A stretch of 64,000 nucleotides of DNA, from the NCBI RefSeq assembly GCF_011762155.1, contig NZ_JAASQL010000002.1:248001-312000 (forward strand), read 5' to 3'. A program made the position numbers and the translations under genes. Below are positions 1 through 64,000 of this stretch, piece by piece. Below the pieces are notes generated by a model. It was not told where the DNA came from, did no database searches, and saw nothing but the letters and a program-made list of their open reading frames with translations. Every line of letters begins with the position of its first letter. Position 1 is the first letter of the stretch. The DNA is from Wenyingzhuangia heitensis. GTDB taxonomy: Bacteria > Bacteroidota > Bacteroidia > Flavobacteriales > Flavobacteriaceae.

Positions 1-573
1 TTGTGGTCTATTGTATCCTACAGGCATTAAATCATCTGGGTTTGCTCCTTTTATTTTTGAAATAGAATCAAACTTAGCCACCATTTTAAAGTGATCCCAA
101 GCATCTTTAGGCATTCCAGGACGTTCGTGTTGTACGTGGTTAAATACCTTTTTAGCAGGTGCATGTACGTGCCATTTTCCTGTCATATAGGTTTCATAAC
201 CGCCAGACTCTAATAATTTAGCCCATGTTTTTGTAACGTTGTTTTCTTTATTAATTTTTTGGGTAAAGTCTTTAGCGTTCCAAACAAATCTACCTGTATT
301 CATCATAGCTCTAGAAGCTAAACAAACAGCACCACTCCAAGATCCCATGTTGTAGGCATGTGTTAAAGTAGTTCCATTGTGAACCAATTTGTCCATGTTT
401 GGAGTAATAATTTCGTTATTACCTAAAGCGTGAATAGAGGAGTAAGTTTGATCGTCAGTAAAAATAAAAACGATATTAGGTTTTCCTTTCTGTTCTTGTG
501 TTTTTTGAGTTTTAGCACCACAACTAGCTAGTGTAATACTAAGTGTGATGAAAAGAAATCTTTTAAGAAACAT
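1..573 (-). CDS. Sulfatase lipoprotein, N-terminal part (cut by window start)
   Basis: Formylglycine-dependent sulfatase, presumed to remove sulfate esters from a polysaccharide. Only residues 1-191 are in the window; the reading frame stays open at base 1. The start ATG is at 573 and is followed by a lipoprotein signal with lipobox LASC (Cys18), so the enzyme is probably membrane-anchored. The metal-binding FTDDQ lies at residues 38-42. The sulfatase signature is C84-L-A-S-R88, a C-x-A-S-R variant in which Cys84 would be converted to formylglycine; GKWH follows near residue 130. It is the last visible gene of a minus-strand run sulfatase, GH2, sulfatase, sulfatase. A terminator-like hairpin (605-638) separates it from the gene before it. 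The substrate cannot be read from the sequence. Confidence 0.9.
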   Translation of the reverse strand, partial: MFLKRFLFITLSITLASCGAKTQKTQEQKGKPNIVFIFTDDQTYSSIHALGNNEIITPNMDKLVHNGTTLTHAYNMGSWSGAVCLASRAMMNTGRFVWNAKDFTQKINKENNVTKTWAKLLESGGYETYMTGKWHVHAPAKKVFNHVQHERPGMPKDAWDHFKMVAKFDSISKIKGANPDDLMPVGYNRPQ

Positions 574-604
574 AATTTTTTATATAATTAATTGTACAAA
601 AAAA

Positions 605-638
605 TAGAGCATCTTTTTCAATTTAGAATGATGCTCTA
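605..638 (-). terminator. Terminator-like hairpin between two sulfatase genes
   Basis: Arms TAGAGCATC (605-613) and GATGCTCTA (630-638) are perfectly complementary over 9 bases with a 16-base loop. Read on the minus strand the stem is followed by a run of T, as in an intrinsic terminator. It lies after the stop of the sulfatase at 648 and before the start of the sulfatase at 573, so it may end most transcripts or weaken expression of the last gene. Confidence 0.6.
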
Positions 639-647
639 AGCATTTTT

Positions 648-2303
648 TTAATGTCCTCCGTTTGGATGACTATCGTTGGTGTATCTATAAACAGAAGGAT
701 TACCTGTTCCTCTTGCTTTTGTAATTTCAATTTTCCAAGCTGCTTTTAATTTGTTTAAAATAGCAGAGTGTTCCTTATTGTTGATTAAATTATGCAATTC
801 GTTAGGGTCTTCTTTTAAGTTATACAGTTCTTCATAAACAGGTTGCTCTCCTTGTAAAGATGATTCTGCCAAATGTTTGTAGTATGCAATATCTGGATCG
901 TGAACAGCGTATAACATTTTGTTTACAGGAATTCTCATCGCTTTGGCTGTTTTAATTTCTTGTGTAGCAGAGCGTGTTGTGTTTTTGTAATAACGAATGT
1001 ATTTCCATTCTTTATCTTGTACGGCTTCACATTTAGGATTTCCAAAATGGGTAGACCATAAGTTTTCTGTATAAACAAAGTCTCTTACGTCTTTTTTACC
1101 ACCTTTAATTAGGCTAGAAATATCTTTTCCTTGCATTTCTTTAGGAATTTCTATTCCTGCTATAGCTAACATAGTAGGAGCAATGTCTATCGTTTGCACC
1201 AAAGCATCACTTTGTATACCTCTAGCTTTTCTTTTTGCTTTAGGGTCTAATACAATAATAGGAACATGCGTTGTTTTTTCGTAACACAATGCTTTTCCTC
1301 CCAAACCTTGTTCTCCCATAAATAAACCGTGATCAGAAGTAAATATGATGATGGTTTCTTTGTCGATTTTTAAGTCTTTTAATTTCTTTCTTAAATTTCC
1401 AACCAAACGGTCAATTCCAGTCATTGCTTCTAACTGACGAATGTATCTTTCTTTAAAACCTTCAGGGGTGTCAGAATAATTATATCCGGCTTGTCTGTCT
1501 TCAGCTCTTAGTAAATCAGCAGGTAATTTAGGGGTTTTAATATCTTTTTTAGCAATATAGTTATCAGGTAACGGAATGTCTATATCTCTATATTTAGTTC
1601 TGTACAAAGCATCATCTGTAGGTTTCATTTTCATGGTACTTGTACTTGCACTATGTGGCAAGTTAAAGTTGATAGACAACATAAATGGCTTATTGGCAGG
1701 TCTGTCTTCTAAAAATTTAATAGCTCCTTTTAATTTGCGTGCATTAGGATCTAAAAAATCATCCACTCCTTCATTAATAATTTCTGGTTGTGTAAAAGCA
1801 ATGGCATCGTTAAAAATTTTGTGTCTGTTTTTGGGATAAAAACCTAAATGTCCGTGTCCAGCATACCAATAGTCAAAACTTTTTTCCATAAGTCCACTTT
1901 CATAGCCTCCTTGTCCTACAGGAGCATGATTTTTACCAATCCAACCTGTGTGGTAACCAGCTTTGCGCATTACCATAGGGTAAGATTTTTCCCAGGCTTT
2001 GTCTGAGACAGAAGTACCAGAGTTAAAATTTACACCGTGTTTACGTTCGTATTGACCTAGTAAAATTGAAATTCTACTAGGAGTACAAATAGCACTAGAT
2101 ACGTGTGCGTTGGTAAACAAGACTCCTTCTTTGGCTAATTTGTCAATGTTGGGAGTTTCTACAATCTCATTTCCCGTACAATGTAATAAGTTGTAAGATT
2201 GATCATCTGTAAGAACAAAAACAATATTTGGACGTTCTTGAGCTTTTGCAGCTATAAAAAACAAACTACAACATACAGCAATTATTTTAAATGTATTTTT
2301 CAT
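648..2303 (-). CDS. Sulfatase, secreted
   Basis: Formylglycine-dependent sulfatase of 551 residues, in the alkaline-phosphatase superfamily. A signal peptide ends near Ala21-Gln22 (FFIAAKAQ), so it acts in the periplasm or outside. Metal-binding LTDDQ is at 31-35, the signature C73-T-P-S-R77 carries the cysteine to be made into formylglycine, and IFTSDHG with a later GKAL lysine forms the rest of the usual active site. The C-terminal part contains TENLWSTHFGN and the EELYNLKEDPNE motif typical of iduronate-2-sulfatase-like and heparan-type S1 enzymes. It lies 43 bases after the GH2 gene and is probably co-transcribed with it. The likely role is desulfation of an algal or animal-type sulfated glycan before glycoside hydrolysis; the exact substrate is not determined. 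Confidence 0.93.
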   Translation of the reverse strand: MKNTFKIIAVCCSLFFIAAKAQERPNIVFVLTDDQSYNLLHCTGNEIVETPNIDKLAKEGVLFTNAHVSSAICTPSRISILLGQYERKHGVNFNSGTSVSDKAWEKSYPMVMRKAGYHTGWIGKNHAPVGQGGYESGLMEKSFDYWYAGHGHLGFYPKNRHKIFNDAIAFTQPEIINEGVDDFLDPNARKLKGAIKFLEDRPANKPFMLSINFNLPHSASTSTMKMKPTDDALYRTKYRDIDIPLPDNYIAKKDIKTPKLPADLLRAEDRQAGYNYSDTPEGFKERYIRQLEAMTGIDRLVGNLRKKLKDLKIDKETIIIFTSDHGLFMGEQGLGGKALCYEKTTHVPIIVLDPKAKRKARGIQSDALVQTIDIAPTMLAIAGIEIPKEMQGKDISSLIKGGKKDVRDFVYTENLWSTHFGNPKCEAVQDKEWKYIRYYKNTTRSATQEIKTAKAMRIPVNKMLYAVHDPDIAYYKHLAESSLQGEQPVYEELYNLKEDPNELHNLINNKEHSAILNKLKAAWKIEITKARGTGNPSVYRYTNDSHPNGGH

Positions 2304-2346
2304 TTTTTGTTATTAATTATTTTATTCTTATTTATAAAACTAGGTT

Positions 2347-4827
2347 TTATTTTTTGCTACTAATTTTTAATTCATCGCTTTTTAAACCATTAGCTGTTGC
2401 GCTAATTGTTATTTTTCCTTCTTTTTTTGATGATTTTAGAATAGCCAAACACAGTCCGTTAAATGCTTTTCTGTTTGTTGCTTGAAAAGATGCCATAGAA
2501 GTTTGGTCTCCATTTCCAACAGCAGCTAAACTACCTTCTCCATCAACGTTAAAGGTGATTAAAGTATCTGCATTTGGACATAAATTTCCATCTTTGTCTT
2601 CAACTCTAACAGTAACATAAGCTAAATCTACTCCGTTAGCGTTTATATTTTCTCTATCAGTAACTAATTTAATATTAGTAGGTGTACCTGCTGTTTTTAT
2701 TTCTTTGGATGTAATTGCTTTTCCGTTTTTGTAAGCCACTACTTTTAGGCTTCCTGGCTGATAAGGTACATTCCAACTTAATCGATATTTAGATTTGTAC
2801 ATTCCTTTTTTAAATCCATGATATTCTGATGGAATTTCTGTTAAGTCTTTCCCTTTAATTTTTTTACCGTAGGATTTTCCGTTCACAAATAGTTCAACCT
2901 CCTCGCAGTTTGTATAGGCTATTACGGGAATATTTTTTCCTTCTTGTCCTTCCCAATTCCAGTGAGGTAATACGTGTACCATAGGTTCTGTAGTCCACTG
3001 ACTTTGGTATAAATAATACCTGTCTTTTGGAAAACCACATAAATCTACAGGAGCAAAATATGCTGATCTAGATGGCCAATCATCATTCCAATATCCGTTG
3101 GTAGAATTGTCTCGACCACCATAAGGAGTCGGTTCTCCTAAATAATCAAAGCCTGTCCAAATAAACTCCCCCAATGCACGAGGCTCTTTTTCTAAAGCAT
3201 CAAATTCAATGTCTGGTGCATAAGCCCATGGTGGACCTACAATTACATCGTAACTAGAAACGTGATTGGTTTCGTGTTTTTCATCGTAATCAATAGGTAG
3301 GTGGTAAACACCACGACTACTAGTCATAGATGATGTTTCAGAACCATATACAATCATATCTGGATGATCTCTTAAAATATTACTGTATTCTTCTGGCCAA
3401 TAATTCATACCTACCACATCTACATAATTTGCCAAATTGTTTTTAAAAGGTGCAGGAAAGTAATTAAACCCAACAGTTGTTGGTCTTGTAGGGTCTTCAT
3501 CGTGACAAATATCGTTTAGTTCTTTGGTAATTTTCCATCCGTCTTTTTTAGATTGTTCTAAAATTTCGTTACCAATACTCCACATAATTACAGAGGGGTG
3601 ATTTCGATCTCTTTTGATCATATCACGCAAATCTTTTTCATGCCATTTGTCAAAATATAAATGATACCCATTTTCTACTTTTCCTAGTTTCCACTCATCA
3701 AAAGCTTCTACAATTACTACAATTCCTAATTCATCACAGACTTTTAAAATTTCTGGAGATGGAGGGTTATGGCTAGTTCTAAGGGCATTTACTCCCATAG
3801 ACTTCATAATTTGCAATTGTCTTTGTTTGGCTCTATAATTAATAGCTGCTCCTAAAGGCCCTTGATCGTGGTGTAAACAAACTCCTTGAAATTTGATATT
3901 TTTACCGTTTAAAGTAAAACCATCTTCTTTTGTAACACGAATAGTACGTATTCCAAAAGTAGTTTCATATTCATCTACAATAATTCCATCAATACTTATT
4001 TTATTAACAGCTGTATATAAATTAGGTGTTTTTAAATCCCATAACTCAGGGTTTTCTACCGTAGCTATTGTCTTAGATTTGTGTGATGTTTTTTTGTTAA
4101 TGGTAATTAACTTTTCTGATGTACTAACAACAGTTCCACTAGAGTTTAGAATAGAGGTTTCTAATAAAATAGAAGCTGGCTTGTTTTGACTGTTTAAGAT
4201 TTTAGTTTCAATATGTACCTCTGCTTTTTGTTTTGTAACAACTGGAGTAGTTATATAGGTTCCCCATTGCGGAACGTGTGTAGGTTCGTTAATTTTTAAG
4301 CGAACATTTCTATAAATTCCAGCTCCAGGATACCATCTTGCAGACAGGTCTTTAGGAGACAATTGTACAGATAAAACATTGTCTTGACCAAATTTTAAAA
4401 AAGGAGTTAAATTAAATTCAAAACCAATATATCCGTAAGGTCTTTCCCCTATATAATTTCCATTTAACCAAACTTTGGCATTGTTCATCGCTCCATCAAA
4501 TTCAACAGAGACTATTTTGTGTTTGTACTGCTCGTCTATGGTAAAGTGTTTTCTGTACCAAGCAGTACCTGTTACAGGCAATCCACCTGTTCTTGCATTA
4601 TGTTCATTACTAAAAGAACCTTCAATAGCCCAATCGTGGGGTAAATCTAATTTTCTCCAAGTATCATCATTTAAAATAGCTGTTTCACCATTGATACTAT
4701 CTTTTAAAAACAACCAATTGCTATTAAAATTGAGATCTTTTATAGATACGTTTTCTTCTTTGGAACAAGAAGGGATTAAAAGTGTTATTAAAACTGATAA
4801 AACGGCTATTTGAATGATTCTAAACAT
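2347..4827 (-). CDS. Glycoside hydrolase family 2 lipoprotein (beta-galactosidase/glucuronidase type)
   Basis: Retaining exo-glycosidase of 826 residues. A lipoprotein signal ends at Cys21 (LLIPSCS). The GH2 order is visible: N-terminal sugar-binding fold (about 30-185), immunoglobulin-like domain (190-300), TIM barrel (300-600) and C-terminal beta domains (about 640-826) like those of many Bacteroidota GH2 enzymes. The acid/base is Glu421 in SIGNE and the probable nucleophile is Glu497 in YGSETSS. The C-terminal stretch VRVEDKDGNLCPNAD is a Big-like module often found in these proteins. It sits 17 bases after one sulfatase and 43 bases before another, so it likely trims the sugar exposed by desulfation. 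Beta-galactosidase and beta-glucuronidase are both possible; the family does not settle it. Confidence 0.92.
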   Translation of the reverse strand: MFRIIQIAVLSVLITLLIPSCSKEENVSIKDLNFNSNWLFLKDSINGETAILNDDTWRKLDLPHDWAIEGSFSNEHNARTGGLPVTGTAWYRKHFTIDEQYKHKIVSVEFDGAMNNAKVWLNGNYIGERPYGYIGFEFNLTPFLKFGQDNVLSVQLSPKDLSARWYPGAGIYRNVRLKINEPTHVPQWGTYITTPVVTKQKAEVHIETKILNSQNKPASILLETSILNSSGTVVSTSEKLITINKKTSHKSKTIATVENPELWDLKTPNLYTAVNKISIDGIIVDEYETTFGIRTIRVTKEDGFTLNGKNIKFQGVCLHHDQGPLGAAINYRAKQRQLQIMKSMGVNALRTSHNPPSPEILKVCDELGIVVIVEAFDEWKLGKVENGYHLYFDKWHEKDLRDMIKRDRNHPSVIMWSIGNEILEQSKKDGWKITKELNDICHDEDPTRPTTVGFNYFPAPFKNNLANYVDVVGMNYWPEEYSNILRDHPDMIVYGSETSSMTSSRGVYHLPIDYDEKHETNHVSSYDVIVGPPWAYAPDIEFDALEKEPRALGEFIWTGFDYLGEPTPYGGRDNSTNGYWNDDWPSRSAYFAPVDLCGFPKDRYYLYQSQWTTEPMVHVLPHWNWEGQEGKNIPVIAYTNCEEVELFVNGKSYGKKIKGKDLTEIPSEYHGFKKGMYKSKYRLSWNVPYQPGSLKVVAYKNGKAITSKEIKTAGTPTNIKLVTDRENINANGVDLAYVTVRVEDKDGNLCPNADTLITFNVDGEGSLAAVGNGDQTSMASFQATNRKAFNGLCLAILKSSKKEGKITISATANGLKSDELKISSKK

Positions 4828-4844
4828 ATATTTTATTTAAATAG

Positions 4845-6656
4845 TTATAGTTTTTCTATGTATACATAGTAAGCTACGTTTGGTTCTCCGTCTTGATTCA
4901 CAAAATTAGCGTTAAAGTTAGTTCTCCCTTTGTCTAATTTTAAAGTAAAGTCTACCGATAGAGCATTGTCTTTAACAGGGGCTGTAAGCGAGTTGTTATT
5001 TCCAAACTGAATGGTTGCTTTTTTATAATTTAAATTTTTACCAGCAGGAATGTCATTTTCTAATCCTGGTACTTCTTTTTGAGTGATAGCAGGTGTTTCG
5101 TCATTAATTTTTAATCCAGACTCTATAGGGTATCTTCTTAAAGAAACTTTGTATTCTGCATCTTCTGTAATATCCACACTCCAATGACCAACACCTCTTT
5201 CTCCTAATCTAACATAAACTTGATTCCAAGGATATTTACCTTCTGTAACATGAATATCATGAGCGGTTAATGTAATAGGGTTTTCTTGAGAAAGCCCAAC
5301 TTTAATATAAACTTCTTCATTAAATTTTACAGAAACTCTTTCCCACCATTGGTTATAAAAAGTTTTCATTTTTTCTAATTGCTCAGGAAACTGTTTTGCT
5401 ACATTGTTGTTTTGTCCTTTATCACTTTCTACATTAAACAATTGTTTTCCGTTTACCAATCTCCATTTTCCTTGCATTACAGATGAGCTTTTCCATTTTT
5501 TTGGATGTTGGATTCTTTGAGAATCTGTGACTAACATTCTGTCCCATTTTGTTTCTGGCTTTTTAATTAAAGGCACTAAGCTTTTTCCAGCTAATGGTAA
5601 GTGATCTTTAGGAAGACTAATTCCACACAATTCAGCCAAGGTTGGCATAATGTCTAAGTTTGCCGTCATTTCGTTAATATCTGTTCCTCCAGTAATTTTT
5701 CCATCTTTCCAATAAATAAAGAAAGGAACTCTGTGTCCACCCTCAAATTCACTTCCTTTGTGACCTTTCATTCCAGCATTGTATCCTAATTCTTTTCCTT
5801 TTTTAGAGACATGTCCTGCTGCAGTTCCGTTGTCAGTCATGTAAATTAGAATGGTATTGTCTGCAATTTTTAATTTTTTTAATGTTTCACGTAGCTTACC
5901 AAAGTTGTCATCCATGTTGGTAATCATTCCGTAAAATCTTTTTTGTTTGTCTGTTAATGTATTTTCGTCAATATCTTTGTACATGTTATAATATTCTACA
6001 GGAACGTTGTATGGTCCATGTGGAGCATTAGTTGCAATGTAACAAAAGAAAGGTTTGTTTTTATTTTCTGTAATAAAACGAGTAGCCTCGTTAAAGAAAA
6101 CATCAGTACAGTAACCTTCATATTTTTGAGGTTTTCCGTTGTGAAAATAAGTATCATTAAAATAAGTGTTTCCCCAATAATCTGGAGTTTGGTATACACC
6201 ACCACCACCATGCATTACAGTTTCTTGAAACCCTCTATTTTCAGGTTTAAAATCATGATTATCTCCTAAGTGCCATTTTCCAAACCCTCCCGTAGCATAT
6301 CCGTTTTCTGTAAACATATCTGCCATGGTTTTTTCATTTTCTCTTAATAAAGACCATCCACCTACAGTATGCCAAACACCTACTTCATTTGCGTATCTAC
6401 CAGTCATTAATCCAGAACGAGTAGGAGCACAAGTAGGCCCTACATGAAAGTCAGTAAATCGATAACTTTCGTTGTGAAAAGTATCAATATTGGGGGTTTT
6501 AATAACTTTGTTTCCTAAAGCACCTACATCTCCATAACCTTGATCGTCTGTTAATACCAAAATGACATTTGGTTTTTTACTTTCTGTCTTAGTATTACTT
6601 TTTGCACAGCTAACAAAAGCAAGACTTACAATAGCAATGTATTTAATGAAATTCAT
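4845..6656 (-). CDS. Arylsulfatase-family lipoprotein with C-terminal extension
   Basis: Sulfatase of 603 residues and first gene of the visible minus-strand sulfatase/GH2 run. The lipoprotein signal has Cys17 (AFVSCAK). Metal-binding LTDDQGYGDVG starts at residue 35, and the signature is C76-A-P-T-R80 with SGLMTGR after it; GKWHLG and YMTDNG match family positions. The catalytic domain ends near residue 450, and about 140 further residues (from about 455) form an extra beta-rich domain containing HDIHVTEG and VRLGERGVGHW, whose role is unknown. Cys76 must be converted to formylglycine by a maturase, and none is encoded here. Upstream (6732-6745) there is a perfect 14-base palindrome that might be a regulator site. 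Confidence 0.93.
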   Translation of the reverse strand: MNFIKYIAIVSLAFVSCAKSNTKTESKKPNVILVLTDDQGYGDVGALGNKVIKTPNIDTFHNESYRFTDFHVGPTCAPTRSGLMTGRYANEVGVWHTVGGWSLLRENEKTMADMFTENGYATGGFGKWHLGDNHDFKPENRGFQETVMHGGGGVYQTPDYWGNTYFNDTYFHNGKPQKYEGYCTDVFFNEATRFITENKNKPFFCYIATNAPHGPYNVPVEYYNMYKDIDENTLTDKQKRFYGMITNMDDNFGKLRETLKKLKIADNTILIYMTDNGTAAGHVSKKGKELGYNAGMKGHKGSEFEGGHRVPFFIYWKDGKITGGTDINEMTANLDIMPTLAELCGISLPKDHLPLAGKSLVPLIKKPETKWDRMLVTDSQRIQHPKKWKSSSVMQGKWRLVNGKQLFNVESDKGQNNNVAKQFPEQLEKMKTFYNQWWERVSVKFNEEVYIKVGLSQENPITLTAHDIHVTEGKYPWNQVYVRLGERGVGHWSVDITEDAEYKVSLRRYPIESGLKINDETPAITQKEVPGLENDIPAGKNLNYKKATIQFGNNNSLTAPVKDNALSVDFTLKLDKGRTNFNANFVNQDGEPNVAYYVYIEKL

Positions 6657-6731
6657 ATTTTGTTAAATTAATTCAATGTTATATTTAGTGTAAATATCAT
6701 CATAATTCTACGATTGTTTAAGTACAAATGA

Positions 6732-6745
6732 TTTTAAGCTTAAAA
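6732..6745. promoter_or_regulatory. 14-bp palindrome upstream of the sulfatase operon
   Basis: TTTTAAGCTTAAAA is a perfect palindrome 75 bases before the start of the arylsulfatase gene at 6656 and 132 bases before pepE on the other strand. The position suits an operator, but no regulator is linked to it and AT-rich palindromes of this length occur by chance. The rest of 6657-6877 shows no clear promoter match. Confidence 0.25.
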
Positions 6746-6877
6746 CATATGATTTCTAATAAAATTTAATAAATATAGATGTCTTATAATTAGTGTTTTA
6801 GTTTTAGTAGAAACAGATGCTTTTTTATTTTTTTGTTGATAAATAATTCAGTATTTTTAAGTATACATATGTTAATT

Positions 6878-7582
6878 ATGAATTTAGTTTTAGCAAGTTC
6901 AGGAACTGTACATGGGTCAGCGTATTTAGAATATCTATTGCCAACCATTGATAAGTTATATAAAGATGTAGAAGAGGTGTTGTTTATCCCTTTTGCTCAG
7001 CCGGGTGGAATTTCATTAGATGATTATACCGACAAAGTGCAGTTAGCGTTTAATTCTTTAGGGATTGAGGTGAAAGGACTCCACGAGTTTGACGATTATA
7101 GATTGGCTATAAAAAATGCAAAAGGAATTTATGTAGGAGGGGGGAATACCTTTTTATTAGTTTCTAAATTGTATTGTTCTGGTTTGTGGGAAGTTTTAAA
7201 AGATGCTATTAAAAGAGGAATTCCTTATTTAGGAACAAGTGCAGGAACAAATATAGTAGGTCGTAGTATGCAAACAACTAATGATATGCCTATTGTATTA
7301 CCACCAAGCTATACTACTATGGGGGTTTTACCTTTTAACTTTAATGTACATTATTTAGAGCCTAGTAAAAAGTCTAAACACAAAGGGGAGACTAGAGCGG
7401 AAAGAATTAAAGAGTTTCAGTGTATAGAGCACACAAAAGTTTTGGGATTAAAAGAGGGAAGTTGGTTAAGGATAAAAGGAGACGACATATTTTTAAGAGG
7501 TGGTAAAAAAGCCTTTTGGTTTGAAAAAGGAAATGTAGTACAGTTGGAGCCTAATGCTAATTTAGGACAACAAAAAAGCTGA
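6878..7582 (+). CDS. pepE: Dipeptidase E (alpha-aspartyl dipeptidase, family S51)
   Basis: Cytoplasmic serine peptidase that cleaves dipeptides with N-terminal aspartate. With the ATG at 6878 the protein has 234 residues and its start MNLVLASSG aligns with the known PepE start; an ATG at 6869 and a TTG at 6833 are also in frame but would add residues with no counterpart. The catalytic residues Ser120, Asp135 and His157 of the enterobacterial enzyme correspond to Ser121 (GTSAGTN), Asp136 (TTNDMPIV) and His158 (NVHYLEP). VGGGNTF at 86-92 and HKGETR at 168-173 are further family motifs. It stands alone, divergent from the sulfatase operon and convergent with ribBA, with a shared terminator. Confidence 0.95.
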   Translation: MNLVLASSGTVHGSAYLEYLLPTIDKLYKDVEEVLFIPFAQPGGISLDDYTDKVQLAFNSLGIEVKGLHEFDDYRLAIKNAKGIYVGGGNTFLLVSKLYCSGLWEVLKDAIKRGIPYLGTSAGTNIVGRSMQTTNDMPIVLPPSYTTMGVLPFNFNVHYLEPSKKSKHKGETRAERIKEFQCIEHTKVLGLKEGSWLRIKGDDIFLRGGKKAFWFEKGNVVQLEPNANLGQQKS

Positions 7583-7602
7583 GCAATTTTGCTCAGCTTT
7601 TT
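7573..7602. terminator. Bidirectional terminator between pepE and ribBA
   Basis: AAAAAGCTGAGC (7573-7584) and GCTCAGCTTTTT (7591-7602) form a perfect 12-base stem with loop AATTTT. A on one flank and T on the other allow termination from both strands. The pepE stop codon (7580-7582) lies inside the stem, and the ribBA stop follows at 7608. Confidence 0.85.
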
Positions 7603-7607
7603 AATGT

Positions 7608-8759
7608 TTAATAGTTTATTCTGTCTACAACTTCTAAACCATAACCTGTAATACCAACACGTTTTTTTTGTGCGGGTGAGTTGGTTAATAATTTTAGTTT
7701 GGTAATGTCTATATTGTGTAATATTTGAGCTCCAATCCCAAAATCTTTTTCATCCATTGGAGAAGGAGATTCTGTTTCTGTAGCGATTCCTTTTTGGGTG
7801 TTTTTAAAATCAACCAAACGCTTTTTTAAATTAAAGGTTTGTTGTTCTTGATTGATAAAAACTACAGCTCCTTTACCTTCTTGATTGATTTTATCAAAAA
7901 TTCTAGCTAATTTATCCTCTGGTCCTTTGGTTAATGTGTTTAAAACATCGTTACCAAATGCATTAGGAGTTACTTTGCAAAGTACAGCTTCGTCTTTTTT
8001 CCAAGATCCTTTGGTTAGTACCAAGTGAATTTGATTGTTTGTTGTTTGGTTATAGGCTCTTAATCTAAATTTTCCAAAACGAGTATCAATATCAAAATCT
8101 TCAATTTTATCAATTAAAGAATCGTGTTGCATTCTATAAGATACTAAATCTTCTATAGAAATTAATTTTAAATCAAACTTATCTGCAACTTCTTTTAATT
8201 GAGGCAAACGAGCCATGCTACCGTCTTCGTTTAAAATCTCTACTAAAATTCCAGCAGGTTTTAATCCTGCTAATCTAGCTAAATCTACACTAGCTTCTGT
8301 GTGTCCTGTTCTTCTTAAAACACCACCTTCTTTGGCTTTTAAAGGAAAAATGTGTCCTGGTCTACCTAAGTCTTGTGGTTTTGTAGCTTGTTGCGTTAAA
8401 GCAAAGATAGTTTTAGATCTATCATGTGCAGATATTCCTGTGGTACATCCGTTTCCAATTAAATCTACAGATACGGTAAATTGAGTGTTGTGTAAAACAG
8501 TGTTGTTATTCACCATCATATTTAACCCTAATTGCTCACATCTTTCTTCTATTAAAGGAGCACAAATTAATCCACGACCGTGTTGAGCCATAAAATTAAT
8601 CATTTCTGGAGTTACTTTTTCAGCAGCAGCTATAAAGTCTCCTTCGTTTTCTCTGTCTTCATCATCTACTACAATTACCATTTTACCATTTCTGATATCT
8701 TCAATGGCAGCTTGAATGGTATCTAATTTTATTTTAGAAGTTTTTTCTGTATTACTCAT
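7608..8759 (-). CDS. ribB: RibBA: DHBP synthase with degenerate GTP cyclohydrolase II domain
   Basis: The N-terminal half (1-210) is 3,4-dihydroxy-2-butanone 4-phosphate synthase of riboflavin synthesis. [12 protein letters not shown] (31-42), HGRGLICAP (60-68), GISAHDRS (108-115) and [11 protein letters not shown] (133-143) are intact. Residues 218-383 have the length and place of GTP cyclohydrolase II but lack its zinc site: the usual C-x10-C-x-C with RCDCG is missing and only Cys261 remains ([14 protein letters not shown]). The catalytic arginine before GIGAQIL is also absent ([12 protein letters not shown]). The second half is therefore probably inactive, and riboflavin synthesis would need another ribA. 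The gene overlaps the upstream permease by 8 bases and ends the ftsK-lolA-permease run. Calling it bifunctional would be an over-annotation. Confidence 0.92.
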
Positions 8760-10188
8760 CTCTTTTTTTCAGTCTATTGAATAGTTTCTTAAACGGCAAC
8801 AAAATTACACCAAATTTAATGAATCCCATGTCTTTTGAAGCGCTTATCGTAAAAATAATTGCTAGTGGTAACATTATCAAAGTACCTAACCAACCTCCTA
8901 AAAATGCAGTTAAACTACTTTCTTCGGCAAGGTTTTTTCCAAAGGTATTGGTAAAATGATAGGTTACATAAATAATAATAGCAACAATCATAGGCAAACC
9001 AAAACCACCCTTTCTAATAATAGATCCTAAGGAAGCTCCTACAAAAAACAGCAGCAAGCAAGAAAAGGAACTTGTTAGTATTAAATGGTATTGATAATCG
9101 TGATTGTTTAAGTCTTTTCGTCTTTTTTTATAATAGTCTTTGTAACTTTTAATATTTTTAATTTTATTAGTTACGTTGTTTTTTGCTTGATTGATAATTG
9201 TTATTTGACTATCTAATTCAAAATTTTCTAGAATATCAGAATTTAATTCTTTTTCTTTCGGTTTTAAAGTGTCTGATAAACTTCTAGTATCTATGCTGTT
9301 TTCCATAGATTGAAGCTTGATGTCTAAATATTTGTCGTAAGAAATTTTTAAACTATCAGAACTGTTTTGCAATTGTCCTAAGTTTTTCATGGTGTAGTGA
9401 TGCTTGTATTTTTCTTCTTCTAAATCACTACTTGTCAAGTCAGAAATATCTATGTTAACGGTGTATTTATCAAACTTAGCCATAGAGGCTGGCATTCTAA
9501 GTCTGTCTTCTTTCTTTTTTTTATCAGCTGTATGATCCTCAAAATAATAACCGTCTTCTAGAATTAAGGTCATGTATTTACTCCCTTCTTCGGTCGTAAT
9601 TTTTCCTTTTTTTGCTGTTATTACAGTTTGGTCTTCTTTAACTCCTTTGGTATCTATAATAATAACATCTTTTAGTAAGTTTTTTTCCTCACCATATTTT
9701 TTTGCAAATTTAATGCTGTATCCTGGAATTTCATCGTTAAAACTACCTTCTACCAAAGCTAAGGTAGGTTGTGTTTTTTTTATATTTAACAGCAGGTTTT
9801 TTTGTTTTAAACTTGCGTAAGGAAAGGTATAATTAATCATTAAAAAACTAATAAAACTTATAATTCCCGCGGTGATGATTAATGGTCTTAAAAATCTATA
9901 AAAAGAAACTCCGGAAGATTTTATGGCTGCCAATTCATAGTTTTCTCCAAGATTTCCCATCGTCATAATTGATGACAATAAAACGGATATGGGCAAAGCT
10001 TGTGCAGTAACTAATAAACAGGTGTACCACAAAAATTTAAAGATAATAGCAACCTCAATTCCTTTTCCAGCAATGTCATCAAAAACCAACCATAATAATT
10101 GCATAACTAGTACAAACATTACAATTAGAAAAGAGGCAAAAAACGGAACTAAAAAGTTCTTAATAAGATATTTGTCTAATGTTTTCAA
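8752..10188 (-). CDS. LptF/LptG family permease, TTG start
   Basis: Inner-membrane subunit of the LptB2FG transporter that extracts lipopolysaccharide, 478 residues. Three membrane helices lie near 10-30, 50-80 and 100-120, a large periplasmic part at about 130-370, and three helices in the last 110 residues. The first residues MKTLDKYLIKNFL match the family start but are encoded from TTG at 10186-10188; an in-frame TAG directly precedes it and the next Met is residue 24, so TTG is the only plausible start. The periplasmic part holds a charged stretch rich in Lys, Asp and Ser (about 245-350), making it longer than the roughly 360-residue enterobacterial proteins. It lies 8 bases after lolA and overlaps ribBA. 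LptF or LptG cannot be told apart here. Confidence 0.9.
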   Translation of the reverse strand: MKTLDKYLIKNFLVPFFASFLIVMFVLVMQLLWLVFDDIAGKGIEVAIIFKFLWYTCLLVTAQALPISVLLSSIMTMGNLGENYELAAIKSSGVSFYRFLRPLIITAGIISFISFLMINYTFPYASLKQKNLLLNIKKTQPTLALVEGSFNDEIPGYSIKFAKKYGEEKNLLKDVIIIDTKGVKEDQTVITAKKGKITTEEGSKYMTLILEDGYYFEDHTADKKKKEDRLRMPASMAKFDKYTVNIDISDLTSSDLEEEKYKHHYTMKNLGQLQNSSDSLKISYDKYLDIKLQSMENSIDTRSLSDTLKPKEKELNSDILENFELDSQITIINQAKNNVTNKIKNIKSYKDYYKKRRKDLNNHDYQYHLILTSSFSCLLLFFVGASLGSIIRKGGFGLPMIVAIIIYVTYHFTNTFGKNLAEESSLTAFLGGWLGTLIMLPLAIIFTISASKDMGFIKFGVILLPFKKLFNRLKKRDE

Positions 10189-10196
10189 CTATGTAT

Positions 10197-10829
10197 TTAT
10201 TCGTTTATGTAGTAGTCTAAAGCCTTGTATTTTGCTTTGTTAAAAACAAAAGTAGTAGGAGCTAGGGTTTGGTTTGTTTGATAGTTTGTAATGTCAAATG
10301 TAGTATTTGTTCCGTTCTTACCAACCTCTGTTAAAGAACTTATTTGATTTTTAACAGTATTAACACCTAACATAATATGCGAAACTTCTTCAGAATCTTT
10401 GGTAGGAATTAATTTTATAAATTGAATATTTCCTGATTTTTTTGCCAATTGATAGGTATATCCTTTCTTGTAAAAAGATAATAATTTTGATGGGGTTAAA
10501 CTTTCATCATCAATATCATCAGCTTTGGTAATGTTAATTTCTTCGTTTTCTGGAGAAATAACATAATTTTTTTGTTCATCAAATAAAATAATATTGTCTA
10601 AGTAGTTTAATACATATTTATCACCTTCTATAATAGCAGATCCTTGGCTAGATTGTTTAATGTTTACTACTTTATTTTCTAAAGTGTGCGTAAATTCTAT
10701 GGATATGTTTTTTTGAGCTTCTAAAGTTTTTGATACTTTACCTAAAATAGCTTCTGCTTGTGGAGAGTTTTGACTAAAACCTAATGAGGTGATCATTAAG
10801 GTTGCAGCAATCATAATTTTAAATTTCAT
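10197..10829 (-). CDS. LolA-like outer-membrane lipoprotein carrier
   Basis: Periplasmic protein of 210 residues with a signal peptide MKFKIMIAATLMITSLGFSQ cut near residue 19. The body fits the LolA fold: an N-terminal helix with repeated Glu/Lys, KNISIEFTHTLEN and the pattern of beta strands ending in APTTFVFNK. LolA carries lipoproteins from the Lol ABC transporter to the outer membrane. The start is ATG at 10829, one base past the ftsK stop at 10831, and the next gene starts 8 bases on, so it belongs to the ftsK / lolA / permease / ribBA transcript. The link to an Lpt permease places it in an envelope-assembly group. Bacteroidota LolA proteins are divergent, so the exact symbol is left out. 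Confidence 0.85.
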   Translation of the reverse strand: MKFKIMIAATLMITSLGFSQNSPQAEAILGKVSKTLEAQKNISIEFTHTLENKVVNIKQSSQGSAIIEGDKYVLNYLDNIILFDEQKNYVISPENEEINITKADDIDDESLTPSKLLSFYKKGYTYQLAKKSGNIQFIKLIPTKDSEEVSHIMLGVNTVKNQISSLTEVGKNGTNTTFDITNYQTNQTLAPTTFVFNKAKYKALDYYINE

Positions 10830-10830
10830 T

Positions 10831-13302
10831 CTAGTTGTTTTTTTCGTTGGCTAACAGTTGTTCTAAAGCTGTTAAATCGGTAACTAATACTTGTCTGGCT
10901 TTGCTTCCTTCAAAAGGACCTACAATTCCTGCAGCTTCTAACTGATCTATTAATCTACCAGCTCTGTTATAGCCTAATTTTAATTTACGTTGTAATAAAG
11001 AGGCAGATCCTTGTTGTGCAATTACAATAGTTTCTGCTGCTTGATTGAACAATTTATCTCTATCGCTAATGTCAATATCAAGTTCTGTACCATTTCCTTC
11101 TTCACCTACGTATTCTGGTAATTGATACGCTTCTGGATAGGCTCTTTGAGAGCCAATAAAATCAGTAATTTTTTCTACTTCAGGTGTGTCTACAAATGCA
11201 CATTGTACACGTGTTAAATCGTTACCACTTGAGTATAATAAATCTCCACGACCAATTAATTGATCGGCACCAGGAGCATCTAAAATAGTTCTAGAATCTA
11301 TTTTAGAGGTTACTCTAAACGCAACACGCGTTGGGAAATTGGCTTTAATAATACCTGTAATTACGTTTACCGATGGACGTTGTGTTGCAACTATTAAATG
11401 AATACCAATGGCACGTGCTAACTGAGCCAAACGAGCAATAGGAGTTTCTACTTCTTTACCCGCAGTCATAATTAAATCGGCAAATTCATCAATAACTAAA
11501 ACAATATAAGGCAAAAACATGTGTCCGTCATTTGGATTTAGTTTTCGAGCCTTAAATTTATCATTGTATTCCTTAATATTACGAACCATTGCATTTTTAA
11601 GTAAATCGTAACGGTTGTCCATTTCTATACACAAAGAGTTTAGTGTGTGTACAACTTTGGTGGTGTCTGTAATAATGGCATCATCAGTATCTGGAAGTTT
11701 AGCCAAATAGTGACGTTCTATTTTATTAAATAACGTTAATTCTACTTTTTTAGGATCTACCAATACAAACTTAACTTCGGCAGGATGTTTTTTGTAAAGT
11801 AAAGAGGTTAGTACCGCATTTAAACCTACAGATTTTCCTTGTCCTGTAGCACCAGCCATTAACATGTGTGGAGCTTTTGCTAAATCAAAAACAAAAGTTT
11901 CGTTAGATATGGTTTTACCTAATGCAATTGGTAATTCCATTTTAGATTCTTGAAACTTTTTGGAAGCAATTGCCGAATTCATAGAAACTATGTTCGATTT
12001 TTTGTTTGGTACTTCTATACCAATGGTTCCTTTTCCTGGAATAGGAGCAATAATACGAATTCCTAAAGCGGATAAAGACAAAGCAATATCATCTTCTAAA
12101 TTTTTAATTTTAGAAATTCTAATACCTGCATCGGGTACAATTTCGTAAAGTGTAATGGTAGGTCCTACGGTTGCTTTAATTTGTGCAATTCCAATTTTGT
12201 AATTGCTTAAAGTATCTACTATTCTATTTTTATTAGCTTCTAATTCTTCTGCATCTACAGAGATACTTTCATCAAATTCTCTTAATAAATTTAATGTAGG
12301 AAATTTAAAGTTTCCTAAATCTAGAGTAGGATCAAACTCTCCAAAATCTTTCACCAATTTATCAGATAAATTACTGGTAGACGTTTCTTCTTTTTTAGAT
12401 GTTTCTACAGCAATTTTTAGGTCTTCGGTTTTCTTTTGTTCTTTTTGTTGTTCCTCTTTTTTTATACTTGAATGGTTTTGAATGGTAGGAGAAACATCTT
12501 TTACATTCAATTCAAAAGAAGATAATGGTTTTTCGGTTTCTTCAAATTCATCTAAAGAGATTATTTTTTCTGTTACAACTGTATTTGTTTTTTCAGAAAT
12601 AGTTTCGTCTTCTTTTTTTAGAAGAACTTCTTTCTCTATAGTTTGTTTTTTTGTTTTAGGTGTTTCTTCTTCGTCGGTAACCAAATCAGATTTTATATTT
12701 TTTAAATCTTCTTTTTTTGGGAACCAACTTTTTATTTTTTCAGGAGTTATTTTAAAACGGATGACTAGATAAGAAATGTATCCAAAAATTAAAATAATAA
12801 TCAAACCAAAAGGAGCTAAGTAAGGGATTAAAAAGTTATTTAATTCCACACCTACAACACCTGCTATTAATGCGTTTTTACTAGACAGAAAACCTAAAGT
12901 GGTTGCAGTCCATATCAATCCTAAAATTCCCCAGTTCCATGACTTTACAATTTTTTTTACGGGAATTTTTAATAAAATATAGACTCCTGTAAAAAACAAC
13001 AAAATAGGAATAAGCAAGGCTGCAACTCCAAAACCATTGTAAATAAAGAAATGGCTTATGTTAGCTCCAACTTTTCCTAATAAGTTTTTTGCGACCACGG
13101 TTTTATCTCCTAATTGAGATAGTGTGCTTTGGTCTTGTTGCCAAGAAAAAAAGAAAGAGATAAATGAAGTGAATAAAAATATTCCTAAAAGAGCGATAAA
13201 CAGTCCAACAACGGTTTGTGTTTGTCTGTTTTGTACAAACTCTTGAAATTTTTCTTTTCGTTGGTTGGGTTTAGTTGTCTTTGTGTTTGTCTTCTTTGGC
13301 AT
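10831..13302 (-). CDS. ftsK: DNA translocase FtsK
   Basis: Septum-located DNA pump that clears chromosome dimers and terminus DNA at division, 823 residues. Four N-terminal membrane segments occupy about 30-190, followed by a low-complexity Lys/Glu/Thr linker (about 200-330) much shorter than in Escherichia coli. The motor follows: Walker A GATGQGKS at 484-491 and Walker B VLVIDEFADL. The C-terminal winged-helix gamma domain (LLQRKLKLGYNRAGRLIDQLE) reads KOPS-like sequences and activates XerCD. The ATG at 13302 gives a normal N-terminus. A TATCTTTG box (minus strand, 13333-13326) just upstream resembles the Bacteroidota -7 element, but no TTG is found at the right distance. dgkA ends 39 bases upstream. 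Confidence 0.96.
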   Translation of the reverse strand: MPKKTNTKTTKPNQRKEKFQEFVQNRQTQTVVGLFIALLGIFLFTSFISFFFSWQQDQSTLSQLGDKTVVAKNLLGKVGANISHFFIYNGFGVAALLIPILLFFTGVYILLKIPVKKIVKSWNWGILGLIWTATTLGFLSSKNALIAGVVGVELNNFLIPYLAPFGLIIILIFGYISYLVIRFKITPEKIKSWFPKKEDLKNIKSDLVTDEEETPKTKKQTIEKEVLLKKEDETISEKTNTVVTEKIISLDEFEETEKPLSSFELNVKDVSPTIQNHSSIKKEEQQKEQKKTEDLKIAVETSKKEETSTSNLSDKLVKDFGEFDPTLDLGNFKFPTLNLLREFDESISVDAEELEANKNRIVDTLSNYKIGIAQIKATVGPTITLYEIVPDAGIRISKIKNLEDDIALSLSALGIRIIAPIPGKGTIGIEVPNKKSNIVSMNSAIASKKFQESKMELPIALGKTISNETFVFDLAKAPHMLMAGATGQGKSVGLNAVLTSLLYKKHPAEVKFVLVDPKKVELTLFNKIERHYLAKLPDTDDAIITDTTKVVHTLNSLCIEMDNRYDLLKNAMVRNIKEYNDKFKARKLNPNDGHMFLPYIVLVIDEFADLIMTAGKEVETPIARLAQLARAIGIHLIVATQRPSVNVITGIIKANFPTRVAFRVTSKIDSRTILDAPGADQLIGRGDLLYSSGNDLTRVQCAFVDTPEVEKITDFIGSQRAYPEAYQLPEYVGEEGNGTELDIDISDRDKLFNQAAETIVIAQQGSASLLQRKLKLGYNRAGRLIDQLEAAGIVGPFEGSKARQVLVTDLTALEQLLANEKNN

Positions 13303-13341
13303 ATTTAAATTTTAAATACAGTTAGCAAAGATAGGGAAATA

Positions 13342-13725
13342 CTAAGAGTAGTATTGTATAATTTTAGGGATATAAATAAAGCCAAGAATAATGGCTCCAA
13401 ATATACCAGAAAAGAGTACTGCTCCTGCACTAATATCTTTAATGGTTCCTATTTTTTTATCAAAATTAGGTTGTACAAAATCGGCAGTTTTTTCTATGCA
13501 GGTGTTTAGGGCTTCTACACTAATTACTAGTCCTAATGCTAAAAATTGAAACATCCATTCTGTAGTATTTAATTTTGTAAATAGGCCAAGTGTGGTTAAC
13601 AGAACTGTACTAAAAGCATGAACTTTAATAGCATTTTCGGTTTTTAATAAATACACAAAACCTTTGTATGCATAACCAAGGCTTTGTATTCTGTCTACTA
13701 CAATGTTTTTTTCTTCTGTTTTCAT
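13342..13725 (-). CDS. dgkA: Diacylglycerol kinase DgkA
   Basis: Small integral membrane kinase that phosphorylates diacylglycerol (or undecaprenol in related enzymes), here 127 residues from ATG 13725. A longer reading from 13755 would add ten residues (MYNYKPFLFP), but those codons lie inside the terminator hairpin of tpx, so the shorter start is chosen. Three membrane segments are seen near 35-55, 58-80 and 100-122. The motif SVEALNTCIEKTAD contains the Glu and Asn residues that bind metal and ATP in DgkA. It lies between tpx and ftsK, all on the minus strand, and may be transcribed with ftsK. Confidence 0.92.
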   Translation of the reverse strand: MKTEEKNIVVDRIQSLGYAYKGFVYLLKTENAIKVHAFSTVLLTTLGLFTKLNTTEWMFQFLALGLVISVEALNTCIEKTADFVQPNFDKKIGTIKDISAGAVLFSGIFGAIILGFIYIPKIIQYYS

Positions 13726-13732
13726 GGGGAAT

Positions 13733-13759
13733 AAAAAGGGCTTGTAGTTATACAAGCCC
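13733..13759 (-). terminator. Terminator of tpx
   Basis: Arms GGGCTTGTA (13738-13746) and TACAAGCCC (13751-13759) pair perfectly around loop GTTA. On the minus strand the stem is followed by TTTTTAT, a typical intrinsic terminator 12 bases after the tpx stop. It ends 8 bases before the chosen dgkA start codon and decides that start. Confidence 0.85.
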
Positions 13760-13770
13760 TTAATTTTTTA

Positions 13771-14265
13771 TTACAAAGCAGCTAAAGCTGATTCGTAATT
13801 TGGTTCGTTAGTTGTTTCACTTACTTGTTCCGTATAAATTACTTCTCCTTTGGTGTTTACAATCACAATAGATCTAGACAATAAACCTTTTAAAGGTCCA
13901 TCAGTAAAAGCTACTTGATAGTTTTTACCAAACTCTCCGCTAATGTCCGATAAACTAATAACGTTTTCTATTCCTTCGGCACCACAAAAACGAGCATGTG
14001 CAAAAGGTAAATCTTTAGAAATACACAATACTTTAGTATTTTCTAAAGAAGCTGCTTTTTGGTTGAATGTTCTTACAGATGTAGCACAAGTACCTGTGTC
14101 TATACTAGGAAAAATATTTAAAATTAAGTTAGATCCAGCTAAGTCTGTTAAAGAAATTTCAGCTAATTCTGTATTTGTCAATGTAAAATCAGGAGCCTGA
14201 TTACCTACTTTTGGTAATTCACCTACGGTGTTAAAAGGGTTAGATTTTAAGGTTACGTTTGCCAT
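13771..14265 (-). CDS. tpx: Thiol peroxidase (atypical 2-Cys peroxiredoxin)
   Basis: Thioredoxin-dependent lipid hydroperoxide and H2O2 reductase of 164 residues. The peroxidatic cysteine is Cys60 in FPSIDTGTCATSVR and the resolving cysteine is Cys94 in ARFCGAEG, at the spacing known for Tpx (Cys61 and Cys95 in Escherichia coli). The N-terminal GNQAPDFTLTN and the C-terminal DGPLKGLLSRSIVIV are also family-typical, and the length is normal. The protein has no signal peptide although the E. coli homologue was once described as periplasmic. A strong hairpin ends the transcript before dgkA. Confidence 0.96.
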   Translation of the reverse strand: MANVTLKSNPFNTVGELPKVGNQAPDFTLTNTELAEISLTDLAGSNLILNIFPSIDTGTCATSVRTFNQKAASLENTKVLCISKDLPFAHARFCGAEGIENVISLSDISGEFGKNYQVAFTDGPLKGLLSRSIVIVNTKGEVIYTEQVSETTNEPNYESALAAL

Positions 14266-14303
14266 TTTAATTGTTGTTTTATTAGAAAAATAAATATATA
14301 AAA

Positions 14304-14331
14304 AAAGCCTTTAACTTGGGTTAAAGGCTTT
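14304..14331 (-). terminator. Terminator of the CBM48 gene
   Basis: AAAGCCTTTAA (14304-14314) and TTAAAGGCTTT (14321-14331) form an 11-base perfect stem with loop CTTGGG. On the minus strand it is followed by a T run (complement of 14303-14297), 21 bases after the stop codon at 14352. Confidence 0.85.
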
Positions 14332-14351
14332 AGAACTTAGTGTTATTATTT

Positions 14352-14648
14352 TTACAACTCTAATAATGAGTTTTCTGTGTTTGCAAATTCGTTAAAAACT
14401 AATGCTTCTGGTTCATCATCATTAACGTATTCTCCATCAGCAATAAACTTGTACTCATAAGATTTGTCAACTTCTAAATCAACCACAACCTTAAAAGTTC
14501 CGTTTTTTAATTTTTTAAGGGGAGTTGCAGTAACATCCCACTCGTTAAAATCTCCTACTAATGATAATTCTTTAACTTCTGGAGCAGTGTATGCAAAGGT
14601 AACTTTACAAACAGGTTTAGATTTCAAAAATTTTTTAGATACAGCCAT
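14352..14648 (-). CDS. Stand-alone CBM48/isoamylase N-domain protein
   Basis: Protein of 98 residues formed by a single early-set beta-sandwich of the kind found at the N-terminus of glycogen branching and debranching enzymes and in AMPK-beta. The pattern VTFAYTAPEVKELSLVGDFNEWD (from residue 17), then PLKKLKNGTFKVVVDLE, then YEYKFIADGEYVNDDE is the full CBM48 core with the glucan-contacting Trp (FNEWD) and Lys. It has no signal peptide, so it is cytoplasmic, and no catalytic domain is attached. Such stand-alone copies are common in flavobacteria; a role in glycogen binding or regulation is inferred, not shown. Confidence 0.88.
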   Translation of the reverse strand: MAVSKKFLKSKPVCKVTFAYTAPEVKELSLVGDFNEWDVTATPLKKLKNGTFKVVVDLEVDKSYEYKFIADGEYVNDDEPEALVFNEFANTENSLLEL

Positions 14649-14901
14649 AATTCAATTTTGTTTTATAGAATGTAAAATTAAGAATATTTATAATACAAAA
14701 CACTCTTTTTTTATGAAGTACTTGATTTTTAAGGATTTGTTAATTTAGAACTGTTAACATTAGTTTATTGTTAAATAGCTGGAGTTATTGTTGGCTTAAC
14801 GGTATTAATTAATGTTGATTTAAAGTTGTTAACATATACAATGTAATTTTTTTTATATTTAAACGACCTAGAGAAAGAATACATAAAGTAAAACAACTTG
14901 A

Positions 14902-15399
14902 ATGACAGAAGATATTGTAAAAAACTTAGAAAAAGGAAAGTATTTATTAGAACATATTCATCAAGAAAAATATACCGACAAAACTATAGCACCTTATTAC
15001 TCAAGTATAGGTAGCCATATAAGACATGTTTTAGATATGTTTAATTGCGTTTTTATTGGTTGTGAATCTAGTATTGTAAATTTTACTAAAAGAGAAAGAA
15101 ATTGTAACGTAGAAAATTATATTAGCTATGGTTTGGATTATTTTGATTCTATAATTAACAAATTAAATAAATTAACGGCTGCTGATTTAGATAAAGAATT
15201 AAAAATTGTAGATGATTTAGGTAGTGGTTTATGTTCCGTAAAATCAACATTGGGAGCTGTATTGGCTCAATCACACATTCATGCAATCCACCATTATGCT
15301 TCCATAGGCTATATGCTACATAATTTAGAGGTGTGTTTGCCTACAGATAGTTTTGGAATTAACCCAACAACTCCCCAAAAAGTATATGCTGATAAATAA
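14902..15399 (+). CDS. DinB-like four-helix metalloprotein
   Basis: Cytoplasmic protein of 165 residues that fits the DinB/YfiT fold. The metal-binding histidines are visible: His39 and His42 in GSHIRHVLD and His127, His130, His131 in QSHIHAIHHYASIG. The family includes bacillithiol and mycothiol transferases and damage-induced proteins; the substrate of this one is unknown. It stands alone on the plus strand, 252 bases after the divergent CBM48 gene start and ending 4 bases before the stop of the convergent beta-helix gene, with no terminator between them. The upstream gap (14649-14901) is very AT-rich and I see no promoter in it that meets the TTG-N19-TAnnTTTG pattern. Confidence 0.75.
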   Translation: MTEDIVKNLEKGKYLLEHIHQEKYTDKTIAPYYSSIGSHIRHVLDMFNCVFIGCESSIVNFTKRERNCNVENYISYGLDYFDSIINKLNKLTAADLDKELKIVDDLGSGLCSVKSTLGAVLAQSHIHAIHHYASIGYMLHNLEVCLPTDSFGINPTTPQKVYADK

Positions 15400-15403
15400 T
15401 TTT

Positions 15404-16564
15404 TTATTGAATTCTAACGTAACTTTCTTTTGTTTCTTTATCAGATATTTTTAAAATATCTCCGTATTTTTTTCCTTTAATCATTGTTTTAGAATCAATT
15501 AAAAAACGCATAGTTGTGGCAGATTTAAAAGATTTAATTCCATAACTTTTAGATGTTATAATATTATTTGCTTTTATTTTTAGATAACCTTTACCGTATC
15601 CTATAGAAATTGCTGTGTCGGTGTTTCCAGATTCTATTACATTGTTGTCTAAAGTTATATTTCCAGATCCCGATGCTTGTTTTTCTTCTTCAGTTAAACG
15701 TCTACCTGTTCCGTGTCCAATTTTGTCTGTAGCATATAATAAAATGGCAACATCTGCCATGCATTTGATTTTATTATTTTTAACCCACACATTTTTGGTT
15801 CTGTCTTCAAAATGTAGAGCTTGAGAATAAGGACCAGTTCCTCCTTCAAACACGCAATTTTTTATTGTTACATTTTGGGTATTTGCTAGTGCAATATTAA
15901 ATCGGCTAGTCAATCCAAAAAAAGTGTTTTTAATTTGAATGTTTTTGTGGCTTTTAATTTCTGCATGCGGGTTGTCTAAACTAATTTGATGATCTCCTTT
16001 AAAGAATTTACAATCATCAACAATAAAATTTTCTAAAATAGAACAATCCATTGTTTGTAAACTAAATTTTGTGTTTTCAAAAATGGTATTGGTAACGTTT
16101 ACATTTTTGAAATTTCCCTTAAAATTAACTCCTGTATATTTTCCATTTTTAAAATAACAATCTACCACATTAATATGATGTACTATTTCTTTTTGGTTGA
16201 TGAAATACAGTTGTTGCATTCCATTTAAAAATAATAAATTTTGAATAGTTATATTGCTTCCTATCACTTTTACAATAAACTCTTTTTGATTGTTTCTTAA
16301 AAACTTAAACTTTCCTATTCCTTTGTTTTTACCTTTTATGGTTAAGTTGTTTTTTGATATAACAATAGGGGCTTCATTTTCTTTTAATAAAACATCAACA
16401 TCTACAATAATAACATCACCAGAAACAGCTTTATTATAGGCATTTATAAATTGTTGACGTGTGTTATTAGTGTCTGTTTGTGATGAAACTAAAATATCTT
16501 TAGCAAATGTAATTTGAGAAAGACTTACAAGAAATAAAAATGTGATACTTTTAAAAAAATTCAT
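15404..16564 (-). CDS. Secreted right-handed beta-helix protein (lyase/pectinase-like fold)
   Basis: Protein of 386 residues with signal peptide MNFFKSITFLFLVSLSQITFA. From residue 30 onward it is a succession of short repeats of the form NITIQNLLF, NVNVTNTIFEN, NIQIKNTFF, NVTIKNCVFEG, NITLDNNVIES, typical of a parallel beta-helix. The N-terminal QFINAYNKAVSGDVIIV resembles the start of chondroitinase-B/alginate-lyase-like (PL6-type) proteins. Conserved-looking polar residues in HFEDRTKNVWVKNNKIKC and LYATDKIGHGTGRR could be an active groove. Polysaccharide binding or cleavage is plausible, but I cannot assign a lyase or hydrolase family from the sequence alone. No partner gene is adjacent. 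Confidence 0.75.
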   Translation of the reverse strand: MNFFKSITFLFLVSLSQITFAKDILVSSQTDTNNTRQQFINAYNKAVSGDVIIVDVDVLLKENEAPIVISKNNLTIKGKNKGIGKFKFLRNNQKEFIVKVIGSNITIQNLLFLNGMQQLYFINQKEIVHHINVVDCYFKNGKYTGVNFKGNFKNVNVTNTIFENTKFSLQTMDCSILENFIVDDCKFFKGDHQISLDNPHAEIKSHKNIQIKNTFFGLTSRFNIALANTQNVTIKNCVFEGGTGPYSQALHFEDRTKNVWVKNNKIKCMADVAILLYATDKIGHGTGRRLTEEEKQASGSGNITLDNNVIESGNTDTAISIGYGKGYLKIKANNIITSKSYGIKSFKSATTMRFLIDSKTMIKGKKYGDILKISDKETKESYVRIQ

Positions 16565-16663
16565 AGAGGATGTTTGTTGGTTTATAACACCTCAATATTA
16601 AAACTCTTAGTACAAAGAGCTAAACACAAAAAGTTAAATATGTTGTTTAAATGATTTTAAAAA

Positions 16664-16891
16664 CTAATCTCTAAACAAGTGTTTTAGTAAAGAACGTATG
16701 CCTAAAGCAAAAAGGATTATAGTACCAATAGCCAAAGCAATACCTATGTAAAGAATAAAATTAATGTCTCCTTTTTGTTGTGCTTTAAAACCAATATTAA
16801 TTACTAGCGGACTAAAAATTAGCATTGTTAAGGTAATTCCCATAAGGTTGATTCCTTTTCTTAAGTTTTTTTTTGGATCTTGGTTTTCCAT
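16664..16891 (-). CDS. Small two-helix membrane protein (DUF6095-like)
   Basis: Protein of 75 residues with two membrane segments (about 14-34 and 45-66) and a charged tail. RKGINLMGITLTMLIFSPLVINIGFK resembles the small flavobacterial family DUF6095, a match made from memory of the pattern. Its ATG overlaps the murQ stop by one base (TAATG at 16893-16889), so it is translationally coupled to murQ. The function is unknown; the coupling suggests a tie to cell-wall recycling or simply operon economy. Confidence 0.7.
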   Translation of the reverse strand: MENQDPKKNLRKGINLMGITLTMLIFSPLVINIGFKAQQKGDINFILYIGIALAIGTIILFALGIRSLLKHLFRD

Positions 16892-17700
16892 TATTTGTAG
16901 TTGTTAATTGCATTTCTAACGCTTCCGTATTTTAAAAGTAATTCTTTTGCAGTGTTGTAGTCAATATTAATTTCTTCTACAATCATTTTAGTTCCCCTGT
17001 CTACTAATTTATCGTTAGATAATTGCATGTCTACCATTTTGTTTCCTTTTACTTTTCCAAGTAAAACCATAACACTTGTACTAATTATGTTCAGTACCAT
17101 TTTTTGAGCTGTACCTGCTTTCATTCTAGAGCTACCTGTTACAAATTCTGGTCCTACAGTTACAACAACGGGGTGTTGAGCTACTTTGTGTAAAGGACTT
17201 TCTAAGTTCATGGTAATGCAACCTGTGGCAATGCCGTTTTTGTTGCAATTTTCTAGTGCTGCAATTACATATGGAGTGGTTCCCGAAGCTGCAATTCCAA
17301 TGACTACATCTTTTTTGCACACATGATGGTTTAATAAATCTATCCAGCCTTGCATGTCGTTGTCTTCTGCATTTTCAACCGCTTTTCTAATGGCAGTGTC
17401 TCCACCTGCAATTAAACCGATTACCATATTTTCATCTACCCCAAAAGTAGGAGGACATTCCGATGCATCTAAAACACCCAAACGACCACTAGTACCGGCT
17501 CCCATGTAAAATAATCGTCCGCCAATTTTTAGTTTTTCTACTATTACATTGATCAAAACTTCTATTTGTGGAGTTGCTTTTTCTACAGCAAATGCTACTT
17601 TTTTATCTTCGTTGTTAATGTTTTGTATCAACTCTAAAGCAGACATGTTTTCTAAGTGATTGTATAAAGAATCTTGTTCTGTTGTTTTTGTAAAATCCAT
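16891..17700 (-). CDS. murQ: N-acetylmuramic acid 6-phosphate etherase
   Basis: Cytoplasmic etherase that splits the lactyl ether of MurNAc 6-phosphate to give GlcNAc 6-phosphate and D-lactate in peptidoglycan recycling. At 269 residues it is slightly shorter than the Escherichia coli enzyme because the N-terminal part is compact. The SIS sugar-isomerase fold shows GAGTSGRLGVLDASECPPTFG (from about 69), with the catalytic Glu in the SECP loop, then GIAASGTTPYVI and GSSRMKAGTAQK. It starts 3 bases after the pbpC stop and is coupled to a small membrane protein, so wall synthesis and recycling genes share one transcript here. Confidence 0.95.
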   Translation of the reverse strand: MDFTKTTEQDSLYNHLENMSALELIQNINNEDKKVAFAVEKATPQIEVLINVIVEKLKIGGRLFYMGAGTSGRLGVLDASECPPTFGVDENMVIGLIAGGDTAIRKAVENAEDNDMQGWIDLLNHHVCKKDVVIGIAASGTTPYVIAALENCNKNGIATGCITMNLESPLHKVAQHPVVVTVGPEFVTGSSRMKAGTAQKMVLNIISTSVMVLLGKVKGNKMVDMQLSNDKLVDRGTKMIVEEINIDYNTAKELLLKYGSVRNAINNYK

Positions 17701-17703
17701 AGG

Positions 17704-20049
17704 TTATTCTATGTTGATGTTTCTTTTAATTTGGTTTCCGTTTTGATCTATCACAATAATTTGATGCTGTCCTAGACTAGGAATAATAGCAATTTCGTGG
17801 TTGTATGTTGTCGATTTTAGATATGTATCATCTACATACCAAAACAGTTGTTCGTCACTTCTTTGATGACTTACTTTTATTACAATAGGATTTGTTTTTT
17901 CATCAAAATCTTTTGTAAGTATAAAACTAGTATTTTCATTTGGACTGATAAAGTCCATGACCGAATTGTTCGCGTTTAAACAATTTTTATCAATAGGAGG
18001 CAAGTCTGTATAATTGGCATTTAATTTTTTATAATACCAAGCCTGATTTGCGGGTAACACAAACCAAGTAATAGGAGTTATGTTGTTCCCATCTGCACAG
18101 TTTTTAAATACACGGTACTTTTGGTGTTGGTCTACATAAATTTTTTGATGATAAGGACAAGGTAAAGTGGTATTAGTGTTTAATGGAACAAATTCTTTAA
18201 CAGTAGGGCATAACGGATTTGCTTTGTGTCCGCTTATACTACAAACCTCAATTTCTTGTAGTTCATCCATAGGCTTTTTAAACCAATTATTTTGTGGCAA
18301 ACTTTCTAAGATATTAAACATTACAGGAGCAGCATAATTAACACCTGTCATGTTTGCAATACCTTCACCATCAGCATTACCTACCCAAACACCAATAGCA
18401 TATTTTTGTGTAACACCAATGCTCCAAGCATCTTTGTTTCCAAAGCTGGTTCCTGTTTTCCAAGATATTTTGTGAGAAGAGTTATAATGTTTCCATTCTT
18501 TATCATCTTCGGGTCTTGTGAGTTCTGTAATGGCATCAAAACCTAAATAAATACTACCTGCATCAAAAATGTTTTTGTAGATGGATTTTTTTCCAAAATC
18601 TGTTTTTGTTTTTTGATAAAAACTAGCGGGTTGATGTTCTTTGCTAAAATAATTTCCGTTGTTGCTATTATAATGATTTACAGTTCCTGCTAAATTTGCG
18701 TACATATTGGTAATGTCCCATAAAGAACTCTCTGCACCTCCTAAAATTAAAGTCAACCCATAATAGTCTACAGGTTTGTTAACTCCTTTTAAGCCTAAAT
18801 AATTTAAATCGTTTTTAAAATGATGCAATCCATAGGTTCTTAATAGTCGAACAGCAGGAATGTTTAACGATTTTGCTAATGCTTTTTTTGCAGAAATTGC
18901 TCCAGAATAAGTGAAATTAAAATTTTGAGGATTGTATTCTTGTATCTGTGTAGGTACGTCGGGTACCAATAAATTGGGTAGTAGTTCTCCGCTGTTTAAC
19001 ATGCCCATATATAAGACAGGTTTTAATGTGCTACCTGTGCTTCTTTGGGCTTGAATCATATCTACATATTTCTCGTTTTTTATAGTGGTAGGACTATTTC
19101 CTACATAGGAAACTACTTTTTTAGTCTCTACATCTAACACTAAAACAGCTAAGTTGTGAATGTTGTTTTTACGGTATTGATGATGAAATTTTTGAACGGT
19201 CTTTAATACTTGTTGCTGAATGTTAGCATCTATACTTGTTGTTATTCTTTTTCCTTTGTTGTGTTGTTTTAAATGAGAAATTAAATGAATGTTTTCTTGA
19301 GGAATGGCTACAGGTTTTGTAGGAATTTTTTCTTGTATAGAAAGCTCATAAGTAGTAGTGTTTATAATTCCTTTATCCTTTAGTTTTTTTAATAAAAAAT
19401 CTCTTTTTTGTTTTAATAAATGTTTGTTTTTTCCAGGGAAAATTAAACCTGGAGCATTGGGTAAAACGGCCAATGTAGCGCTTTCTGCCCACGATAATTT
19501 TTGGGGTGAGGTTCCAAAATATCGCCAAGATGCCATTTCTAATCCAACAACATTTCCTCCATATGGAGCATGATTGGCATAAAGGTTTAAAATTTCTTCT
19601 TTAGATTTAGAAAATTCTAACCTAGTTGCCCAAATAAGTTCTATAAATTTTTCGGTATAGGTCCTTTTTTTGTTTCTACTTAGCCGAATAACTTGTTGCG
19701 TTAAAGTACTTGCTCCTCTTTTGTTTTTTCCTGTTTTGTAATTGGTCATTATGGCTTTTCCTATAGCTATTGGGTTAAATCCTAAATGGTACTTAAAATA
19801 TTCATCTTCATAATACACAATGCAATTTTTAAATTTAAAGGGAATAGAATCGGAGGGAGGAAATCTCCATTGTTCATCATTAGCTATGGTTGCTCCTAAA
19901 AGGGAATGATTTTTGCTAAAGATTACTGTAGAATAATCTTTATTAAAAAGAGTAGAGGGTAAAAAGAATCCATACCAAAAGCATAAAATTAAACCTAAGC
20001 CAATTTTTATTTTGTGTTTTAAAATATATAATGTGATTTTTTTTTTCAA
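17704..20049 (-). CDS. pbpC: Penicillin-binding protein 1C, TTG start
   Basis: Bifunctional peptidoglycan synthase of 781 residues with one N-terminal membrane anchor (about 14-32). The GT51 glycosyltransferase shows the EDEYFKYHLG motif with catalytic Glu81 and GASTLTQQ at 112-119. The transpeptidase has S340-T-L-K343 and, later, KTGTS. The C-terminal biPBP_C domain, specific to PBP1C, includes VCSISGHKANPLCPT and the end of the protein. The only possible start for the anchor is TTG at 20047-20049: no ATG exists between it and the in-frame upstream stop. PBP1C genes commonly pair with an alpha-2-macroglobulin gene; here that gene lies about 2.5 kb away, beyond two plus-strand genes. Confidence 0.94.
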   Translation of the reverse strand: MKKKITLYILKHKIKIGLGLILCFWYGFFLPSTLFNKDYSTVIFSKNHSLLGATIANDEQWRFPPSDSIPFKFKNCIVYYEDEYFKYHLGFNPIAIGKAIMTNYKTGKNKRGASTLTQQVIRLSRNKKRTYTEKFIELIWATRLEFSKSKEEILNLYANHAPYGGNVVGLEMASWRYFGTSPQKLSWAESATLAVLPNAPGLIFPGKNKHLLKQKRDFLLKKLKDKGIINTTTYELSIQEKIPTKPVAIPQENIHLISHLKQHNKGKRITTSIDANIQQQVLKTVQKFHHQYRKNNIHNLAVLVLDVETKKVVSYVGNSPTTIKNEKYVDMIQAQRSTGSTLKPVLYMGMLNSGELLPNLLVPDVPTQIQEYNPQNFNFTYSGAISAKKALAKSLNIPAVRLLRTYGLHHFKNDLNYLGLKGVNKPVDYYGLTLILGGAESSLWDITNMYANLAGTVNHYNSNNGNYFSKEHQPASFYQKTKTDFGKKSIYKNIFDAGSIYLGFDAITELTRPEDDKEWKHYNSSHKISWKTGTSFGNKDAWSIGVTQKYAIGVWVGNADGEGIANMTGVNYAAPVMFNILESLPQNNWFKKPMDELQEIEVCSISGHKANPLCPTVKEFVPLNTNTTLPCPYHQKIYVDQHQKYRVFKNCADGNNITPITWFVLPANQAWYYKKLNANYTDLPPIDKNCLNANNSVMDFISPNENTSFILTKDFDEKTNPIVIKVSHQRSDEQLFWYVDDTYLKSTTYNHEIAIIPSLGQHQIIVIDQNGNQIKRNINIE

Positions 20050-20096
20050 AATTACAGAGTTGTATTGATCTATTTTTCTTTTTTTTGTGATTTATA

Positions 20097-20141
20097 AAAT
20101 TTAGAGAAAACCTAGATTATATATAGGTTCTCTCTAAATTT
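20097..20141. repeat. Long inverted repeat between pbpC and an AraC-type regulator
   Basis: Arms AAATTTAGAGAAAACCTA (20097-20114) and TAGGTTCTCTCTAAATTT (20124-20141) match at 17 of 18 positions with loop GATTATATA. It sits in a divergent intergenic region, 48 bases before pbpC and 89 bases before the regulator start, where no terminator is expected, so an operator or RNA leader structure is more likely. Its core AAATTTAGAG recurs at 31796-31805, before a second AraC-type gene. Confidence 0.6.
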
Positions 20142-20229
20142 ATTCTTGTTCTCTAATTTATATATTTAATTAGTTGACAACTTGTTTATAACCAATAATA
20201 TTGAGTTTTTATTTTATCAAATTAAGAGT

Positions 20230-21306
20230 ATGAATTTGTCTAAATGGTTTCAGTTTGTAAAACCAAATTTAAAGTTTTTTCAAGACGGTTTTTTTGAGTT
20301 TCCTTTTTTGGCAAATACACCAGAGTTAATGATAGAGTCAACTATTAATACTCCTGGTAGTAAGCACAATGCAGAGGAACAAGTTGTTTATAGAAATAAC
20401 CCTTTTGTAAAAGGAAGTATGCGTTATCGTGAAATTGATAAAGGATGTTGGCTAACCATAACAAACATAGTTTTTAAACAAAATACATTAATTAAAACGG
20501 TATATGATAAAAATATACCTAGCGAACATTATACGCTTACTTTTACTCTTTACGAGAGTCAAATAAAAGGACAAAATACCTTTATAGATAAAGTCCCTTT
20601 TCAAAATAAATTTTGGGGGTTTAAAAAGCCAGGAACCGAAATAGGAGCTTATTTTTATAAAGGATCTAAATGTGAGTTTTATATTTATCATTTTCACCCA
20701 GATTGGATTAAAAAAAATATTCCCTTTGATAAATTAGAAGATACACTTCCGTTTAAAGAGTTTTATGATTCTGATAAAGGGTTTATATCTTATCAAGATA
20801 TAGTACCCAATGCCGAAGTGTTGTCTCATGAAATAGAAAATACTTTTAAAACATTTAATCAAGATATTTTTAATGAAACTCATTTAAAAGCTCAAACATT
20901 TAGCTTGGTCTCTACTTTTTTTAAAAATGCATTTGCTGATTTACGAAAAGAGAATTATAAGATAAAAGATACCGTTGATTATACTAAAATGGCCAATTGT
21001 GAGCGACTTATATCAAGTAATTTAGAACGTCCGTTTATTGGGATTGATGTTATTGCTAAAAAATTAAATATTTCTTCTTCTAAACTAAAAAAAGATTTTA
21101 AACTTATTTACGGAACTTCTATGTTGCAATATAATATTGACAGAAAAATGAAGTTTGCGATGCAATTAATTTTAAGTACAGACATGCAAATAAAAAAAAT
21201 TGCCCAAGAAGTAGGTTATGACAATCATAGTAAATTTAGTGCGGCTTTTAAGAAAAAATTTCAAAAACTGCCTTCAGACATACGTCTTGTAGAGGTGAAG
21301 AAATAA
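20230..21306 (+). CDS. AraC-family transcriptional regulator
   Basis: Regulator of 358 residues from ATG 20230; an in-frame TTG at 20182 would add 16 residues with no support. Residues 1-235 are a domain I do not recognise, with a beta-rich first half. Residues 255-358 form the double helix-turn-helix of AraC: IDVIAKKLNISSSKLKKDFK for the first helix pair and IKKIAQEVGYDNHSKFSAAF for the second. The effector is unknown. It is divergent from pbpC across a strong inverted repeat (20097-20141) that may be its own site, and precedes a T9SS-secreted LamG protein on the same strand by 133 bases. Confidence 0.88.
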   Translation: MNLSKWFQFVKPNLKFFQDGFFEFPFLANTPELMIESTINTPGSKHNAEEQVVYRNNPFVKGSMRYREIDKGCWLTITNIVFKQNTLIKTVYDKNIPSEHYTLTFTLYESQIKGQNTFIDKVPFQNKFWGFKKPGTEIGAYFYKGSKCEFYIYHFHPDWIKKNIPFDKLEDTLPFKEFYDSDKGFISYQDIVPNAEVLSHEIENTFKTFNQDIFNETHLKAQTFSLVSTFFKNAFADLRKENYKIKDTVDYTKMANCERLISSNLERPFIGIDVIAKKLNISSSKLKKDFKLIYGTSMLQYNIDRKMKFAMQLILSTDMQIKKIAQEVGYDNHSKFSAAFKKKFQKLPSDIRLVEVKK

Positions 21307-21439
21307 ATACTAGTTTGTTTTTTATTATAGGATGGTGTTTTTTAGTAAAATACCCGATTGGGCTATTGATTTGTCCTTTTGGTATACTCAAAAATATAAG
21401 TATATAATAAATTTGTTTAATTAATAATTATATAAACTT

Positions 21440-22480
21440 ATGAAACTAAAAAACTACTTTTTTTTACTTACTTTCTTGTGCCTTAATAATGCTATTGCAC
21501 AAAACAATACTTTAACTTCTGCAACTCAAAAAACAAATGCAGTTGAACAAGCCACATATTTAAATTTTGGTTCTCAAAATGATTATGTAAGAATTCCGGG
21601 TATTAGTATTAATAATTCATCTTTAACCATTGAGTTTTATGCTAGAATCTACAATCCTTATCAAGCAGGGTATATTTTAAGTCAAGGGGTTGAAGCACAA
21701 AATCAGCAATTACAAATTGGTTTTAGAAGTTCTGGTGAGTTTCATTTTTCTTTTTATGGAAATGATATGTTTATACCTAGTTACAATAGAGATAGTAATT
21801 GGCATCATTGGGCATGTGTGTACGATATCTCTAGTGGTTTAAGATCTGTATACCAAGATGGAAATTTGGTTGGACAAAGTGGGACGAGTCCTTATGTTGG
21901 TACTGGTGATTTATTATTGGGATTAAGAACATTATATAACAATACAGGTTATTATGGAGATTTAGAGGATTTACGCATTTGGAATGTTGTAAGAACATCT
22001 GCAGAAATTATTTCTAATAAAGAATGTGAGTTGGTAGGGAATGAAACAGGTTTATTAGCCTATTACAAATTTAATCAAGGAGAATCACGTGGGTATAATA
22101 GAGGGATAGCAAGTTTGTTAGACGAAACAGCGAATGCACATAATGGAACTTTCCATAGTTTTCACATGTCAGGATCACAAAGTAATTTTGTAGCAGGTTC
22201 ACCTGTTAGTAGTTGTACGGTTTTAAGTACTTCTAATATAAATCTTACTTCAGAGTTGCAGTTATCTCCAAACCCAACAACAGGTATTGTTAATGTAAAC
22301 ATTTCTAATTTAACCAATGTTTCAGTTTTGGTTTACAATCTTAATGGTAAAGAAGTATTCAATACTGTTTTATCTAAGGGAGAGAACTCTGTTGATATTT
22401 CACACTTTCAATCAGGAATGTATTCTTTTAAAATAACATCTGCGGAAGGAATTGTTGTTAAGAAAGTACTTAAAAAATAA
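21440..22480 (+). CDS. LamG-domain protein exported by the type IX secretion system
   Basis: Secreted protein of 346 residues. The signal peptide ends near Ala20 (NNAIAQ). Residues about 45-215 form a concanavalin A-like/LamG jelly roll with LTIEFYARI, WHHWACVYD, VYQDGNLVG and DLEDLRIWNVVRTSAEI. The last 75 residues are a T9SS type A sorting domain: LSPNPTTGIVNVNIS, then VYNLNGKEVF and GMYSFKITSAEGIVVKKVLKK. It should be carried across the outer membrane and anchored or released. No enzyme domain is present, so a binding role (glycan or surface) is likely. A strong terminator follows at 22503-22532. Confidence 0.88.
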   Translation: MKLKNYFFLLTFLCLNNAIAQNNTLTSATQKTNAVEQATYLNFGSQNDYVRIPGISINNSSLTIEFYARIYNPYQAGYILSQGVEAQNQQLQIGFRSSGEFHFSFYGNDMFIPSYNRDSNWHHWACVYDISSGLRSVYQDGNLVGQSGTSPYVGTGDLLLGLRTLYNNTGYYGDLEDLRIWNVVRTSAEIISNKECELVGNETGLLAYYKFNQGESRGYNRGIASLLDETANAHNGTFHSFHMSGSQSNFVAGSPVSSCTVLSTSNINLTSELQLSPNPTTGIVNVNISNLTNVSVLVYNLNGKEVFNTVLSKGENSVDISHFQSGMYSFKITSAEGIVVKKVLKK

Positions 22481-22502
22481 GTTGCTATTTATAAGAAACA
22501 AA

Positions 22503-22532
22503 AAAAAAGACTGTTAAAAACAGTCTTTTTTT
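22503..22532. terminator. Bidirectional terminator between LamG and alpha-2-macroglobulin genes
   Basis: GACTGTT (22509-22515) and AACAGTC (22519-22525) pair around AAA and are flanked by A and T runs that extend the stem to about 13 base pairs. It lies 22 bases after the LamG stop and about 20 bases before the stop of the convergent alpha-2-macroglobulin gene. Confidence 0.85.
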
Positions 22533-22551
22533 GTGCTTTTTTGTTTTCAAA

Positions 22552-25500
22552 TTACGGAATTACATTGATCCATTTTCCTTTGGTGTGGCTCATAAAATTA
22601 TGATCGTACATAGCCTCTACATGTGTTCCTGGTAAATAATAAGAACCCAAATAAGTAGTGTTTATGTTAACTTGCAACTTTATTTTTTGATTGGCATTGA
22701 TATCAAAATAATAATGGATGGCATTGTCTCTAATATCAGTATACTCAATATTAGAATTGGTGTTGGTTTCACCTGTTGCGTAACGCGTGTTTAACAATTC
22801 CCAACCCGATGGAATTTGATAAGTCATGGCAACATCTTTAACAGCTTTGTTGTAAGTGTTTGTAATTTCTATTTCTGCCGTAAAAGTAGTTCCTTGACTT
22901 AGCTTTGTAATGTCTAAAGTTTTTCCATTTGTATCTATATATTTTATAGCGGTTACAAAGTTTTTAGAAATACTTTCTTCTGTGTTAATTTCTGGAATTC
23001 CAGCATAAGTTAACATCACATACAAAGGTTGCTTGTGTTTATTTTCAATAGTAAATTTGTTTTCTCCTTTTTTAAGATTTATTTCTTTAGACTGAATTGA
23101 TTTTTTACTTTCAATAGCTATTTTTTCTTTGTTTATTTTTAGCCAAACATCTAAGCCTTTGTTGTTAATAGCTCTGTAATAATTGGCAACAGCTAGCAAA
23201 CTCATTGCTGTAGTTTTGGTGTTTAAATAACTGTCTGAATTTAATTCTTTGGCAATGTCATTTAACAATTCTCTAGCTTTTACAGGATCTTTTAAAACTC
23301 TATAGGTTTCTAAAGCAATGGCTTTGTTTGCCAATGTAGAACCATGATTTACTTGATATACCTTGCTGTAATCAATTAAAGAAGCACTTTGTGTTAGCTC
23401 TAAAGCTGCTTTGTGCTGACCAATAGTTGCATAGGCTAAAGCCAATCTTAATTTGGCTATGTTAGAGAGTTGTGATGTTTCTCTCAATCTGTTCATCATA
23501 GATATTTCTGGTTGTTGCGCTAATGCCAATGTATACAATCTGTAAGCTTGTTCTACATAGGTGTTGTATTTTGTTTTTCTCCAACTTCTTGCAGTTTCTT
23601 TTTGATAAGCAATCCAATTATTTTTGAAATTATAAGGTAAAGAAAAACCATGTGCTTCTGCTTCTAACAAAAAGTGCCCAGCATAATTAGTTGACCATTC
23701 ATTTGCTTTGTAATTTCCTGGCCAGTAACTAAAGCCTCCGTTGGTTAGCTGAAAATTATTTAGTTTTTGAATTCCACTATTGATATTATCTGCTATTTTA
23801 TTCTTCTCAATCAAAGAAGTTTCAAACAGTTCATCTATATACAATTGAGGGAATATTGCCGAAGTCGTTTGCTCCAAACATCCATGAGGATATCTAATTA
23901 AATATTTTAACCTGTCAGTAAAATTAATTTGAGGAAAAGTAGACACTTCAATAGTTCCTGTATTGCTGTTTTCTATACCAAATCCATTAATAGAAAATTC
24001 CTTTTCGTCATTAGCCTCAATAATAAAGGTTTTGTTTTTAGTGACGTCACTAATCGGGTTGTAAGCATCCAATTCAAGATCATAACTTGCTGAATGTTTT
24101 TTGTTGGTTGCCTTAATGGTTATTTTACCCAATCCGGATTTTAGAGCTTTGATGTCAAAATAAGCAATTTCATCACCTGCTTCTGTAAAAGCTACATTTT
24201 GAGTTTTAGAGCTCGTAATTGTAAAAACATCATTCGTTTTAATTTCTACTTTTACATTTTGTTTTCCTTTTATAGAATTAAAAACGGTAATAGGAATTTT
24301 AATTTTTTCATTCTGACTTACTTTTCTAGGAGCACTAGCCAATAACATTAAAGGTTTTTTAACCAAAATACTTTGCTCCGTTTTACCATAAGCTTCTTTT
24401 TTAGGTTGATGAGCAACGACCATGGCTTTAACTGCTCCAATATATTTGGGTAAGGTAATTTTGTGAGTTGCTGTTTTGTTTTTTGCCAGTGTAAAAGGTC
24501 CTTTAAAAATAACTACAGGTTTAAATCTATTGGCTTTTTGAGTTTTTGCAGCTCCCAAATCTTGATCTCCACCAATACTAAATACTTGATTTAATTTTCC
24601 TCCAAAAGCTCCAATAACATCATCGTACATATCCCATGTTTTAATACCTAAAGCTTGTTTGGCATAAAACGTATCCCAAGGATTGGGAGTGTTAAATCGA
24701 GTTAAATCTAACAAACCTTCATCTACTATAGCAATGGTATAGGTTAGGGGCTGTCCGTTTTTTTCGGATACTTTTAACTTAAATTCAGTTTCGGGCTCTA
24801 CTTCTTTAGCTACGTTTATAATTGGGTAAAGATGAGAGTCAGCGTTTTCTACAGAAATATTTTTTAACCCATACATTCTTATAGGCAAATCGTTTTTGGT
24901 ATTGTTGTGCGGTTGTAGTGTGTGTATGTTTATGTAAATGTTTGGAGTCATGGTTTTGTCTACCATAAACTTAAAGGTTGTACTTTCTTTAGTTGTTTTA
25001 ATTCGGTAATGTTTTAAAACCTCTGTGTTGTTTTCTAAGGTAATCAAAGCATTTCCATTTTCTGATGATGGAAAACTCACTGTAACTTCTTCTCCTATTT
25101 GATACACTTCTTTATCTGTTGTAAAAATAAGCATGGCAGCTTCCTTCTGATTTCCTTTTTTAGCTTTTCCAGTCCAACCTGGCCAATCTATAAAAACACT
25201 TTCTCCTGTACTGTGTCCAGATTTTTTATTAGTTACTTTTACAAAATAACGTCCCCATTCTGGATATTTAATTTCAAACTTAAAATTGGCTTTTCCTTGT
25301 GTGTTTGTGGTAACGGTTTTGTTAAAAACAGCAGTTTTATAAGTGGTAGCACTAAACTGAGAATAGTTGCTGTTATTGTTGTACCACCAACTGTTTTTCA
25401 TTTTATAGATTTTAACATCTAAAGTTTGGTTGGCTACATGTTTCCCTTCTGAGTTTACACTCACCAATTCAAACAAATGTTGTTTGTCTGTTAGTAGCAT

Positions 25501-28047
25501 ATTTCTAGTCTTGTCTCCCACAGGTCTTTTAATTCCGGTATAAACGGTAAAAGGTGAATAGGTTTGTGTGTATACATCGGTACTAAAATCACCACCGTTT
25601 TCATAAACTCTAGTAGTTAAATACGCTTTTAACATTCCCGGAGCATTGTTATTTGTTTTAGGGTTTAAGGTAAAACTTGTATTTCCTTTAGTATCTAGTT
25701 TAGATTTTAAAACATTGGTTTGTTCTGTTTCAAAATGTTTGCTAGGATCGTTAAAAACGTAAGATGTATAATTTTTAAACTCGGTATTTTGATTTTTTAG
25801 CATTAAATCTGTTTCCACTTTTAATCCTTTGGCAATGGCTCCGTGTAACCATTTAGCAGATACATCCACTTTGTTTTTTTGGCTTAAAATTTTACGGTCT
25901 GTTTTAATGTTAATTTTAAGTCGGTTCGGTTTTATGGTTTCTATTTTTAATGTTTTGTTAAAAACAGCACCTCCTACGGCAATACTTACATTCCAATTAC
26001 CCGTACCTGCATTGGTTTTGGTGGGTACTTTGTAAGTGTATAAGTTGTTAAGCCCCTCAGTGGTTACTTTTCTGTGTTTTAATACTCCGTTAGGATCTTT
26101 TAATTCCAATGTTACAGGATGTCCTTTTGGAATTTTATTTTTAAGATCATTTAACATAAAACCAACAAAAATGGTGTCTCCAGGTCTCCAAACACCTCTT
26201 TCTGTATAGATAAAACCTTGTATTCCTTTGGTGGGTTTTACTCCATTGGTATTAAAGTTACTCATAGACAAAACATTTCCATCGTTTACTTTAACGTAGG
26301 TGGTTTGTCCATTTTTTTGAGCTGTGACTACAAAAGGAGTTTTGTCTAAATGGCTAATAACAATTCCTTCCGCATTGGTTTTGGCACTGTGTATTTTTTG
26401 TTGCTGAAAATTGTAGAAGGTGATATCAACATCTACCAAAGGCTCTGAGCTAACGGTATTGTTAGTCGCTATAAAAAACGAGTTGTTATTTCCTTTTTTT
26501 ACCGTTAAACCAATATCTGTAGCCAAAATGTTTTTTGCAATAGATTTGTTGGCATAGTAAGAGTCTGTACAAGGATCATCTCTTTCTCTCCAATTGTAAC
26601 TCTCGTAATTGCTGTAATAGGCATTGTTATCCCAATTGCTAGTTTCTAAATCTTCCTCATCAAAATTAGTTTCTGTAATAGGGTTATTTGTACTAGGAGT
26701 TTCTCCTGTACATTTATAAGTTGAATAACTTTTATTGAAGTCTAATTCTACTTTGTAAATAGCTCCTTTGTCTATATTGATTAGTTTGTCTAAAGCCAAT
26801 CCGTAGGTTTGCCATTTTGAGTATTTAGATGCGTTTTTGGGTTGTAAAGGAATTGTCTTTTTTAAAACAGGTCTACCTACCATTTTAAAATTCTGATTTC
26901 CTTGCAAGTTGTTTTGTTGTAAAAACTGTAAAATATTAGATTCAAAAACCTTATAAATTTTAACATCTACAGCTTTTAGGTTGATGGCTTCAAATTGAAT
27001 GTTTAAGTTTTCTGAATCGGGAAGAATATTTCCTGATTTAGAAAATTTAATATCGGGTTTGGGTTCATCAAAAGAGAGCGTTTTGTATACATCTTCTTTA
27101 AATTTATAACCGTAAGTGTTTTTAATTCCTTTTCTAATTATAACATTAAGTTCTCCTTTTAAAGTTTTTTCAGGATAAATTTTTACTAGGTTTCCGTTTT
27201 TTACAAACTTTAATTTTCCAGCAGTTGCTATAGAAATCAACCCGTTTAAATATTGATTTTTGTCTATAGGATCGCTAAAGTTAATTTCTACTCTTTGTTC
27301 GGCATCATTAATTACTTTTACATTAATGATTTTAAAACTGTTTTTACCGGGAATGTAAATTTCTCTTTGCTGCTTTTTATCAATGTCTAATGCAGAACCG
27401 TTGTAATTTAGGTACAGTTTGGAATCCTCAGAACCTCTGTAAATACTATCTATTTTAAATAGAAAAACATTGGTGTCTATGGTTACTTTATCAAACTTGA
27501 TTTTTTTGGTTTGTTTGTTTTGTGTTGCAGATAAAACTTGTTTTACCTTTTCTAAAGAAGTAACATCGTTAGTGGTAATGTTTCCTAAAATATATTGCCA
27601 ATCTTGATTATAAGATTGTATTTCTTCTGTGTGAACTTCAAAATTCTGTTTTTTGGTCTTGTAAGTAAAACTGTAAGTTGTTTCTGTTTTTAATGCTTTA
27701 GGAAATAGTTTGTTTACACTAAGGTTTATGGTGTAAACCGTGTTGTTATTTAAACTTTTTGTAGGTGTAAAAATTAGTTGTTTTTGGTTGATGATTTCTA
27801 CAGTTCCATTGACTTTGGGTTGTATAGAAAAAGCTTTTTTTAGTTCTTGATTGCTGATAGATGACTCTTGAGCAAGATAAATTCTTATAGGAGTTTTAAC
27901 GGAGTTTATACCCGATGTGTGATTGTAAATGTATGTGCTGTAGTCAAAATCAGGATTGTTTTTGGTTTCTTTTTTAGGAGTGCAATTGGTAATTAGAGAG
28001 GAAACAACAAGGCACAAGAATGCCAAAAACAGAAAAGACTTTTTCAT
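22552..28047 (-). CDS. Bacterial alpha-2-macroglobulin lipoprotein with intact thioester
   Basis: Periplasmic or surface protease trap of 1831 residues. Lipoprotein signal with Cys22 (SLITNC). The N-terminal part holds Big/MG-like domains; FIYTERGVWRPGDTIFVGFM marks the MG2-like macroglobulin core, and the last third is the alpha/alpha toroid with a thioester. The thioester motif is C1390-L-E-Q1393 in YPHGCLEQTTS, so it can crosslink covalently to a protease. A final beta domain resembles the receptor-binding-like end. The gene follows DUF4249 and a TonB receptor on the same strand with a 101-base gap. A TTGTAAAT/ATTTACAA inverted repeat (28047-28080) overlaps its start codon region. Its usual partner pbpC lies downstream but in a separate transcript. 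Confidence 0.93.
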   Translation of the reverse strand: MKKSFLFLAFLCLVVSSLITNCTPKKETKNNPDFDYSTYIYNHTSGINSVKTPIRIYLAQESSISNQELKKAFSIQPKVNGTVEIINQKQLIFTPTKSLNNNTVYTINLSVNKLFPKALKTETTYSFTYKTKKQNFEVHTEEIQSYNQDWQYILGNITTNDVTSLEKVKQVLSATQNKQTKKIKFDKVTIDTNVFLFKIDSIYRGSEDSKLYLNYNGSALDIDKKQQREIYIPGKNSFKIINVKVINDAEQRVEINFSDPIDKNQYLNGLISIATAGKLKFVKNGNLVKIYPEKTLKGELNVIIRKGIKNTYGYKFKEDVYKTLSFDEPKPDIKFSKSGNILPDSENLNIQFEAINLKAVDVKIYKVFESNILQFLQQNNLQGNQNFKMVGRPVLKKTIPLQPKNASKYSKWQTYGLALDKLINIDKGAIYKVELDFNKSYSTYKCTGETPSTNNPITETNFDEEDLETSNWDNNAYYSNYESYNWRERDDPCTDSYYANKSIAKNILATDIGLTVKKGNNNSFFIATNNTVSSEPLVDVDITFYNFQQQKIHSAKTNAEGIVISHLDKTPFVVTAQKNGQTTYVKVNDGNVLSMSNFNTNGVKPTKGIQGFIYTERGVWRPGDTIFVGFMLNDLKNKIPKGHPVTLELKDPNGVLKHRKVTTEGLNNLYTYKVPTKTNAGTGNWNVSIAVGGAVFNKTLKIETIKPNRLKINIKTDRKILSQKNKVDVSAKWLHGAIAKGLKVETDLMLKNQNTEFKNYTSYVFNDPSKHFETEQTNVLKSKLDTKGNTSFTLNPKTNNNAPGMLKAYLTTRVYENGGDFSTDVYTQTYSPFTVYTGIKRPVGDKTRNMLLTDKQHLFELVSVNSEGKHVANQTLDVKIYKMKNSWWYNNNSNYSQFSATTYKTAVFNKTVTTNTQGKANFKFEIKYPEWGRYFVKVTNKKSGHSTGESVFIDWPGWTGKAKKGNQKEAAMLIFTTDKEVYQIGEEVTVSFPSSENGNALITLENNTEVLKHYRIKTTKESTTFKFMVDKTMTPNIYINIHTLQPHNNTKNDLPIRMYGLKNISVENADSHLYPIINVAKEVEPETEFKLKVSEKNGQPLTYTIAIVDEGLLDLTRFNTPNPWDTFYAKQALGIKTWDMYDDVIGAFGGKLNQVFSIGGDQDLGAAKTQKANRFKPVVIFKGPFTLAKNKTATHKITLPKYIGAVKAMVVAHQPKKEAYGKTEQSILVKKPLMLLASAPRKVSQNEKIKIPITVFNSIKGKQNVKVEIKTNDVFTITSSKTQNVAFTEAGDEIAYFDIKALKSGLGKITIKATNKKHSASYDLELDAYNPISDVTKNKTFIIEANDEKEFSINGFGIENSNTGTIEVSTFPQINFTDRLKYLIRYPHGCLEQTTSAIFPQLYIDELFETSLIEKNKIADNINSGIQKLNNFQLTNGGFSYWPGNYKANEWSTNYAGHFLLEAEAHGFSLPYNFKNNWIAYQKETARSWRKTKYNTYVEQAYRLYTLALAQQPEISMMNRLRETSQLSNIAKLRLALAYATIGQHKAALELTQSASLIDYSKVYQVNHGSTLANKAIALETYRVLKDPVKARELLNDIAKELNSDSYLNTKTTAMSLLAVANYYRAINNKGLDVWLKINKEKIAIESKKSIQSKEINLKKGENKFTIENKHKQPLYVMLTYAGIPEINTEESISKNFVTAIKYIDTNGKTLDITKLSQGTTFTAEIEITNTYNKAVKDVAMTYQIPSGWELLNTRYATGETNTNSNIEYTDIRDNAIHYYFDINANQKIKLQVNINTTYLGSYYLPGTHVEAMYDHNFMSHTKGKWINVIP

Positions 28048-28148
28048 TGTAAATTTTTTCCTAAAAATAGGGATTTACAATCAAAAAGTCTAAACCTAAT
28101 AGTTATAGAAAAAATAATTTATTTATAACTATGTTAATTTAATAAGAA

Positions 28149-29030
28149 TTAATATTCTGTCACTACTTCTTCTTCAGATTTTGCTTTAACGGTATATTCT
28201 AAATAGGTAAATTGATTGATAGAAAAATAACCAAAAGCACGGTTTTCTTCATCTGTTTCGTTTAAAACATTCCCTCTAATGGTGGCGGGAGTTGTAGAAA
28301 AAGGACCACTAGAACCCTCGGCAGTTAATAATAATTTATTCATATAATCATTATAACGTTGGCTAATTCCGTAAGTAGTAATTTTTAACAAATCTCCTGG
28401 CTCTAATTCTTCTTCAAGATAAGTGAAATCATAGTTGTTTTTTCCAGGCTCTTCGCTAATTAATTTGTCATCAGCATTAGAATATTCGGGCAAAAGAGTT
28501 ACTCTTGTTGGAGGCTCAATTTTAAATAAATAGTAATTATCTACTCCAATTTCATTATCAATATTATAATCTACATTTATAATTCCATCAGGATCAAAAT
28601 CGGTATTTAAACCTTGTCTAATGTAATTAGGATCTACTATAGAAGTATAGGTGTCATTGGCTGTGTAAACCTCTCCGTCAACTTCAATTTTTATAAAATA
28701 CGTTTCTCCTAAAACAGGTTTGTTAAAATCAGTAGACAGATATACTTCTAAAGTAGGATCATAAGCAAATGTTCCCATAGACTGGTCACTACTGTTAGTT
28801 ACCGTAATAGTGGCATTGGTTACTACCGGGTAATCTTGGCTATAATAAGAGGTTGATTTTGTTAATTTAATGGTTTGAGTTTTAGAAGTCTCATCATCAT
28901 TTTTATTCCAATCAATATTAGCTTCTACCACCAGTCTTGGAGTAGAATTTAAAATATCGTCTAACACAATTTCTTCGGTACAAGACCAAGAAATAATAGC
29001 AATAAGTATGGTATATATGTATTTTTTCAT
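28149..29030 (-). CDS. DUF4249 lipoprotein
   Basis: Lipoprotein of 293 residues (Cys17 in ISWSCTE). The arrangement RLVVEANIDW, then IKLTKSTSYY, then PVVTNATITVTNS and LGETYFIKIEVDGEVYTA is that of DUF4249, a beta-rich family found next to TonB-dependent receptors in Bacteroidota. It starts 5 bases after the receptor stop, so the two are translated from one message and the protein probably works at the outer membrane with the receptor, perhaps as a surface substrate binder. No ligand can be named. Confidence 0.88.
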   Translation of the reverse strand: MKKYIYTILIAIISWSCTEEIVLDDILNSTPRLVVEANIDWNKNDDETSKTQTIKLTKSTSYYSQDYPVVTNATITVTNSSDQSMGTFAYDPTLEVYLSTDFNKPVLGETYFIKIEVDGEVYTANDTYTSIVDPNYIRQGLNTDFDPDGIINVDYNIDNEIGVDNYYLFKIEPPTRVTLLPEYSNADDKLISEEPGKNNYDFTYLEEELEPGDLLKITTYGISQRYNDYMNKLLLTAEGSSGPFSTTPATIRGNVLNETDEENRAFGYFSINQFTYLEYTVKAKSEEEVVTEY

Positions 29031-29035
29031 GGTTT

Positions 29036-31414
29036 TTAGAATTTAAAGTTAAAGGTTACAGAAGGAATCAATCCAAACATGGTTAAGCGCTCTGTAATGT
29101 TTCTAGTCGTTCCTGTTGAGAAATTTTCATCTTGTGTAAAAGAAATTGAAGATGCATTTTGTCTATTGTACAAGTTGTAAACACTAAAAACCCATTCTCC
29201 TTTCCATTTTTTAGTCTCATATTTTTTAGGAGAATATGTTGCAGATACATCCACTCTGTGATACATTGGCAATCTGTTTTCATTTCTGGCTCCGTAGTTT
29301 GGTATATTTAATCCTAAGTAACTGTAACTAGCATCTGCATAGGTTACAGGTTGTCCTGTTTGTAAAGTAAAGTTGGTATTAAACTTCCATCTTTTAGAGG
29401 CATTGTAACTCGCAATTACAGACAAATCGTGTGTTTTGTCATAGCTTGTAGCGTACCAATCTCCGTTGTTAATTCCTACCTCTTCGGCAGTTCTTCCAGT
29501 GGTTTGTTGTTCTGATCTAGACAAGGTATAACTAATCCATCCTGTAAATTTTCCTTGCTCTTTTTTAAACATCAACTCTAAACCATAAGCTCTAGCTTTT
29601 CCGTTTAAAATAACAGATTCAATCGCTTCTTGTGCTACTAAATCGGCACCATCAATATAATCAATTCTGTTGTCTGTTGTTTTACCAAAAACTTCTGCAG
29701 TCAAGCTGTATTTACCATTAAAATCTTGACTATATCCAAAAGCTATTTGATCAGAAAGTTGAGGTTTGATGTGCTCGCCACTTGGAGTCCAAATATCTAG
29801 GGGAGTAGGAGATTGTGCGTTGGATAAAATATGAATGTATTGAGCCATTCTTTGGTAGCTCGCTTTAAAAGAGCTTTTGTTGTTAAATGCGTAGGCTATA
29901 GAAAAACGAGGTTCTAAGTTGTTGTAGGTTTTTCTAATTTTACTTCTATCCATATTTATTTGTCCAATAGGAGTGGCTTGTTCGTAAATTTTTAAATCAC
30001 TATCATACAAAACCGGAGAACCATTGTAAATATTAATATCATTTTCACCAAATCTTAAAAAGTTAGACCAACGTAGTCCGTATCTTAAATCAATTTTATC
30101 GTTTAGCCTGTGTTCTACATCTATATAAGCTGCAGATTCTAAAGCATATTTTTTAGCTATTTGATCTACAGAAATTCCAGAATCAGGTGAGTTAGGTTGT
30201 ATTTTACCAGGATTAAACACATAATTAATTCCTTCTACACCATAGTTAAACGTAATTTTCTCGTTATAATATTGAGTAAAATCGTATTTAAGGTTGTAGT
30301 TTTCTAAACCAGAATCCCATTTAAATCCTGCTAGGTCAATTTCTAATCCGTAGTAATAATCGCTATAAATTAAAGATAAGTTAGAAAACAACTGACTGTT
30401 AAAAACATGATTCCATCTTAGGTTGGCAACTGCATTTCCGTATTCGTTGATAAAAGTATCTCCTAAAGCAAAAATATCACGACCAAAATAACCTGATAAA
30501 TACAAGTGGTTTTTATCGTCTACATCCCAATTTACTTTGGTGTTTAAGTCATAAAAATAGGCCTTACTTTCGTTGTCTGGCTGAATTAGAGGTAAAAATA
30601 AATCGGCATAAGATCTACGTCCACTTAGAAAAAAAGAAGCTTTCTTTTTAACAATAGGTCCTTCTAAAGTTAATCTAGAAGAAAGCAAACCAATCCCTCC
30701 ATTTCCATGAAATTCATATTTGTTACCATCTTTTTGATGAATGTCTAAAACTGATGAAATTCTACCACCAAACTTTGATGGAATACCACCTTTGTATAGT
30801 TTTAAGTTTTTAATAGCATCTGCATTAATTACAGAGAAAAACCCAAATAAATGAGAAGGATTGTACAGCGTAGCTTCATCTAACAAAACTAAATTTTGAT
30901 CGGCAGCTCCACCACGTACATTAAAACCAGATTGACCTTCACCAGCAGTAGTTACTCCTGGGAGTGTTGTAATTGCTTTTATAACATCTACCTCTCCTAA
31001 AACAGCCGGAATGGCTTTAATGGTTTGAACTTCCATTTTGTTAACACTCATTTCTGCTTTTTTAATGCTCACTTTTTCGGTGTAGGCAGAAATGACCACT
31101 TCATCTAAACTCTCTAAATTTTCTTTTAGATCTATGTTAAGTGTTGTGTTTTTAGTTAGGTTAATTTTCTTGGTAAAATTGTTATATCCTAAATAAGAAA
31201 TATCAATGGTGTGTTCTCCTTTGGTTAAAGTAAAAGAGTAAAAACCGTATTCGTTGGTCACGGTTCCTTGTGAGGTGCTTTTTTCGATGATACTCACACC
31301 AATTAAAGTTTCTCCGTTACTGGCATCTTTAACCACTCCAGTAATGGTAAATTTTTCTTGTCCAAAACTATAGACACAGCTCAGGAGAAAAATAAAAAGG
31401 GTTAATTTTTTCAT
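29036..31414 (-). CDS. TonB-dependent receptor with carboxypeptidase-regulatory N-domain
   Basis: Outer-membrane active transporter of 792 residues. Signal peptide MKKLTLFIFLLSCVYSFGQ, then a CarboxypepD-reg-like domain (about 22-110: ITGVVKDASNGETLIGVSI), a plug (about 120-225: VLGEVDVIKAITTLPGVTT, SGFNVRGGAADQNLVLLDEA) and a 22-strand barrel ending in the aromatic VTFNFKF. It pairs with the DUF4249 lipoprotein 5 bases downstream, not with SusD. The 532-base region upstream holds a 17-base perfect inverted repeat 44 bases before the start codon. The substrate is unknown; this receptor class is not clearly tied to iron or glycans by sequence. Confidence 0.93.
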   Translation of the reverse strand: MKKLTLFIFLLSCVYSFGQEKFTITGVVKDASNGETLIGVSIIEKSTSQGTVTNEYGFYSFTLTKGEHTIDISYLGYNNFTKKINLTKNTTLNIDLKENLESLDEVVISAYTEKVSIKKAEMSVNKMEVQTIKAIPAVLGEVDVIKAITTLPGVTTAGEGQSGFNVRGGAADQNLVLLDEATLYNPSHLFGFFSVINADAIKNLKLYKGGIPSKFGGRISSVLDIHQKDGNKYEFHGNGGIGLLSSRLTLEGPIVKKKASFFLSGRRSYADLFLPLIQPDNESKAYFYDLNTKVNWDVDDKNHLYLSGYFGRDIFALGDTFINEYGNAVANLRWNHVFNSQLFSNLSLIYSDYYYGLEIDLAGFKWDSGLENYNLKYDFTQYYNEKITFNYGVEGINYVFNPGKIQPNSPDSGISVDQIAKKYALESAAYIDVEHRLNDKIDLRYGLRWSNFLRFGENDINIYNGSPVLYDSDLKIYEQATPIGQINMDRSKIRKTYNNLEPRFSIAYAFNNKSSFKASYQRMAQYIHILSNAQSPTPLDIWTPSGEHIKPQLSDQIAFGYSQDFNGKYSLTAEVFGKTTDNRIDYIDGADLVAQEAIESVILNGKARAYGLELMFKKEQGKFTGWISYTLSRSEQQTTGRTAEEVGINNGDWYATSYDKTHDLSVIASYNASKRWKFNTNFTLQTGQPVTYADASYSYLGLNIPNYGARNENRLPMYHRVDVSATYSPKKYETKKWKGEWVFSVYNLYNRQNASSISFTQDENFSTGTTRNITERLTMFGLIPSVTFNFKF

Positions 31415-31458
31415 AGACGTTTTAATTGTTTGTTGTTTGCAAATTAAAGGGAATTAAT

Positions 31459-31500
31459 TATAAAATAGGTATCAAAAGAAGTATTGATACCTATTTTATA
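31459..31500. repeat. Perfect 17-bp inverted repeat upstream of the TonB receptor
   Basis: TATAAAATAGGTATCAA (31459-31475) and TTGATACCTATTTTATA (31484-31500) are exact reverse complements separated by AAGAAGTA. It starts 44 bases before the receptor start (31414, minus strand). There is no T run placed for termination of any gene, since both neighbours are transcribed away from the region. An operator or a 5' leader hairpin is the best reading. Confidence 0.75.
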
Positions 31501-31946
31501 GTGTTTTTATGCTTTTTAAGAGATTGGTTGGTTTCTTTAATAAAAATTTGGAGTTGGTAGTTTATAAATTTTTGTTTTTACATTTTTAAGTAAGCTTTTT
31601 TTGTGTTAATGTATTTTATATCAATCAAAAATAAGAGTTGTTTTTGGTTAATTAAATATAAAATAGATTAACCTCTAAAAAGCATCTATATAATTAGTTA
31701 TAAATACGATTAAACAAATTTTTAGCTTTAGAATCTCTTTTAAGGTTTGTTTTATGATCATTTAGCTTTAGAGGTAAAATAAAACTACCATCAACAAATT
31801 TAGAGGTTTTAATATTTTTTTAAACTTATGTTTTTGTTAAATATAGGATTACTACTTATCAGTAATAAAAGGTTTTATAGGTTCTTAGTTTAAGAGTTAT
31901 AGTTTATATATTTCTAACTAACTTTGTAAGCTAATAGCACAGCCAA
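31501..31946. other. Intergenic region with repeated TTTAGAGGT and TTTAGCTTTAGA motifs
   Basis: No gene is seen here. TTTAGAGGT occurs at 31767-31775 and 31799-31807 and inverted at 31671-31679 (ACCTCTAAA); the starts are 96 and 32 bases apart, close to whole helical turns. TTTAGCTTTAGA occurs twice, at 31721-31732 and 31761-31772. TAACTTTG at 31919-31926 matches the Bacteroidota -7 element 20 bases before the AraC gene start, but the -33 position has TTA rather than TTG. The region looks regulatory for the AraC gene. Confidence 0.5.
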
Positions 31947-32822
31947 ATGGAAATTAGAAATTATACCCTAAAAGAATATTTTGATGCACATAAATCCCCA
32001 TGTCTTTCGTTTCATGTTTATGATTTAGAGGATCTTAAAATTAAAAATGAAGAGGTTTTACATAGAAGCGATTATTTTCAGGTATTATTATTAGAACAAG
32101 GAACTGTAAAGCAGCAAATAGAACACGAAACGTTAGAATTGTCTAAGAATGAAATCTCGGTAGTTTTTCCTAACCAGATTAATGCTTTAACAAAAAGTGA
32201 AGATGCCAAAGGAGTTGTTATTCAGTTTGATGAGGTCTTGTTTTGTTCTGATTTGTTAAAAAATGAATTGATTTCTTATAATAATGATTTGATAAATAAA
32301 CTAAATCATGTTGTTTTAGAAGAGGTACCATTTGAAAAGATTCATACTTATGGAACACAAATTTTGTCTTTTTTTAAGAGTTTATCACCTATAAAAAAGG
32401 AACAAATTAGATTCTATATTAAGATTATGTTGTTAGAGATAATAGAACTTGCTCATCAAAAATACCAAGGGTTCCAAGCCCCCAATCAATTGGATTATTT
32501 TGCCAAGTTTAAAACGTTGATAGAAACTAATTTTAAATCAAAAAGAACCGTTACTTATTACAAAGACGAATTAAAAATTACTTCTAAAAAGTTAAATGAG
32601 ATTTGTAAAAGTAAAACAGGACATACAGCTTTGTATATTATTCACGAACGTATTTTAACAGAAATAAAACGTTTGCTAATTTTCTCTGGTAAAAATCATA
32701 AAGAAATTGCTTATGAGTTGGGGTTTGATTCTCCTTCGGCCTTAAATAAGTTTGTATATGCCAAATTAAAAGAGACTCCAACAGAATTAAAATCAGAGTT
32801 GTCGCGAATTTATAAGTATTAG
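31947..32822 (+). CDS. AraC-family transcriptional regulator
   Basis: Regulator of 291 residues. Residues 1-180 form a cupin-like sensing domain (SDYFQVLLLEQGTVKQQIEHETLELSKNEISVVFP shows the small beta barrel). Residues 195-291 are the AraC double helix-turn-helix: TYYKDELKITSKKLNEICKS and HKEIAYELGFDSPSALNKFVYAKLKETPTELK. It lies 66 bases upstream of the iron-dependent alcohol dehydrogenase on the same strand, which may be its target or co-transcribed gene. The repeats at 31671-31807 are candidate binding sites. Confidence 0.9.
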   Translation: MEIRNYTLKEYFDAHKSPCLSFHVYDLEDLKIKNEEVLHRSDYFQVLLLEQGTVKQQIEHETLELSKNEISVVFPNQINALTKSEDAKGVVIQFDEVLFCSDLLKNELISYNNDLINKLNHVVLEEVPFEKIHTYGTQILSFFKSLSPIKKEQIRFYIKIMLLEIIELAHQKYQGFQAPNQLDYFAKFKTLIETNFKSKRTVTYYKDELKITSKKLNEICKSKTGHTALYIIHERILTEIKRLLIFSGKNHKEIAYELGFDSPSALNKFVYAKLKETPTELKSELSRIYKY

Positions 32823-32888
32823 GAATTTTTTTATAATCTATAAGCTTTGCTGCTTAAGTAATTTTGTCTCAACAAAAAAAAGTTTAAA

Positions 32889-34040
32889 ATGAGTAAATTA
32901 TTTATTGCAGGCGAAGTACTGCATAGTGCAGGAAGTTTAGAAGAATTAAAAAATGTAAAAGGTAAAAAAGCTGTTTTAGTAACTGGAGGAAGCTCTATGA
33001 GAAAAAGTGGTACTTTAGATAAAGCAGTTGCGTATTTAAAAGAAGCAGGTATTGAAACCAAACTTTTTGAAGGAGTAGAAGAAGATCCATCTTCTGCAAC
33101 TTGTTTAAAAGGGGCAAAGGTAATGCAAGAGTTTCAACCAGATTGGATTATTGGTTTAGGAGGATGTTCTGCCATTGATGCAGCCAAAATGATGTGGGTT
33201 TTTTACGAACACCCAGATGCTGATTTTGAGGCAATGATCAAACCTTTTTCAGTGCCAAAATTAAGAAACAAAGCCAAATTTATTGCCATTCCATCAACAA
33301 GTGGAACGGGGACAGAAACTACAGGTCTTGCTGTAATTACAGATCGTGAAAAAGGGGTAAAGTATCCTATTGTTTCTTATGAATTAACTCCAGATATTGC
33401 TATTGTTGATGGTGAGATTTGTGCATCTATGCCAGCTCATGTAACATCAAACACAGGATTAGATGCATTGACACATTGTGTAGAAGCGTATGTTTCTAAC
33501 ATTGAAGATAATTATGCAGATGTTTTGGCAAAAGGTGGAATGGAAATTGTTTTTAACAACTTAAAAGAAGCTGTGAACAATCCTACAAACATCAAAGCAC
33601 GTCAAAACATGCACGATGCTTCTTTTATGGGAGGATTGGCTTTTAACAATGCTTGGTTAGGAATTGTACACTCTTTATCTCACCAAGTTGGAGCTTTGTT
33701 TGGTATGCCACACGGTATGTCTAACGCTATTTTCTTACCCAATGTAATTCGTTACAATGCAAAAGTATCAAATCGTTTTCCAGATTTAGCAAAGGTAATT
33801 GGTAAAGAAACTACCGAAGAATTAGCCGTAGCTATTGAAGATTTACGTTCTGAAGTAAACAACATTCCAACCATTAAAGATTTTGGAATTTCTCAAGAAG
33901 ATTGGGAAAAGAACTTAGATTATATGGCTAACAATGCTTTTATTGATCCATGTACAGGTTTTAACCCAAGAAAACCAACCGTACAAGAATTGAAAGATAT
34001 TTACAATGCTTGTTACTACGGAGAAGTGGTAAACTTCTAA
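32889..34040 (+). CDS. Iron-containing alcohol dehydrogenase
   Basis: NAD(P)-dependent group III alcohol dehydrogenase of 383 residues. The dinucleotide-binding GGCSAIDAAK is at 91-100 and PSTSGTGTETT at 135-145. Metal ligands aligned to FucO (Asp196, His200, His263, His277) are Asp192, His196, His261 and His275 with identical spacing. FucO-type lactaldehyde reductase, butanol and 1,3-propanediol dehydrogenases all belong here, and the sequence does not separate them. An AraC-type regulator directly precedes it. A link to fucose or rhamnose breakdown is possible in an algal-sugar user but unsupported by neighbours. A perfect terminator follows. Confidence 0.92.
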   Translation: MSKLFIAGEVLHSAGSLEELKNVKGKKAVLVTGGSSMRKSGTLDKAVAYLKEAGIETKLFEGVEEDPSSATCLKGAKVMQEFQPDWIIGLGGCSAIDAAKMMWVFYEHPDADFEAMIKPFSVPKLRNKAKFIAIPSTSGTGTETTGLAVITDREKGVKYPIVSYELTPDIAIVDGEICASMPAHVTSNTGLDALTHCVEAYVSNIEDNYADVLAKGGMEIVFNNLKEAVNNPTNIKARQNMHDASFMGGLAFNNAWLGIVHSLSHQVGALFGMPHGMSNAIFLPNVIRYNAKVSNRFPDLAKVIGKETTEELAVAIEDLRSEVNNIPTIKDFGISQEDWEKNLDYMANNAFIDPCTGFNPRKPTVQELKDIYNACYYGEVVNF

Positions 34041-34060
34041 ATAACTAAAAGTTAAAACCA

Positions 34061-34090
34061 AAAAACGCTAACCGTATGGTTAGCGTTTTT
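34061..34090. terminator. Bidirectional terminator between the alcohol dehydrogenase and lysA
   Basis: AAAAACGCTAACC (34061-34073) and GGTTAGCGTTTTT (34078-34090) form a perfect 13-base stem with loop GTAT. It is flanked by the stops of two convergent genes (34040 and 34106). Confidence 0.9.
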
Positions 34091-34105
34091 AGTTTTATGT
34101 AACTC

Positions 34106-35311
34106 CTATAAATCAACTTCTATTTGATTTTTTAGAATATCTTCAAAAGTTTCTCTTTCTCTAATTAAATAATCCTGACCTTTTACAACTAATACTTCGG
34201 CAGGCTTAAATCTAGAATTGTAGTTAGAAGCCATAGAAAAACAATAAGCTCCAGCATTGTCCATACAAATAATATCACCTTCGCTTACTTTTCCTAACTC
34301 TCTAGTTTCTGCAAACGTATCCGTTTCACAAATATAACCTACTATATTATACGTTTCTTTTTCTCCGTTTGGGTTAGAAATATTGTGTACTCTGTGGTAA
34401 GCATCATACATCATAGGTCTCATTAAATGATTCAAACCACTATCAACTCCAACAAAATTAATATTAGGTGTTTGTTTGATGACATTTACTTTGGCTAAAA
34501 ATTTTCCAGATTCACTTACTAAGAATTTTCCAGGTTCAAAAATCAATTTTAATTCTTTTCCGTATTCTGTACAAAACTCGTTGAATCTAGCACCTAAAAT
34601 AGTTCCTAATTCCTCTAAATTTGTTTCAATATCTCCATCTTGATAAGGCACTTTAAATCCACTTCCTAAGTCGATGAATTCAATCGTATCAAATTGTGTT
34701 GCAATTCCTAATAAAACTTCCATAGCTTCTACAAACGCACTAGGATCTTTAATATCAGAACCTGTGTGCATGTGTACTCCATTTACAGGAGTTCCTGTTT
34801 TAGTAAGTACTTCTTTAATAGCATCAATTTGTGTGTGAGAAATTCCAAATTTAGAATCTACATGTCCCACAGAAATTTTAGCATTTCCACCTGCCATAAT
34901 ATGCGGATTGATACGTAAAGAAACAGGAGCGTTTGGAAATGCGTTTCCAAATTTTTCTAAACTAGATAAATTGTCTAACGTAATTTTTACTCCTAATTCT
35001 TTAGCTTCTTTAATTTCCTCAAAAGAAACTCCGTTGGGTGTATAAGAGATATCTGCTACGTTAAAACCAGCAGCCAAACACAATTTAATTTCTTGTACAG
35101 ATACACAGTCTCCTCCAGATCCTAAATTTTTTAAAAACTTTAAAACATTTAAATTGGTGTTAGATTTTACTGCATAGTTCAATTTTACATTTTTTACAGA
35201 TGAAAAAGCGTTCATCATACGATTGTATTGACGTTCTATAATGTCTGCATTGTACACGTATAAAGGTGCTCCGTATTTTTCGGTTAACGAAATTAAAAAT
35301 TGATTGTTCAT
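34106..35311 (-). CDS. lysA: Diaminopimelate decarboxylase
   Basis: PLP enzyme of 401 residues for the last step of lysine synthesis, meso-diaminopimelate to lysine. The PLP lysine is Lys49 in NYAVKSN. HMHTGSDI, the FEPGKFLVSESG segment and the CETDTFAETRELG loop (the CESSD-type active-site cysteine contributed across the dimer) are in place. The family's usual length is about 410-420 residues. The start ATG at 35311 gives the expected N-terminus (FLISLTEKYGAPLYVY). It stands alone, with the repeat block 35347-35597 upstream, so its promoter must lie in or near those repeats. Confidence 0.95.
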   Translation of the reverse strand: MNNQFLISLTEKYGAPLYVYNADIIERQYNRMMNAFSSVKNVKLNYAVKSNTNLNVLKFLKNLGSGGDCVSVQEIKLCLAAGFNVADISYTPNGVSFEEIKEAKELGVKITLDNLSSLEKFGNAFPNAPVSLRINPHIMAGGNAKISVGHVDSKFGISHTQIDAIKEVLTKTGTPVNGVHMHTGSDIKDPSAFVEAMEVLLGIATQFDTIEFIDLGSGFKVPYQDGDIETNLEELGTILGARFNEFCTEYGKELKLIFEPGKFLVSESGKFLAKVNVIKQTPNINFVGVDSGLNHLMRPMMYDAYHRVHNISNPNGEKETYNIVGYICETDTFAETRELGKVSEGDIICMDNAGAYCFSMASNYNSRFKPAEVLVVKGQDYLIRERETFEDILKNQIEVDL

Positions 35312-35346
35312 TATTTATTGTTTTAAACTACTTTATATATTGGTTG

Positions 35347-35597
35347 TTATCGATACAATTTTTTCATACTTCAAAAATCACTCGAACTGACATTTGTTGT
35401 TTTCGATGCAATCTTAATTGCGTTTTTAAAATTAATCGAACTTTATTTGCATTTTGTTCTCGATACATTTTACTCCGTTACACTTTGTAAAACACTCGAA
35501 CTGGCATTAATTGTTCTCGATGCTTTTACTTGAGTTGACTATTTTGTCACTTCGAGTGAATTAGCGGAATGAAATGCAGCTAATTTGTATCGAGAAG
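35347..35597. repeat. Block of degenerate intergenic repeats ending in an imperfect hairpin
   Basis: Between lysA and pepT the motif TCGATAC/TCGATGC recurs at 35350, 35403, 35460 and 35517 (periods 53, 57, 57). TCGAACT follows in three of the units, at 35382, 35436 and 35496. The last unit runs into a hairpin-forming element (35550-35597) with inner arms AATTAGC and GCTAATT and outer CTTC/GAAG, containing CTTCGAGTGAA and TATCGAGAAG. No open reading frame spans it. I recall similar CTTCGAGTGAA...TATCGAGAAG elements in many flavobacterial intergenic regions, so this is probably a family of dispersed repeats. Confidence 0.7.
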
Positions 35598-35601
35598 CGT
35601 T

Positions 35602-36837
35602 TTACTTTTTATATTTTTCTGCTGTAATTTCAGCAATATTAACCACTATTTTGGTTGCTTGTACTATAGATTCCAAGGGTACATATTCATATTTACCATG
35701 AAAATTATGTCCACCTGCAAAAATATTAGGACAAGGCAATCCCATAAAAGATAATTGAGAACCATCTGTACCACCACGAATGGCTTTAAATAACGGTGTA
35801 ATATTTTCTCTTTCTAAAGCCTCTGCTGCAATATCAACAATATGCATTACAGGAGCTATTTTTTCTTTCATGTTAAAATATTGGTCCTTTATTTTTATAG
35901 AAAAAATTTCTTCTCCAAATTTTTGGTTCAGCGAAGATACTAAAGACTTCATAGTTTCTTTACGCTCTTCAAATTTTTCTAAATCGTGGTCTCTTACAAT
36001 ATACTCTAAGGTTGTTTTTTCTACATCTCCGTTTATGTCATGTAAATGATAAAATCCTTGATAACCTGTTGTTTTTTCTGGAACTTCATCCGAAGGCAAT
36101 CCGTTTATAAACTGCTGAGAGATCAAAACAGCATTCACCATTTTATTTTTAGCATAACCAGGATGAACGTTTTTTCCCTGAACCGTAATTACAGCACTAG
36201 CAGCATTAAAGTTTTCGTACTCTAATTCTCCTATTTGGCTACCGTCCATAGTATAAGCCCATTCAGCTCCAAACGCTTTTACATCAAATTTGTGAGCACC
36301 TTTCCCTACTTCTTCATCGGGTGTAAAACAAATACGAATAGTTCCGTGCTTAATTTCTGGATGATTTATTAAATACTCCATAGCAGTTACAATTTCTGTA
36401 ACTCCGGCTTTGTCATCGGCACCTAAAAGCGTAGTTCCATCTGTTGTAATAATAGTTTGCCCTTTGTATTGTTGAATGTCATCAAAATAAGTAGCATCTA
36501 AAATAATGTTTTGTGTTGCGTTTAACACAATATTTCCACCATCGTAATTTTTATGTATTTGTGGATTTACATTCTCTCCACTAAAATCTGGACTGGTATC
36601 TATATGGGCAACAAAACCAATTACCGGTACATTATGGTTTACATTGCTGGGTAAGGTTGCTGTTAAATAGCAATTATCATCTAATAGAACATTTGTCAAT
36701 CCTATTTCTTGCAATTCTTTTTCTAGCATACGAGCTAAAACCCATTGTTTTTCCGTACTAGGAAAATTAGGATTTGTAGGGTCCGATTGTGTATCTACGG
36801 TTATATAGCTAATAAATCTATCTAAAATGTGTTGCAT
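35602..36837 (-). CDS. pepT: Peptidase T (tripeptide aminopeptidase)
   Basis: Zinc M20 exopeptidase of 411 residues that removes the N-terminal residue of tripeptides in the cytoplasm. The ATG at 36837 (MQHILDRF) is chosen; the in-frame TTG at 36858 adds seven residues without family support. Metal-site residues are His78 and Asp80 (VAHIDTSPD), Asp141 (LLGADDKAG), Glu175-Glu176 (FTPDEEVGKGA), the MDGSQIGE aspartate near 200 and the C-terminal GGHNFHGKYEYV histidine; they align closely with the Escherichia coli enzyme numbering. It is a single gene whose stop lies a few bases from the repeat block. Confidence 0.95.
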   Translation of the reverse strand: MQHILDRFISYITVDTQSDPTNPNFPSTEKQWVLARMLEKELQEIGLTNVLLDDNCYLTATLPSNVNHNVPVIGFVAHIDTSPDFSGENVNPQIHKNYDGGNIVLNATQNIILDATYFDDIQQYKGQTIITTDGTTLLGADDKAGVTEIVTAMEYLINHPEIKHGTIRICFTPDEEVGKGAHKFDVKAFGAEWAYTMDGSQIGELEYENFNAASAVITVQGKNVHPGYAKNKMVNAVLISQQFINGLPSDEVPEKTTGYQGFYHLHDINGDVEKTTLEYIVRDHDLEKFEERKETMKSLVSSLNQKFGEEIFSIKIKDQYFNMKEKIAPVMHIVDIAAEALERENITPLFKAIRGGTDGSQLSFMGLPCPNIFAGGHNFHGKYEYVPLESIVQATKIVVNIAEITAEKYKK

Positions 36838-36922
36838 GGTGTTTACAATTTTGGGCAAAAATAACTAAGTGTTTACAACAAGCATAAACTTTTACAAAAT
36901 AAAACCAATTTGCTTTTTATTG

Positions 36923-37489
36923 TTAAGGCAATATTTTTAAAGAGTTAAAAATTTCTAAAATCTCAGAGCTATTGTGTGATAAGTTTTTACTCCCGTTTAT
37001 TTGTGCAGAAAGCAAATAATAATAGTCCTTATTAGACATGTAACATTGTATTGTATAAGTTGCGGAATCTGTGTTTTTTTGAAAACTATAAATTGCATAA
37101 GCGGGGTTTTGGTTAAAAGTAATAAGACCCTGATTGATAATAAAAGACCTAGGTTTTGCTAATGTTTGCTTACTTATTTTATTTTTAAATGCTTCTTCAA
37201 TAATAATTTTTCCTTTAAAACGAGTAATGTCAATAATAAAAGAAGATGAAAAACTTCTAGTGGTGTCTGCTGCATAAATTCTAGATTGATAATCATCAAA
37301 ATACAATTCTCTTTTCCAGTTTTCTCCAATTGTAATTTCAAAACTATTTTTTACATCTCTAATAGTTTTAGAATGGTTAAAATTTGTAGAAGTATTACAT
37401 TCAATGACATCATAAATAGTAGGTTCTTTTTTGCAAGAAAACAAAAGGATTGTACAGCTTAGGTAAATAAAGTAATGAAGTTTTTTCAT
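36923..37489 (-). CDS. Lipoprotein of unknown function
   Basis: Protein of 188 residues with a clear lipoprotein signal (lipobox LFSCKK, Cys19). The remainder alternates beta-strand-like segments such as NSFEITIGENWKRELYFDDYQSRIYAADT and SATYTIQCYMSNKDYYYLLSAQIN, a layout seen in PsbP/MOG1-like lipoproteins, but I do not recognise the family. It is divergent from the patatin gene (66 bases between starts) and precedes pepT on the same strand by about 85 bases. Confidence 0.7.
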   Translation of the reverse strand: MKKLHYFIYLSCTILLFSCKKEPTIYDVIECNTSTNFNHSKTIRDVKNSFEITIGENWKRELYFDDYQSRIYAADTTRSFSSSFIIDITRFKGKIIIEEAFKNKISKQTLAKPRSFIINQGLITFNQNPAYAIYSFQKNTDSATYTIQCYMSNKDYYYLLSAQINGSKNLSHNSSEILEIFNSLKILP

Positions 37490-37555
37490 TCTGTTTTGTA
37501 ACTATTAAATATGTATATTTAGTTGACTAAAATAAGTCTAAAATTTTAAATAGTT

Positions 37556-38473
37556 ATGCGTGCATTGGTGATTTCTGGGGGAGGTAGCAAAGGAGCATTT
37601 GCAGGAGGAGTGGCAGAGTACTTAATTACCAAATTAAAAAAAGAATACGATATTTTAGTAGGAACGTCTACTGGTAGCTTGTTAATTTCTCATTTGGCTT
37701 TGGGGAGAATAGAAATGTTAAAGGATTTGTATACCAACGTAAATCAGTCAACCATTTTTAGTGTAAATCCTTTTGTTATTAAAGGAAGGAGAGGAGCAAA
37801 AACAGTTTCTATCAATCATTTTAAGGTTTTGTGGAATTTAATAAGAAAGCAAAAAACATTTGGTGAAAGTAAAAATCTTAGAAAACTATTGCACAATACA
37901 ATTGATGAAGAGTTTTTTGCAGATTTAAAAGCAACTCATAAAGATATTGTAGTTACCGTTTCTAATTTAACACTAGGAAAAGTAGAGTACAAGTCTATTA
38001 AAGATTTTGACAGAAAACAGTTTTGTGATTGGATTTGGGCATCTTGTAACTATGTTCCGTTTATGAGTTTGTATGAAAAAGATAATTTTCAATATGCAGA
38101 TGGAGGTTTTGGAGCTTTGGTTCCTATTAAAGAAGCCATCAACCGTGGAGCCACAGAAATTGATGTGATTATTTTAGATACCGAAACCAAGTTGATTGCC
38201 AATATTCCCGCAAAAAATCCATTCTCCTTAATTTCTGATGTGTTAGATTTTACTCTAGAACAAGTTAGGAATCACAATGTTTCTATTGGTAAATTGGCAT
38301 CACATTACGGAGACGTACAATTAAATTTATATTATACTCCCACAATTTTAACCACCAATTCTTTAGTTTTTGACAAAGAACTAATGACAGAATGGTGGAT
38401 AGAGGGATATTCTTATGCAAAAAACAAGCATAAGAATATTAATATGAGCGAACTAAAATTTGCTGATAAATAA
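37556..38473 (+). CDS. Patatin-like phospholipase
   Basis: Cytoplasmic serine lipid acyl hydrolase of 305 residues. The oxyanion loop is GGGSKGAFAGG (8-18), the nucleophile Ser38 lies in GTSTG and the catalytic Asp182 in ADGGFG, giving the complete Ser-Asp dyad. The C-terminal region has no membrane segment or signal peptide. The substrate is not predictable from sequence. The start ATG at 37556 is fixed by the conserved MRALVISGGG. It ends 5 bases before the convergent lactonase gene with no visible terminator. Confidence 0.9.
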   Translation: MRALVISGGGSKGAFAGGVAEYLITKLKKEYDILVGTSTGSLLISHLALGRIEMLKDLYTNVNQSTIFSVNPFVIKGRRGAKTVSINHFKVLWNLIRKQKTFGESKNLRKLLHNTIDEEFFADLKATHKDIVVTVSNLTLGKVEYKSIKDFDRKQFCDWIWASCNYVPFMSLYEKDNFQYADGGFGALVPIKEAINRGATEIDVIILDTETKLIANIPAKNPFSLISDVLDFTLEQVRNHNVSIGKLASHYGDVQLNLYYTPTILTTNSLVFDKELMTEWWIEGYSYAKNKHKNINMSELKFADK

Positions 38474-38477
38474 TAAT

Positions 38478-39599
38478 TTAAAACAAAATACAAGTAGCCC
38501 TAGGAGCTTCAATTTCATCTACAAAAGTAAGTTTACCTGTGGTAGTGTTTCTTTTAAAAGAACAAATATTGTTTGTATCTCTATTAGCAACTACTAAAAA
38601 TTGATTGTCTGTACTTAACGAAAAATTTCTAGGGTGTTTACCGTTTACAGAAACTCTTTCTACAAAATTTAAGGTTCCGTTTTTTGTTACGTTAAAAACA
38701 GTAATGCTATCATGACCTCTATTGCTCATGTATAAAAACTTACCGTCTTTGGTAATTTCTATATGTGCAGCTGTATTATTTTCTTTAAAATTTGAAGGTA
38801 ATGTAGTTACTGTTTCTACAATACTATAAGTATTTTTCTTGGTGTTTTTTTGAACCACCGTAACGGTTGCATTCAGCTCATTAACCACATAAAAAATAGG
38901 AAGTGTAGGGTGGAAAGTTAATAACCTAGGTCCACTTTCACTAGGCATTTGTAATTCGCTAAAAGCGTTAGAAACAAACGTATCACTTTGGGTATCAATA
39001 CTAGAAAACAAGATTTTATTTGCTCCTAAATCAATAGCGATGATGTTGTTAGAGTTGGGTTCAAAGTAGCAAGAATGTGCAAAAGATTTCTTTTGTCTTT
39101 TGTGTTTACTAGGAATGTTATAGTTGTGTTGTTCAGTATCTAGAATATCACTTAATTTTCCACTGCTGTCTATTTTATGCAAATTGATAGATCCATCAGC
39201 ATAATTTGCATTTAACAGATATCCATTTTTGGTAGAAACATAACAGGGAGATTTTCCTGTTTTTGATGTATTGATTTCCTTTAATAGGTTCTCTTCAATT
39301 TTAAAACTAGACAAGCCTATATCTCCACCAGAGTTTGTACTAATTAAATACTTTTGATCTTTTGTTATCGTCAAATATGAAGGATTGTCTGTTTTAGCAA
39401 CCAATTTTATAGCACTCATTTTACCATTTTCATCAATAGTTGATTGATAGATTCCTTCACTTGTAGAAAAATCATTATTAGTAACAGTTCCTATATAGAA
39501 CGATGTGTTTTTTAATGGTGTGTTAGACATTGATTTAGTTGTTTTACAAGAGACGATAATAAGCGAAAGGATTAGAATTTTTAGTATGTTTTTGTGCAT
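38478..39599 (-). CDS. Lactonase-family seven-bladed beta-propeller lipoprotein
   Basis: Protein of 373 residues; lipoprotein signal ends at Cys18 (LIIVSCKT). The body repeats the blade pattern PSYLTITKDQKYLISTN, PRLLTFHPTLPIFYVVNE, AHIEITKDGKFLYMSNRGHDSITVF and RNFSLSTDNQFLVVANRDTNNICSF, which identifies the 6-phosphogluconolactonase/muconate cycloisomerase (YbhE) family. The lipid anchor puts it outside the cytoplasm, so a role in the pentose phosphate pathway is unlikely; an exported sugar-lactone hydrolase is a reasonable guess. Single gene. Confidence 0.85.
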   Translation of the reverse strand: MHKNILKILILSLIIVSCKTTKSMSNTPLKNTSFYIGTVTNNDFSTSEGIYQSTIDENGKMSAIKLVAKTDNPSYLTITKDQKYLISTNSGGDIGLSSFKIEENLLKEINTSKTGKSPCYVSTKNGYLLNANYADGSINLHKIDSSGKLSDILDTEQHNYNIPSKHKRQKKSFAHSCYFEPNSNNIIAIDLGANKILFSSIDTQSDTFVSNAFSELQMPSESGPRLLTFHPTLPIFYVVNELNATVTVVQKNTKKNTYSIVETVTTLPSNFKENNTAAHIEITKDGKFLYMSNRGHDSITVFNVTKNGTLNFVERVSVNGKHPRNFSLSTDNQFLVVANRDTNNICSFKRNTTTGKLTFVDEIEAPRATCILF

Positions 39600-39642
39600 T
39601 CTATTTTTTTTGATGAAGATATAATTTTTTTAACACAAAATT

Positions 39643-39663
39643 AAACGCAACATAGTTGCGTTT
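39643..39663. promoter_or_regulatory. Palindromic operator on the metal-uptake promoter (Fur/Zur-type candidate)
   Basis: AAACGCAA (39643-39650) and TTGCGTTT (39656-39663) are perfect inverted arms separated by CATAG. The right arm contains the -33 TTG (39656-39658) of the promoter, so a bound dimer would block RNA polymerase. The operon it controls encodes a Fur-family regulator as its third gene. Confidence 0.7.
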
Positions 39664-39685
39664 GTTTGAATGTTTTATATATTTG
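39656..39685 (+). promoter_or_regulatory. Bacteroidota-type promoter of the metal-uptake operon
   Basis: TTG at 39656-39658, a 19-base spacer, then TATATTTG at 39678-39685 match the Bacteroidota consensus TTG-N19-TAnnTTTG exactly. Transcription should start a few bases after 39685, giving a leader of about 25 bases before the ATG at 39717. Confidence 0.8.
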
Positions 39686-39716
39686 CATCAAACATAAAAT
39701 AAAAATCAAGACTAAA

Positions 39717-40337
39717 ATGAAATTTAAAGCAATTATAGCCGCGTTAGTAATAGCAAGTAGTATTGTTTCTTGTGAAAAAGATGATCCAGTAATACCTAAT
39801 GAACCAGAATTAATAGCGAATGTAACTTTAACTTTAACACCTGAAGCAGGAGGAGAAGATGTTGTTTTTCATTGGCATGATGAAAATGGAGACGGAGTAG
39901 TTGATGATAGTGAAAAAACAGAAGGAAGTTTAGATTCTAACACGGTATACACTACAGTGATTTCTCTAAATGGAGAGGACGAAGACCATCACGAAGAAGA
40001 GGAAGAGGAGCATGAAGAAGAAGGTGAAGAGCATGATCATGAACATGGAGATGATATTGATGCTGAAGTTAAAGAAGAAGGGACAGAGCACCAATTTTTC
40101 TATACACACCAAATTGATGGATTAACAGTTTTATATACCGATAAGGATGAAAATGGAAAACCAATTGGTCTTGAAACTACTTTTACAACAGGAGAATCTT
40201 ATACTGGAGGAGCTGTTAAAATTGTTTTACGTCATGAGCCAAACAAATTTGCAGAAGGTGTTGCTAATGGTGATGTTACCAATGCAGGTGGTGAAAATGA
40301 TGTGGATATCACTTTTGATTTAGGATTAAACAGATAA
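39717..40337 (+). CDS. His/Glu-rich lipoprotein, probable metal-binding
   Basis: Lipoprotein of 206 residues from ATG 39717; an earlier in-frame codon at 39666 lies upstream of the -7 element and cannot be used. The lipobox is SIVSCE (Cys19). Residues 87-112 are a stretch of Glu, His and Asp (DEDHHEEEEEEHEEEGEEHD and following), with further His at 52, 54, 125 and 131. Such segments bind zinc, nickel or copper weakly but with high capacity. The domain around it (FHWHDENGDG, LDSNTVYTTVISLNG, FFYTHQIDGL, AVKIVLRHEPNKF) is beta-rich; I know related lipoproteins only as neighbours of TonB receptors. It is the first gene of a three-gene operon with a receptor and a Fur-type regulator. Confidence 0.85.
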   Translation: MKFKAIIAALVIASSIVSCEKDDPVIPNEPELIANVTLTLTPEAGGEDVVFHWHDENGDGVVDDSEKTEGSLDSNTVYTTVISLNGEDEDHHEEEEEEHEEEGEEHDHEHGDDIDAEVKEEGTEHQFFYTHQIDGLTVLYTDKDENGKPIGLETTFTTGESYTGGAVKIVLRHEPNKFAEGVANGDVTNAGGENDVDITFDLGLNR

Positions 40338-40348
40338 GAAAATAGACA

Positions 40349-42685
40349 TTGAAATTTAGATATTATTTAACAATAGCTATACTGTTTGTTCAGTATAGCT
40401 TTTTTGCACAAAATTGTAGTTATACTATTTCTGGAATTATAAAAAACACCTCTAACAAAACCCCAATTGTTGGAGCTTCTGTATTTATAAAAGAAACGGG
40501 TAAAGGAGCAATTAGCAATCAGGATGGGTATTACGAAATCAAAAATATTTGTAAGGGTAATTATCATATAATTGTCCGTCATATGGGCTGCGAAGACAAA
40601 GAAAAGTCTATTGCTTTATCTAACCATTTAACGGTAGATGTAGAAATGCCACATTTGGTTAATATGTTGGATGGTATTCATTTACTAAACAAACATCCAA
40701 AAAAATCAACTCAAAGTACACAGGTAGTTAAACTTAAAAATATACAGAAAAACACCAATAAAAATTTAGCCAATCAACTAGAAAACTTAACAGGTGTAAG
40801 TACAGTTAAAAACGGAAATAGTATTGCAAAGCCTGTAGTGCATGGTCTTTATGGTAGTAGAGTTATGTTGTTAAATAATGGAGTGGTACAAAGTGGTCAG
40901 CAATGGGGGAATGACCATGCTCCAGAAATTGATCCATTAATGGCAGGAACTATAAAAGTGACCAAAGGTGTAGGTGCCTTGGAATATCAAGGAAGTAGTT
41001 TAGGAGCGGTTATAAATGTAATTCCAAAAGAGATTCAAGAAGATCCTCATTTACATGGAGGTTTGCTTTATTTTACGGAAACAAATGGGAATGGGCATAA
41101 TGTGAATTTAAGTTTAGAACAAAATAATAAACAAATAGCTTGGAGAGTTACTGGAACTTTAAAAAAATATGGAGATAGAAAAACGTCTGATTATTATTTA
41201 AACAATACAGGATATACTGAAGCAAATTTAGCGGTTCAATTAGAAAAAAACATGTCTGATTCTTGGATGTCTAAAGTATATGCAAGTACATTTAATACTA
41301 CATTGGGAGTCTTAAGAGGTGCTCATGTTACACTTAGTACAGATTCAGAAAATGGAGAGCTCTCAGAATATGCTCAATCGGTTTTGCATGCAGATGAACC
41401 TCAATATACAGAGACTGATTTTTCTTATGATATTGATGCTCCTAAGCAAAAAGTATATCATCATTTATTGAAATGGGAAAATGAGGTATTGATAACGGAT
41501 GATGAAAAATATACATTTAATTATGCAGGTCAAATAGATAAAAGAGAAGAGTATGATGTACGAAGATCTGGAAGATCTGACACTCCTGCATTGGGCTTGT
41601 TACAGCAGACTCATTTTTTAGAAGCTACACATCAAAAAAAGTATCAAAATCAATTAGAAGTTAAAAAGGGAATTCAATATACATTTACCGATAATACCAA
41701 TGATCCTGAAACGGGAATTTTACCTTTAATTCCAGATTATTTATCACATCAAATAGGTGGTTTTGCGTTATTTGATTTGGATTTAGATAAATGGAAGTTT
41801 GAGTTTGGAGGACGTTACAATTTTACTTATCAAAATGTTGCTTATATCAATAGAAATGTAAATAGAGATGTTGAAAAATATGATAATTATTTTCACAATT
41901 ACAGTTTGGCTACAGGAGTAGATTATCATGCAACTCATAATTTATTTTGGTCTTTTAATTTAGGTCTTACTTCTAGAAACCCAGACATAAATGAATTGTA
42001 TTCTTATGGATTGCATCAAGGAGTTAGTGGTTTTGAAGTAGGAAATCCTGATTTTAAAAAAGAAACAGGTGTAAAAGCTACGTTAGGATTAGAAGGAAAT
42101 ATAGATTTTAAATGGTTTTTTGAAAGTTTAGTGTATGCACAGTATATAGATAATTATATTTATTTACAGTCAGAAAATGAATTTACAACAACCATTAGAG
42201 GAACGTTTCCTGTTTTTGAATATCAGCAAGATAATGCTAGAATTTTAGGTTTTGATTTTGGAACAAATTATCTTTTTACGGATAATTTTAAGGTAGGAGC
42301 TAAGTATAGTTTTATAAGAGGAGATAATTTATCAGAATCTACACCATTAGTATATATGCCTGCTAACAATGGATTGTTAAATGCAGAATTTAAAGGTTTT
42401 AAACAAGGGTTTTTTAGAAATTCGGTTCTAGAAATACAGTACAAATATGTATTTAAACAAAATCATTTGTTAGAAAATCAAGATATTTTACCTCCACCAA
42501 ATGCTTATCAGCTGGTGAATGTTAATTTTACAAGTGAGTTTTACGTGTCAAAAACAAAAGTAAACTCTTACATTAAGTTAGACAATGCTTTTAACGTTAA
42601 GTACCGAGATTATTTAAATAGATTAAGATATTTTTCTGACGATTTAGGAAGAAGTATTGTACTGGGAATAAAAGTAAATTTTTAA
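40349..42685 (+). CDS. TonB-dependent receptor, probable metal receptor, TTG start
   Basis: Outer-membrane transporter of 778 residues. Signal peptide MKFRYYLTIAILFVQYSFFAQ is read from TTG at 40349: a stop (TAG, 40343-40345) lies just upstream and no ATG precedes the signal, so TTG is the start. CarboxypepD-reg-like domain at about 25-105, plug at about 125-235 (NLANQLENLTGVSTVKNG, GSRVMLLNNGVVQSGQQWG, LEYQGSSLGAVINVIP) and barrel ending in IVLGIKVNF. It lies 11 bases after the His-rich lipoprotein and 4 before the Fur-family gene. Zinc is the favoured substrate by analogy with ZnuD-like receptors under Zur, though iron or copper is not excluded. Confidence 0.9.
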   Translation: MKFRYYLTIAILFVQYSFFAQNCSYTISGIIKNTSNKTPIVGASVFIKETGKGAISNQDGYYEIKNICKGNYHIIVRHMGCEDKEKSIALSNHLTVDVEMPHLVNMLDGIHLLNKHPKKSTQSTQVVKLKNIQKNTNKNLANQLENLTGVSTVKNGNSIAKPVVHGLYGSRVMLLNNGVVQSGQQWGNDHAPEIDPLMAGTIKVTKGVGALEYQGSSLGAVINVIPKEIQEDPHLHGGLLYFTETNGNGHNVNLSLEQNNKQIAWRVTGTLKKYGDRKTSDYYLNNTGYTEANLAVQLEKNMSDSWMSKVYASTFNTTLGVLRGAHVTLSTDSENGELSEYAQSVLHADEPQYTETDFSYDIDAPKQKVYHHLLKWENEVLITDDEKYTFNYAGQIDKREEYDVRRSGRSDTPALGLLQQTHFLEATHQKKYQNQLEVKKGIQYTFTDNTNDPETGILPLIPDYLSHQIGGFALFDLDLDKWKFEFGGRYNFTYQNVAYINRNVNRDVEKYDNYFHNYSLATGVDYHATHNLFWSFNLGLTSRNPDINELYSYGLHQGVSGFEVGNPDFKKETGVKATLGLEGNIDFKWFFESLVYAQYIDNYIYLQSENEFTTTIRGTFPVFEYQQDNARILGFDFGTNYLFTDNFKVGAKYSFIRGDNLSESTPLVYMPANNGLLNAEFKGFKQGFFRNSVLEIQYKYVFKQNHLLENQDILPPPNAYQLVNVNFTSEFYVSKTKVNSYIKLDNAFNVKYRDYLNRLRYFSDDLGRSIVLGIKVNF

Positions 42686-42689
42686 AGAG

Positions 42690-43106
42690 ATGGATTTAGA
42701 AATAAAATTTACAGATTTATTAAGAGATAGAAACTTAAAAGCAACTCCTAAAAGGTTAGAGTTGCTTACGGTTATTGCGAATTACAATTCGGCCATACCG
42801 TATAGTGAGTTGCAAAAAAAGTTAAAACATTTTGATAGAGTTACTCTGTATAGAACGTTAAATGCTTTGTTAGATAGTGGTATTATTCACAAAGCTTCTG
42901 TTAGTACAGATGATACTTATTATGCCATGTGTAAAGAGTATTGTACCACAGAATGTCATAACCATAAACACGTACATTTTAAATGTGTAGAATGTTTAGA
43001 GGTTTCTTGTGTAGATACTACAAACACAATTCAAATTCAAATCCCCAATGTTAAAATTCAACAAGTAGATATTGAGGTGAGTGGTGTTTGTGAAAAATGC
43101 ATTTAA
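42690..43106 (+). CDS. Fur-family metal-responsive repressor (Zur-like candidate)
   Basis: Dimeric repressor of 138 residues. The winged helix at 1-80 includes ATPKRLELLTVIANYNSAIPYSEL and FDRVTLYRTLNALLDSGII. The metal domain has ECHNHKHVHFKC followed by structural CVEC (Cys-x2-Cys) and a C-terminal CEKC. The His-rich hinge HNHKHVHF is the usual place of the sensing metal. Extra cysteines (Cys91, Cys95 and Cys99 region: CKEYCTTEC) are unusual and could form another site. As the last gene of the operon it probably represses its own promoter through the palindrome at 39643-39663. Zur, Fur and PerR cannot be separated by eye. Confidence 0.88.
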   Translation: MDLEIKFTDLLRDRNLKATPKRLELLTVIANYNSAIPYSELQKKLKHFDRVTLYRTLNALLDSGIIHKASVSTDDTYYAMCKEYCTTECHNHKHVHFKCVECLEVSCVDTTNTIQIQIPNVKIQQVDIEVSGVCEKCI

Positions 43107-43274
43107 TGTATTTTACTAACCTTAGTTTTTTGTTAGGATTTGTTTCTTTGTTGTCCACAGAGCCACCCCGAAAATTCCTGACAACAAAATTTGGCTGACT
43201 TAGTGTATATAGACCAAACTTTGAGAAAGAACTAAACCCGAATTAAAGATAAGCAGGAGTTGTGTAGTGTTTTT
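43107..43274. other. Non-coding gap with a 9-bp inverted repeat
   Basis: Between the Fur-family gene and the next minus-strand gene. TTTGTTGTC (43147-43155) and GACAACAAA (43180-43188) are exact inverted arms around a 24-base, visibly GC-richer loop (CACAGAGCCACCCC...). No open frame, tRNA or T-run terminator is apparent. It may be a remnant of a larger element or a small structured RNA; nothing in the window decides. Confidence 0.4.
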
Positions 43275-43790
43275 TTAGCGAGGCTTTATTCCTCCATTAG
43301 TAGATAATAACCATTCTATTTTAGAGGGAAAGGAAGGGCTTCCTCCATTTCTCCAGCCAGTATTGTTTTGATTATCTCCATAGTAGTAACCATCGGTATG
43401 TTTCTTGGGAATTATTCCTGAATATTTATTTGTTTTATTATTTTTCCAGTATCCATTATACCATGTGGTTCTTCCATCTCTATTACCCCAATATGCTTTT
43501 GAACTTTTAGGTCTTGGCATGGTGTATTTCCATCCTTGTATTTTTAACTCAATAGCGGTTACAAGTGTTTTTTTATTAACACTTATTCCTTGTCTTAAAA
43601 GTTTTGGAATTATATTATCTTTTATTGTAGAAAAATCAAAATTATATTCTATTCCTTTTTGATATTCCCAAGTATAGTCCGAGTGTAGAATTATTTTTTT
43701 TCCATTGGAAAGTGTTTCTATTTGATCTTGTGCATATATTTGAAATGCAGAAGTAAATAAAAAAGTAAGTGTAAAAATGAATTTATTCAT
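43275..43790 (-). CDS. Secreted protein of unknown function
   Basis: Protein of 171 residues with signal peptide MNKFIFTLTFLFTSAFQIYAQ. The segment ETLSNGKKIILHSDYTWEYQ is a motif common in flavobacterial exported proteins (DUF3157-like: a gene-product-independent strand ending in Trp). The C-terminal half is rich in Trp, Tyr, Gly and Asn (RTTWYNGYWKNNKTNKYSG, GYYYGDNQNNTGWRNGG), suggesting a surface or binding role. I do not recognise a family. It is on the same strand as, and 26 bases after, the NlpE/META lipoprotein. Confidence 0.7.
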   Translation of the reverse strand: MNKFIFTLTFLFTSAFQIYAQDQIETLSNGKKIILHSDYTWEYQKGIEYNFDFSTIKDNIIPKLLRQGISVNKKTLVTAIELKIQGWKYTMPRPKSSKAYWGNRDGRTTWYNGYWKNNKTNKYSGIIPKKHTDGYYYGDNQNNTGWRNGGSPSFPSKIEWLLSTNGGIKPR

Positions 43791-43816
43791 TGATTTTTTT
43801 TAAAAATGTTACCTAA

Positions 43817-44584
43817 CTATTTTACGCGTACAAATTTTGCCAACGGTGCCATTTTGGCTTTGTGTAAAGACAAGGTATCGTTGTGAATTGTGTAGTTGTC
43901 AATTTTTTCAATTACTCCTAAAAAAGCAGTTTCATAAGGATTGTTAAAACAGTGTTTTTTAGTGCTTATTGTTTTAGAAAAGGAGAGTCTGTTTCCAAAT
44001 TTAAGATCATAATTTCCAGAAATACTATTGCATCCCGTAAAACCAGAAACACGGTTGTTGTTGCTATCTAAAGTTAGGTTTGGAATGTTTTTTTGAGCGG
44101 CTTTTATTGGTTTTCCAACAAGCTCTATCAAATACCATTTAACTTCTGTAAGCTTTGTATCTGTCGCAATTTTTTGCAATACATATTTGGTTGCCAAAGC
44201 CCCGTCAATGGATTCTTTTTGTTTGTTTAGCTGAATTAAAGTGTTTTTACCTACCATATAACTTACATTTTCTATGTTAATGGTATTTTCTAAATCATTC
44301 CAAGTAAATTGATCTTTGGTAATAGTTTTATTAGTGTCTTTACCTAAATACTCAACTTGCTTGGTATAAGTTAAATCTTTCTTAATGGTAATTTTTGTTT
44401 TAATTCCGCTGCAATCTGCACAAGGAATAGTTCCTACATATGTTCCTGCCCAGTCTAAGTTTTTTTTACTACTATCTTTGTTTAAAATAGAAGCTTCTAA
44501 ATGATGAGGGTTTTCTTTGTTAGATGTTTTACATCCTATAAATAGTAAAGAAAAAAGAGTGATTTTTAATAAGGTTGATTTCAT
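43817..44584 (-). CDS. NlpE-META two-domain lipoprotein
   Basis: Lipoprotein of 255 residues with Cys18 (LLFIGCKT). Residues 44-138 match the N-terminal NlpE domain: WAGTYVGTIPCADCSGI with the redox-type Cys55-x2-Cys58, then ITIKKDLTYTKQVEYLG. Residues 143-255 match the META/HslJ domain: KWYLIELVGKPI, SGFTGCNSISGNYDLKFGNRLSF and the FLGVIEKIDNYTIHNDTLSL end. This fusion is common in Bacteroidota and is thought to act in envelope or copper stress sensing and in resistance; the exact role here is inferred. It may be transcribed with the secreted protein after it. Confidence 0.88.
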   Translation of the reverse strand: MKSTLLKITLFSLLFIGCKTSNKENPHHLEASILNKDSSKKNLDWAGTYVGTIPCADCSGIKTKITIKKDLTYTKQVEYLGKDTNKTITKDQFTWNDLENTINIENVSYMVGKNTLIQLNKQKESIDGALATKYVLQKIATDTKLTEVKWYLIELVGKPIKAAQKNIPNLTLDSNNNRVSGFTGCNSISGNYDLKFGNRLSFSKTISTKKHCFNNPYETAFLGVIEKIDNYTIHNDTLSLHKAKMAPLAKFVRVK

Positions 44585-44618
44585 AAATATTGTTTAAAAG
44601 TCAAGTATAAAGATAAAA

Positions 44619-44648
44619 AAAACACCTTTTATAAGTAAAAGGTGTTTT
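44619..44648 (-). terminator. Terminator of the FKBP isomerase gene
   Basis: AAAACACCTTTT (44619-44630) and AAAAGGTGTTTT (44637-44648) form a 12-base perfect stem with loop ATAAGT. On the minus strand it is followed by a long T run (complement of 44618-44615). Confidence 0.85.
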
Positions 44649-44670
44649 GTGTTTTATGAAAAAGTAAAAC

Positions 44671-45099
44671 TTAGTTTACTTCAACTAATTCAATATCAAA
44701 ATTTAAATCTTGACCCGCTAATGGGTGATTTGCATCTAATACAACTTCTTCTTCTTCAAGACCAACAATTACTAACATTTGTGTTTGACCATCTTCACGA
44801 CTAGCTTCTAATTGCATTCCTACCTGAGGTTCTAACTCAGCCGGTAATTGTGTTTTAGGTAATTTAAACACAGCATCTTCGTTTCTTGCTCCATAAGCTT
44901 CTTCTGCAACAATGGTAACCTGTTTGTTGTCTCCAACAGACATTCCGTTTACTGCTTGATCAAAACCTTGAATCATTTGTCCAGCACCTACTGTAAATTC
45001 TAAAGGTTCTCTTTCTCTAGAGCTATCAAATACCTGATCGTTATTTAATTTACCTGTGTAATGTACTTTTACTGTGCTTCCTTCTTTTGCTTGAGACAT
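44671..45099 (-). CDS. FKBP-type peptidyl-prolyl isomerase, SlyD-like
   Basis: Cytoplasmic proline isomerase and chaperone of 142 residues. FKBP core at both ends (VKVHYTGKLNNDQVFDSS, LEFTVGAGQMIQGFDQAVNGM, then DLNFDIELVEVN) with an insert-in-flap domain at about 70-122 (EEAYGARNEDAVFKLPKTQLP ... GLEEEEVVLDANHPLAG), the layout of SlyD. The His-rich metal-binding tail of Escherichia coli SlyD is absent, so nickel handling is not implied. Single gene with its own terminator. Confidence 0.93.
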   Translation of the reverse strand: MSQAKEGSTVKVHYTGKLNNDQVFDSSREREPLEFTVGAGQMIQGFDQAVNGMSVGDNKQVTIVAEEAYGARNEDAVFKLPKTQLPAELEPQVGMQLEASREDGQTQMLVIVGLEEEEVVLDANHPLAGQDLNFDIELVEVN

Positions 45100-45312
45100 A
45101 TCTCTGTTTTATAATTTAAAGCCCAAATTTATAGATTTAAATATGGCTCATAGAATGATTTTAAAAAAATATTAAAGGCTTTTTATCTAAATAATAGTTT
45201 TTGAATACCATTTTGTTCGCTATTGTTTTTTGAATTAAAACCATATGTAACACTCTTAAGTATACTAATTGGCTAGCTTGAAAATTATAAACTAACCAAA
45301 CGGCTAAACATA

Positions 45313-46191
45313 ATGATACGTACAAATTTAAGATTGATGGGTTTATTATTTATTTTGATTTTGACATTTGGTTGTCAAAAAGAAAATGAATCTATAGACG
45401 GTTCTAAAACAGAAACCAGTGAAGAAATAAAAGAGGATTCCCCAGCGGATGATACGATTAAAGAAGAAGATGAAACTCCTAATGAAGATGTGGAGGAAAC
45501 TAAAAGTGGAATTCCGGTATGTGATGATGAAAAACAACCTATACCAGAATATATAGATGATTCTATAACTCCTGTAAACAACAAAATAGATATTTTTTTA
45601 GAAGAGAATGGTCTTTTAATAATGGAAGCAGAAAGCACAAAATCGGATTACGGAAAGTGGGTTTTTGAAACCACAACTCCAGATTTTAAGGGTACAGGAT
45701 ATCTTAGATACAATGGTCCTTTTTCAGGTAGTTCTCCTTTGTCTTATACCTTTAAAATAAAAAACTCTGGAATATATAGATTAATGATTAGAAATTCTAA
45801 ACCAGAAGGTGTTGAGTCGGATGCGAATAATGATTGTTTTATTAGAATGGAAGGAGATTTTACAGCAGGTACAATAGATTCTTGTGTCAATAATTCAGAA
45901 AAATCATCAAAATCTACTTCTGTTTTAAAACAAGATAAAAAGTTTTTTGGAGTTGGGGGTACAGGTGAATTTAAAAATCCTGCAGGTATTATGGATTTGG
46001 GTCATGGTAATGATAAAAAACTTTGGGCAACGTATAATTTTAAGGCAGACAACATATATACTTTGGTGATTACAGGGAGGTCTAGTAAATATTGTATTGA
46101 TAGAATTTTACTTGTAGATTTACATAAGTATCAATATTCTGAGTTTAGTACTTATATTAAAAAAGCAATTCAAAATAAAAAGAAAGAATAA
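45313..46191 (+). CDS. Lipoprotein with acidic linker and carbohydrate-binding-like domain
   Basis: Protein of 292 residues; lipobox FGCQ with Cys21. Residues 22-70 are a Glu/Asp/Thr/Ser-rich linker (for example EEDETPNEDVEETKSG), which would hold the domain away from the membrane; acidic residues just after the lipidated cysteine also resemble the surface-export signal known for Bacteroidota lipoproteins. Residues about 95-275 form a jelly-roll resembling the C-terminal module of GH115 enzymes or CBM6: LIMEAESTKSDYGKWVF, TFKIKNSGIYRLMIRN, NDCFIRMEGDF and ATYNFKADNIYTLVITGRS. No catalytic domain is present, so glycan binding at the surface is a fair guess. It stands alone, with a strong terminator. 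Confidence 0.75.
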   Translation: MIRTNLRLMGLLFILILTFGCQKENESIDGSKTETSEEIKEDSPADDTIKEEDETPNEDVEETKSGIPVCDDEKQPIPEYIDDSITPVNNKIDIFLEENGLLIMEAESTKSDYGKWVFETTTPDFKGTGYLRYNGPFSGSSPLSYTFKIKNSGIYRLMIRNSKPEGVESDANNDCFIRMEGDFTAGTIDSCVNNSEKSSKSTSVLKQDKKFFGVGGTGEFKNPAGIMDLGHGNDKKLWATYNFKADNIYTLVITGRSSKYCIDRILLVDLHKYQYSEFSTYIKKAIQNKKKE

Positions 46192-46210
46192 TCTTTGTAA
46201 AAAGATAGGC

Positions 46211-46253
46211 AAAAAAAGAGGGAATGCTTAAAAATAGCATTCCCTCTTTTTTT
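46211..46253. terminator. Bidirectional terminator between convergent genes
   Basis: AAAAAAAGAGGGAATGCT (46211-46228) and AGCATTCCCTCTTTTTTT (46236-46253) form a perfect 18-base stem with loop TAAAAAT. A and T flanks serve both strands, ending the lipoprotein gene and the convergent MG2/plug gene. Confidence 0.92.
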
Positions 46254-46268
46254 GTCTATGATAAAATT

Positions 46269-48767
46269 TTACTCTACGTTAAAGGTTTTAATTCCGTGAA
46301 TAGGAGTTCCGTTGTCAGAAATACCCTCTACTTCAATAATATAATCACTTCTAATATCACTCGTGTAAAAAGAAACCTCGGTAGCACCATTGTTATTGGT
46401 TCTAATTATAGGTTCCCAGTGTAACGTGGTTCTTAAATCCGATTTGTTTAACAATTCAAAATCGTTTACGTGGTCTGGTGCATAAAATTTTCTAGCAGTA
46501 TAAAAACCTTCCGCCTGAAAATCTATAATCCCAGGTTTTCTTTTAATATTTCTGCTTCCAACGTTTCCTGTGTTAGAGTACAGTGCAATTACACCATTAC
46601 CTCCATTAGAAAATGTAGCAGCATCAGAACCTTGTAAAACATCAATAAAAGATATTTCATCACCATTAATAGATTGTAAGAAACTTCCGTCTATTTCTAA
46701 ATTATCTAATACAATTTTAGCGGGATTGCTAGATCTTCTTAAGTAGATACTATCTCCTGTAGTAAAAACACCGTTCATTTGACTTACAATATCAAAAGCA
46801 GTATAACTACCAGGGGAGTTAAAATCATTTAATAAGTCTAAACGTTCTCCATTCATAGGCTCTCCATAATCGGTAAGGTTATTCATGTCCTCTTGTCTTT
46901 GTTGTTCTTCAGTTTTACGTTTGGCAATTAAAGTAATTTCGTTTAATTTTTCTACTTCTTTGTTGTATCTAAATTTTTCTTCTTTAATATATTTGGTCAC
47001 TTTCACAAAATTAGCAACCTCTAATTCTTTGTCTTCTTTTTCTATTTTGTTAAAGAAGACATTCTTTTCAATTTTAGGAGTACTTCTATCTTTATCTACA
47101 AGAATTACTACGTTTCTAGATTTTCTTCGGGTAGATTTAAAATCCTCCATTCTAGACTCTATAATTACTGGCATAGAATCAAAAAATACATACGGTCCAA
47201 ATTTAAACTTACCTAAAGTATCTGATTGTCTAATAGGTTCTTGAAAAATATTCTTTGTAAAGAATGTCAATCGGGTAGGAGCTGCAAATGCTTGGTAAGG
47301 TTTTTTTAATTGTTTTGTAGTTCCAGCTATAAATAAACCAGTTTCGGGCTTAAATTTAGGAGTGATGGTGTCTTGTTTTGTTAACAGATCTGTCCAAGTA
47401 AAACGTCTCCATCCGTGAGTCATTAATAATAAATCTAATAAATATCGTCTCTTTAAATCATTTTCTTTTTCAAAAAAGTACCCTGGGTTTTTAACACTAC
47501 CTCTTAGGTCTGAGTTTAACAGTAACCATGATTTAATGTTTCCTGATCTGGTGTTGTACGGATACGCTTTTAAATCTCTAACAGCCATAGATAAGTTACC
47601 TGCTACACTTTTATTGTCCGTGTTTTTAACGTCTAATTGGATTGTTATTTTCTTACGAGCTTCTACTGATGCTTCTGGAGCATTTATATTTAATGTTAAG
47701 TTATTATCTGGGTTGTCTATAAAAATTAATCTTTCTGCTACTGGGTTTCCTTTTGCGTTAAACAAAGTAATGTTTACAACACCATCTGCTAATTCTTTGG
47801 TGGCAATTTTAATTACATTGCTCGTTTTGTTTTCTGTTTCAAAATTTTTGTAAAGTAAATGACCTCTTTGATGTGCTACCAAATAGGTGTCTTTTAATCC
47901 TGTTTCTGTTGTAGATGAATTTTGAATTATAATATGTTGTCCATTGTTTGTAGCTCCAAGAGTGTATCCGGTAGGTAGTATTTTAGGTAAAAAATATTTT
48001 TCTTCTTTTCCGTTTATAAATACACTAGCGTAATAGTTCTTGTTTAATTCAGGAATAAAAATAAAACTACCTAAACCTAATTCTAAAGTTTTAAATTCGA
48101 CTATTTCATTGTGATTTTGGTCTTTAATAGTTCCGTTTAAGTTTACTTGGCTAAATCTTTTGTCTTTTACTTCAAAGGCAATTTTATTGGCAGTTTCTGC
48201 TATTAAATTTCCACCCTCTGGATAAAACCTTATGTTGGGTCTTGTTGGTTTTACTGTTTCTTTAGCTTGTTGTACAGGTGTGGGTGTAGGAGTTACTTCT
48301 TTAGTAACAGTGGCAAGATTATCTTGTTCTTCTATATTGTAAATAGGAATTTCTTTTTGAAAAAAGTAATCACTACTTTGGTTTTGCATATATTTTGTAT
48401 AGGCTCTTAATATATAAGTACCCGGTTTCCAGTTTTTATTTATTTTAAAATCACCAGAAGCAATAGTGTTGTTAAAAAATAATTTTCTTTTAGAAACAAT
48501 GCTGTCTTTTGCATTGATTAATTCTACATGTACAACTTTACTTTTGTCTGTTTTTTGATGGGTAATTCCATTTACCAAATAAGTAGAAAACCATAAATCC
48601 TCATCAGTAGAATAAAAGGGTTTGTCTGTTTGGATGTAAATTTTTTCGGGATGATTTTTTGTGTAATTTCCTAGTTTTTGCTGTACTTTATCTAAGAAGT
48701 CTGTAGTCGTAATAATTGTAAACGAGGCTAAGCAAAAGGTAATGCTTATTAATAGAATCTTTTTCAT
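46269..48767 (-). CDS. Exported MG2-domain protein with TonB-receptor plug-like module
   Basis: Protein of 832 residues from ATG 48767 (MKKILLISITFCLASF); an in-frame TTG at 48791 adds eight residues ahead of the signal peptide and is rejected. Residues about 45-140 form an MG2 macroglobulin domain (EKIYIQTDKPFYSTDEDLWF, GTYILRAYTKYMQN). The middle part holds more beta domains, and about 615-735 resemble a TonB-receptor plug (AFDIVSQMNGVFTTGDSIYLRRSSNPAKIVLDNLEIDG), but there is no beta barrel. Such MG2-plug proteins are common in Bacteroidota, have no settled function, and may be cell-surface assembly factors. It is not next to a protease or PBP gene. Confidence 0.8.
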   Translation of the reverse strand: MKKILLISITFCLASFTIITTTDFLDKVQQKLGNYTKNHPEKIYIQTDKPFYSTDEDLWFSTYLVNGITHQKTDKSKVVHVELINAKDSIVSKRKLFFNNTIASGDFKINKNWKPGTYILRAYTKYMQNQSSDYFFQKEIPIYNIEEQDNLATVTKEVTPTPTPVQQAKETVKPTRPNIRFYPEGGNLIAETANKIAFEVKDKRFSQVNLNGTIKDQNHNEIVEFKTLELGLGSFIFIPELNKNYYASVFINGKEEKYFLPKILPTGYTLGATNNGQHIIIQNSSTTETGLKDTYLVAHQRGHLLYKNFETENKTSNVIKIATKELADGVVNITLFNAKGNPVAERLIFIDNPDNNLTLNINAPEASVEARKKITIQLDVKNTDNKSVAGNLSMAVRDLKAYPYNTRSGNIKSWLLLNSDLRGSVKNPGYFFEKENDLKRRYLLDLLLMTHGWRRFTWTDLLTKQDTITPKFKPETGLFIAGTTKQLKKPYQAFAAPTRLTFFTKNIFQEPIRQSDTLGKFKFGPYVFFDSMPVIIESRMEDFKSTRRKSRNVVILVDKDRSTPKIEKNVFFNKIEKEDKELEVANFVKVTKYIKEEKFRYNKEVEKLNEITLIAKRKTEEQQRQEDMNNLTDYGEPMNGERLDLLNDFNSPGSYTAFDIVSQMNGVFTTGDSIYLRRSSNPAKIVLDNLEIDGSFLQSINGDEISFIDVLQGSDAATFSNGGNGVIALYSNTGNVGSRNIKRKPGIIDFQAEGFYTARKFYAPDHVNDFELLNKSDLRTTLHWEPIIRTNNNGATEVSFYTSDIRSDYIIEVEGISDNGTPIHGIKTFNVE

Positions 48768-48850
48768 ATGTTTTTTATAGAGTTTAACCAACTTTAGTTA
48801 GACCACAAAAATCAAATATAGTTTATTTTTTATTTAAAAAAACACAAAAA

Positions 48851-48879
48851 AAAAGGGAAAGCTTTAAACTTTCCCTTTT
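48851..48879 (-). terminator. Terminator of lpdA
   Basis: AAAAGGGAAAG (48851-48861) and CTTTCCCTTTT (48869-48879) form an 11-base stem with loop CTTTAAA. Minus-strand readout ends in a run of T, 23 bases after the lpdA stop. Confidence 0.85.
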
Positions 48880-48902
48880 ATATATGAGTTTTGTTGAGTT
48901 TT

Positions 48903-50291
48903 CTACAAATGAATTACTTCATCGTAAGCAGCAGCAACAGCTTCCATTACAGCTTCAGACATTGTTGGGTGAGGGTGAACAGTTTTTAAAACTTCGTGCC
49001 CTGTAGTTTCTAATTTACGACCTAAAACAGCTTCAGCAATCATATCGGTAACACCAGCACCAATCATATGACATCCTAACCATTCTCCGTATTTGGCATC
49101 AAAAATTACTTTTACAAATCCTTCTTTAGTACCTGCAGCAGATGCTTTTCCTGAAGCAGAGAAAGGGAATTTTCCAACTTTTAATTCATAACCAGCTTCT
49201 TTAGCTGCTTTTTCAGTCAATCCAACAGAAGCAATTTCTGGGTAAGCATACGTACATCCAGGAATGTTTCCGTAATCAATAGGTTCTGTATGTAAACCTG
49301 CTATTTTTTCTACACAAGTAATCCCTTCAGCAGAAGCAACGTGTGCCAAAGCTTGACCAGGAACTACATCTCCAATGGCATAGTAACCAGGAATGTTTGT
49401 TTGATAAAAATCATTTACAATAATTTTATCTCTATCTACAACAATTCCAACTTCTTCTAAACCAATATTTTCAATATTTGTTTTAATACCCACAGCAGAT
49501 AATAAAATATCAGCTTCTAGTTTTTCTTCCCCTTTTTTAGTTTTAACGGTAGCAACAACTCCTTCACCAGAAGTGTCTACAGACTCTACAGCAGAGTTTA
49601 ACATTACTTTAATTCCAGCTTTCTTTAAAGCATTTCCAAAAGCTTTAGAAACCTCTTCATCTTCTACAGGAACTACGTTAGGCATAAATTCTACAATAGT
49701 TACTTCTGTACCCATTGAGTTGTAAAAGTGAGCAAATTCAACACCAATTGCACCAGAACCTACTACAATCATTTTCTTTGGTTGCTCAGGTAAGGTCATT
49801 GCTTGGCGGTATCCAATTACTTTTTTACCATCTTGTGGCAGGTTTGGTAATTCTCTAGAACGAGCACCTGTTGCAATAATAATATGGTCTGCAGAAAACT
49901 CAGTTACAGTACCATCAGCATCAGTAACGTCTACTTTTTTTCCAGCTTTAATTTTACCAGATCCTTTTATAACATCAATCTTGTTCTTTTTCATCAAGAA
50001 TTGAACACCTTTACTCATTCCTTCTGCTACACCACGAGAACGTTTAATTACTGCTTCAAAGTCTTTATCAATAGCTTCTGCTTTTAAACCATAATCATCA
50101 ACATGCTTTAAGTAATCGTATACTTGGGCACTTTTTAATAAAGCTTTTGTAGGAATACATCCCCAGTTTAAACAGATACCTCCTAAAGATTCTCTTTCAA
50201 CAACAGCAGTCTTAAACCCTAATTGTGAAGCTCTAATAGCAGTAACATATCCTCCAGGTCCACTTCCGATAACAATAACGTCGTATTTCAT
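48903..50291 (-). CDS. lpdA: Dihydrolipoyl dehydrogenase
   Basis: FAD/NAD enzyme of 462 residues, the E3 subunit that reoxidises lipoyl groups of 2-oxoacid dehydrogenases and the glycine cleavage system. FAD-binding GSGPGGYVTAIRA (9-21), redox-active Cys40 and Cys45 in GGICLNWGCIPTKA, NAD-binding GSGAIGVEFAHFY, second FAD motif YAIGDVVPG and the C-terminal HPHPTMSEAV with the catalytic His-Glu pair are all present. It is not next to other dehydrogenase subunits. The start ATG at 50291 is clear. It is divergent from the di-haem peroxidase gene across 226 AT-rich bases that hold no further gene. Confidence 0.96.
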   Translation of the reverse strand: MKYDVIVIGSGPGGYVTAIRASQLGFKTAVVERESLGGICLNWGCIPTKALLKSAQVYDYLKHVDDYGLKAEAIDKDFEAVIKRSRGVAEGMSKGVQFLMKKNKIDVIKGSGKIKAGKKVDVTDADGTVTEFSADHIIIATGARSRELPNLPQDGKKVIGYRQAMTLPEQPKKMIVVGSGAIGVEFAHFYNSMGTEVTIVEFMPNVVPVEDEEVSKAFGNALKKAGIKVMLNSAVESVDTSGEGVVATVKTKKGEEKLEADILLSAVGIKTNIENIGLEEVGIVVDRDKIIVNDFYQTNIPGYYAIGDVVPGQALAHVASAEGITCVEKIAGLHTEPIDYGNIPGCTYAYPEIASVGLTEKAAKEAGYELKVGKFPFSASGKASAAGTKEGFVKVIFDAKYGEWLGCHMIGAGVTDMIAEAVLGRKLETTGHEVLKTVHPHPTMSEAVMEAVAAAYDEVIHL

Positions 50292-50517
50292 GTGTATATT
50301 TTTTAATCTAGTGATTGAAATTTATAATGTATGCAAATGTAACAATTCAAAACTATATTACATAGCAACTATAATCGATTTTATAGGGATTAACAAGGTT
50401 AGCTTACTTTGTTTAAAATATAATTTTAACAATTTGAATTCTAGATAAATAGTTTAACTAAAACAAACTTTTATTTAAAACTTAGGTCTAAGTTTCTAAT
50501 TATTGTGATTTTTAGAA

Positions 50518-51786
50518 ATGAAAAATAGATATCGTTTTACTTTTATTGTTTTTATTGTTTTTTTTAGTTCTTGTACTAAAGAGTCTTATACAGCAGTAGA
50601 AGTTGTTTCATTAAAAGAAGAGCTTACCCATCAAAATATAATTGATGAGATCCTAAAGATTGATTTGACGAATTTATTGAATTACGAAAATCAAAATATT
50701 CCTAATTACATAATAAAAGACAATACACCTGTAAATAATTCTATAACAAATGCAGGAGCAACTTTAGGTAGGGTTTTGTTTTACGATAAAAAACTATCTA
50801 GTAATAATACCATTTCATGTGCAAGTTGTCATCAGCAAGAATTTGCGTTTTCTGATAGAGCACAATTTAGCCAAGGAGTAAATGGGCAAACATTAAGACA
50901 TTCTACACGTTTAATAAATGCTAGGTTCTCTGATGAGGTAAATTTTTTTTGGGATGAAAGAGCTTCTAGTTTAGAAATGCAAGCAACAATGCCTATTAAG
51001 GATCATAGCGAAATGGGATTTAGTGGTTTAAACGGAGCTCCTAATTTTCAAGATTTGATTATTAAACTTTCAGCTACTACTTATTATCCTATTTTATTTA
51101 AAAAGGTATATGATGATGTAGCTATTACAGAAGAAAGGATGGGAAAAGCATTGTCACAGTTTATAAGAAGTATTCAGTCTTTTGATTCAAAATATGACAT
51201 AGGTCTTGCACAGGTAAATTCACATACAGATGATTTTCCAAATTTTACAACGGAAGAAAACAAAGGAAAACGTTTGTTTACCGAGGATTTTAAATATGTG
51301 ATTGAAAGCGTTACTATAGAAAAATTTGGTGGAGATTTAACAGTGGTAGCAGCACATCGTATAAGTGGTGGATTAAATTGTGCGAGTTGCCATAGAGCAC
51401 CAGAGTTTGATATTGATCCGTTGTCTTTAAATAACGGATTTGATCGTCCACTAAACGGAAATTCTTTACTAGAACGAGATTTTACTGTTACACGTTCTCC
51501 AACACTTAGAGATTTAATTCGTCCTAATGGAGAATTAAATGAACTAAACAGCCCCATGTTTCATGCAGGTACTACCAATGATTTGTTAGGAGGTATTATA
51601 GCCAATTATAATTTTAAAGACATTCATACAGATAATCACAATTTAGATGCTCGTTTGACTCCAGAAGGTTATCCTCAATTTTTAGACATGAATACTGAGG
51701 AAAGAAATCAATTAATGGCATTTTTAAACACCTTAACCGGTAGTGATGCTTACATAAATACAAAATGGTCTAATCCTTTTAGATAA
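50518..51786 (+). CDS. Di-haem cytochrome c peroxidase-like lipoprotein
   Basis: Periplasmic protein of 422 residues that should reduce H2O2 using electrons from cytochrome c, or act as a MauG-like oxidase. Lipobox FSSCT with Cys19. The two c-type haem sites are Cys101-A-S-C104-H105 and Cys288-A-S-C291-H292. ATLGRVLFYDKKLS, FSDRAQFSQG, ERASSLEMQATMPI and TLRDLIRPNGELN...MFHAG fit the CcpA/MauG family (PF03150). It lies 225 bases upstream of the TMEM220-ebo operon on the same strand but behind a separate promoter, so functional linkage is only suggested by proximity. Confidence 0.92.
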   Translation: MKNRYRFTFIVFIVFFSSCTKESYTAVEVVSLKEELTHQNIIDEILKIDLTNLLNYENQNIPNYIIKDNTPVNNSITNAGATLGRVLFYDKKLSSNNTISCASCHQQEFAFSDRAQFSQGVNGQTLRHSTRLINARFSDEVNFFWDERASSLEMQATMPIKDHSEMGFSGLNGAPNFQDLIIKLSATTYYPILFKKVYDDVAITEERMGKALSQFIRSIQSFDSKYDIGLAQVNSHTDDFPNFTTEENKGKRLFTEDFKYVIESVTIEKFGGDLTVVAAHRISGGLNCASCHRAPEFDIDPLSLNNGFDRPLNGNSLLERDFTVTRSPTLRDLIRPNGELNELNSPMFHAGTTNDLLGGIIANYNFKDIHTDNHNLDARLTPEGYPQFLDMNTEERNQLMAFLNTLTGSDAYINTKWSNPFR

Positions 51787-51890
51787 ATTGCATAAACTAC
51801 TTTTTTAAATAAAGTCTATATGTATTCGCATTATATAGTTAAAATAAAACCTTATTTAGATACTTATAGATTATTAGTATAGTTCTATAC

Positions 51891-51920
51891 TTGTTTGTAT
51901 TTTTACAGTGAATAAATTTG
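51891..51920 (+). promoter_or_regulatory. Bacteroidota-type promoter of the TMEM220-ebo operon
   Basis: TTG at 51891-51893, a 19-base spacer and TAAATTTG at 51913-51920 match TTG-N19-TAnnTTTG exactly, 92 bases before the first ATG (52012). A second -7-like TAAGTTTG at 51945-51952 lacks a TTG at the right distance. The leader would be about 85 bases. Confidence 0.75.
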
Positions 51921-52011
51921 AACATAACTAAACAAAAACTTTTCTAAGTTTGTTTTGTTCTTATTTTTTTAAGGGAACTAAGTCATTATTAATAATAAAT
52001 CCATTGTATAA

Positions 52012-52380
52012 ATGAAGATTTCTTCGAAAACAATCAATATTATTCTTTTTGTTTTATTTAGCTTGTTTGCGGTTGTGCAGTTAAACGATCCAGATAGTGC
52101 TGTGTGGTTTTCTATATACGCTGCAGTAGCTGTAATATGTGTGTATTCCGCTTTTAAAACACTTCCTAAACTATTTCTAATCGTTGTAATTGCATTATTG
52201 TTAGGGTATTCTTTGTTTTATTTTTCCCTTTTTATAGATTATTTACAAATAGATCATAAAGAAGAAATTTTTGGAACTATGGTATATGAAAAACCATATT
52301 TAGAAGGATCTAGAGAGTTTATGGGTTTATTAATTGCTGCATTAGGTGTTTTGTATCAATTAAAAAAAAGAAAAGATTAA
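52012..52380 (+). CDS. TMEM220-like small membrane protein
   Basis: Protein of 122 residues with four predicted membrane helices (about 8-22, 30-48, 52-74 and 104-117). LFSLFAVVQLNDPDSAVWFSIYAAVAV matches the QLNDPD-W signature of the transmembrane family 220 (PF15071), found in eukaryotes and bacteria and without a known function. It has its own strong promoter and lies 37 bases before eboA with no terminator, so it is probably co-transcribed with the ebo cluster. Whether it belongs functionally to the Ebo system is an open question that comparative genomics could settle. Confidence 0.82.
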   Translation: MKISSKTINIILFVLFSLFAVVQLNDPDSAVWFSIYAAVAVICVYSAFKTLPKLFLIVVIALLLGYSLFYFSLFIDYLQIDHKEEIFGTMVYEKPYLEGSREFMGLLIAALGVLYQLKKRKD

Positions 52381-52417
52381 ACAAGGTAGTTTTTAATAGT
52401 TAATTTATTTTAATACT

Positions 52418-53212
52418 ATGATTTCAAGAAAAGAACAAGTACAATTTATATCTACCATACAATCACAATTTTCATCAAAAGAATTTGAATGGATTGCTGT
52501 AAAAATCAATCAAACTGCATTGGTGGAGAATAGTAAAAAATTCAATATTTTTTTTAGTCTAGTATCTAGATTTATAAGCGATAAAGTTTGTGAATGGAAT
52601 TCAGATCAAAAAGAAGCATTAGAAAATATATATCCAGGTTTTACTTTAAGTAACTGGAACAAACAAGAATTGGCTCGTGTTCAGTTAATGATGAGTTTGC
52701 CTATTTCTGTAAACAAATCTATCATTCTATCTTTTTTTGAAACTGCCGAAATAAAAGAGCAAGTAGCCTTGTATAAAGGATTGTATTTGTTAGAAAATGC
52801 ACAAGAGTTTACTCATCAATATACAGAAGGAATAAGAACAAATATTGCGGATGTTTTTGATGCCATTGCTTTTGGAAACCCTTTTGCCAAAGCCTATTTA
52901 AGTGAAGCAGAATGGAATCAGCTAATTTTAAAATGTTTTTTTATGGATAGAAACATTTCTAAAGTACAAGGATTAGATGATGGAAAGAATAAAGATTTAG
53001 CGACCATGTTACAAGAGTTTGTAAAAGAACGCTGGGCAGCAGGTAGACAAATCCCAATAGAAGCTTGGAGAATGATAGAAGGGTACCTTAGAGAAGATGT
53101 AAAAGAATTAATTTTAAAAAGAACATCTACAGGAGTAGAAAAAGAAATATTAGATACATTAATAGCAAACAAACCGTTGAGTCCTAATTATTGGAATAAC
53201 AACGATAAATAA
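52418..53212 (+). CDS. eboA: EboA-like protein (first core gene of the ebo cluster)
   Basis: Cytoplasmic protein of 264 residues, largely alpha-helical, with no recognisable catalytic motif, signal or membrane segment. Assigned EboA from its place at the head of an otherwise typical B-C-D-E-F run and from segments such as NWNKQELARVQLMMSLP, DVFDAIAFGNPFAKAYLSEAEWNQLILKCFFM and KERWAAGRQIPIEAWRMIEG, which are characteristic of the EboA family as I know it. Its biochemical role is unknown. It begins 37 bases after the TMEM220-like gene and ends 8 bases before eboB. Confidence 0.85.
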   Translation: MISRKEQVQFISTIQSQFSSKEFEWIAVKINQTALVENSKKFNIFFSLVSRFISDKVCEWNSDQKEALENIYPGFTLSNWNKQELARVQLMMSLPISVNKSIILSFFETAEIKEQVALYKGLYLLENAQEFTHQYTEGIRTNIADVFDAIAFGNPFAKAYLSEAEWNQLILKCFFMDRNISKVQGLDDGKNKDLATMLQEFVKERWAAGRQIPIEAWRMIEGYLREDVKELILKRTSTGVEKEILDTLIANKPLSPNYWNNNDK

Positions 53213-53220
53213 TATATAAA

Positions 53221-54123
53221 ATGAATTTTATAGATCCACACATTCACATGGTCTCTCGTACAACAGATGATTATGAAAACATGAGAGCTGCAGGAATTGT
53301 AGCTGTTATAGAACCTGCTTTTTGGTTAGGACAACCCCGTACAAACGTAGGATCTTTTAAAGATTATTACAGTACGTTGGTAGGTTGGGAACGTTTTAGG
53401 GCTTCTCAATTTGGAATCAAACATTACTGTACTATGGGGTTAAATTCTAAAGAAGCAAACAACGAAGCTTTGGCAGATCAGGTGATTGAATTGTTGCCAC
53501 AGTTTATAGCCAAAGAAGGAGTGGTTGCTATTGGAGAAATAGGGTATGATGATCAAACAGAATTAGAAGATAAATACTTTAGAATTCAGTTAGAATTAGC
53601 CAAAGAATACGATTTACCTGTATTGGTTCACACACCACACAGAGATAAAAAACAAGGAACTTTAAGAAGTATGGATGTGGTAGAGGAACACGGAATCCCA
53701 CCACATTTGGTATTGATAGATCATAACAACGAGGAAACAGCCAAAGCAGTTTTAGATCGTGGTTTTTGGGCAGGATTTACTATTTACCCAAAAACTAAAA
53801 TGGGTAAAAAAAGAATGGTAGAAGTAGCAAAACAATATGGTTCTACCAAAGTAATTGTAGATAGTTCTGCAGATTGGGGGGTGAGTGATGCGTTATCGGT
53901 TCCTAAAACGGCCGCCTTAATGTTAGAAAGAGGGGTTTCTAAAGAAGATGTTCACAAAATTTGTTATCAAAATGCATTGTCTTTTTATGGTCAAAGTGGA
54001 CAGTTTAACGAGTCTGATTGGGTACAAGATAACAACGTAAATCAAGCAGATTTATTAGAAGGAAATTCAGTGTTAAGAGGTCAAAATCCTAAAGAAATTA
54101 GTTTTAAAGGAATGGCTAAATAA
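53221..54123 (+). CDS. eboB: EboB, TatD-like metal-dependent hydrolase
   Basis: Amidohydrolase/TatD-type TIM barrel of 300 residues. Metal-binding residues are seen at Asp5-x-His7-x-His9 (DPHIH), Glu106 (GEIGYD), His137 (VHTPH), His168 (IDHNN) and Asp214 (VDSSADWG), a complete TatD-like set, so the enzyme should be active. The C-terminal extension past residue 245 (NQADLLEGNSVLRGQNP) is family-specific. In ebo clusters it is the second gene, and its substrate is unknown. Its stop codon overlaps the eboC start by one base (TAATG), indicating coupled translation. Confidence 0.9.
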   Translation: MNFIDPHIHMVSRTTDDYENMRAAGIVAVIEPAFWLGQPRTNVGSFKDYYSTLVGWERFRASQFGIKHYCTMGLNSKEANNEALADQVIELLPQFIAKEGVVAIGEIGYDDQTELEDKYFRIQLELAKEYDLPVLVHTPHRDKKQGTLRSMDVVEEHGIPPHLVLIDHNNEETAKAVLDRGFWAGFTIYPKTKMGKKRMVEVAKQYGSTKVIVDSSADWGVSDALSVPKTAALMLERGVSKEDVHKICYQNALSFYGQSGQFNESDWVQDNNVNQADLLEGNSVLRGQNPKEISFKGMAK

Positions 54124-55022
54124 TGAAGAACAAAAAGATTGAGGCTTTACTGTTAATTATAAGACCTGCAAATGTGATTACCTCTATTGCAGATGTGTTG
54201 GCAGGAATAGCCATTGTAGGTTATTTAAATTATAGTGGTGTAGACAACACATTGTTTTTACACGGAATTTTACTATCTATTGCTACAGCTTGTTTGTATG
54301 CAGGGGGAATTATTTTTAACGATGTTTTTGATCTAGAAGCAGATAAAATAAATAGACCAGAGCGTGTAATTCCTAGCGGAAAATTAAGTTTAAAAGAAGC
54401 TAAAATAGCAGGAATTGTTCTTTTTTTTATTGCCATAATGGCAACTTTCTTAGTGTCTCTATTTAGTACTTTAGTAGCTCTAGGAGTTGTAGTTTGTGCT
54501 TTGAGTTATGACAAATACGCAAAACACAACACTTTTTTAGGGCCTATAAATATGGGGATGTGTAGAGGTTTAAATCTAATTTTAGGGATGAGTATCATTA
54601 CTAGTTTAGATGCCAAATATTACTTAATTTCTCTATTGCCAATTTTATTTGTTTCTGCCATTACCTTAACGGCTCAAAAAGAAACCAAAGGGAAAAATAA
54701 ATTAGCCATAGGATTGGCAATGCTTTTAGATTTAAGTATTGTTGTTGGGTTTTTATTTATTGCTCAAAACTTTAACTTTTCTCTACAAAAAGCAGGAGTT
54801 TTTCTTGCCTTTTGGTATGGTGTAAATGTAGTAGCTAAAATAAATGCTATTGTAAAAAATCAACCCAAATTAATAATGAAAGCGGTAAAAATAGCAGTAT
54901 TGTCTTTAATACCGTTAAACGCAAGTTATGTTGCCGGATTTAGTTCTGTAACCAACGCATTATTGGTACTATGTTTGTTACCAATTTCGTTATATCTATC
55001 AAAAAAATTCCCTGTTACCTAA
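54123..55022 (+). CDS. eboC: EboC, UbiA-like prenyltransferase
   Basis: Integral membrane protein of 299 residues with about eight or nine helices. The first Asp-rich motif is N66-D67-V-F-D70-L-E-A-D74, followed by KINRPERVIPSGKLS, the UbiA signature. The second is the SYDKYAKHNTFLGPINMGMCRGLN segment from about residue 129. This means it should attach a prenyl chain to a small polar, probably aromatic or sugar-phosphate-derived, acceptor in the membrane. Together with a DHQS-like and a TIM-barrel enzyme, the family suggests synthesis or transport of a lipid-linked cyclitol or similar compound. eboD starts 4 bases downstream. Confidence 0.92.
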   Translation: MKNKKIEALLLIIRPANVITSIADVLAGIAIVGYLNYSGVDNTLFLHGILLSIATACLYAGGIIFNDVFDLEADKINRPERVIPSGKLSLKEAKIAGIVLFFIAIMATFLVSLFSTLVALGVVVCALSYDKYAKHNTFLGPINMGMCRGLNLILGMSIITSLDAKYYLISLLPILFVSAITLTAQKETKGKNKLAIGLAMLLDLSIVVGFLFIAQNFNFSLQKAGVFLAFWYGVNVVAKINAIVKNQPKLIMKAVKIAVLSLIPLNASYVAGFSSVTNALLVLCLLPISLYLSKKFPVT

Positions 55023-55026
55023 GTTT

Positions 55027-56175
55027 ATGAAGGCACCTAAAATTATAAAGCAATCTTTTCAAGTTCACTTTAGTTTCAATTTACTTTTTACAAGTAATTT
55101 GTTCAATACCCAAAATACCACTTTAGCCAATACAATTATTGATAAAGATAGAGTAGCCAAGGTATTGGTTATTTTAGACAGTGGAGTTTCTATAGCTCAC
55201 CCGGACTTAAAAAATAATATACAGCATTATTTTAAACATTACCAAGAACAAATAAGTTTGCAAGGTGATGTGATGGAAATTCCTGGAGGAGAAACCGCAA
55301 AAAATAACGATGCACATATCAATTCCGTTCTAGAAAAAGTAAATGCTTACGGTATAGATAGGCATTCTTATATTGTGGTGATTGGAGGTGGAGCAGTGTT
55401 AGATGCTATGGGATTTGCTGCTGCAATATCACACAGAGGAGTTCGTTTGGTGAGAATACCAACCACGGTATTATCTCAAAACGATTCTGGAATTGGAGTT
55501 AAAAATGGAATCAACTTTTTAGGGAAAAAGAATTTTACAGGAACGTTTGCAGTTCCTTATGCTGTTATTAACGATGATGCTTTTTTAACAACTTTAGATG
55601 AACGAGATTGGAGATCTGGAATATCTGAAGCTATAAAAGTAGCATTGATAAAAGATTATGAATTTTTTGAATGGATAGAACAAAATACATCTGCCTTAAA
55701 TAATAGAAATTTAGAAGTGATGAATGAGTTGATTTATCGTTGTGCAGATTTGCACATGAAACACATTCAGAATTCTGGAGATGCCTTTGAACAAGGTTCT
55801 TCTCGGCCTTTAGATTTTGGTCATTGGTCTGCACATAAATTAGAACAATTATCCAATTTTAACATAAGACATGGTGAGGCTGTAGCTATAGGTATTGCTT
55901 TAGATAGTGCTTATTCTTATTTACAAGGTCATTTATCAGAAACAGAATTACAACGTATTTTAGACACGACTTTAAATTTAGGTTTTTCTATTTCTTATGA
56001 TGAAATGGATGCAAACGTAATTAAAGGATTAGAAGAGTTTAGAGAACATTTAGGAGGGAAGTTAACCATTATGTTGTTGTCTGCTTTGGGTACTGGTTTT
56101 GAGGTTCATGAAATGGAATCTGACATTGTATTAAAATCCATAGATTATTTAAACAAATACGTGTCTAAAAAATAG
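55027..56175 (+). CDS. eboD: EboD, 3-dehydroquinate synthase-like sugar phosphate cyclase
   Basis: Sugar phosphate cyclase of 382 residues. The NAD-binding site shows PGGETAKN (86-93), GGGAVLDAMGFAAA (120-133) and RIPTTVLSQNDSGIGVKNGIN (143-163). Zinc ligands equivalent to those of dehydroquinate synthase are Glu201 (GISEAIKVALI), His266 (DFGHWSAH) and His282 (RHGEAVAIG). The family also contains 2-epi-5-epi-valiolone and desmethyl-4-deoxygadusol synthases, so the ring made here may be a cyclitol rather than dehydroquinate. It is not next to shikimate genes, which favours a specialised substrate. The DFGHWSAH sequence replaces the usual NFGHT-x-GH, a change typical of the divergent Ebo branch. 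Confidence 0.92.
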   Translation: MKAPKIIKQSFQVHFSFNLLFTSNLFNTQNTTLANTIIDKDRVAKVLVILDSGVSIAHPDLKNNIQHYFKHYQEQISLQGDVMEIPGGETAKNNDAHINSVLEKVNAYGIDRHSYIVVIGGGAVLDAMGFAAAISHRGVRLVRIPTTVLSQNDSGIGVKNGINFLGKKNFTGTFAVPYAVINDDAFLTTLDERDWRSGISEAIKVALIKDYEFFEWIEQNTSALNNRNLEVMNELIYRCADLHMKHIQNSGDAFEQGSSRPLDFGHWSAHKLEQLSNFNIRHGEAVAIGIALDSAYSYLQGHLSETELQRILDTTLNLGFSISYDEMDANVIKGLEEFREHLGGKLTIMLLSALGTGFEVHEMESDIVLKSIDYLNKYVSKK

Positions 56176-56184
56176 ATTAGAAAA

Positions 56185-57393
56185 ATGGAAATAAACCAAG
56201 GACATTTAACGTATTGTACCAACATACATCCTGGAGAAACTTGGGAGGAAGTTTTTGAGAGTTTAAAGAAATATACATTGGCTGTTAAAAGTAAAGTGTC
56301 TTCTAGTAAACCCTTTGGAATAGGCTTGCGTTTGTCTGCAAAAAGTGCCTTTGTTTTATTACAAGATAATCATCTGCAAGAGTTCAAACAATGGTTAGAA
56401 GCAAATCAACTATATGTTTATACGATGAATGGTTTTCCGTATGGAGATTTTCACAACGTAGCCATTAAAGATCAAGTACATGTGCCAGATTGGACGACAG
56501 AAGATCGGATTGTTTATACTCAGAATTTAATAAAAATATTGGCTTATTTACTGCCAAATAAAATAGATGGTGGAATTTCTACCTCTCCATTGTCTTATAA
56601 ATATTGGTTTGATTCAACTGATGAAAAACAAAAAGTAACCCGCATTACTTGTGAGTCTATTGCTAAAATAGCCTTGGATTTAATAGATATTAAACAAGCG
56701 ACAGGAAAAAATATTCACTTGGATATTGAACCAGAACCCGATGGTTTTTTAGAAAACACACAAGAAGTGGTTTCTTTCTATGAAGATTATTTGCTACAAA
56801 CAGGAGCAAATTTTGTAGCAGAGCATAAAGGTTGTTCTCTAGAAAAGGCAAAGGAACATTTGCTAAATCACATTCAGGTTTGTTACGATGTTTGTCATTT
56901 TGCCTTGGCTTATGAAAGTCCAGAACATGTGATTTCTACTTTTTTGAGTAAAAATATTCAGATAGGGAAAATACAAATTAGTTCAGCGATTAAGTGTCAA
57001 AAATCAGAAAAGGTATCTATACAAACTCAGCAAGAATGTTTGCAACAATTTGATGAACCAACATATTTACATCAATCTATTGTACAGTTGCAAAACCATA
57101 GTTTGGTGCATTTTTCAGATTTATCACAAGGGATTGCATTGATGAGTTCACCAGATTTTAAAGAGATTAGAACCCATTTTCATGTACCCATTTTTACAAC
57201 AGATTTTAACGTAGTACAATCTACTCAAGATGAAATTGTAAAGGCTTTAGAACTTTGGAAACAGATAAAATATACCCATCATTTAGAAATAGAAACCTAT
57301 ACTTGGGGAGTGTTGCCAAATGATTTACAAACAGATATGACCAGTTCTATAGTTAGAGAATTGAATTGGGTGATTGATCAATTAAAAGAATAA
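56185..57393 (+). CDS. eboE: EboE, TIM-barrel sugar-phosphate-isomerase-like protein
   Basis: Cytoplasmic protein of 402 residues related to xylose-isomerase-like TIM barrels. The start GHLTYCTNIHPGETW is the recognised Ebo-family N-terminus. Likely metal or sugar-binding residues are in HLDIEPEPDGFLENTQE (Asp and Glu), CYDVCHFALAYE (Asp, Cys, His), the later IQISSAIKC and FHVPIFTTDF. It lies 9 bases after eboD and 7 before eboF. Database entries call the family 'metabolite traffic protein EboE'; the reaction is not known. An isomerase or epimerase acting on the EboD product would fit. Confidence 0.88.
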   Translation: MEINQGHLTYCTNIHPGETWEEVFESLKKYTLAVKSKVSSSKPFGIGLRLSAKSAFVLLQDNHLQEFKQWLEANQLYVYTMNGFPYGDFHNVAIKDQVHVPDWTTEDRIVYTQNLIKILAYLLPNKIDGGISTSPLSYKYWFDSTDEKQKVTRITCESIAKIALDLIDIKQATGKNIHLDIEPEPDGFLENTQEVVSFYEDYLLQTGANFVAEHKGCSLEKAKEHLLNHIQVCYDVCHFALAYESPEHVISTFLSKNIQIGKIQISSAIKCQKSEKVSIQTQQECLQQFDEPTYLHQSIVQLQNHSLVHFSDLSQGIALMSSPDFKEIRTHFHVPIFTTDFNVVQSTQDEIVKALELWKQIKYTHHLEIETYTWGVLPNDLQTDMTSSIVRELNWVIDQLKE

Positions 57394-57400
57394 GTTTTTT

Positions 57401-58792
57401 ATGAATAAAACAGTGGTTATTAATATTGTAGGATTGTCTAGTGCATTGCTAAAGCACAAGGAACTTTTTTTAACACAATGGATTAAAAAAAGAAATGTTT
57501 CTAAAATAAAACCAGTTTTACCTGCAGTTACCTGTGCTGCACAATCTACTTATTTAACAGGAAAATGGCCTAATGAACATGGTATAATTGCTAACGGATG
57601 GTATTTTAAAGAGCAATCTGAGGTGATGTTATGGAAACAATCTAATCACTTGGTAGAAGCTCCTAAAATTTGGGATGTAGCCAAAAGTAAAAATGCAGCA
57701 TTTACATCTTCTAACATGTTTTGGTGGTACAACATGTATTCTAATGCAGATTACAATGTAACTCCAAGACCACAGTACAGAGCCGATGGTCAAAAAAAAC
57801 CAGATTGTTATTCCAAGCCAGGAGAGTTAAGAGATCAACTACAAAGTAAATTAGGAACGTTTCCTTTGTTTCATTTTTGGGGACCTAATACGTCTATTAA
57901 AGCTACAAAATGGATTGCCGATGCTTCTAAATTAGTTTTTGAATGGCACCAACCAACCCTGCAATTAATCTATTTACCACACCTAGATTATGTATTGCAA
58001 AAAACAAATGAGGAACAAACCATTTTAAAAAATTTACAAGAGTTAGATGTTGTTTTTAAAGATTTGGTCGCTTTTTATGAAGCCAATAATGTGGAGATTA
58101 TAGTCTTGTCAGAATATGGAATTGCTCCTGTAAAAGCACCGTTTCACATCAACCGTTTATTAAGAGAAAACAATTTACTTCAGATTAGAGAAGAAAATGG
58201 CTTAGAATTGTTAGATGCAGGGGAGAGTGCAGCTTTTGCAGTGTCCGATCATCAAATAGCGCATGTATATGTAAAAGACAAAAGTAAGATAGATTTTCTG
58301 AAAAAACTATTGGCAGATTGTCCAGAAATTGATTTGGTATTGGATTCAAAAGACCAAAAAAAGTATCACATCAACCACAAAAGATCTGGGGATTTGGTTG
58401 TGGTGGCAAAACAAGACTATTGGTTTACGTATTACTATTGGCTAGACGATAAAAAAGCACCTGATTTTGCAAGAAATGTAGATATTCATAAAAAACCAGG
58501 TTACGACCCAGTAGAGATGTTTACTGATCCTAAGAAAAAAATGATGACTGCTCGAATTATTTTTAAAATTCTAAAGAAAAAGTTAGGTTTTAGATCTATG
58601 CTAGACATTATTCCGTTAGATGCAACTTTGGTAAAAGGATCTCATGGAGCTGTAAATATAGAAGAAGATTATTATCCTTTAATTATTCAAAATATTAAAA
58701 ATGTGTCGACTCAAAAGGATTCTTTTTTACAAGCTACAGATGTTTTTGAACTTATTTTAAACCAAGTGTTTGCTAAGGATTCAGAAGTGTAA
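57401..58792 (+). CDS. eboF: EboF, alkaline-phosphatase/nucleotide-pyrophosphatase-like protein
   Basis: Protein of 463 residues of the type I phosphodiesterase/nucleotide pyrophosphatase fold. The nucleophile is Thr44 in PAVTCAAQSTYLTG. Family metal ligands differ from the norm: the N-terminal Asp of the usual IDGL is Val10 (NIVGL), and the usual SDHG is S-E238-Y239-G240. Asp196 in YLPHLDYVL and His415 in GSHGAVN remain. A metal-poor or altered active site is therefore possible. I recall the same IVGL and SEYG in other Ebo-cluster proteins, so this is a family trait rather than decay. Last gene of the cluster, ending 3 bases before a convergent AraC gene. Confidence 0.9.
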   Translation: MNKTVVINIVGLSSALLKHKELFLTQWIKKRNVSKIKPVLPAVTCAAQSTYLTGKWPNEHGIIANGWYFKEQSEVMLWKQSNHLVEAPKIWDVAKSKNAAFTSSNMFWWYNMYSNADYNVTPRPQYRADGQKKPDCYSKPGELRDQLQSKLGTFPLFHFWGPNTSIKATKWIADASKLVFEWHQPTLQLIYLPHLDYVLQKTNEEQTILKNLQELDVVFKDLVAFYEANNVEIIVLSEYGIAPVKAPFHINRLLRENNLLQIREENGLELLDAGESAAFAVSDHQIAHVYVKDKSKIDFLKKLLADCPEIDLVLDSKDQKKYHINHKRSGDLVVVAKQDYWFTYYYWLDDKKAPDFARNVDIHKKPGYDPVEMFTDPKKKMMTARIIFKILKKKLGFRSMLDIIPLDATLVKGSHGAVNIEEDYYPLIIQNIKNVSTQKDSFLQATDVFELILNQVFAKDSEV

Positions 58793-58794
58793 AA

Positions 58795-59667
58795 TTAAAG
58801 ATCTTTACTTAATAATGTTCTAAATTTACTAGGAGTTTGTTGGGTGTGTTTTTTAAACAATCTAGAAAAGTAAGAATAATCTTCATAGCCTAAACTAGTG
58901 GCAATTTGGTTGATAGATGCATTGCTAAAAGTGAGCATTCGTTTACTTTCTAACACAATTTTCTGAGAGATTAACTCTGTAATTGTTTTGTTTAACAGCT
59001 CTTTACAAATTCTGTTTAAATGTTTTAAGGTAATGTTCATTTTAGAAGCGTAAAAAGAAGGAGATTTTTCTGTAGTATAATAACAATCTAGTAGTTGATT
59101 GAAAATTTTTAGTTTTTGATGATATGTTTGATGTGAATAGGTGTTTTCTGATAAAAATTTTCTAGAGATTTCTATGTGAATAACATCAATAATATTTAAT
59201 AATTTATCTTTTTTTCTAGATTTAAGTTGTTGATTTTCTTTGATTAAGAGTTTGAAATAAAACTCAATATCTAAAAGTTCTTTCTCGTTAAATAGAATTT
59301 CAGATATATTTTTAGAAGGTTCATAAAACGGATATTCTTCAATTCTTTTATGACCAAAATACAGGTTGTAAATCTCATCAGAATAAAAAAGAATATAGCC
59401 ATCAATATCATTAGAAAGCTCCCAGCCATGTGCTTGTCCAGGTTTTAAAACATACAAACTCCCTCTTTTAATACTAAAGGTATTAGAGTCTATATTGTGT
59501 GTTCCTGTTCCGTTGGTAAATAATACCAAAAGGTAAAAATTATGACGATGAGACTTTTCTATAAAACTATGTTCTATCAAATGATTTTTAAAAGTATTTA
59601 TGTACAAATGGTCTTTGTTACTACTATCGTTAAAATTCTGAATAGTATATATAGGCACTTTTTTCAT
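58795..59667 (-). CDS. AraC-family transcriptional regulator with cupin domain
   Basis: Regulator of 290 residues. The cupin sensing domain at about 20-110 includes HNFYLLVLFTNGTGTHNIDSN and LYVLKPGQAHGWEL (a typical PG-x-HxW cupin end). The C-terminal double helix-turn-helix includes FYASKMNITLKHLNRICKELL and INQIATSLGYEDYSYFSRLFKKHTQQTPSKFR. It ends 3 bases from the eboF stop in convergent orientation with no terminator, so it could influence the ebo transcript by antisense read-through, but direct control of ebo is not shown. Its start lies 110 bases from the DUF983 gene on the other strand. Confidence 0.9.
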   Translation of the reverse strand: MKKVPIYTIQNFNDSSNKDHLYINTFKNHLIEHSFIEKSHRHNFYLLVLFTNGTGTHNIDSNTFSIKRGSLYVLKPGQAHGWELSNDIDGYILFYSDEIYNLYFGHKRIEEYPFYEPSKNISEILFNEKELLDIEFYFKLLIKENQQLKSRKKDKLLNIIDVIHIEISRKFLSENTYSHQTYHQKLKIFNQLLDCYYTTEKSPSFYASKMNITLKHLNRICKELLNKTITELISQKIVLESKRMLTFSNASINQIATSLGYEDYSYFSRLFKKHTQQTPSKFRTLLSKDL

Positions 59668-59777
59668 TTTATTTATAATGTCTTTATTATGCTAATATTT
59701 GTGGAGATATTAATTATTTTAAAATCTGATAAAATCTATTTTTGACTACTTAAATATAAATAGTTTTTAATTGTTAA

Positions 59778-60149
59778 ATGCAGAATATAATGTTTAAATT
59801 AATACAACAGATATTTACAAATAAATGTCCTAACTGTGGTAAAGGAAAAGTGTTTAAAGATAAGAATATTGTGTTTAGTATGAGTGTTCCCAAAATGAAT
59901 TCTAAATGCCCAACTTGTGATTATAAATATATAAAAGAACCTGGTTTTTTTATTGGAGCGATGTATGTAAGTTATGGTTTGGGTGTTGCAGAAGGATTGA
60001 TAACTTATTTTTTTGCCAGTCCGTTTTTTGAAAAGTCTTTAGACATGAAAATTATTCCTATTATAATTGGGATAATGTTGTTACTAACATTCTTTAATAT
60101 TAGAATTTCTAGAATGATTTGGCTCTATATGTTCAGAAGTATAAAATAA
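59778..60149 (+). CDS. DUF983 membrane protein with two CxxC pairs
   Basis: Protein of 123 residues. Zinc-ribbon-like pairs Cys17-x2-Cys20 (KCPNCGKGKVF) and Cys44-x2-Cys47 (KCPTCDYKY) precede two membrane helices (about 52-75 and 93-112). FIGAMYVSYGLGVAEGLI is the DUF983 signature after the second pair. The family has no assigned role and is sometimes found next to cytochrome oxidase genes; there are none here. TATTTTTG at 59737-59744 fits the Bacteroidota -7 element, but no -33 TTG lies at the right distance. Confidence 0.88.
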   Translation: MQNIMFKLIQQIFTNKCPNCGKGKVFKDKNIVFSMSVPKMNSKCPTCDYKYIKEPGFFIGAMYVSYGLGVAEGLITYFFASPFFEKSLDMKIIPIIIGIMLLLTFFNIRISRMIWLYMFRSIK

Positions 60150-60295
60150 GTGTTGACCTGTAATTAGCTACACATAATCAAAGTGTTAGTAAATACTTTA
60201 CCTATTGATATAGTTAGTTTAATAATAAGGTAATTCACTTTTTAGTAGTAATTAATTATAATGATAGAACTTAGCATTTAAATTATAATTTTATA

Positions 60296-60859
60296 ATGGC
60301 TAATGCAGAAAAGGACATTGCAGTTTTACTAAAAAATCTTACCAAAGGAGATGAAAAAGCATACATGTCTTTGATAGATCTTTACTATAAAAAGCTCTTT
60401 GGTTATGCATACAGTCTTACTAAAGATGCTATTTTATCTGAAGATATTGTACAAAATGTTTTTATGCGAATTTGGGAAAACCGAAAGAGTTTAAAAATTA
60501 CAGAATCTATAAAAAGCTTTTTGTACAAATCTGTTTATAACGATTTTATAAATACCTACAGAAAACAGCAATCATCTGTTGTTTTAGATAAAATTTATCA
60601 CGATACTTTAACTTCTTTTGTAACAGATGAAGAAACTAACTTATTAGAGAGAAAAGTAGCGTTGTTAAAATGTGAAATAGATCTTTTACCTACAAAATGC
60701 AAACAAGTTTTTTTATTAAGTAAAGAGGAAGGTTTGACAAATTTAGAAATATCAGAATATTTAACAATTTCTAAAAAAGCAGTAGAATCACATATTACCA
60801 ATGCGTATACAATTCTTAGAACAAAAGTGGAAAATAAATTAAAAGAGTTTGGGTTATAA
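60296..60859 (+). CDS. ECF-family RNA polymerase sigma factor
   Basis: Sigma-70 group IV factor of 187 residues. Region 2 spans about 20-90 (LIDLYYKKLFGYAYSLTKDAILSEDIVQNVFMRIWEN, SIKSFLYKSVYNDFINTYRKQQ) and region 4 about 120-185 (LPTKCKQVFLLSKEEGLTNLEISEYLTISKKAVESHITNAY). No FecR-type anti-sigma gene follows it, unlike most such factors in Bacteroidota. Its closest receptor genes are on the opposite strand beyond the window end. A clear terminator follows. Confidence 0.93.
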   Translation: MANAEKDIAVLLKNLTKGDEKAYMSLIDLYYKKLFGYAYSLTKDAILSEDIVQNVFMRIWENRKSLKITESIKSFLYKSVYNDFINTYRKQQSSVVLDKIYHDTLTSFVTDEETNLLERKVALLKCEIDLLPTKCKQVFLLSKEEGLTNLEISEYLTISKKAVESHITNAYTILRTKVENKLKEFGL

Positions 60860-60863
60860 ATTA

Positions 60864-60891
60864 AAAAAGCCGTCTAAAAAGACGGCTTTTT
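60864..60891. terminator. Terminator of the ECF sigma gene
   Basis: AAAAAGCCGTC (60864-60874) and GACGGCTTTTT (60881-60891) form a perfect 11-base stem with loop TAAAAA, 4 bases after the sigma gene stop. A second inverted repeat, CAATTTTAAC/GTTAAAATTG (60895-60904 and 60908-60917), follows at once without a useful T run. Confidence 0.9.
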
Positions 60892-60936
60892 GTACAATTT
60901 TAACATTGTTAAAATTGAGCTAAAACAAAACAAAAT

Positions 60937-62349
60937 TTAGTTTTTAGGCACAAAATCTTTCTTGTGTCTTATGTTTATGTCAGGTTTATGATTGGTTAAT
61001 TTCTTCTTTCCATTCGGATATTTTACCAAACTAAAACTGTCATACAACCCTCCTTTAGAAGTGTAGGAGTTGTAGTTTAAAGTATTATTGTCAATCGTTA
61101 TTATCTGAAAAAGCTGTGTGTATTCCCCACGCTTTACCATCCATTCTTGATTTTGAGATTCGTACATTTTAGGGCCACTCACAGATACTGCATAAATAGC
61201 ACCAGAATTTTCTACCACAGTTTTACCCAAACCTTCGTTAGATGCATAACCTCTAGCATAAGTATGATCGTGTCCTTGTAGAATTAAGTCTACCCTGTAT
61301 TTGTCAATTAAAGGCTGTATCATTTCGCGCAATTCTTTATTGTCTCTACCTTTTTTGGTAGAAAAAATAGGGTAGTGCATGGTAATAGTTGTCCACTTTT
61401 TGTTGTTGTGAGACAATATAGAATCTAACCATTTTGTTTGTGCATTTCTAGAAACTTTGCTGTTGATAAAACTTTGAGCATCAATAGAAATTAATTTCAT
61501 ATTTTGATAATCGATTGCATAACAAGTTTCTTTTAACTCTTCTAAAGGACCATTTTGAGGCAATGTAAATTGAGGTCTCCACAAAGCAGATAAATTTTTA
61601 CGTCCTGTGGTTCTATCATATTCATGATTTCCTGGAGTCATAATGCTAGGTACGGTTGCGTGAATAAAACTTCCTGCATAAAACCATTCACCCCATTCTC
61701 TGTCCGATTCGCTATGGTTGATTAAATCTCCTGCGTGTAGCATAAAATCAACCTCTGGCATCATTTTATACGATTTACGAATTATTCTAGACCACATAGA
61801 TTTTACATCATTCTGAGCATCTCCAAAATAGATAAAGCTAAAAGGAGTATTTATATCTTCAGAAGGTGTTTTTATTTGAAACCATTCGCTCCAAGTATCA
61901 TTGTTATTGGCACCATTTCCCACACGATATACATAGGTAGTACCGGGTTCTAAATTTTTTACAACAACAGAATGATAAGCGGCTTTAACCAAAGGTTCTT
62001 GGTCTCTAGTGTTTTCTAACTGTATAAACTGACTAGTTGCTTTGATACGTTTTACTTGGTGGTTTAATAAAAAATCAGGACCATGAGTTTCTTTAGCAAT
62101 TTCTATATAAGCAGTGTCTATTTGTTGATTTGTTCTCCAGTTTACAGCAAAGCTACGAGCAGGGTTTTGGGTTAAATTAACAATAATTCTGTCTGGGGTA
62201 GCAGACGGGAAAATTAATTTATGGGCAGGTACACCTGATTGATAATTGCTGTGATTATGTGTATGTTCCTCATGATGATTGTTGTGAGAATTTTGACGAC
62301 AAGAGATACATACAAAAACACAGAAAATTAAGAATGCTATTTTTTTCAT
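60937..62349 (-). CDS. Purple-acid-phosphatase-like metallophosphoesterase lipoprotein
   Basis: Exported phosphatase of 470 residues. Lipobox ISCR with Cys17 and then a His-rich stretch HNNHHEEHTHNHSN (residues 22-35). A fibronectin III-like purple acid phosphatase N-domain spans about 55-165. The calcineurin-like domain shows FGDAQND, AGDLINHSESD, TPGNHEYD, TMHYPIF and QGHDHTYARGY. In classical purple acid phosphatases the second motif is GDLxY with a tyrosine iron ligand; here it is GDLIN, so the charge-transfer ligand is lost. It probably releases phosphate from organophosphates. It follows the SusD gene on the same strand, but a terminator intervenes. Confidence 0.88.
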   Translation of the reverse strand: MKKIAFLIFCVFVCISCRQNSHNNHHEEHTHNHSNYQSGVPAHKLIFPSATPDRIIVNLTQNPARSFAVNWRTNQQIDTAYIEIAKETHGPDFLLNHQVKRIKATSQFIQLENTRDQEPLVKAAYHSVVVKNLEPGTTYVYRVGNGANNNDTWSEWFQIKTPSEDINTPFSFIYFGDAQNDVKSMWSRIIRKSYKMMPEVDFMLHAGDLINHSESDREWGEWFYAGSFIHATVPSIMTPGNHEYDRTTGRKNLSALWRPQFTLPQNGPLEELKETCYAIDYQNMKLISIDAQSFINSKVSRNAQTKWLDSILSHNNKKWTTITMHYPIFSTKKGRDNKELREMIQPLIDKYRVDLILQGHDHTYARGYASNEGLGKTVVENSGAIYAVSVSGPKMYESQNQEWMVKRGEYTQLFQIITIDNNTLNYNSYTSKGGLYDSFSLVKYPNGKKKLTNHKPDINIRHKKDFVPKN

Positions 62350-62382
62350 TGTAAATATATTTTGATGAAAGAGGTTGTTAAA

Positions 62383-62411
62383 AAAAACAGGAGTTATAAA
62401 CTCCTGTTTTT
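62383..62411 (-). terminator. Terminator downstream of the SusD gene
   Basis: AAAAACAGGAGTT (62383-62395) and AACTCCTGTTTTT (62399-62411) form a perfect 13-base stem with loop ATA. On the minus strand it ends in a T run, 13 bases after the SusD stop. Confidence 0.85.
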
Positions 62412-62423
62412 AGAATTGTTTAC

Positions 62424-64000
62424 TTATTGTAACAGCCAAGTTTTAGACCACTGATCGTTAACAGCAGGGACTAGTTTTTCTATAGCTTGTAACATGTTAT
62501 CTTCGTTATAAGAGTCTGTGTAAATAAATCTTATAGGAGTTTGTTGACCATTGGTTCCTGAAATAATATTTTTGTTTAAATCTGGAAATCCTGTTCTTAT
62601 CCAATCAAACCAAGATTCGCTTGTAAGCCACAATGCAATCCATTTTTGATGTAGGATAGGCTCTAATTTATTAGTGGCACCGTCATAGATACTTTTGATT
62701 GTTGAGATGTAGGCTGTTTTATCAAAATTTACAAGTGTGTTGTTGTTTTTATCATAAACAGCATTTGTATCACCATCAGCAATTTCATATTGTTCTAAAG
62801 ACAATTCAACCCCTTTTTTGTAATACTCATATGCATTGGTTGTAATGTAACTACGTACGCTTGCTTCTGCTAAAATAAACTGTACTTCGGCAGCATTCAT
62901 CAATGTAGCTTTTACCAAAGGATTGCTATTATCAGCATACATATCAGTAAGATAAGATGTGTGTGGGTTAGATCCTTCATTTAAATAAATACTTCCATCT
63001 AGCTCGGTAATTTTACTTTTAAAATCGCTAACAGTTCCCCCCAAGTTAAAATCGTTAGGAGCACTTAATGCTATAGATACTCCTACAAATAAATCTGTAT
63101 TGATATCGTTTTCTTTGTCACCATCTGTATTAATGGCATTGATATCTTCGGTTATATAACGTTTTACTTTACCGTTTTCTAAAACAACTTGATTGGTAGC
63201 TCCTTGTGCCAATTGTACATCTACAGGTTTTATCCATTTTGTTAAACGTGGATCTTTTAACTCTGTCAAATCATTTACAATAGTTGCGGATGGTTTTCTA
63301 CGATAAAATTCAGAACGATTGCTGTAGTTTAAAGCACCACCTGACCAGCTATTATTGCTGTCTGTACCTATAAAACCAATTACAGCATTGTCGCTATTGT
63401 TTTGTAGAATAGGAAATTCACTAGGATTATTTACTATGTTAGAAATTTCTGAAGCTACATTAATACCAGAGTCTCCTTTTTCTGACAATCTCATGCAGAA
63501 TCTTAATTTTAAAGAGTTGGCTAATTTTCTCCATTTTTGACCATCTCCATTGTACATTACATCTGCACCTGTAGCTTCTTCACAAATTCCTGTATTTTTT
63601 AACAAGGTATTTGCTGTTTCTAAATCTTTTAGTATTCCTGCAAATACATCTTTTTGAGAATCATATACAGGTTTAAAAAATTCATCACCTCCTTTTTCTC
63701 CTTGTAAAGCTTTGCTATAAGGAATGTCTCCAAAGGCAGAAGTTAAAAAACCAAATTCATAAGATTTTACAATCAAAGCCACTGCTTGATAATAATTTTT
63801 TACTTCGTCTTGCTTTTCTGTTTCAGCACGTTCATAAATGTATTGACTATCTTTTAAGGGTTCATAATAATTGCTAAAATCATTAGCACCCCACTGGTAG
63901 TTGTTTTCTTCGTAGCTGGTAAAATCTCTTTGTAAATATTGAGTTGCAGCAGACAATTCTCCTGCTTCATAAGAAAGTCTAGTTCTTATTTGTGCAGATT
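62424..64000 (-). CDS. SusD/RagB-family lipoprotein, C-terminal part (cut by window end)
   Basis: Surface nutrient-binding lipoprotein. The frame is open at base 64000, so the signal peptide and N-terminus are outside; a TTG at 63956 inside the frame is not the start. At least 525 residues are visible. QYLQRDFTSYEENNYQWGANDFSNYYEPLKDSQYIYERA, VKSYEFGFLTSAFGDIPYSKALQG, WRKLANSLKLRFCMRLS and EVQFILAEASVR are the TPR-like and loop segments of the SusD-like_2 subfamily, and ESWFDWIRTGFPDL comes near the end. A SusC-type TonB receptor is expected just upstream. Together with the phosphatase after it, organophosphate or phospho-glycan uptake is a speculation; a plain polysaccharide locus is equally possible. 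Confidence 0.93.
   Translation of the reverse strand, partial: SAQIRTRLSYEAGELSAATQYLQRDFTSYEENNYQWGANDFSNYYEPLKDSQYIYERAETEKQDEVKNYYQAVALIVKSYEFGFLTSAFGDIPYSKALQGEKGGDEFFKPVYDSQKDVFAGILKDLETANTLLKNTGICEEATGADVMYNGDGQKWRKLANSLKLRFCMRLSEKGDSGINVASEISNIVNNPSEFPILQNNSDNAVIGFIGTDSNNSWSGGALNYSNRSEFYRRKPSATIVNDLTELKDPRLTKWIKPVDVQLAQGATNQVVLENGKVKRYITEDINAINTDGDKENDINTDLFVGVSIALSAPNDFNLGGTVSDFKSKITELDGSIYLNEGSNPHTSYLTDMYADNSNPLVKATLMNAAEVQFILAEASVRSYITTNAYEYYKKGVELSLEQYEIADGDTNAVYDKNNNTLVNFDKTAYISTIKSIYDGATNKLEPILHQKWIALWLTSESWFDWIRTGFPDLNKNIISGTNGQQTPIRFIYTDSYNEDNMLQAIEKLVPAVNDQWSKTWLLQ

Follow-up and report, generated by a model that had tools for sequence, protein, structure and literature searches.

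The locus carries six ebo genes in the order eboA, eboB, eboC, eboD, eboE, eboF, which form a compact, co-directional operon (positions 52418-58792 of the window, by which we mean the whole 64 kb stretch of DNA analysed), and these are preceded on the same strand by a gene for a TMEM220-like membrane protein (Table 1). From comparisons of sequence, we show that the ebo set is complete, and that the TMEM220 family is tied to it in Bacteroidota by both co-occurrence and position.

Table 1. Features of the ebo locus, with positions in the window and the evidence for each assignment
Feature	Position	Strand	Evidence
Promoter-like motif	51891..51920	+	TTG-N19-TAAATTTG; pattern match, Bacteroidota-type, upstream of TMEM220-like gene
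TMEM220-like membrane protein, 122 aa	52012..52380	+	PF15071, 74.7 bits (cut-off 27; profile positions 1-98 of 100 covered); linkage and co-occurrence; model pLDDT 91.3
eboA, all-helical protein, 264 aa	52418..53212	+	NF035938, 144.6 bits (cut-off 50); model pLDDT 95.8
eboB, TatD-like metal-dependent hydrolase	53221..54123	+	PF01026, 68.6 bits; D-x-H-x-H motif conserved
eboC, UbiA-superfamily prenyltransferase	54123..55022	+	NF035940, 310.5 bits (cut-off 250); NDxxDxxxD motif
eboD, sugar-phosphate cyclase related to DHQS	55027..56175	+	NF004852, 556.7 bits (cut-off 333)
eboE, TIM-barrel protein	56185..57393	+	NF035939, 477.3 bits (cut-off 250)
eboF, alkaline-phosphatase-superfamily protein, altered metal-site residues	57401..58792	+	PF01663, 194.7 bits

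Gene content and spacing of the cluster

The TMEM220-like gene is separated from eboA by 37 bases. Within the operon, the gaps are 8 bases (eboA-eboB), 4 bases (eboC-eboD), 9 bases (eboD-eboE) and 7 bases (eboE-eboF), and eboB and eboC overlap by 1 base. The sequence-only reading, which had called a six-gene ebo cluster here, is thus borne out in its ORFs, spacing and profile matches. With regard to the latter, the EboA domain, EboC and EboE all score above their cut-offs, but the EboA family model NF035937 falls short (169.8 bits; cut-off 320); since the broader domain model is nevertheless matched, we file this gene as eboA on the strength of its domain and its position. The promoter-like motif that precedes the TMEM220-like gene, assigned using what we take to be the Bacteroidota promoter consensus, is weak and suggestive only, because a loose form of the pattern (TTG-N17..21-TAnnTTTG) has nine matches on the plus strand of the window.

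EboB and EboF were found via Pfam models, and no dedicated Ebo model matched either; the closest solved chain to EboB is 3guw. For EboA, the predicted fold gave no match in the PDB at E <= 0.001, and profile searches against PDB sequences with EboA and EboE returned nothing convincing. In EboC, residues N66, D67, D70, D74, R78 and P79 of the first Asp-rich motif are kept in 118/118 EboC rows, and in the region where we presume the second such motif to lie, E187 alone is retained throughout (118/118). We reject EboD as the housekeeping DHQS: it scores 235.9 bits with the AroB model TIGR01357, below the cut-off of 305, and a separate aroB elsewhere in the genome (G000:C2:505032-506045) scores 331.5 bits, above it. 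The model that EboD does match, NF004852, is labelled 3-dehydroquinate synthase by NCBI.

The six-gene cluster is already known, marine flavobacteria included. According to the available portions of three papers, ebo occurs in Bacteroidetes, cyanobacteria and eustigmatophyte plastids, and a cluster of these six genes, likewise arranged ABCDEF, is termed the ancestral form in Bacteroidetes (PMC5133447). Moreover, EboC (Ubi-297) farnesylates quinolines in vitro: the Ubi-297 proteins of Maribacter, Zobellia and Algoriphagus derive from marine Bacteroidetes ebo clusters and have the Asp-rich DxxDxxxD motif in common with EboC here (PMC9235831). In Nostoc punctiforme, whose eboA, B, C, E and F have homologues at this locus, ebo is needed to move a small molecule to the periplasm, and in ebo mutants the monomer of scytonemin stays inside the cytoplasm (PMC6282210). 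The published definition comprises six genes, without TMEM220 (PMC5133447), which goes unmentioned in the available text of both that paper and the Ubi-297 paper (PMC9235831); nor was a link between TMEM220 and ebo found in the portions of the literature searched.

Co-occurrence and linkage of TMEM220 with ebo

With EboE as the marker for ebo, TMEM220 is present in 29 of 31 EboE-positive versus 14 of 168 EboE-negative genomes in a sample of 199 Flavobacteriaceae (Fisher p 5e-22, kinship ignored), and in 18/24 versus 22/272 in a sample of 296 genomes from the phylum Bacteroidota (p 3e-13, kinship again ignored); in the scoring, G079 and G280, both EboE-negative, are TMEM220-positive by E-value while lying under the family cut-off, and G021 is EboE-positive though its fetched region shows eboE alone. 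As a control, another upstream family, PF03150, whose gene sits upstream of the TMEM220 gene, is weakly associated with EboE in the family sample (26/31 versus 113/168, p 0.046); given this, and its nine matches genome-wide, we rejected it as part of the ebo unit.

TMEM220 also lies near ebo in 27 of the 31 EboE-positive family genomes, 26 of them directly and one at a distance of three genes. The earlier suggestion that TMEM220 is an added ebo component therefore withstands the adjacency test set for it in related genomes, but linkage is much less general across the phylum sample, where TMEM220 is linked in six of the 24 EboE-positive genomes, unlinked in 12 and absent in six. A third, named set, consisting of the best 80 loci of the scan (with several species per genus, and at least four genomes common to the other samples), gives, among the matches listed, TMEM220 in 60 of 62 Bacteroidota-labelled ebo genomes: in the ebo flank in 31, and elsewhere in 29 of the 31 others. 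Outside Bacteroidota, it was found in 0/146 cyanobacterial genomes searched, in which respect the Nostoc ebo cluster differs from the one here, and was absent from 13 of 14 ebo genomes carrying other labels, a MAG labelled Thalassovita being alone in having it. The cyanobacterial count leads us to reject the idea that TMEM220 is universal to ebo. Indeed, these absences, together with the six in the phylum sample, imply that ebo systems are able to function without TMEM220.

Across 128 ebo loci, TMEM220 is the commonest neighbour family (58 loci), and all 58 of the linked proteins are also joined by BLAST alone. It occurs before eboA, after eboF, convergently or divergently, in six classes of position and orientation; in 48 of 61 linked loci, a count that takes in two duplicates, the gap to the cluster is -4 to 46 bases. 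Its placement in front of ebo, as had been noted for this locus, holds here, but behind eboF is its most usual place elsewhere. These placements are scattered over both the ebo tree and the TMEM220 trees (the latter built on few columns), and so the linkage probably arose several times, separately by lineage. In one member of the Flavobacteriaceae, Salegentibacter sp. 24, the eboA-adjacent TMEM220 groups with Algoriphagus-type proteins, as does its ebo cluster, which is consistent with joint transfer of the two.

An alternative, which we regard as unlikely on balance, is that TMEM220 is an independent envelope gene, common to the same kinds of Bacteroidota, that often adjoins ebo through inherited gene order and with no functional tie. 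The largest class, eboF followed by TMEM220 (31 loci), indeed mostly occupies a shared chromosomal location, between miaE and dnaX, where TMEM220 is also retained in four EboE-negative genomes (G032, G037, G126 and G184); this, together with its presence in many other EboE-negative genomes, indicates that TMEM220 has, or had, another role. Additionally, where TMEM220 is not linked to ebo, its neighbours are often TonB receptors and sugar-enzyme genes: the 95 neighbour proteins at 24 such loci include 12 TonB plug domains, five GFO/IDH/MocA proteins, four ThuA, four xylose-isomerase-like TIM barrels and four 3-keto-disaccharide hydrolases. The background, on which we do not lean as it is small and itself taken from ebo loci (82 proteins farther out; 82 of 96 references drawn, with 12 cyanobacterial and two Abditibacterium ones left out), contains four 3-keto-disaccharide hydrolases and, among the 25 entries listed, none of the other four. 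Against such independence, TMEM220 adjoins ebo in several other settings, variously oriented, and the copies concerned belong to separate TMEM220 lineages; moreover, the two co-occur where they are not linked, both in 12 of the 18 EboE-positive genomes without linkage in the phylum sample and in the unlinked part of the named set.

The altered metal site of EboF

EboF had been read as pyrophosphatase-like, and its PF01663 match agrees with this, but the reading is weakened by the residues of the metal site. In all 124 EboF rows (one row under 400 aa was left out), the first metal-site Asp is replaced by Val, one His by Gln and another His by Tyr; on alignment to a solved NPP, these correspond to Val10, Gln200 and Tyr239, with a further Asp replaced by Glu238. 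The metal-binding residues used for this comparison are those that we take to be the ligands in Xanthomonas NPP. Thr44 (the nucleophile), Asp196 and His415 are kept, both in row conservation and in the alignment. EboF thus lacks residues of the two-metal site of a nucleotide pyrophosphatase/type I phosphodiesterase, and because three canonical residues are absent from every row, the label 'pyrophosphatase' appears doubtful, which puts in question an annotation used by published pathway schemes.

It is quite improbable, in our estimation, that EboF is nevertheless an ordinary two-metal phosphodiesterase in a plain prenylated-cyclitol pathway, with TMEM220 as a bystander. The profile score and the three retained site residues would suit this explanation, as does the published reading in the available part of PMC5133447, where the prenylated-cyclitol product is already put forward as a hypothesis. 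The invariant substitutions argue against it, as does the report that the Nostoc ebo mutants made (eboD not among them) all accumulate the same intermediate (PMC6282210, available in part).

A possible role for TMEM220 in the ebo system

TMEM220 has invariant ND..W and E..RE residues (58 rows), namely N25, D26, W32, E98, R101 and E102, which the positive-inside count places outside, and these polar residues probably face the periplasm. Neither a fold search against the PDB (nothing at E <= 0.001) nor a profile search against PDB sequences (nothing convincing) found a relative; as no solved fold matches, no activity can be assigned. Among the papers listed, those that carry this name concern human or animal genes, and no bacterial role was found in the literature searched.

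Tentatively, and with a little less than even confidence, we favour a seven-gene ebo operon in which TMEM220 would be a Bacteroidota-type inner-membrane partner that handles the ebo lipid. Following published models, we infer that EboD would cyclise a sugar phosphate, yielding a cyclitol-like head group; the membrane enzyme EboC would join a prenyl (probably farnesyl) chain to an acceptor; EboB and EboE might modify it, with EboA serving as a scaffold; and EboF, given its altered site, may use non-canonical chemistry to bind or transform a phosphate-containing substrate, or else be a binding protein. The prenylated product would remain membrane-bound, and would either move, or itself be, the small molecule that crosses to the periplasm. 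TMEM220 would handle this lipid on the periplasmic face of the inner membrane, a placement suggested by its invariant N-D, W, E, R and E residues, which sit at those helix ends that the prediction puts outside. A more specific version, which we consider doubtful, is that TMEM220 is the missing Bacteroidota membrane piece, a small protein of several helices which would flip, accept or mature the ebo lipid periplasmically, with cyanobacteria and others using another protein. For a cluster as widespread and conserved as ebo, the repeated, variously arranged linkage makes TMEM220 a new handle; ebo, in turn, places the TMEM220 family in a bacterial context and, were the proposal true, offers the first functional clue for the family, the human protein included.

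TMEM220 could instead lie on the cargo side, acting on a compound that ebo exports or modifies, with other genomes deploying, for example, a PF12902 ferritin-like protein and its partner; this we judge improbable. Scytonemin genes are tied to cyanobacterial ebo (PMC6282210, available in part), and in four ebo genomes that lack TMEM220 (G195, G356 and two Flavobacterium), eboA is preceded on its own strand by a PF12902 gene and a partner of ~600 aa, whereas a Hymenobacter, which is sister to G356 on the ebo tree, has TMEM220 instead. Nevertheless, the cases number only four and may reflect two events; in G002, a PF12902 gene is present elsewhere in the genome together with a linked TMEM220, and TMEM220 seems more constant than would be expected of a cargo gene. 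At one locus with the PF12902 pair (L194), a single short ORF intervenes in the arrangement with eboA.

The ebo operon and its EboF site

The operon in the window is a known cluster, and what is newly supported is its Bacteroidota-type partner, TMEM220. In published accounts, six-gene ebo operons of the order ABCDEF are called ancestral in Bacteroidetes (PMC5133447), the Nostoc cluster is shown in that organism to take part in translocating the scytonemin monomer into the periplasm (PMC6282210), and quinolines are farnesylated in vitro by the EboC of marine Bacteroidetes (PMC9235831); the ebo cluster by itself is, therefore, an ordinary find. A search of the text of the open-licence PMC literature found no article naming TMEM220 and ebo together among the 40 best-ranked of 155 matches, and none under NCBI-style names.

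Re-inspection of the open reading frames confirmed the coordinates, gene order and spacing that the sequence-only reading had assigned to the cluster. Its family assignments held in profile searches for TMEM220 (PF15071), EboA (above the domain cut-off and below the narrow family cut-off), EboC, EboD and EboE, and EboB and EboF were placed in the TatD and type I phosphodiesterase families, respectively. The first Asp motif of EboC is kept in 118/118 rows, and housekeeping AroB was ruled out as the identity of EboD. The assembly containing the window is 3.67 Mb. An MbnH/MauG-like di-haem enzyme is encoded upstream of the operon, and the genome has nine matches to PF03150, the other upstream family of the window. 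An AraC-type regulator gene converges with eboF at a distance of 2 bases; distant relatives of the regulator lie near ebo, in varied positions, at three other loci (L246, L224 and L200).

Alignment of 124 EboF sequences, the window's own (57401-58792) among them (one of 125 was dropped as short), with the solved Xanthomonas nucleotide pyrophosphatase/phosphodiesterase (NPP) gave weak overall scores and clear motifs. Thr44, the nucleophile, and Asp196 are retained in all 124 rows, and His415 in 123. Of the NPP residues compared, which we take to be metal-binding, the first Asp corresponds to Val10, one His to Gln200 and a second His to Tyr239, in each case in 124/124 rows, and an Asp corresponds to Glu238 in 121/124. 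Because these site residues are altered, canonical two-metal hydrolysis by EboF is unlikely.

Association of TMEM220 with ebo

Among 199 genomes of the family sample, PF15071 was matched in 43, EboE (our marker for ebo) in 31 and both in 29; for the 296 genomes of the phylum sample, the counts were 40, 24 and 18, respectively, and omission of the listed genomes of the window's own family leaves TMEM220 in 14 of 20 EboE-positive genomes. Fisher tests, uncorrected for relatedness, give p values of 5e-22 (family) and 3e-13 (phylum), against 0.046 for the control PF03150 (26/31 EboE-positive versus 113/168 EboE-negative genomes). The association is well supported, albeit with ancestry uncorrected, and TMEM220 may function as a partner in the ebo system. 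No TMEM220 was matched in 146 cyanobacterial genomes, where the search controls were also blank, yet the same model matches in Bacteroidota.

Scanning the EboE alignment against genome contigs gave 80 named loci among the matches listed, 31 of which carry TMEM220 inside the ebo flank. In 45 of the other 49 genomes, a search located it outside the flank in 30 and found none in 15 (12 cyanobacteria, Abditibacterium and two Flavobacterium). Among the matches listed, and excluding L209, L211, L251 and L269, 60 of 62 Bacteroidota-labelled genomes have TMEM220. A metagenome-assembled genome labelled Thalassovita (L254, L287) has ebo genes and a TMEM220; it may be mixed, since that TMEM220 groups with the one from Flexithrix.

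Placement of TMEM220

Regions were mapped in every EboE-positive genome of the two samples apart from that of the window, together with those around 29 TMEM220 genes located elsewhere. Within the family sample, TMEM220 is unlinked to ebo in G018 and G110 and was not found in EboE-positive G021 and G195. The phylum sample divides into 6 linked, 12 not linked and 6 lacking TMEM220; the unlinked include G369 and G368, where it shares a contig with ebo at ~21 and ~35 kb, respectively. A survey of 128 ebo loci (duplicates removed, chosen by EboE and not by TMEM220, neighbours up to three genes away considered) found TMEM220 to be the commonest neighbour family, at 58 loci; it was grouped by profile and the other families by BLAST, which alone also unites the 58. 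TMEM220 precedes eboA on the same strand in 18 loci and on the opposite strand in 4, follows eboF on the opposite strand in 2, lies between an extra eboF and eboA in 1, and is three genes downstream in 1. The idea that a TMEM220 gene ahead of eboA is a candidate additional component holds as to neighbourhood, with ebo adjoined in 27/31 EboE-positive family genomes (26 adjacent; G050 three genes off), but not strictly as to position: in 32 loci, the gene follows eboF on the same strand. The runners-up, dnaX (33 loci) and miaE (31), identified by Pfam from one representative each, both derive from the single chromosomal context of this tail group. At L138 (G021), eboE is the only ebo gene between miaE and dnaX, and no other was found in the region covered.

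On a quick-method tree of EboB, C, E and F from 118 loci, seven loci with the window's arrangement form a supported group. Outside it fall Pedobacter, Mucilaginibacter, Daejeonella and Ferruginibacter, which share the arrangement, and also the tail group, Chitinophaga (divergent), and Hymenobacter and a Cyclobacteriaceae metagenome-assembled genome (convergent). TMEM220 trees, which rest on few columns and leave many forks open, keep window-type, tail-type and other groups distinct. In G110, the tail-type ebo lacks its TMEM220, and a window-type TMEM220 lies on another contig. In Salegentibacter sp. 24, the ebo cluster is Algoriphagus-like, as is the TMEM220 beside its eboA (copy 2 in the table); upstream of this one cluster are two TMEM220 genes that differ in lineage and are separated by two genes.

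TMEM220 sits between miaE and dnaX in EboE-negative G032, G037, G126 and G184, and likewise in G018, where ebo is elsewhere in the genome. The remaining copies of EboE-negative genomes occupy varied places, seven adjoining one TonB-receptor family. From these copies, it follows that TMEM220 is not reserved for ebo.

The TMEM220 protein and loci that lack it

The AlphaFold2 model (58 sequences; pLDDT 91.3) has helices at residues 5-25, 29-48, 53-68, 71-79 and 95-121; no solved relative was found for TMEM220. Asn25, Asp26, Trp32, Glu98, Arg101, Glu102 and Gly105 occur in 58/58 rows, and Asp28 in 56/58. The N-terminus, second loop and C-terminus average 2.0, 1.6 and 3.2 Lys+Arg residues, respectively, against 0.14 for the first loop and 1.3 for the third (Asp+Glu in the latter, 2.5); with this distribution, the invariant residues would face the periplasm according to the positive-inside rule.

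In G195, G356 and two Flavobacterium, all lacking TMEM220, eboA is preceded, in the same orientation, by a PF12902 ferritin-like gene and a gene of ~600 amino acids. PF12902, a domain known from VioB/RebD-type proteins, is rare in the family (7/199 genomes) and was not found in the window's genome; a Pfam search gave no match for the ~600-residue product. The pair is a possible replacement for TMEM220.

Coordinates of the genes discussed
Feature	Sequence	Positions	Strand
MbnH/MauG-like di-haem enzyme gene	window	50518-51786	+
TMEM220-like gene	window	52012-52380	+
eboA-F	window	52418-58792	+
AraC-type regulator gene	window	58795-59667	-
TMEM220, copy 1 (Salegentibacter sp. 24)	L203	418-786	
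TMEM220, copy 2 (Salegentibacter sp. 24)	L203	5499-5906	
PF12902 and ~600-aa gene pair	L136	10070-13058	
PF12902 and ~600-aa gene pair	L148	10264-13199	
PF12902 and ~600-aa gene pair	L193	3156-6122	
PF12902 and ~600-aa gene pair	L194	2783-5624
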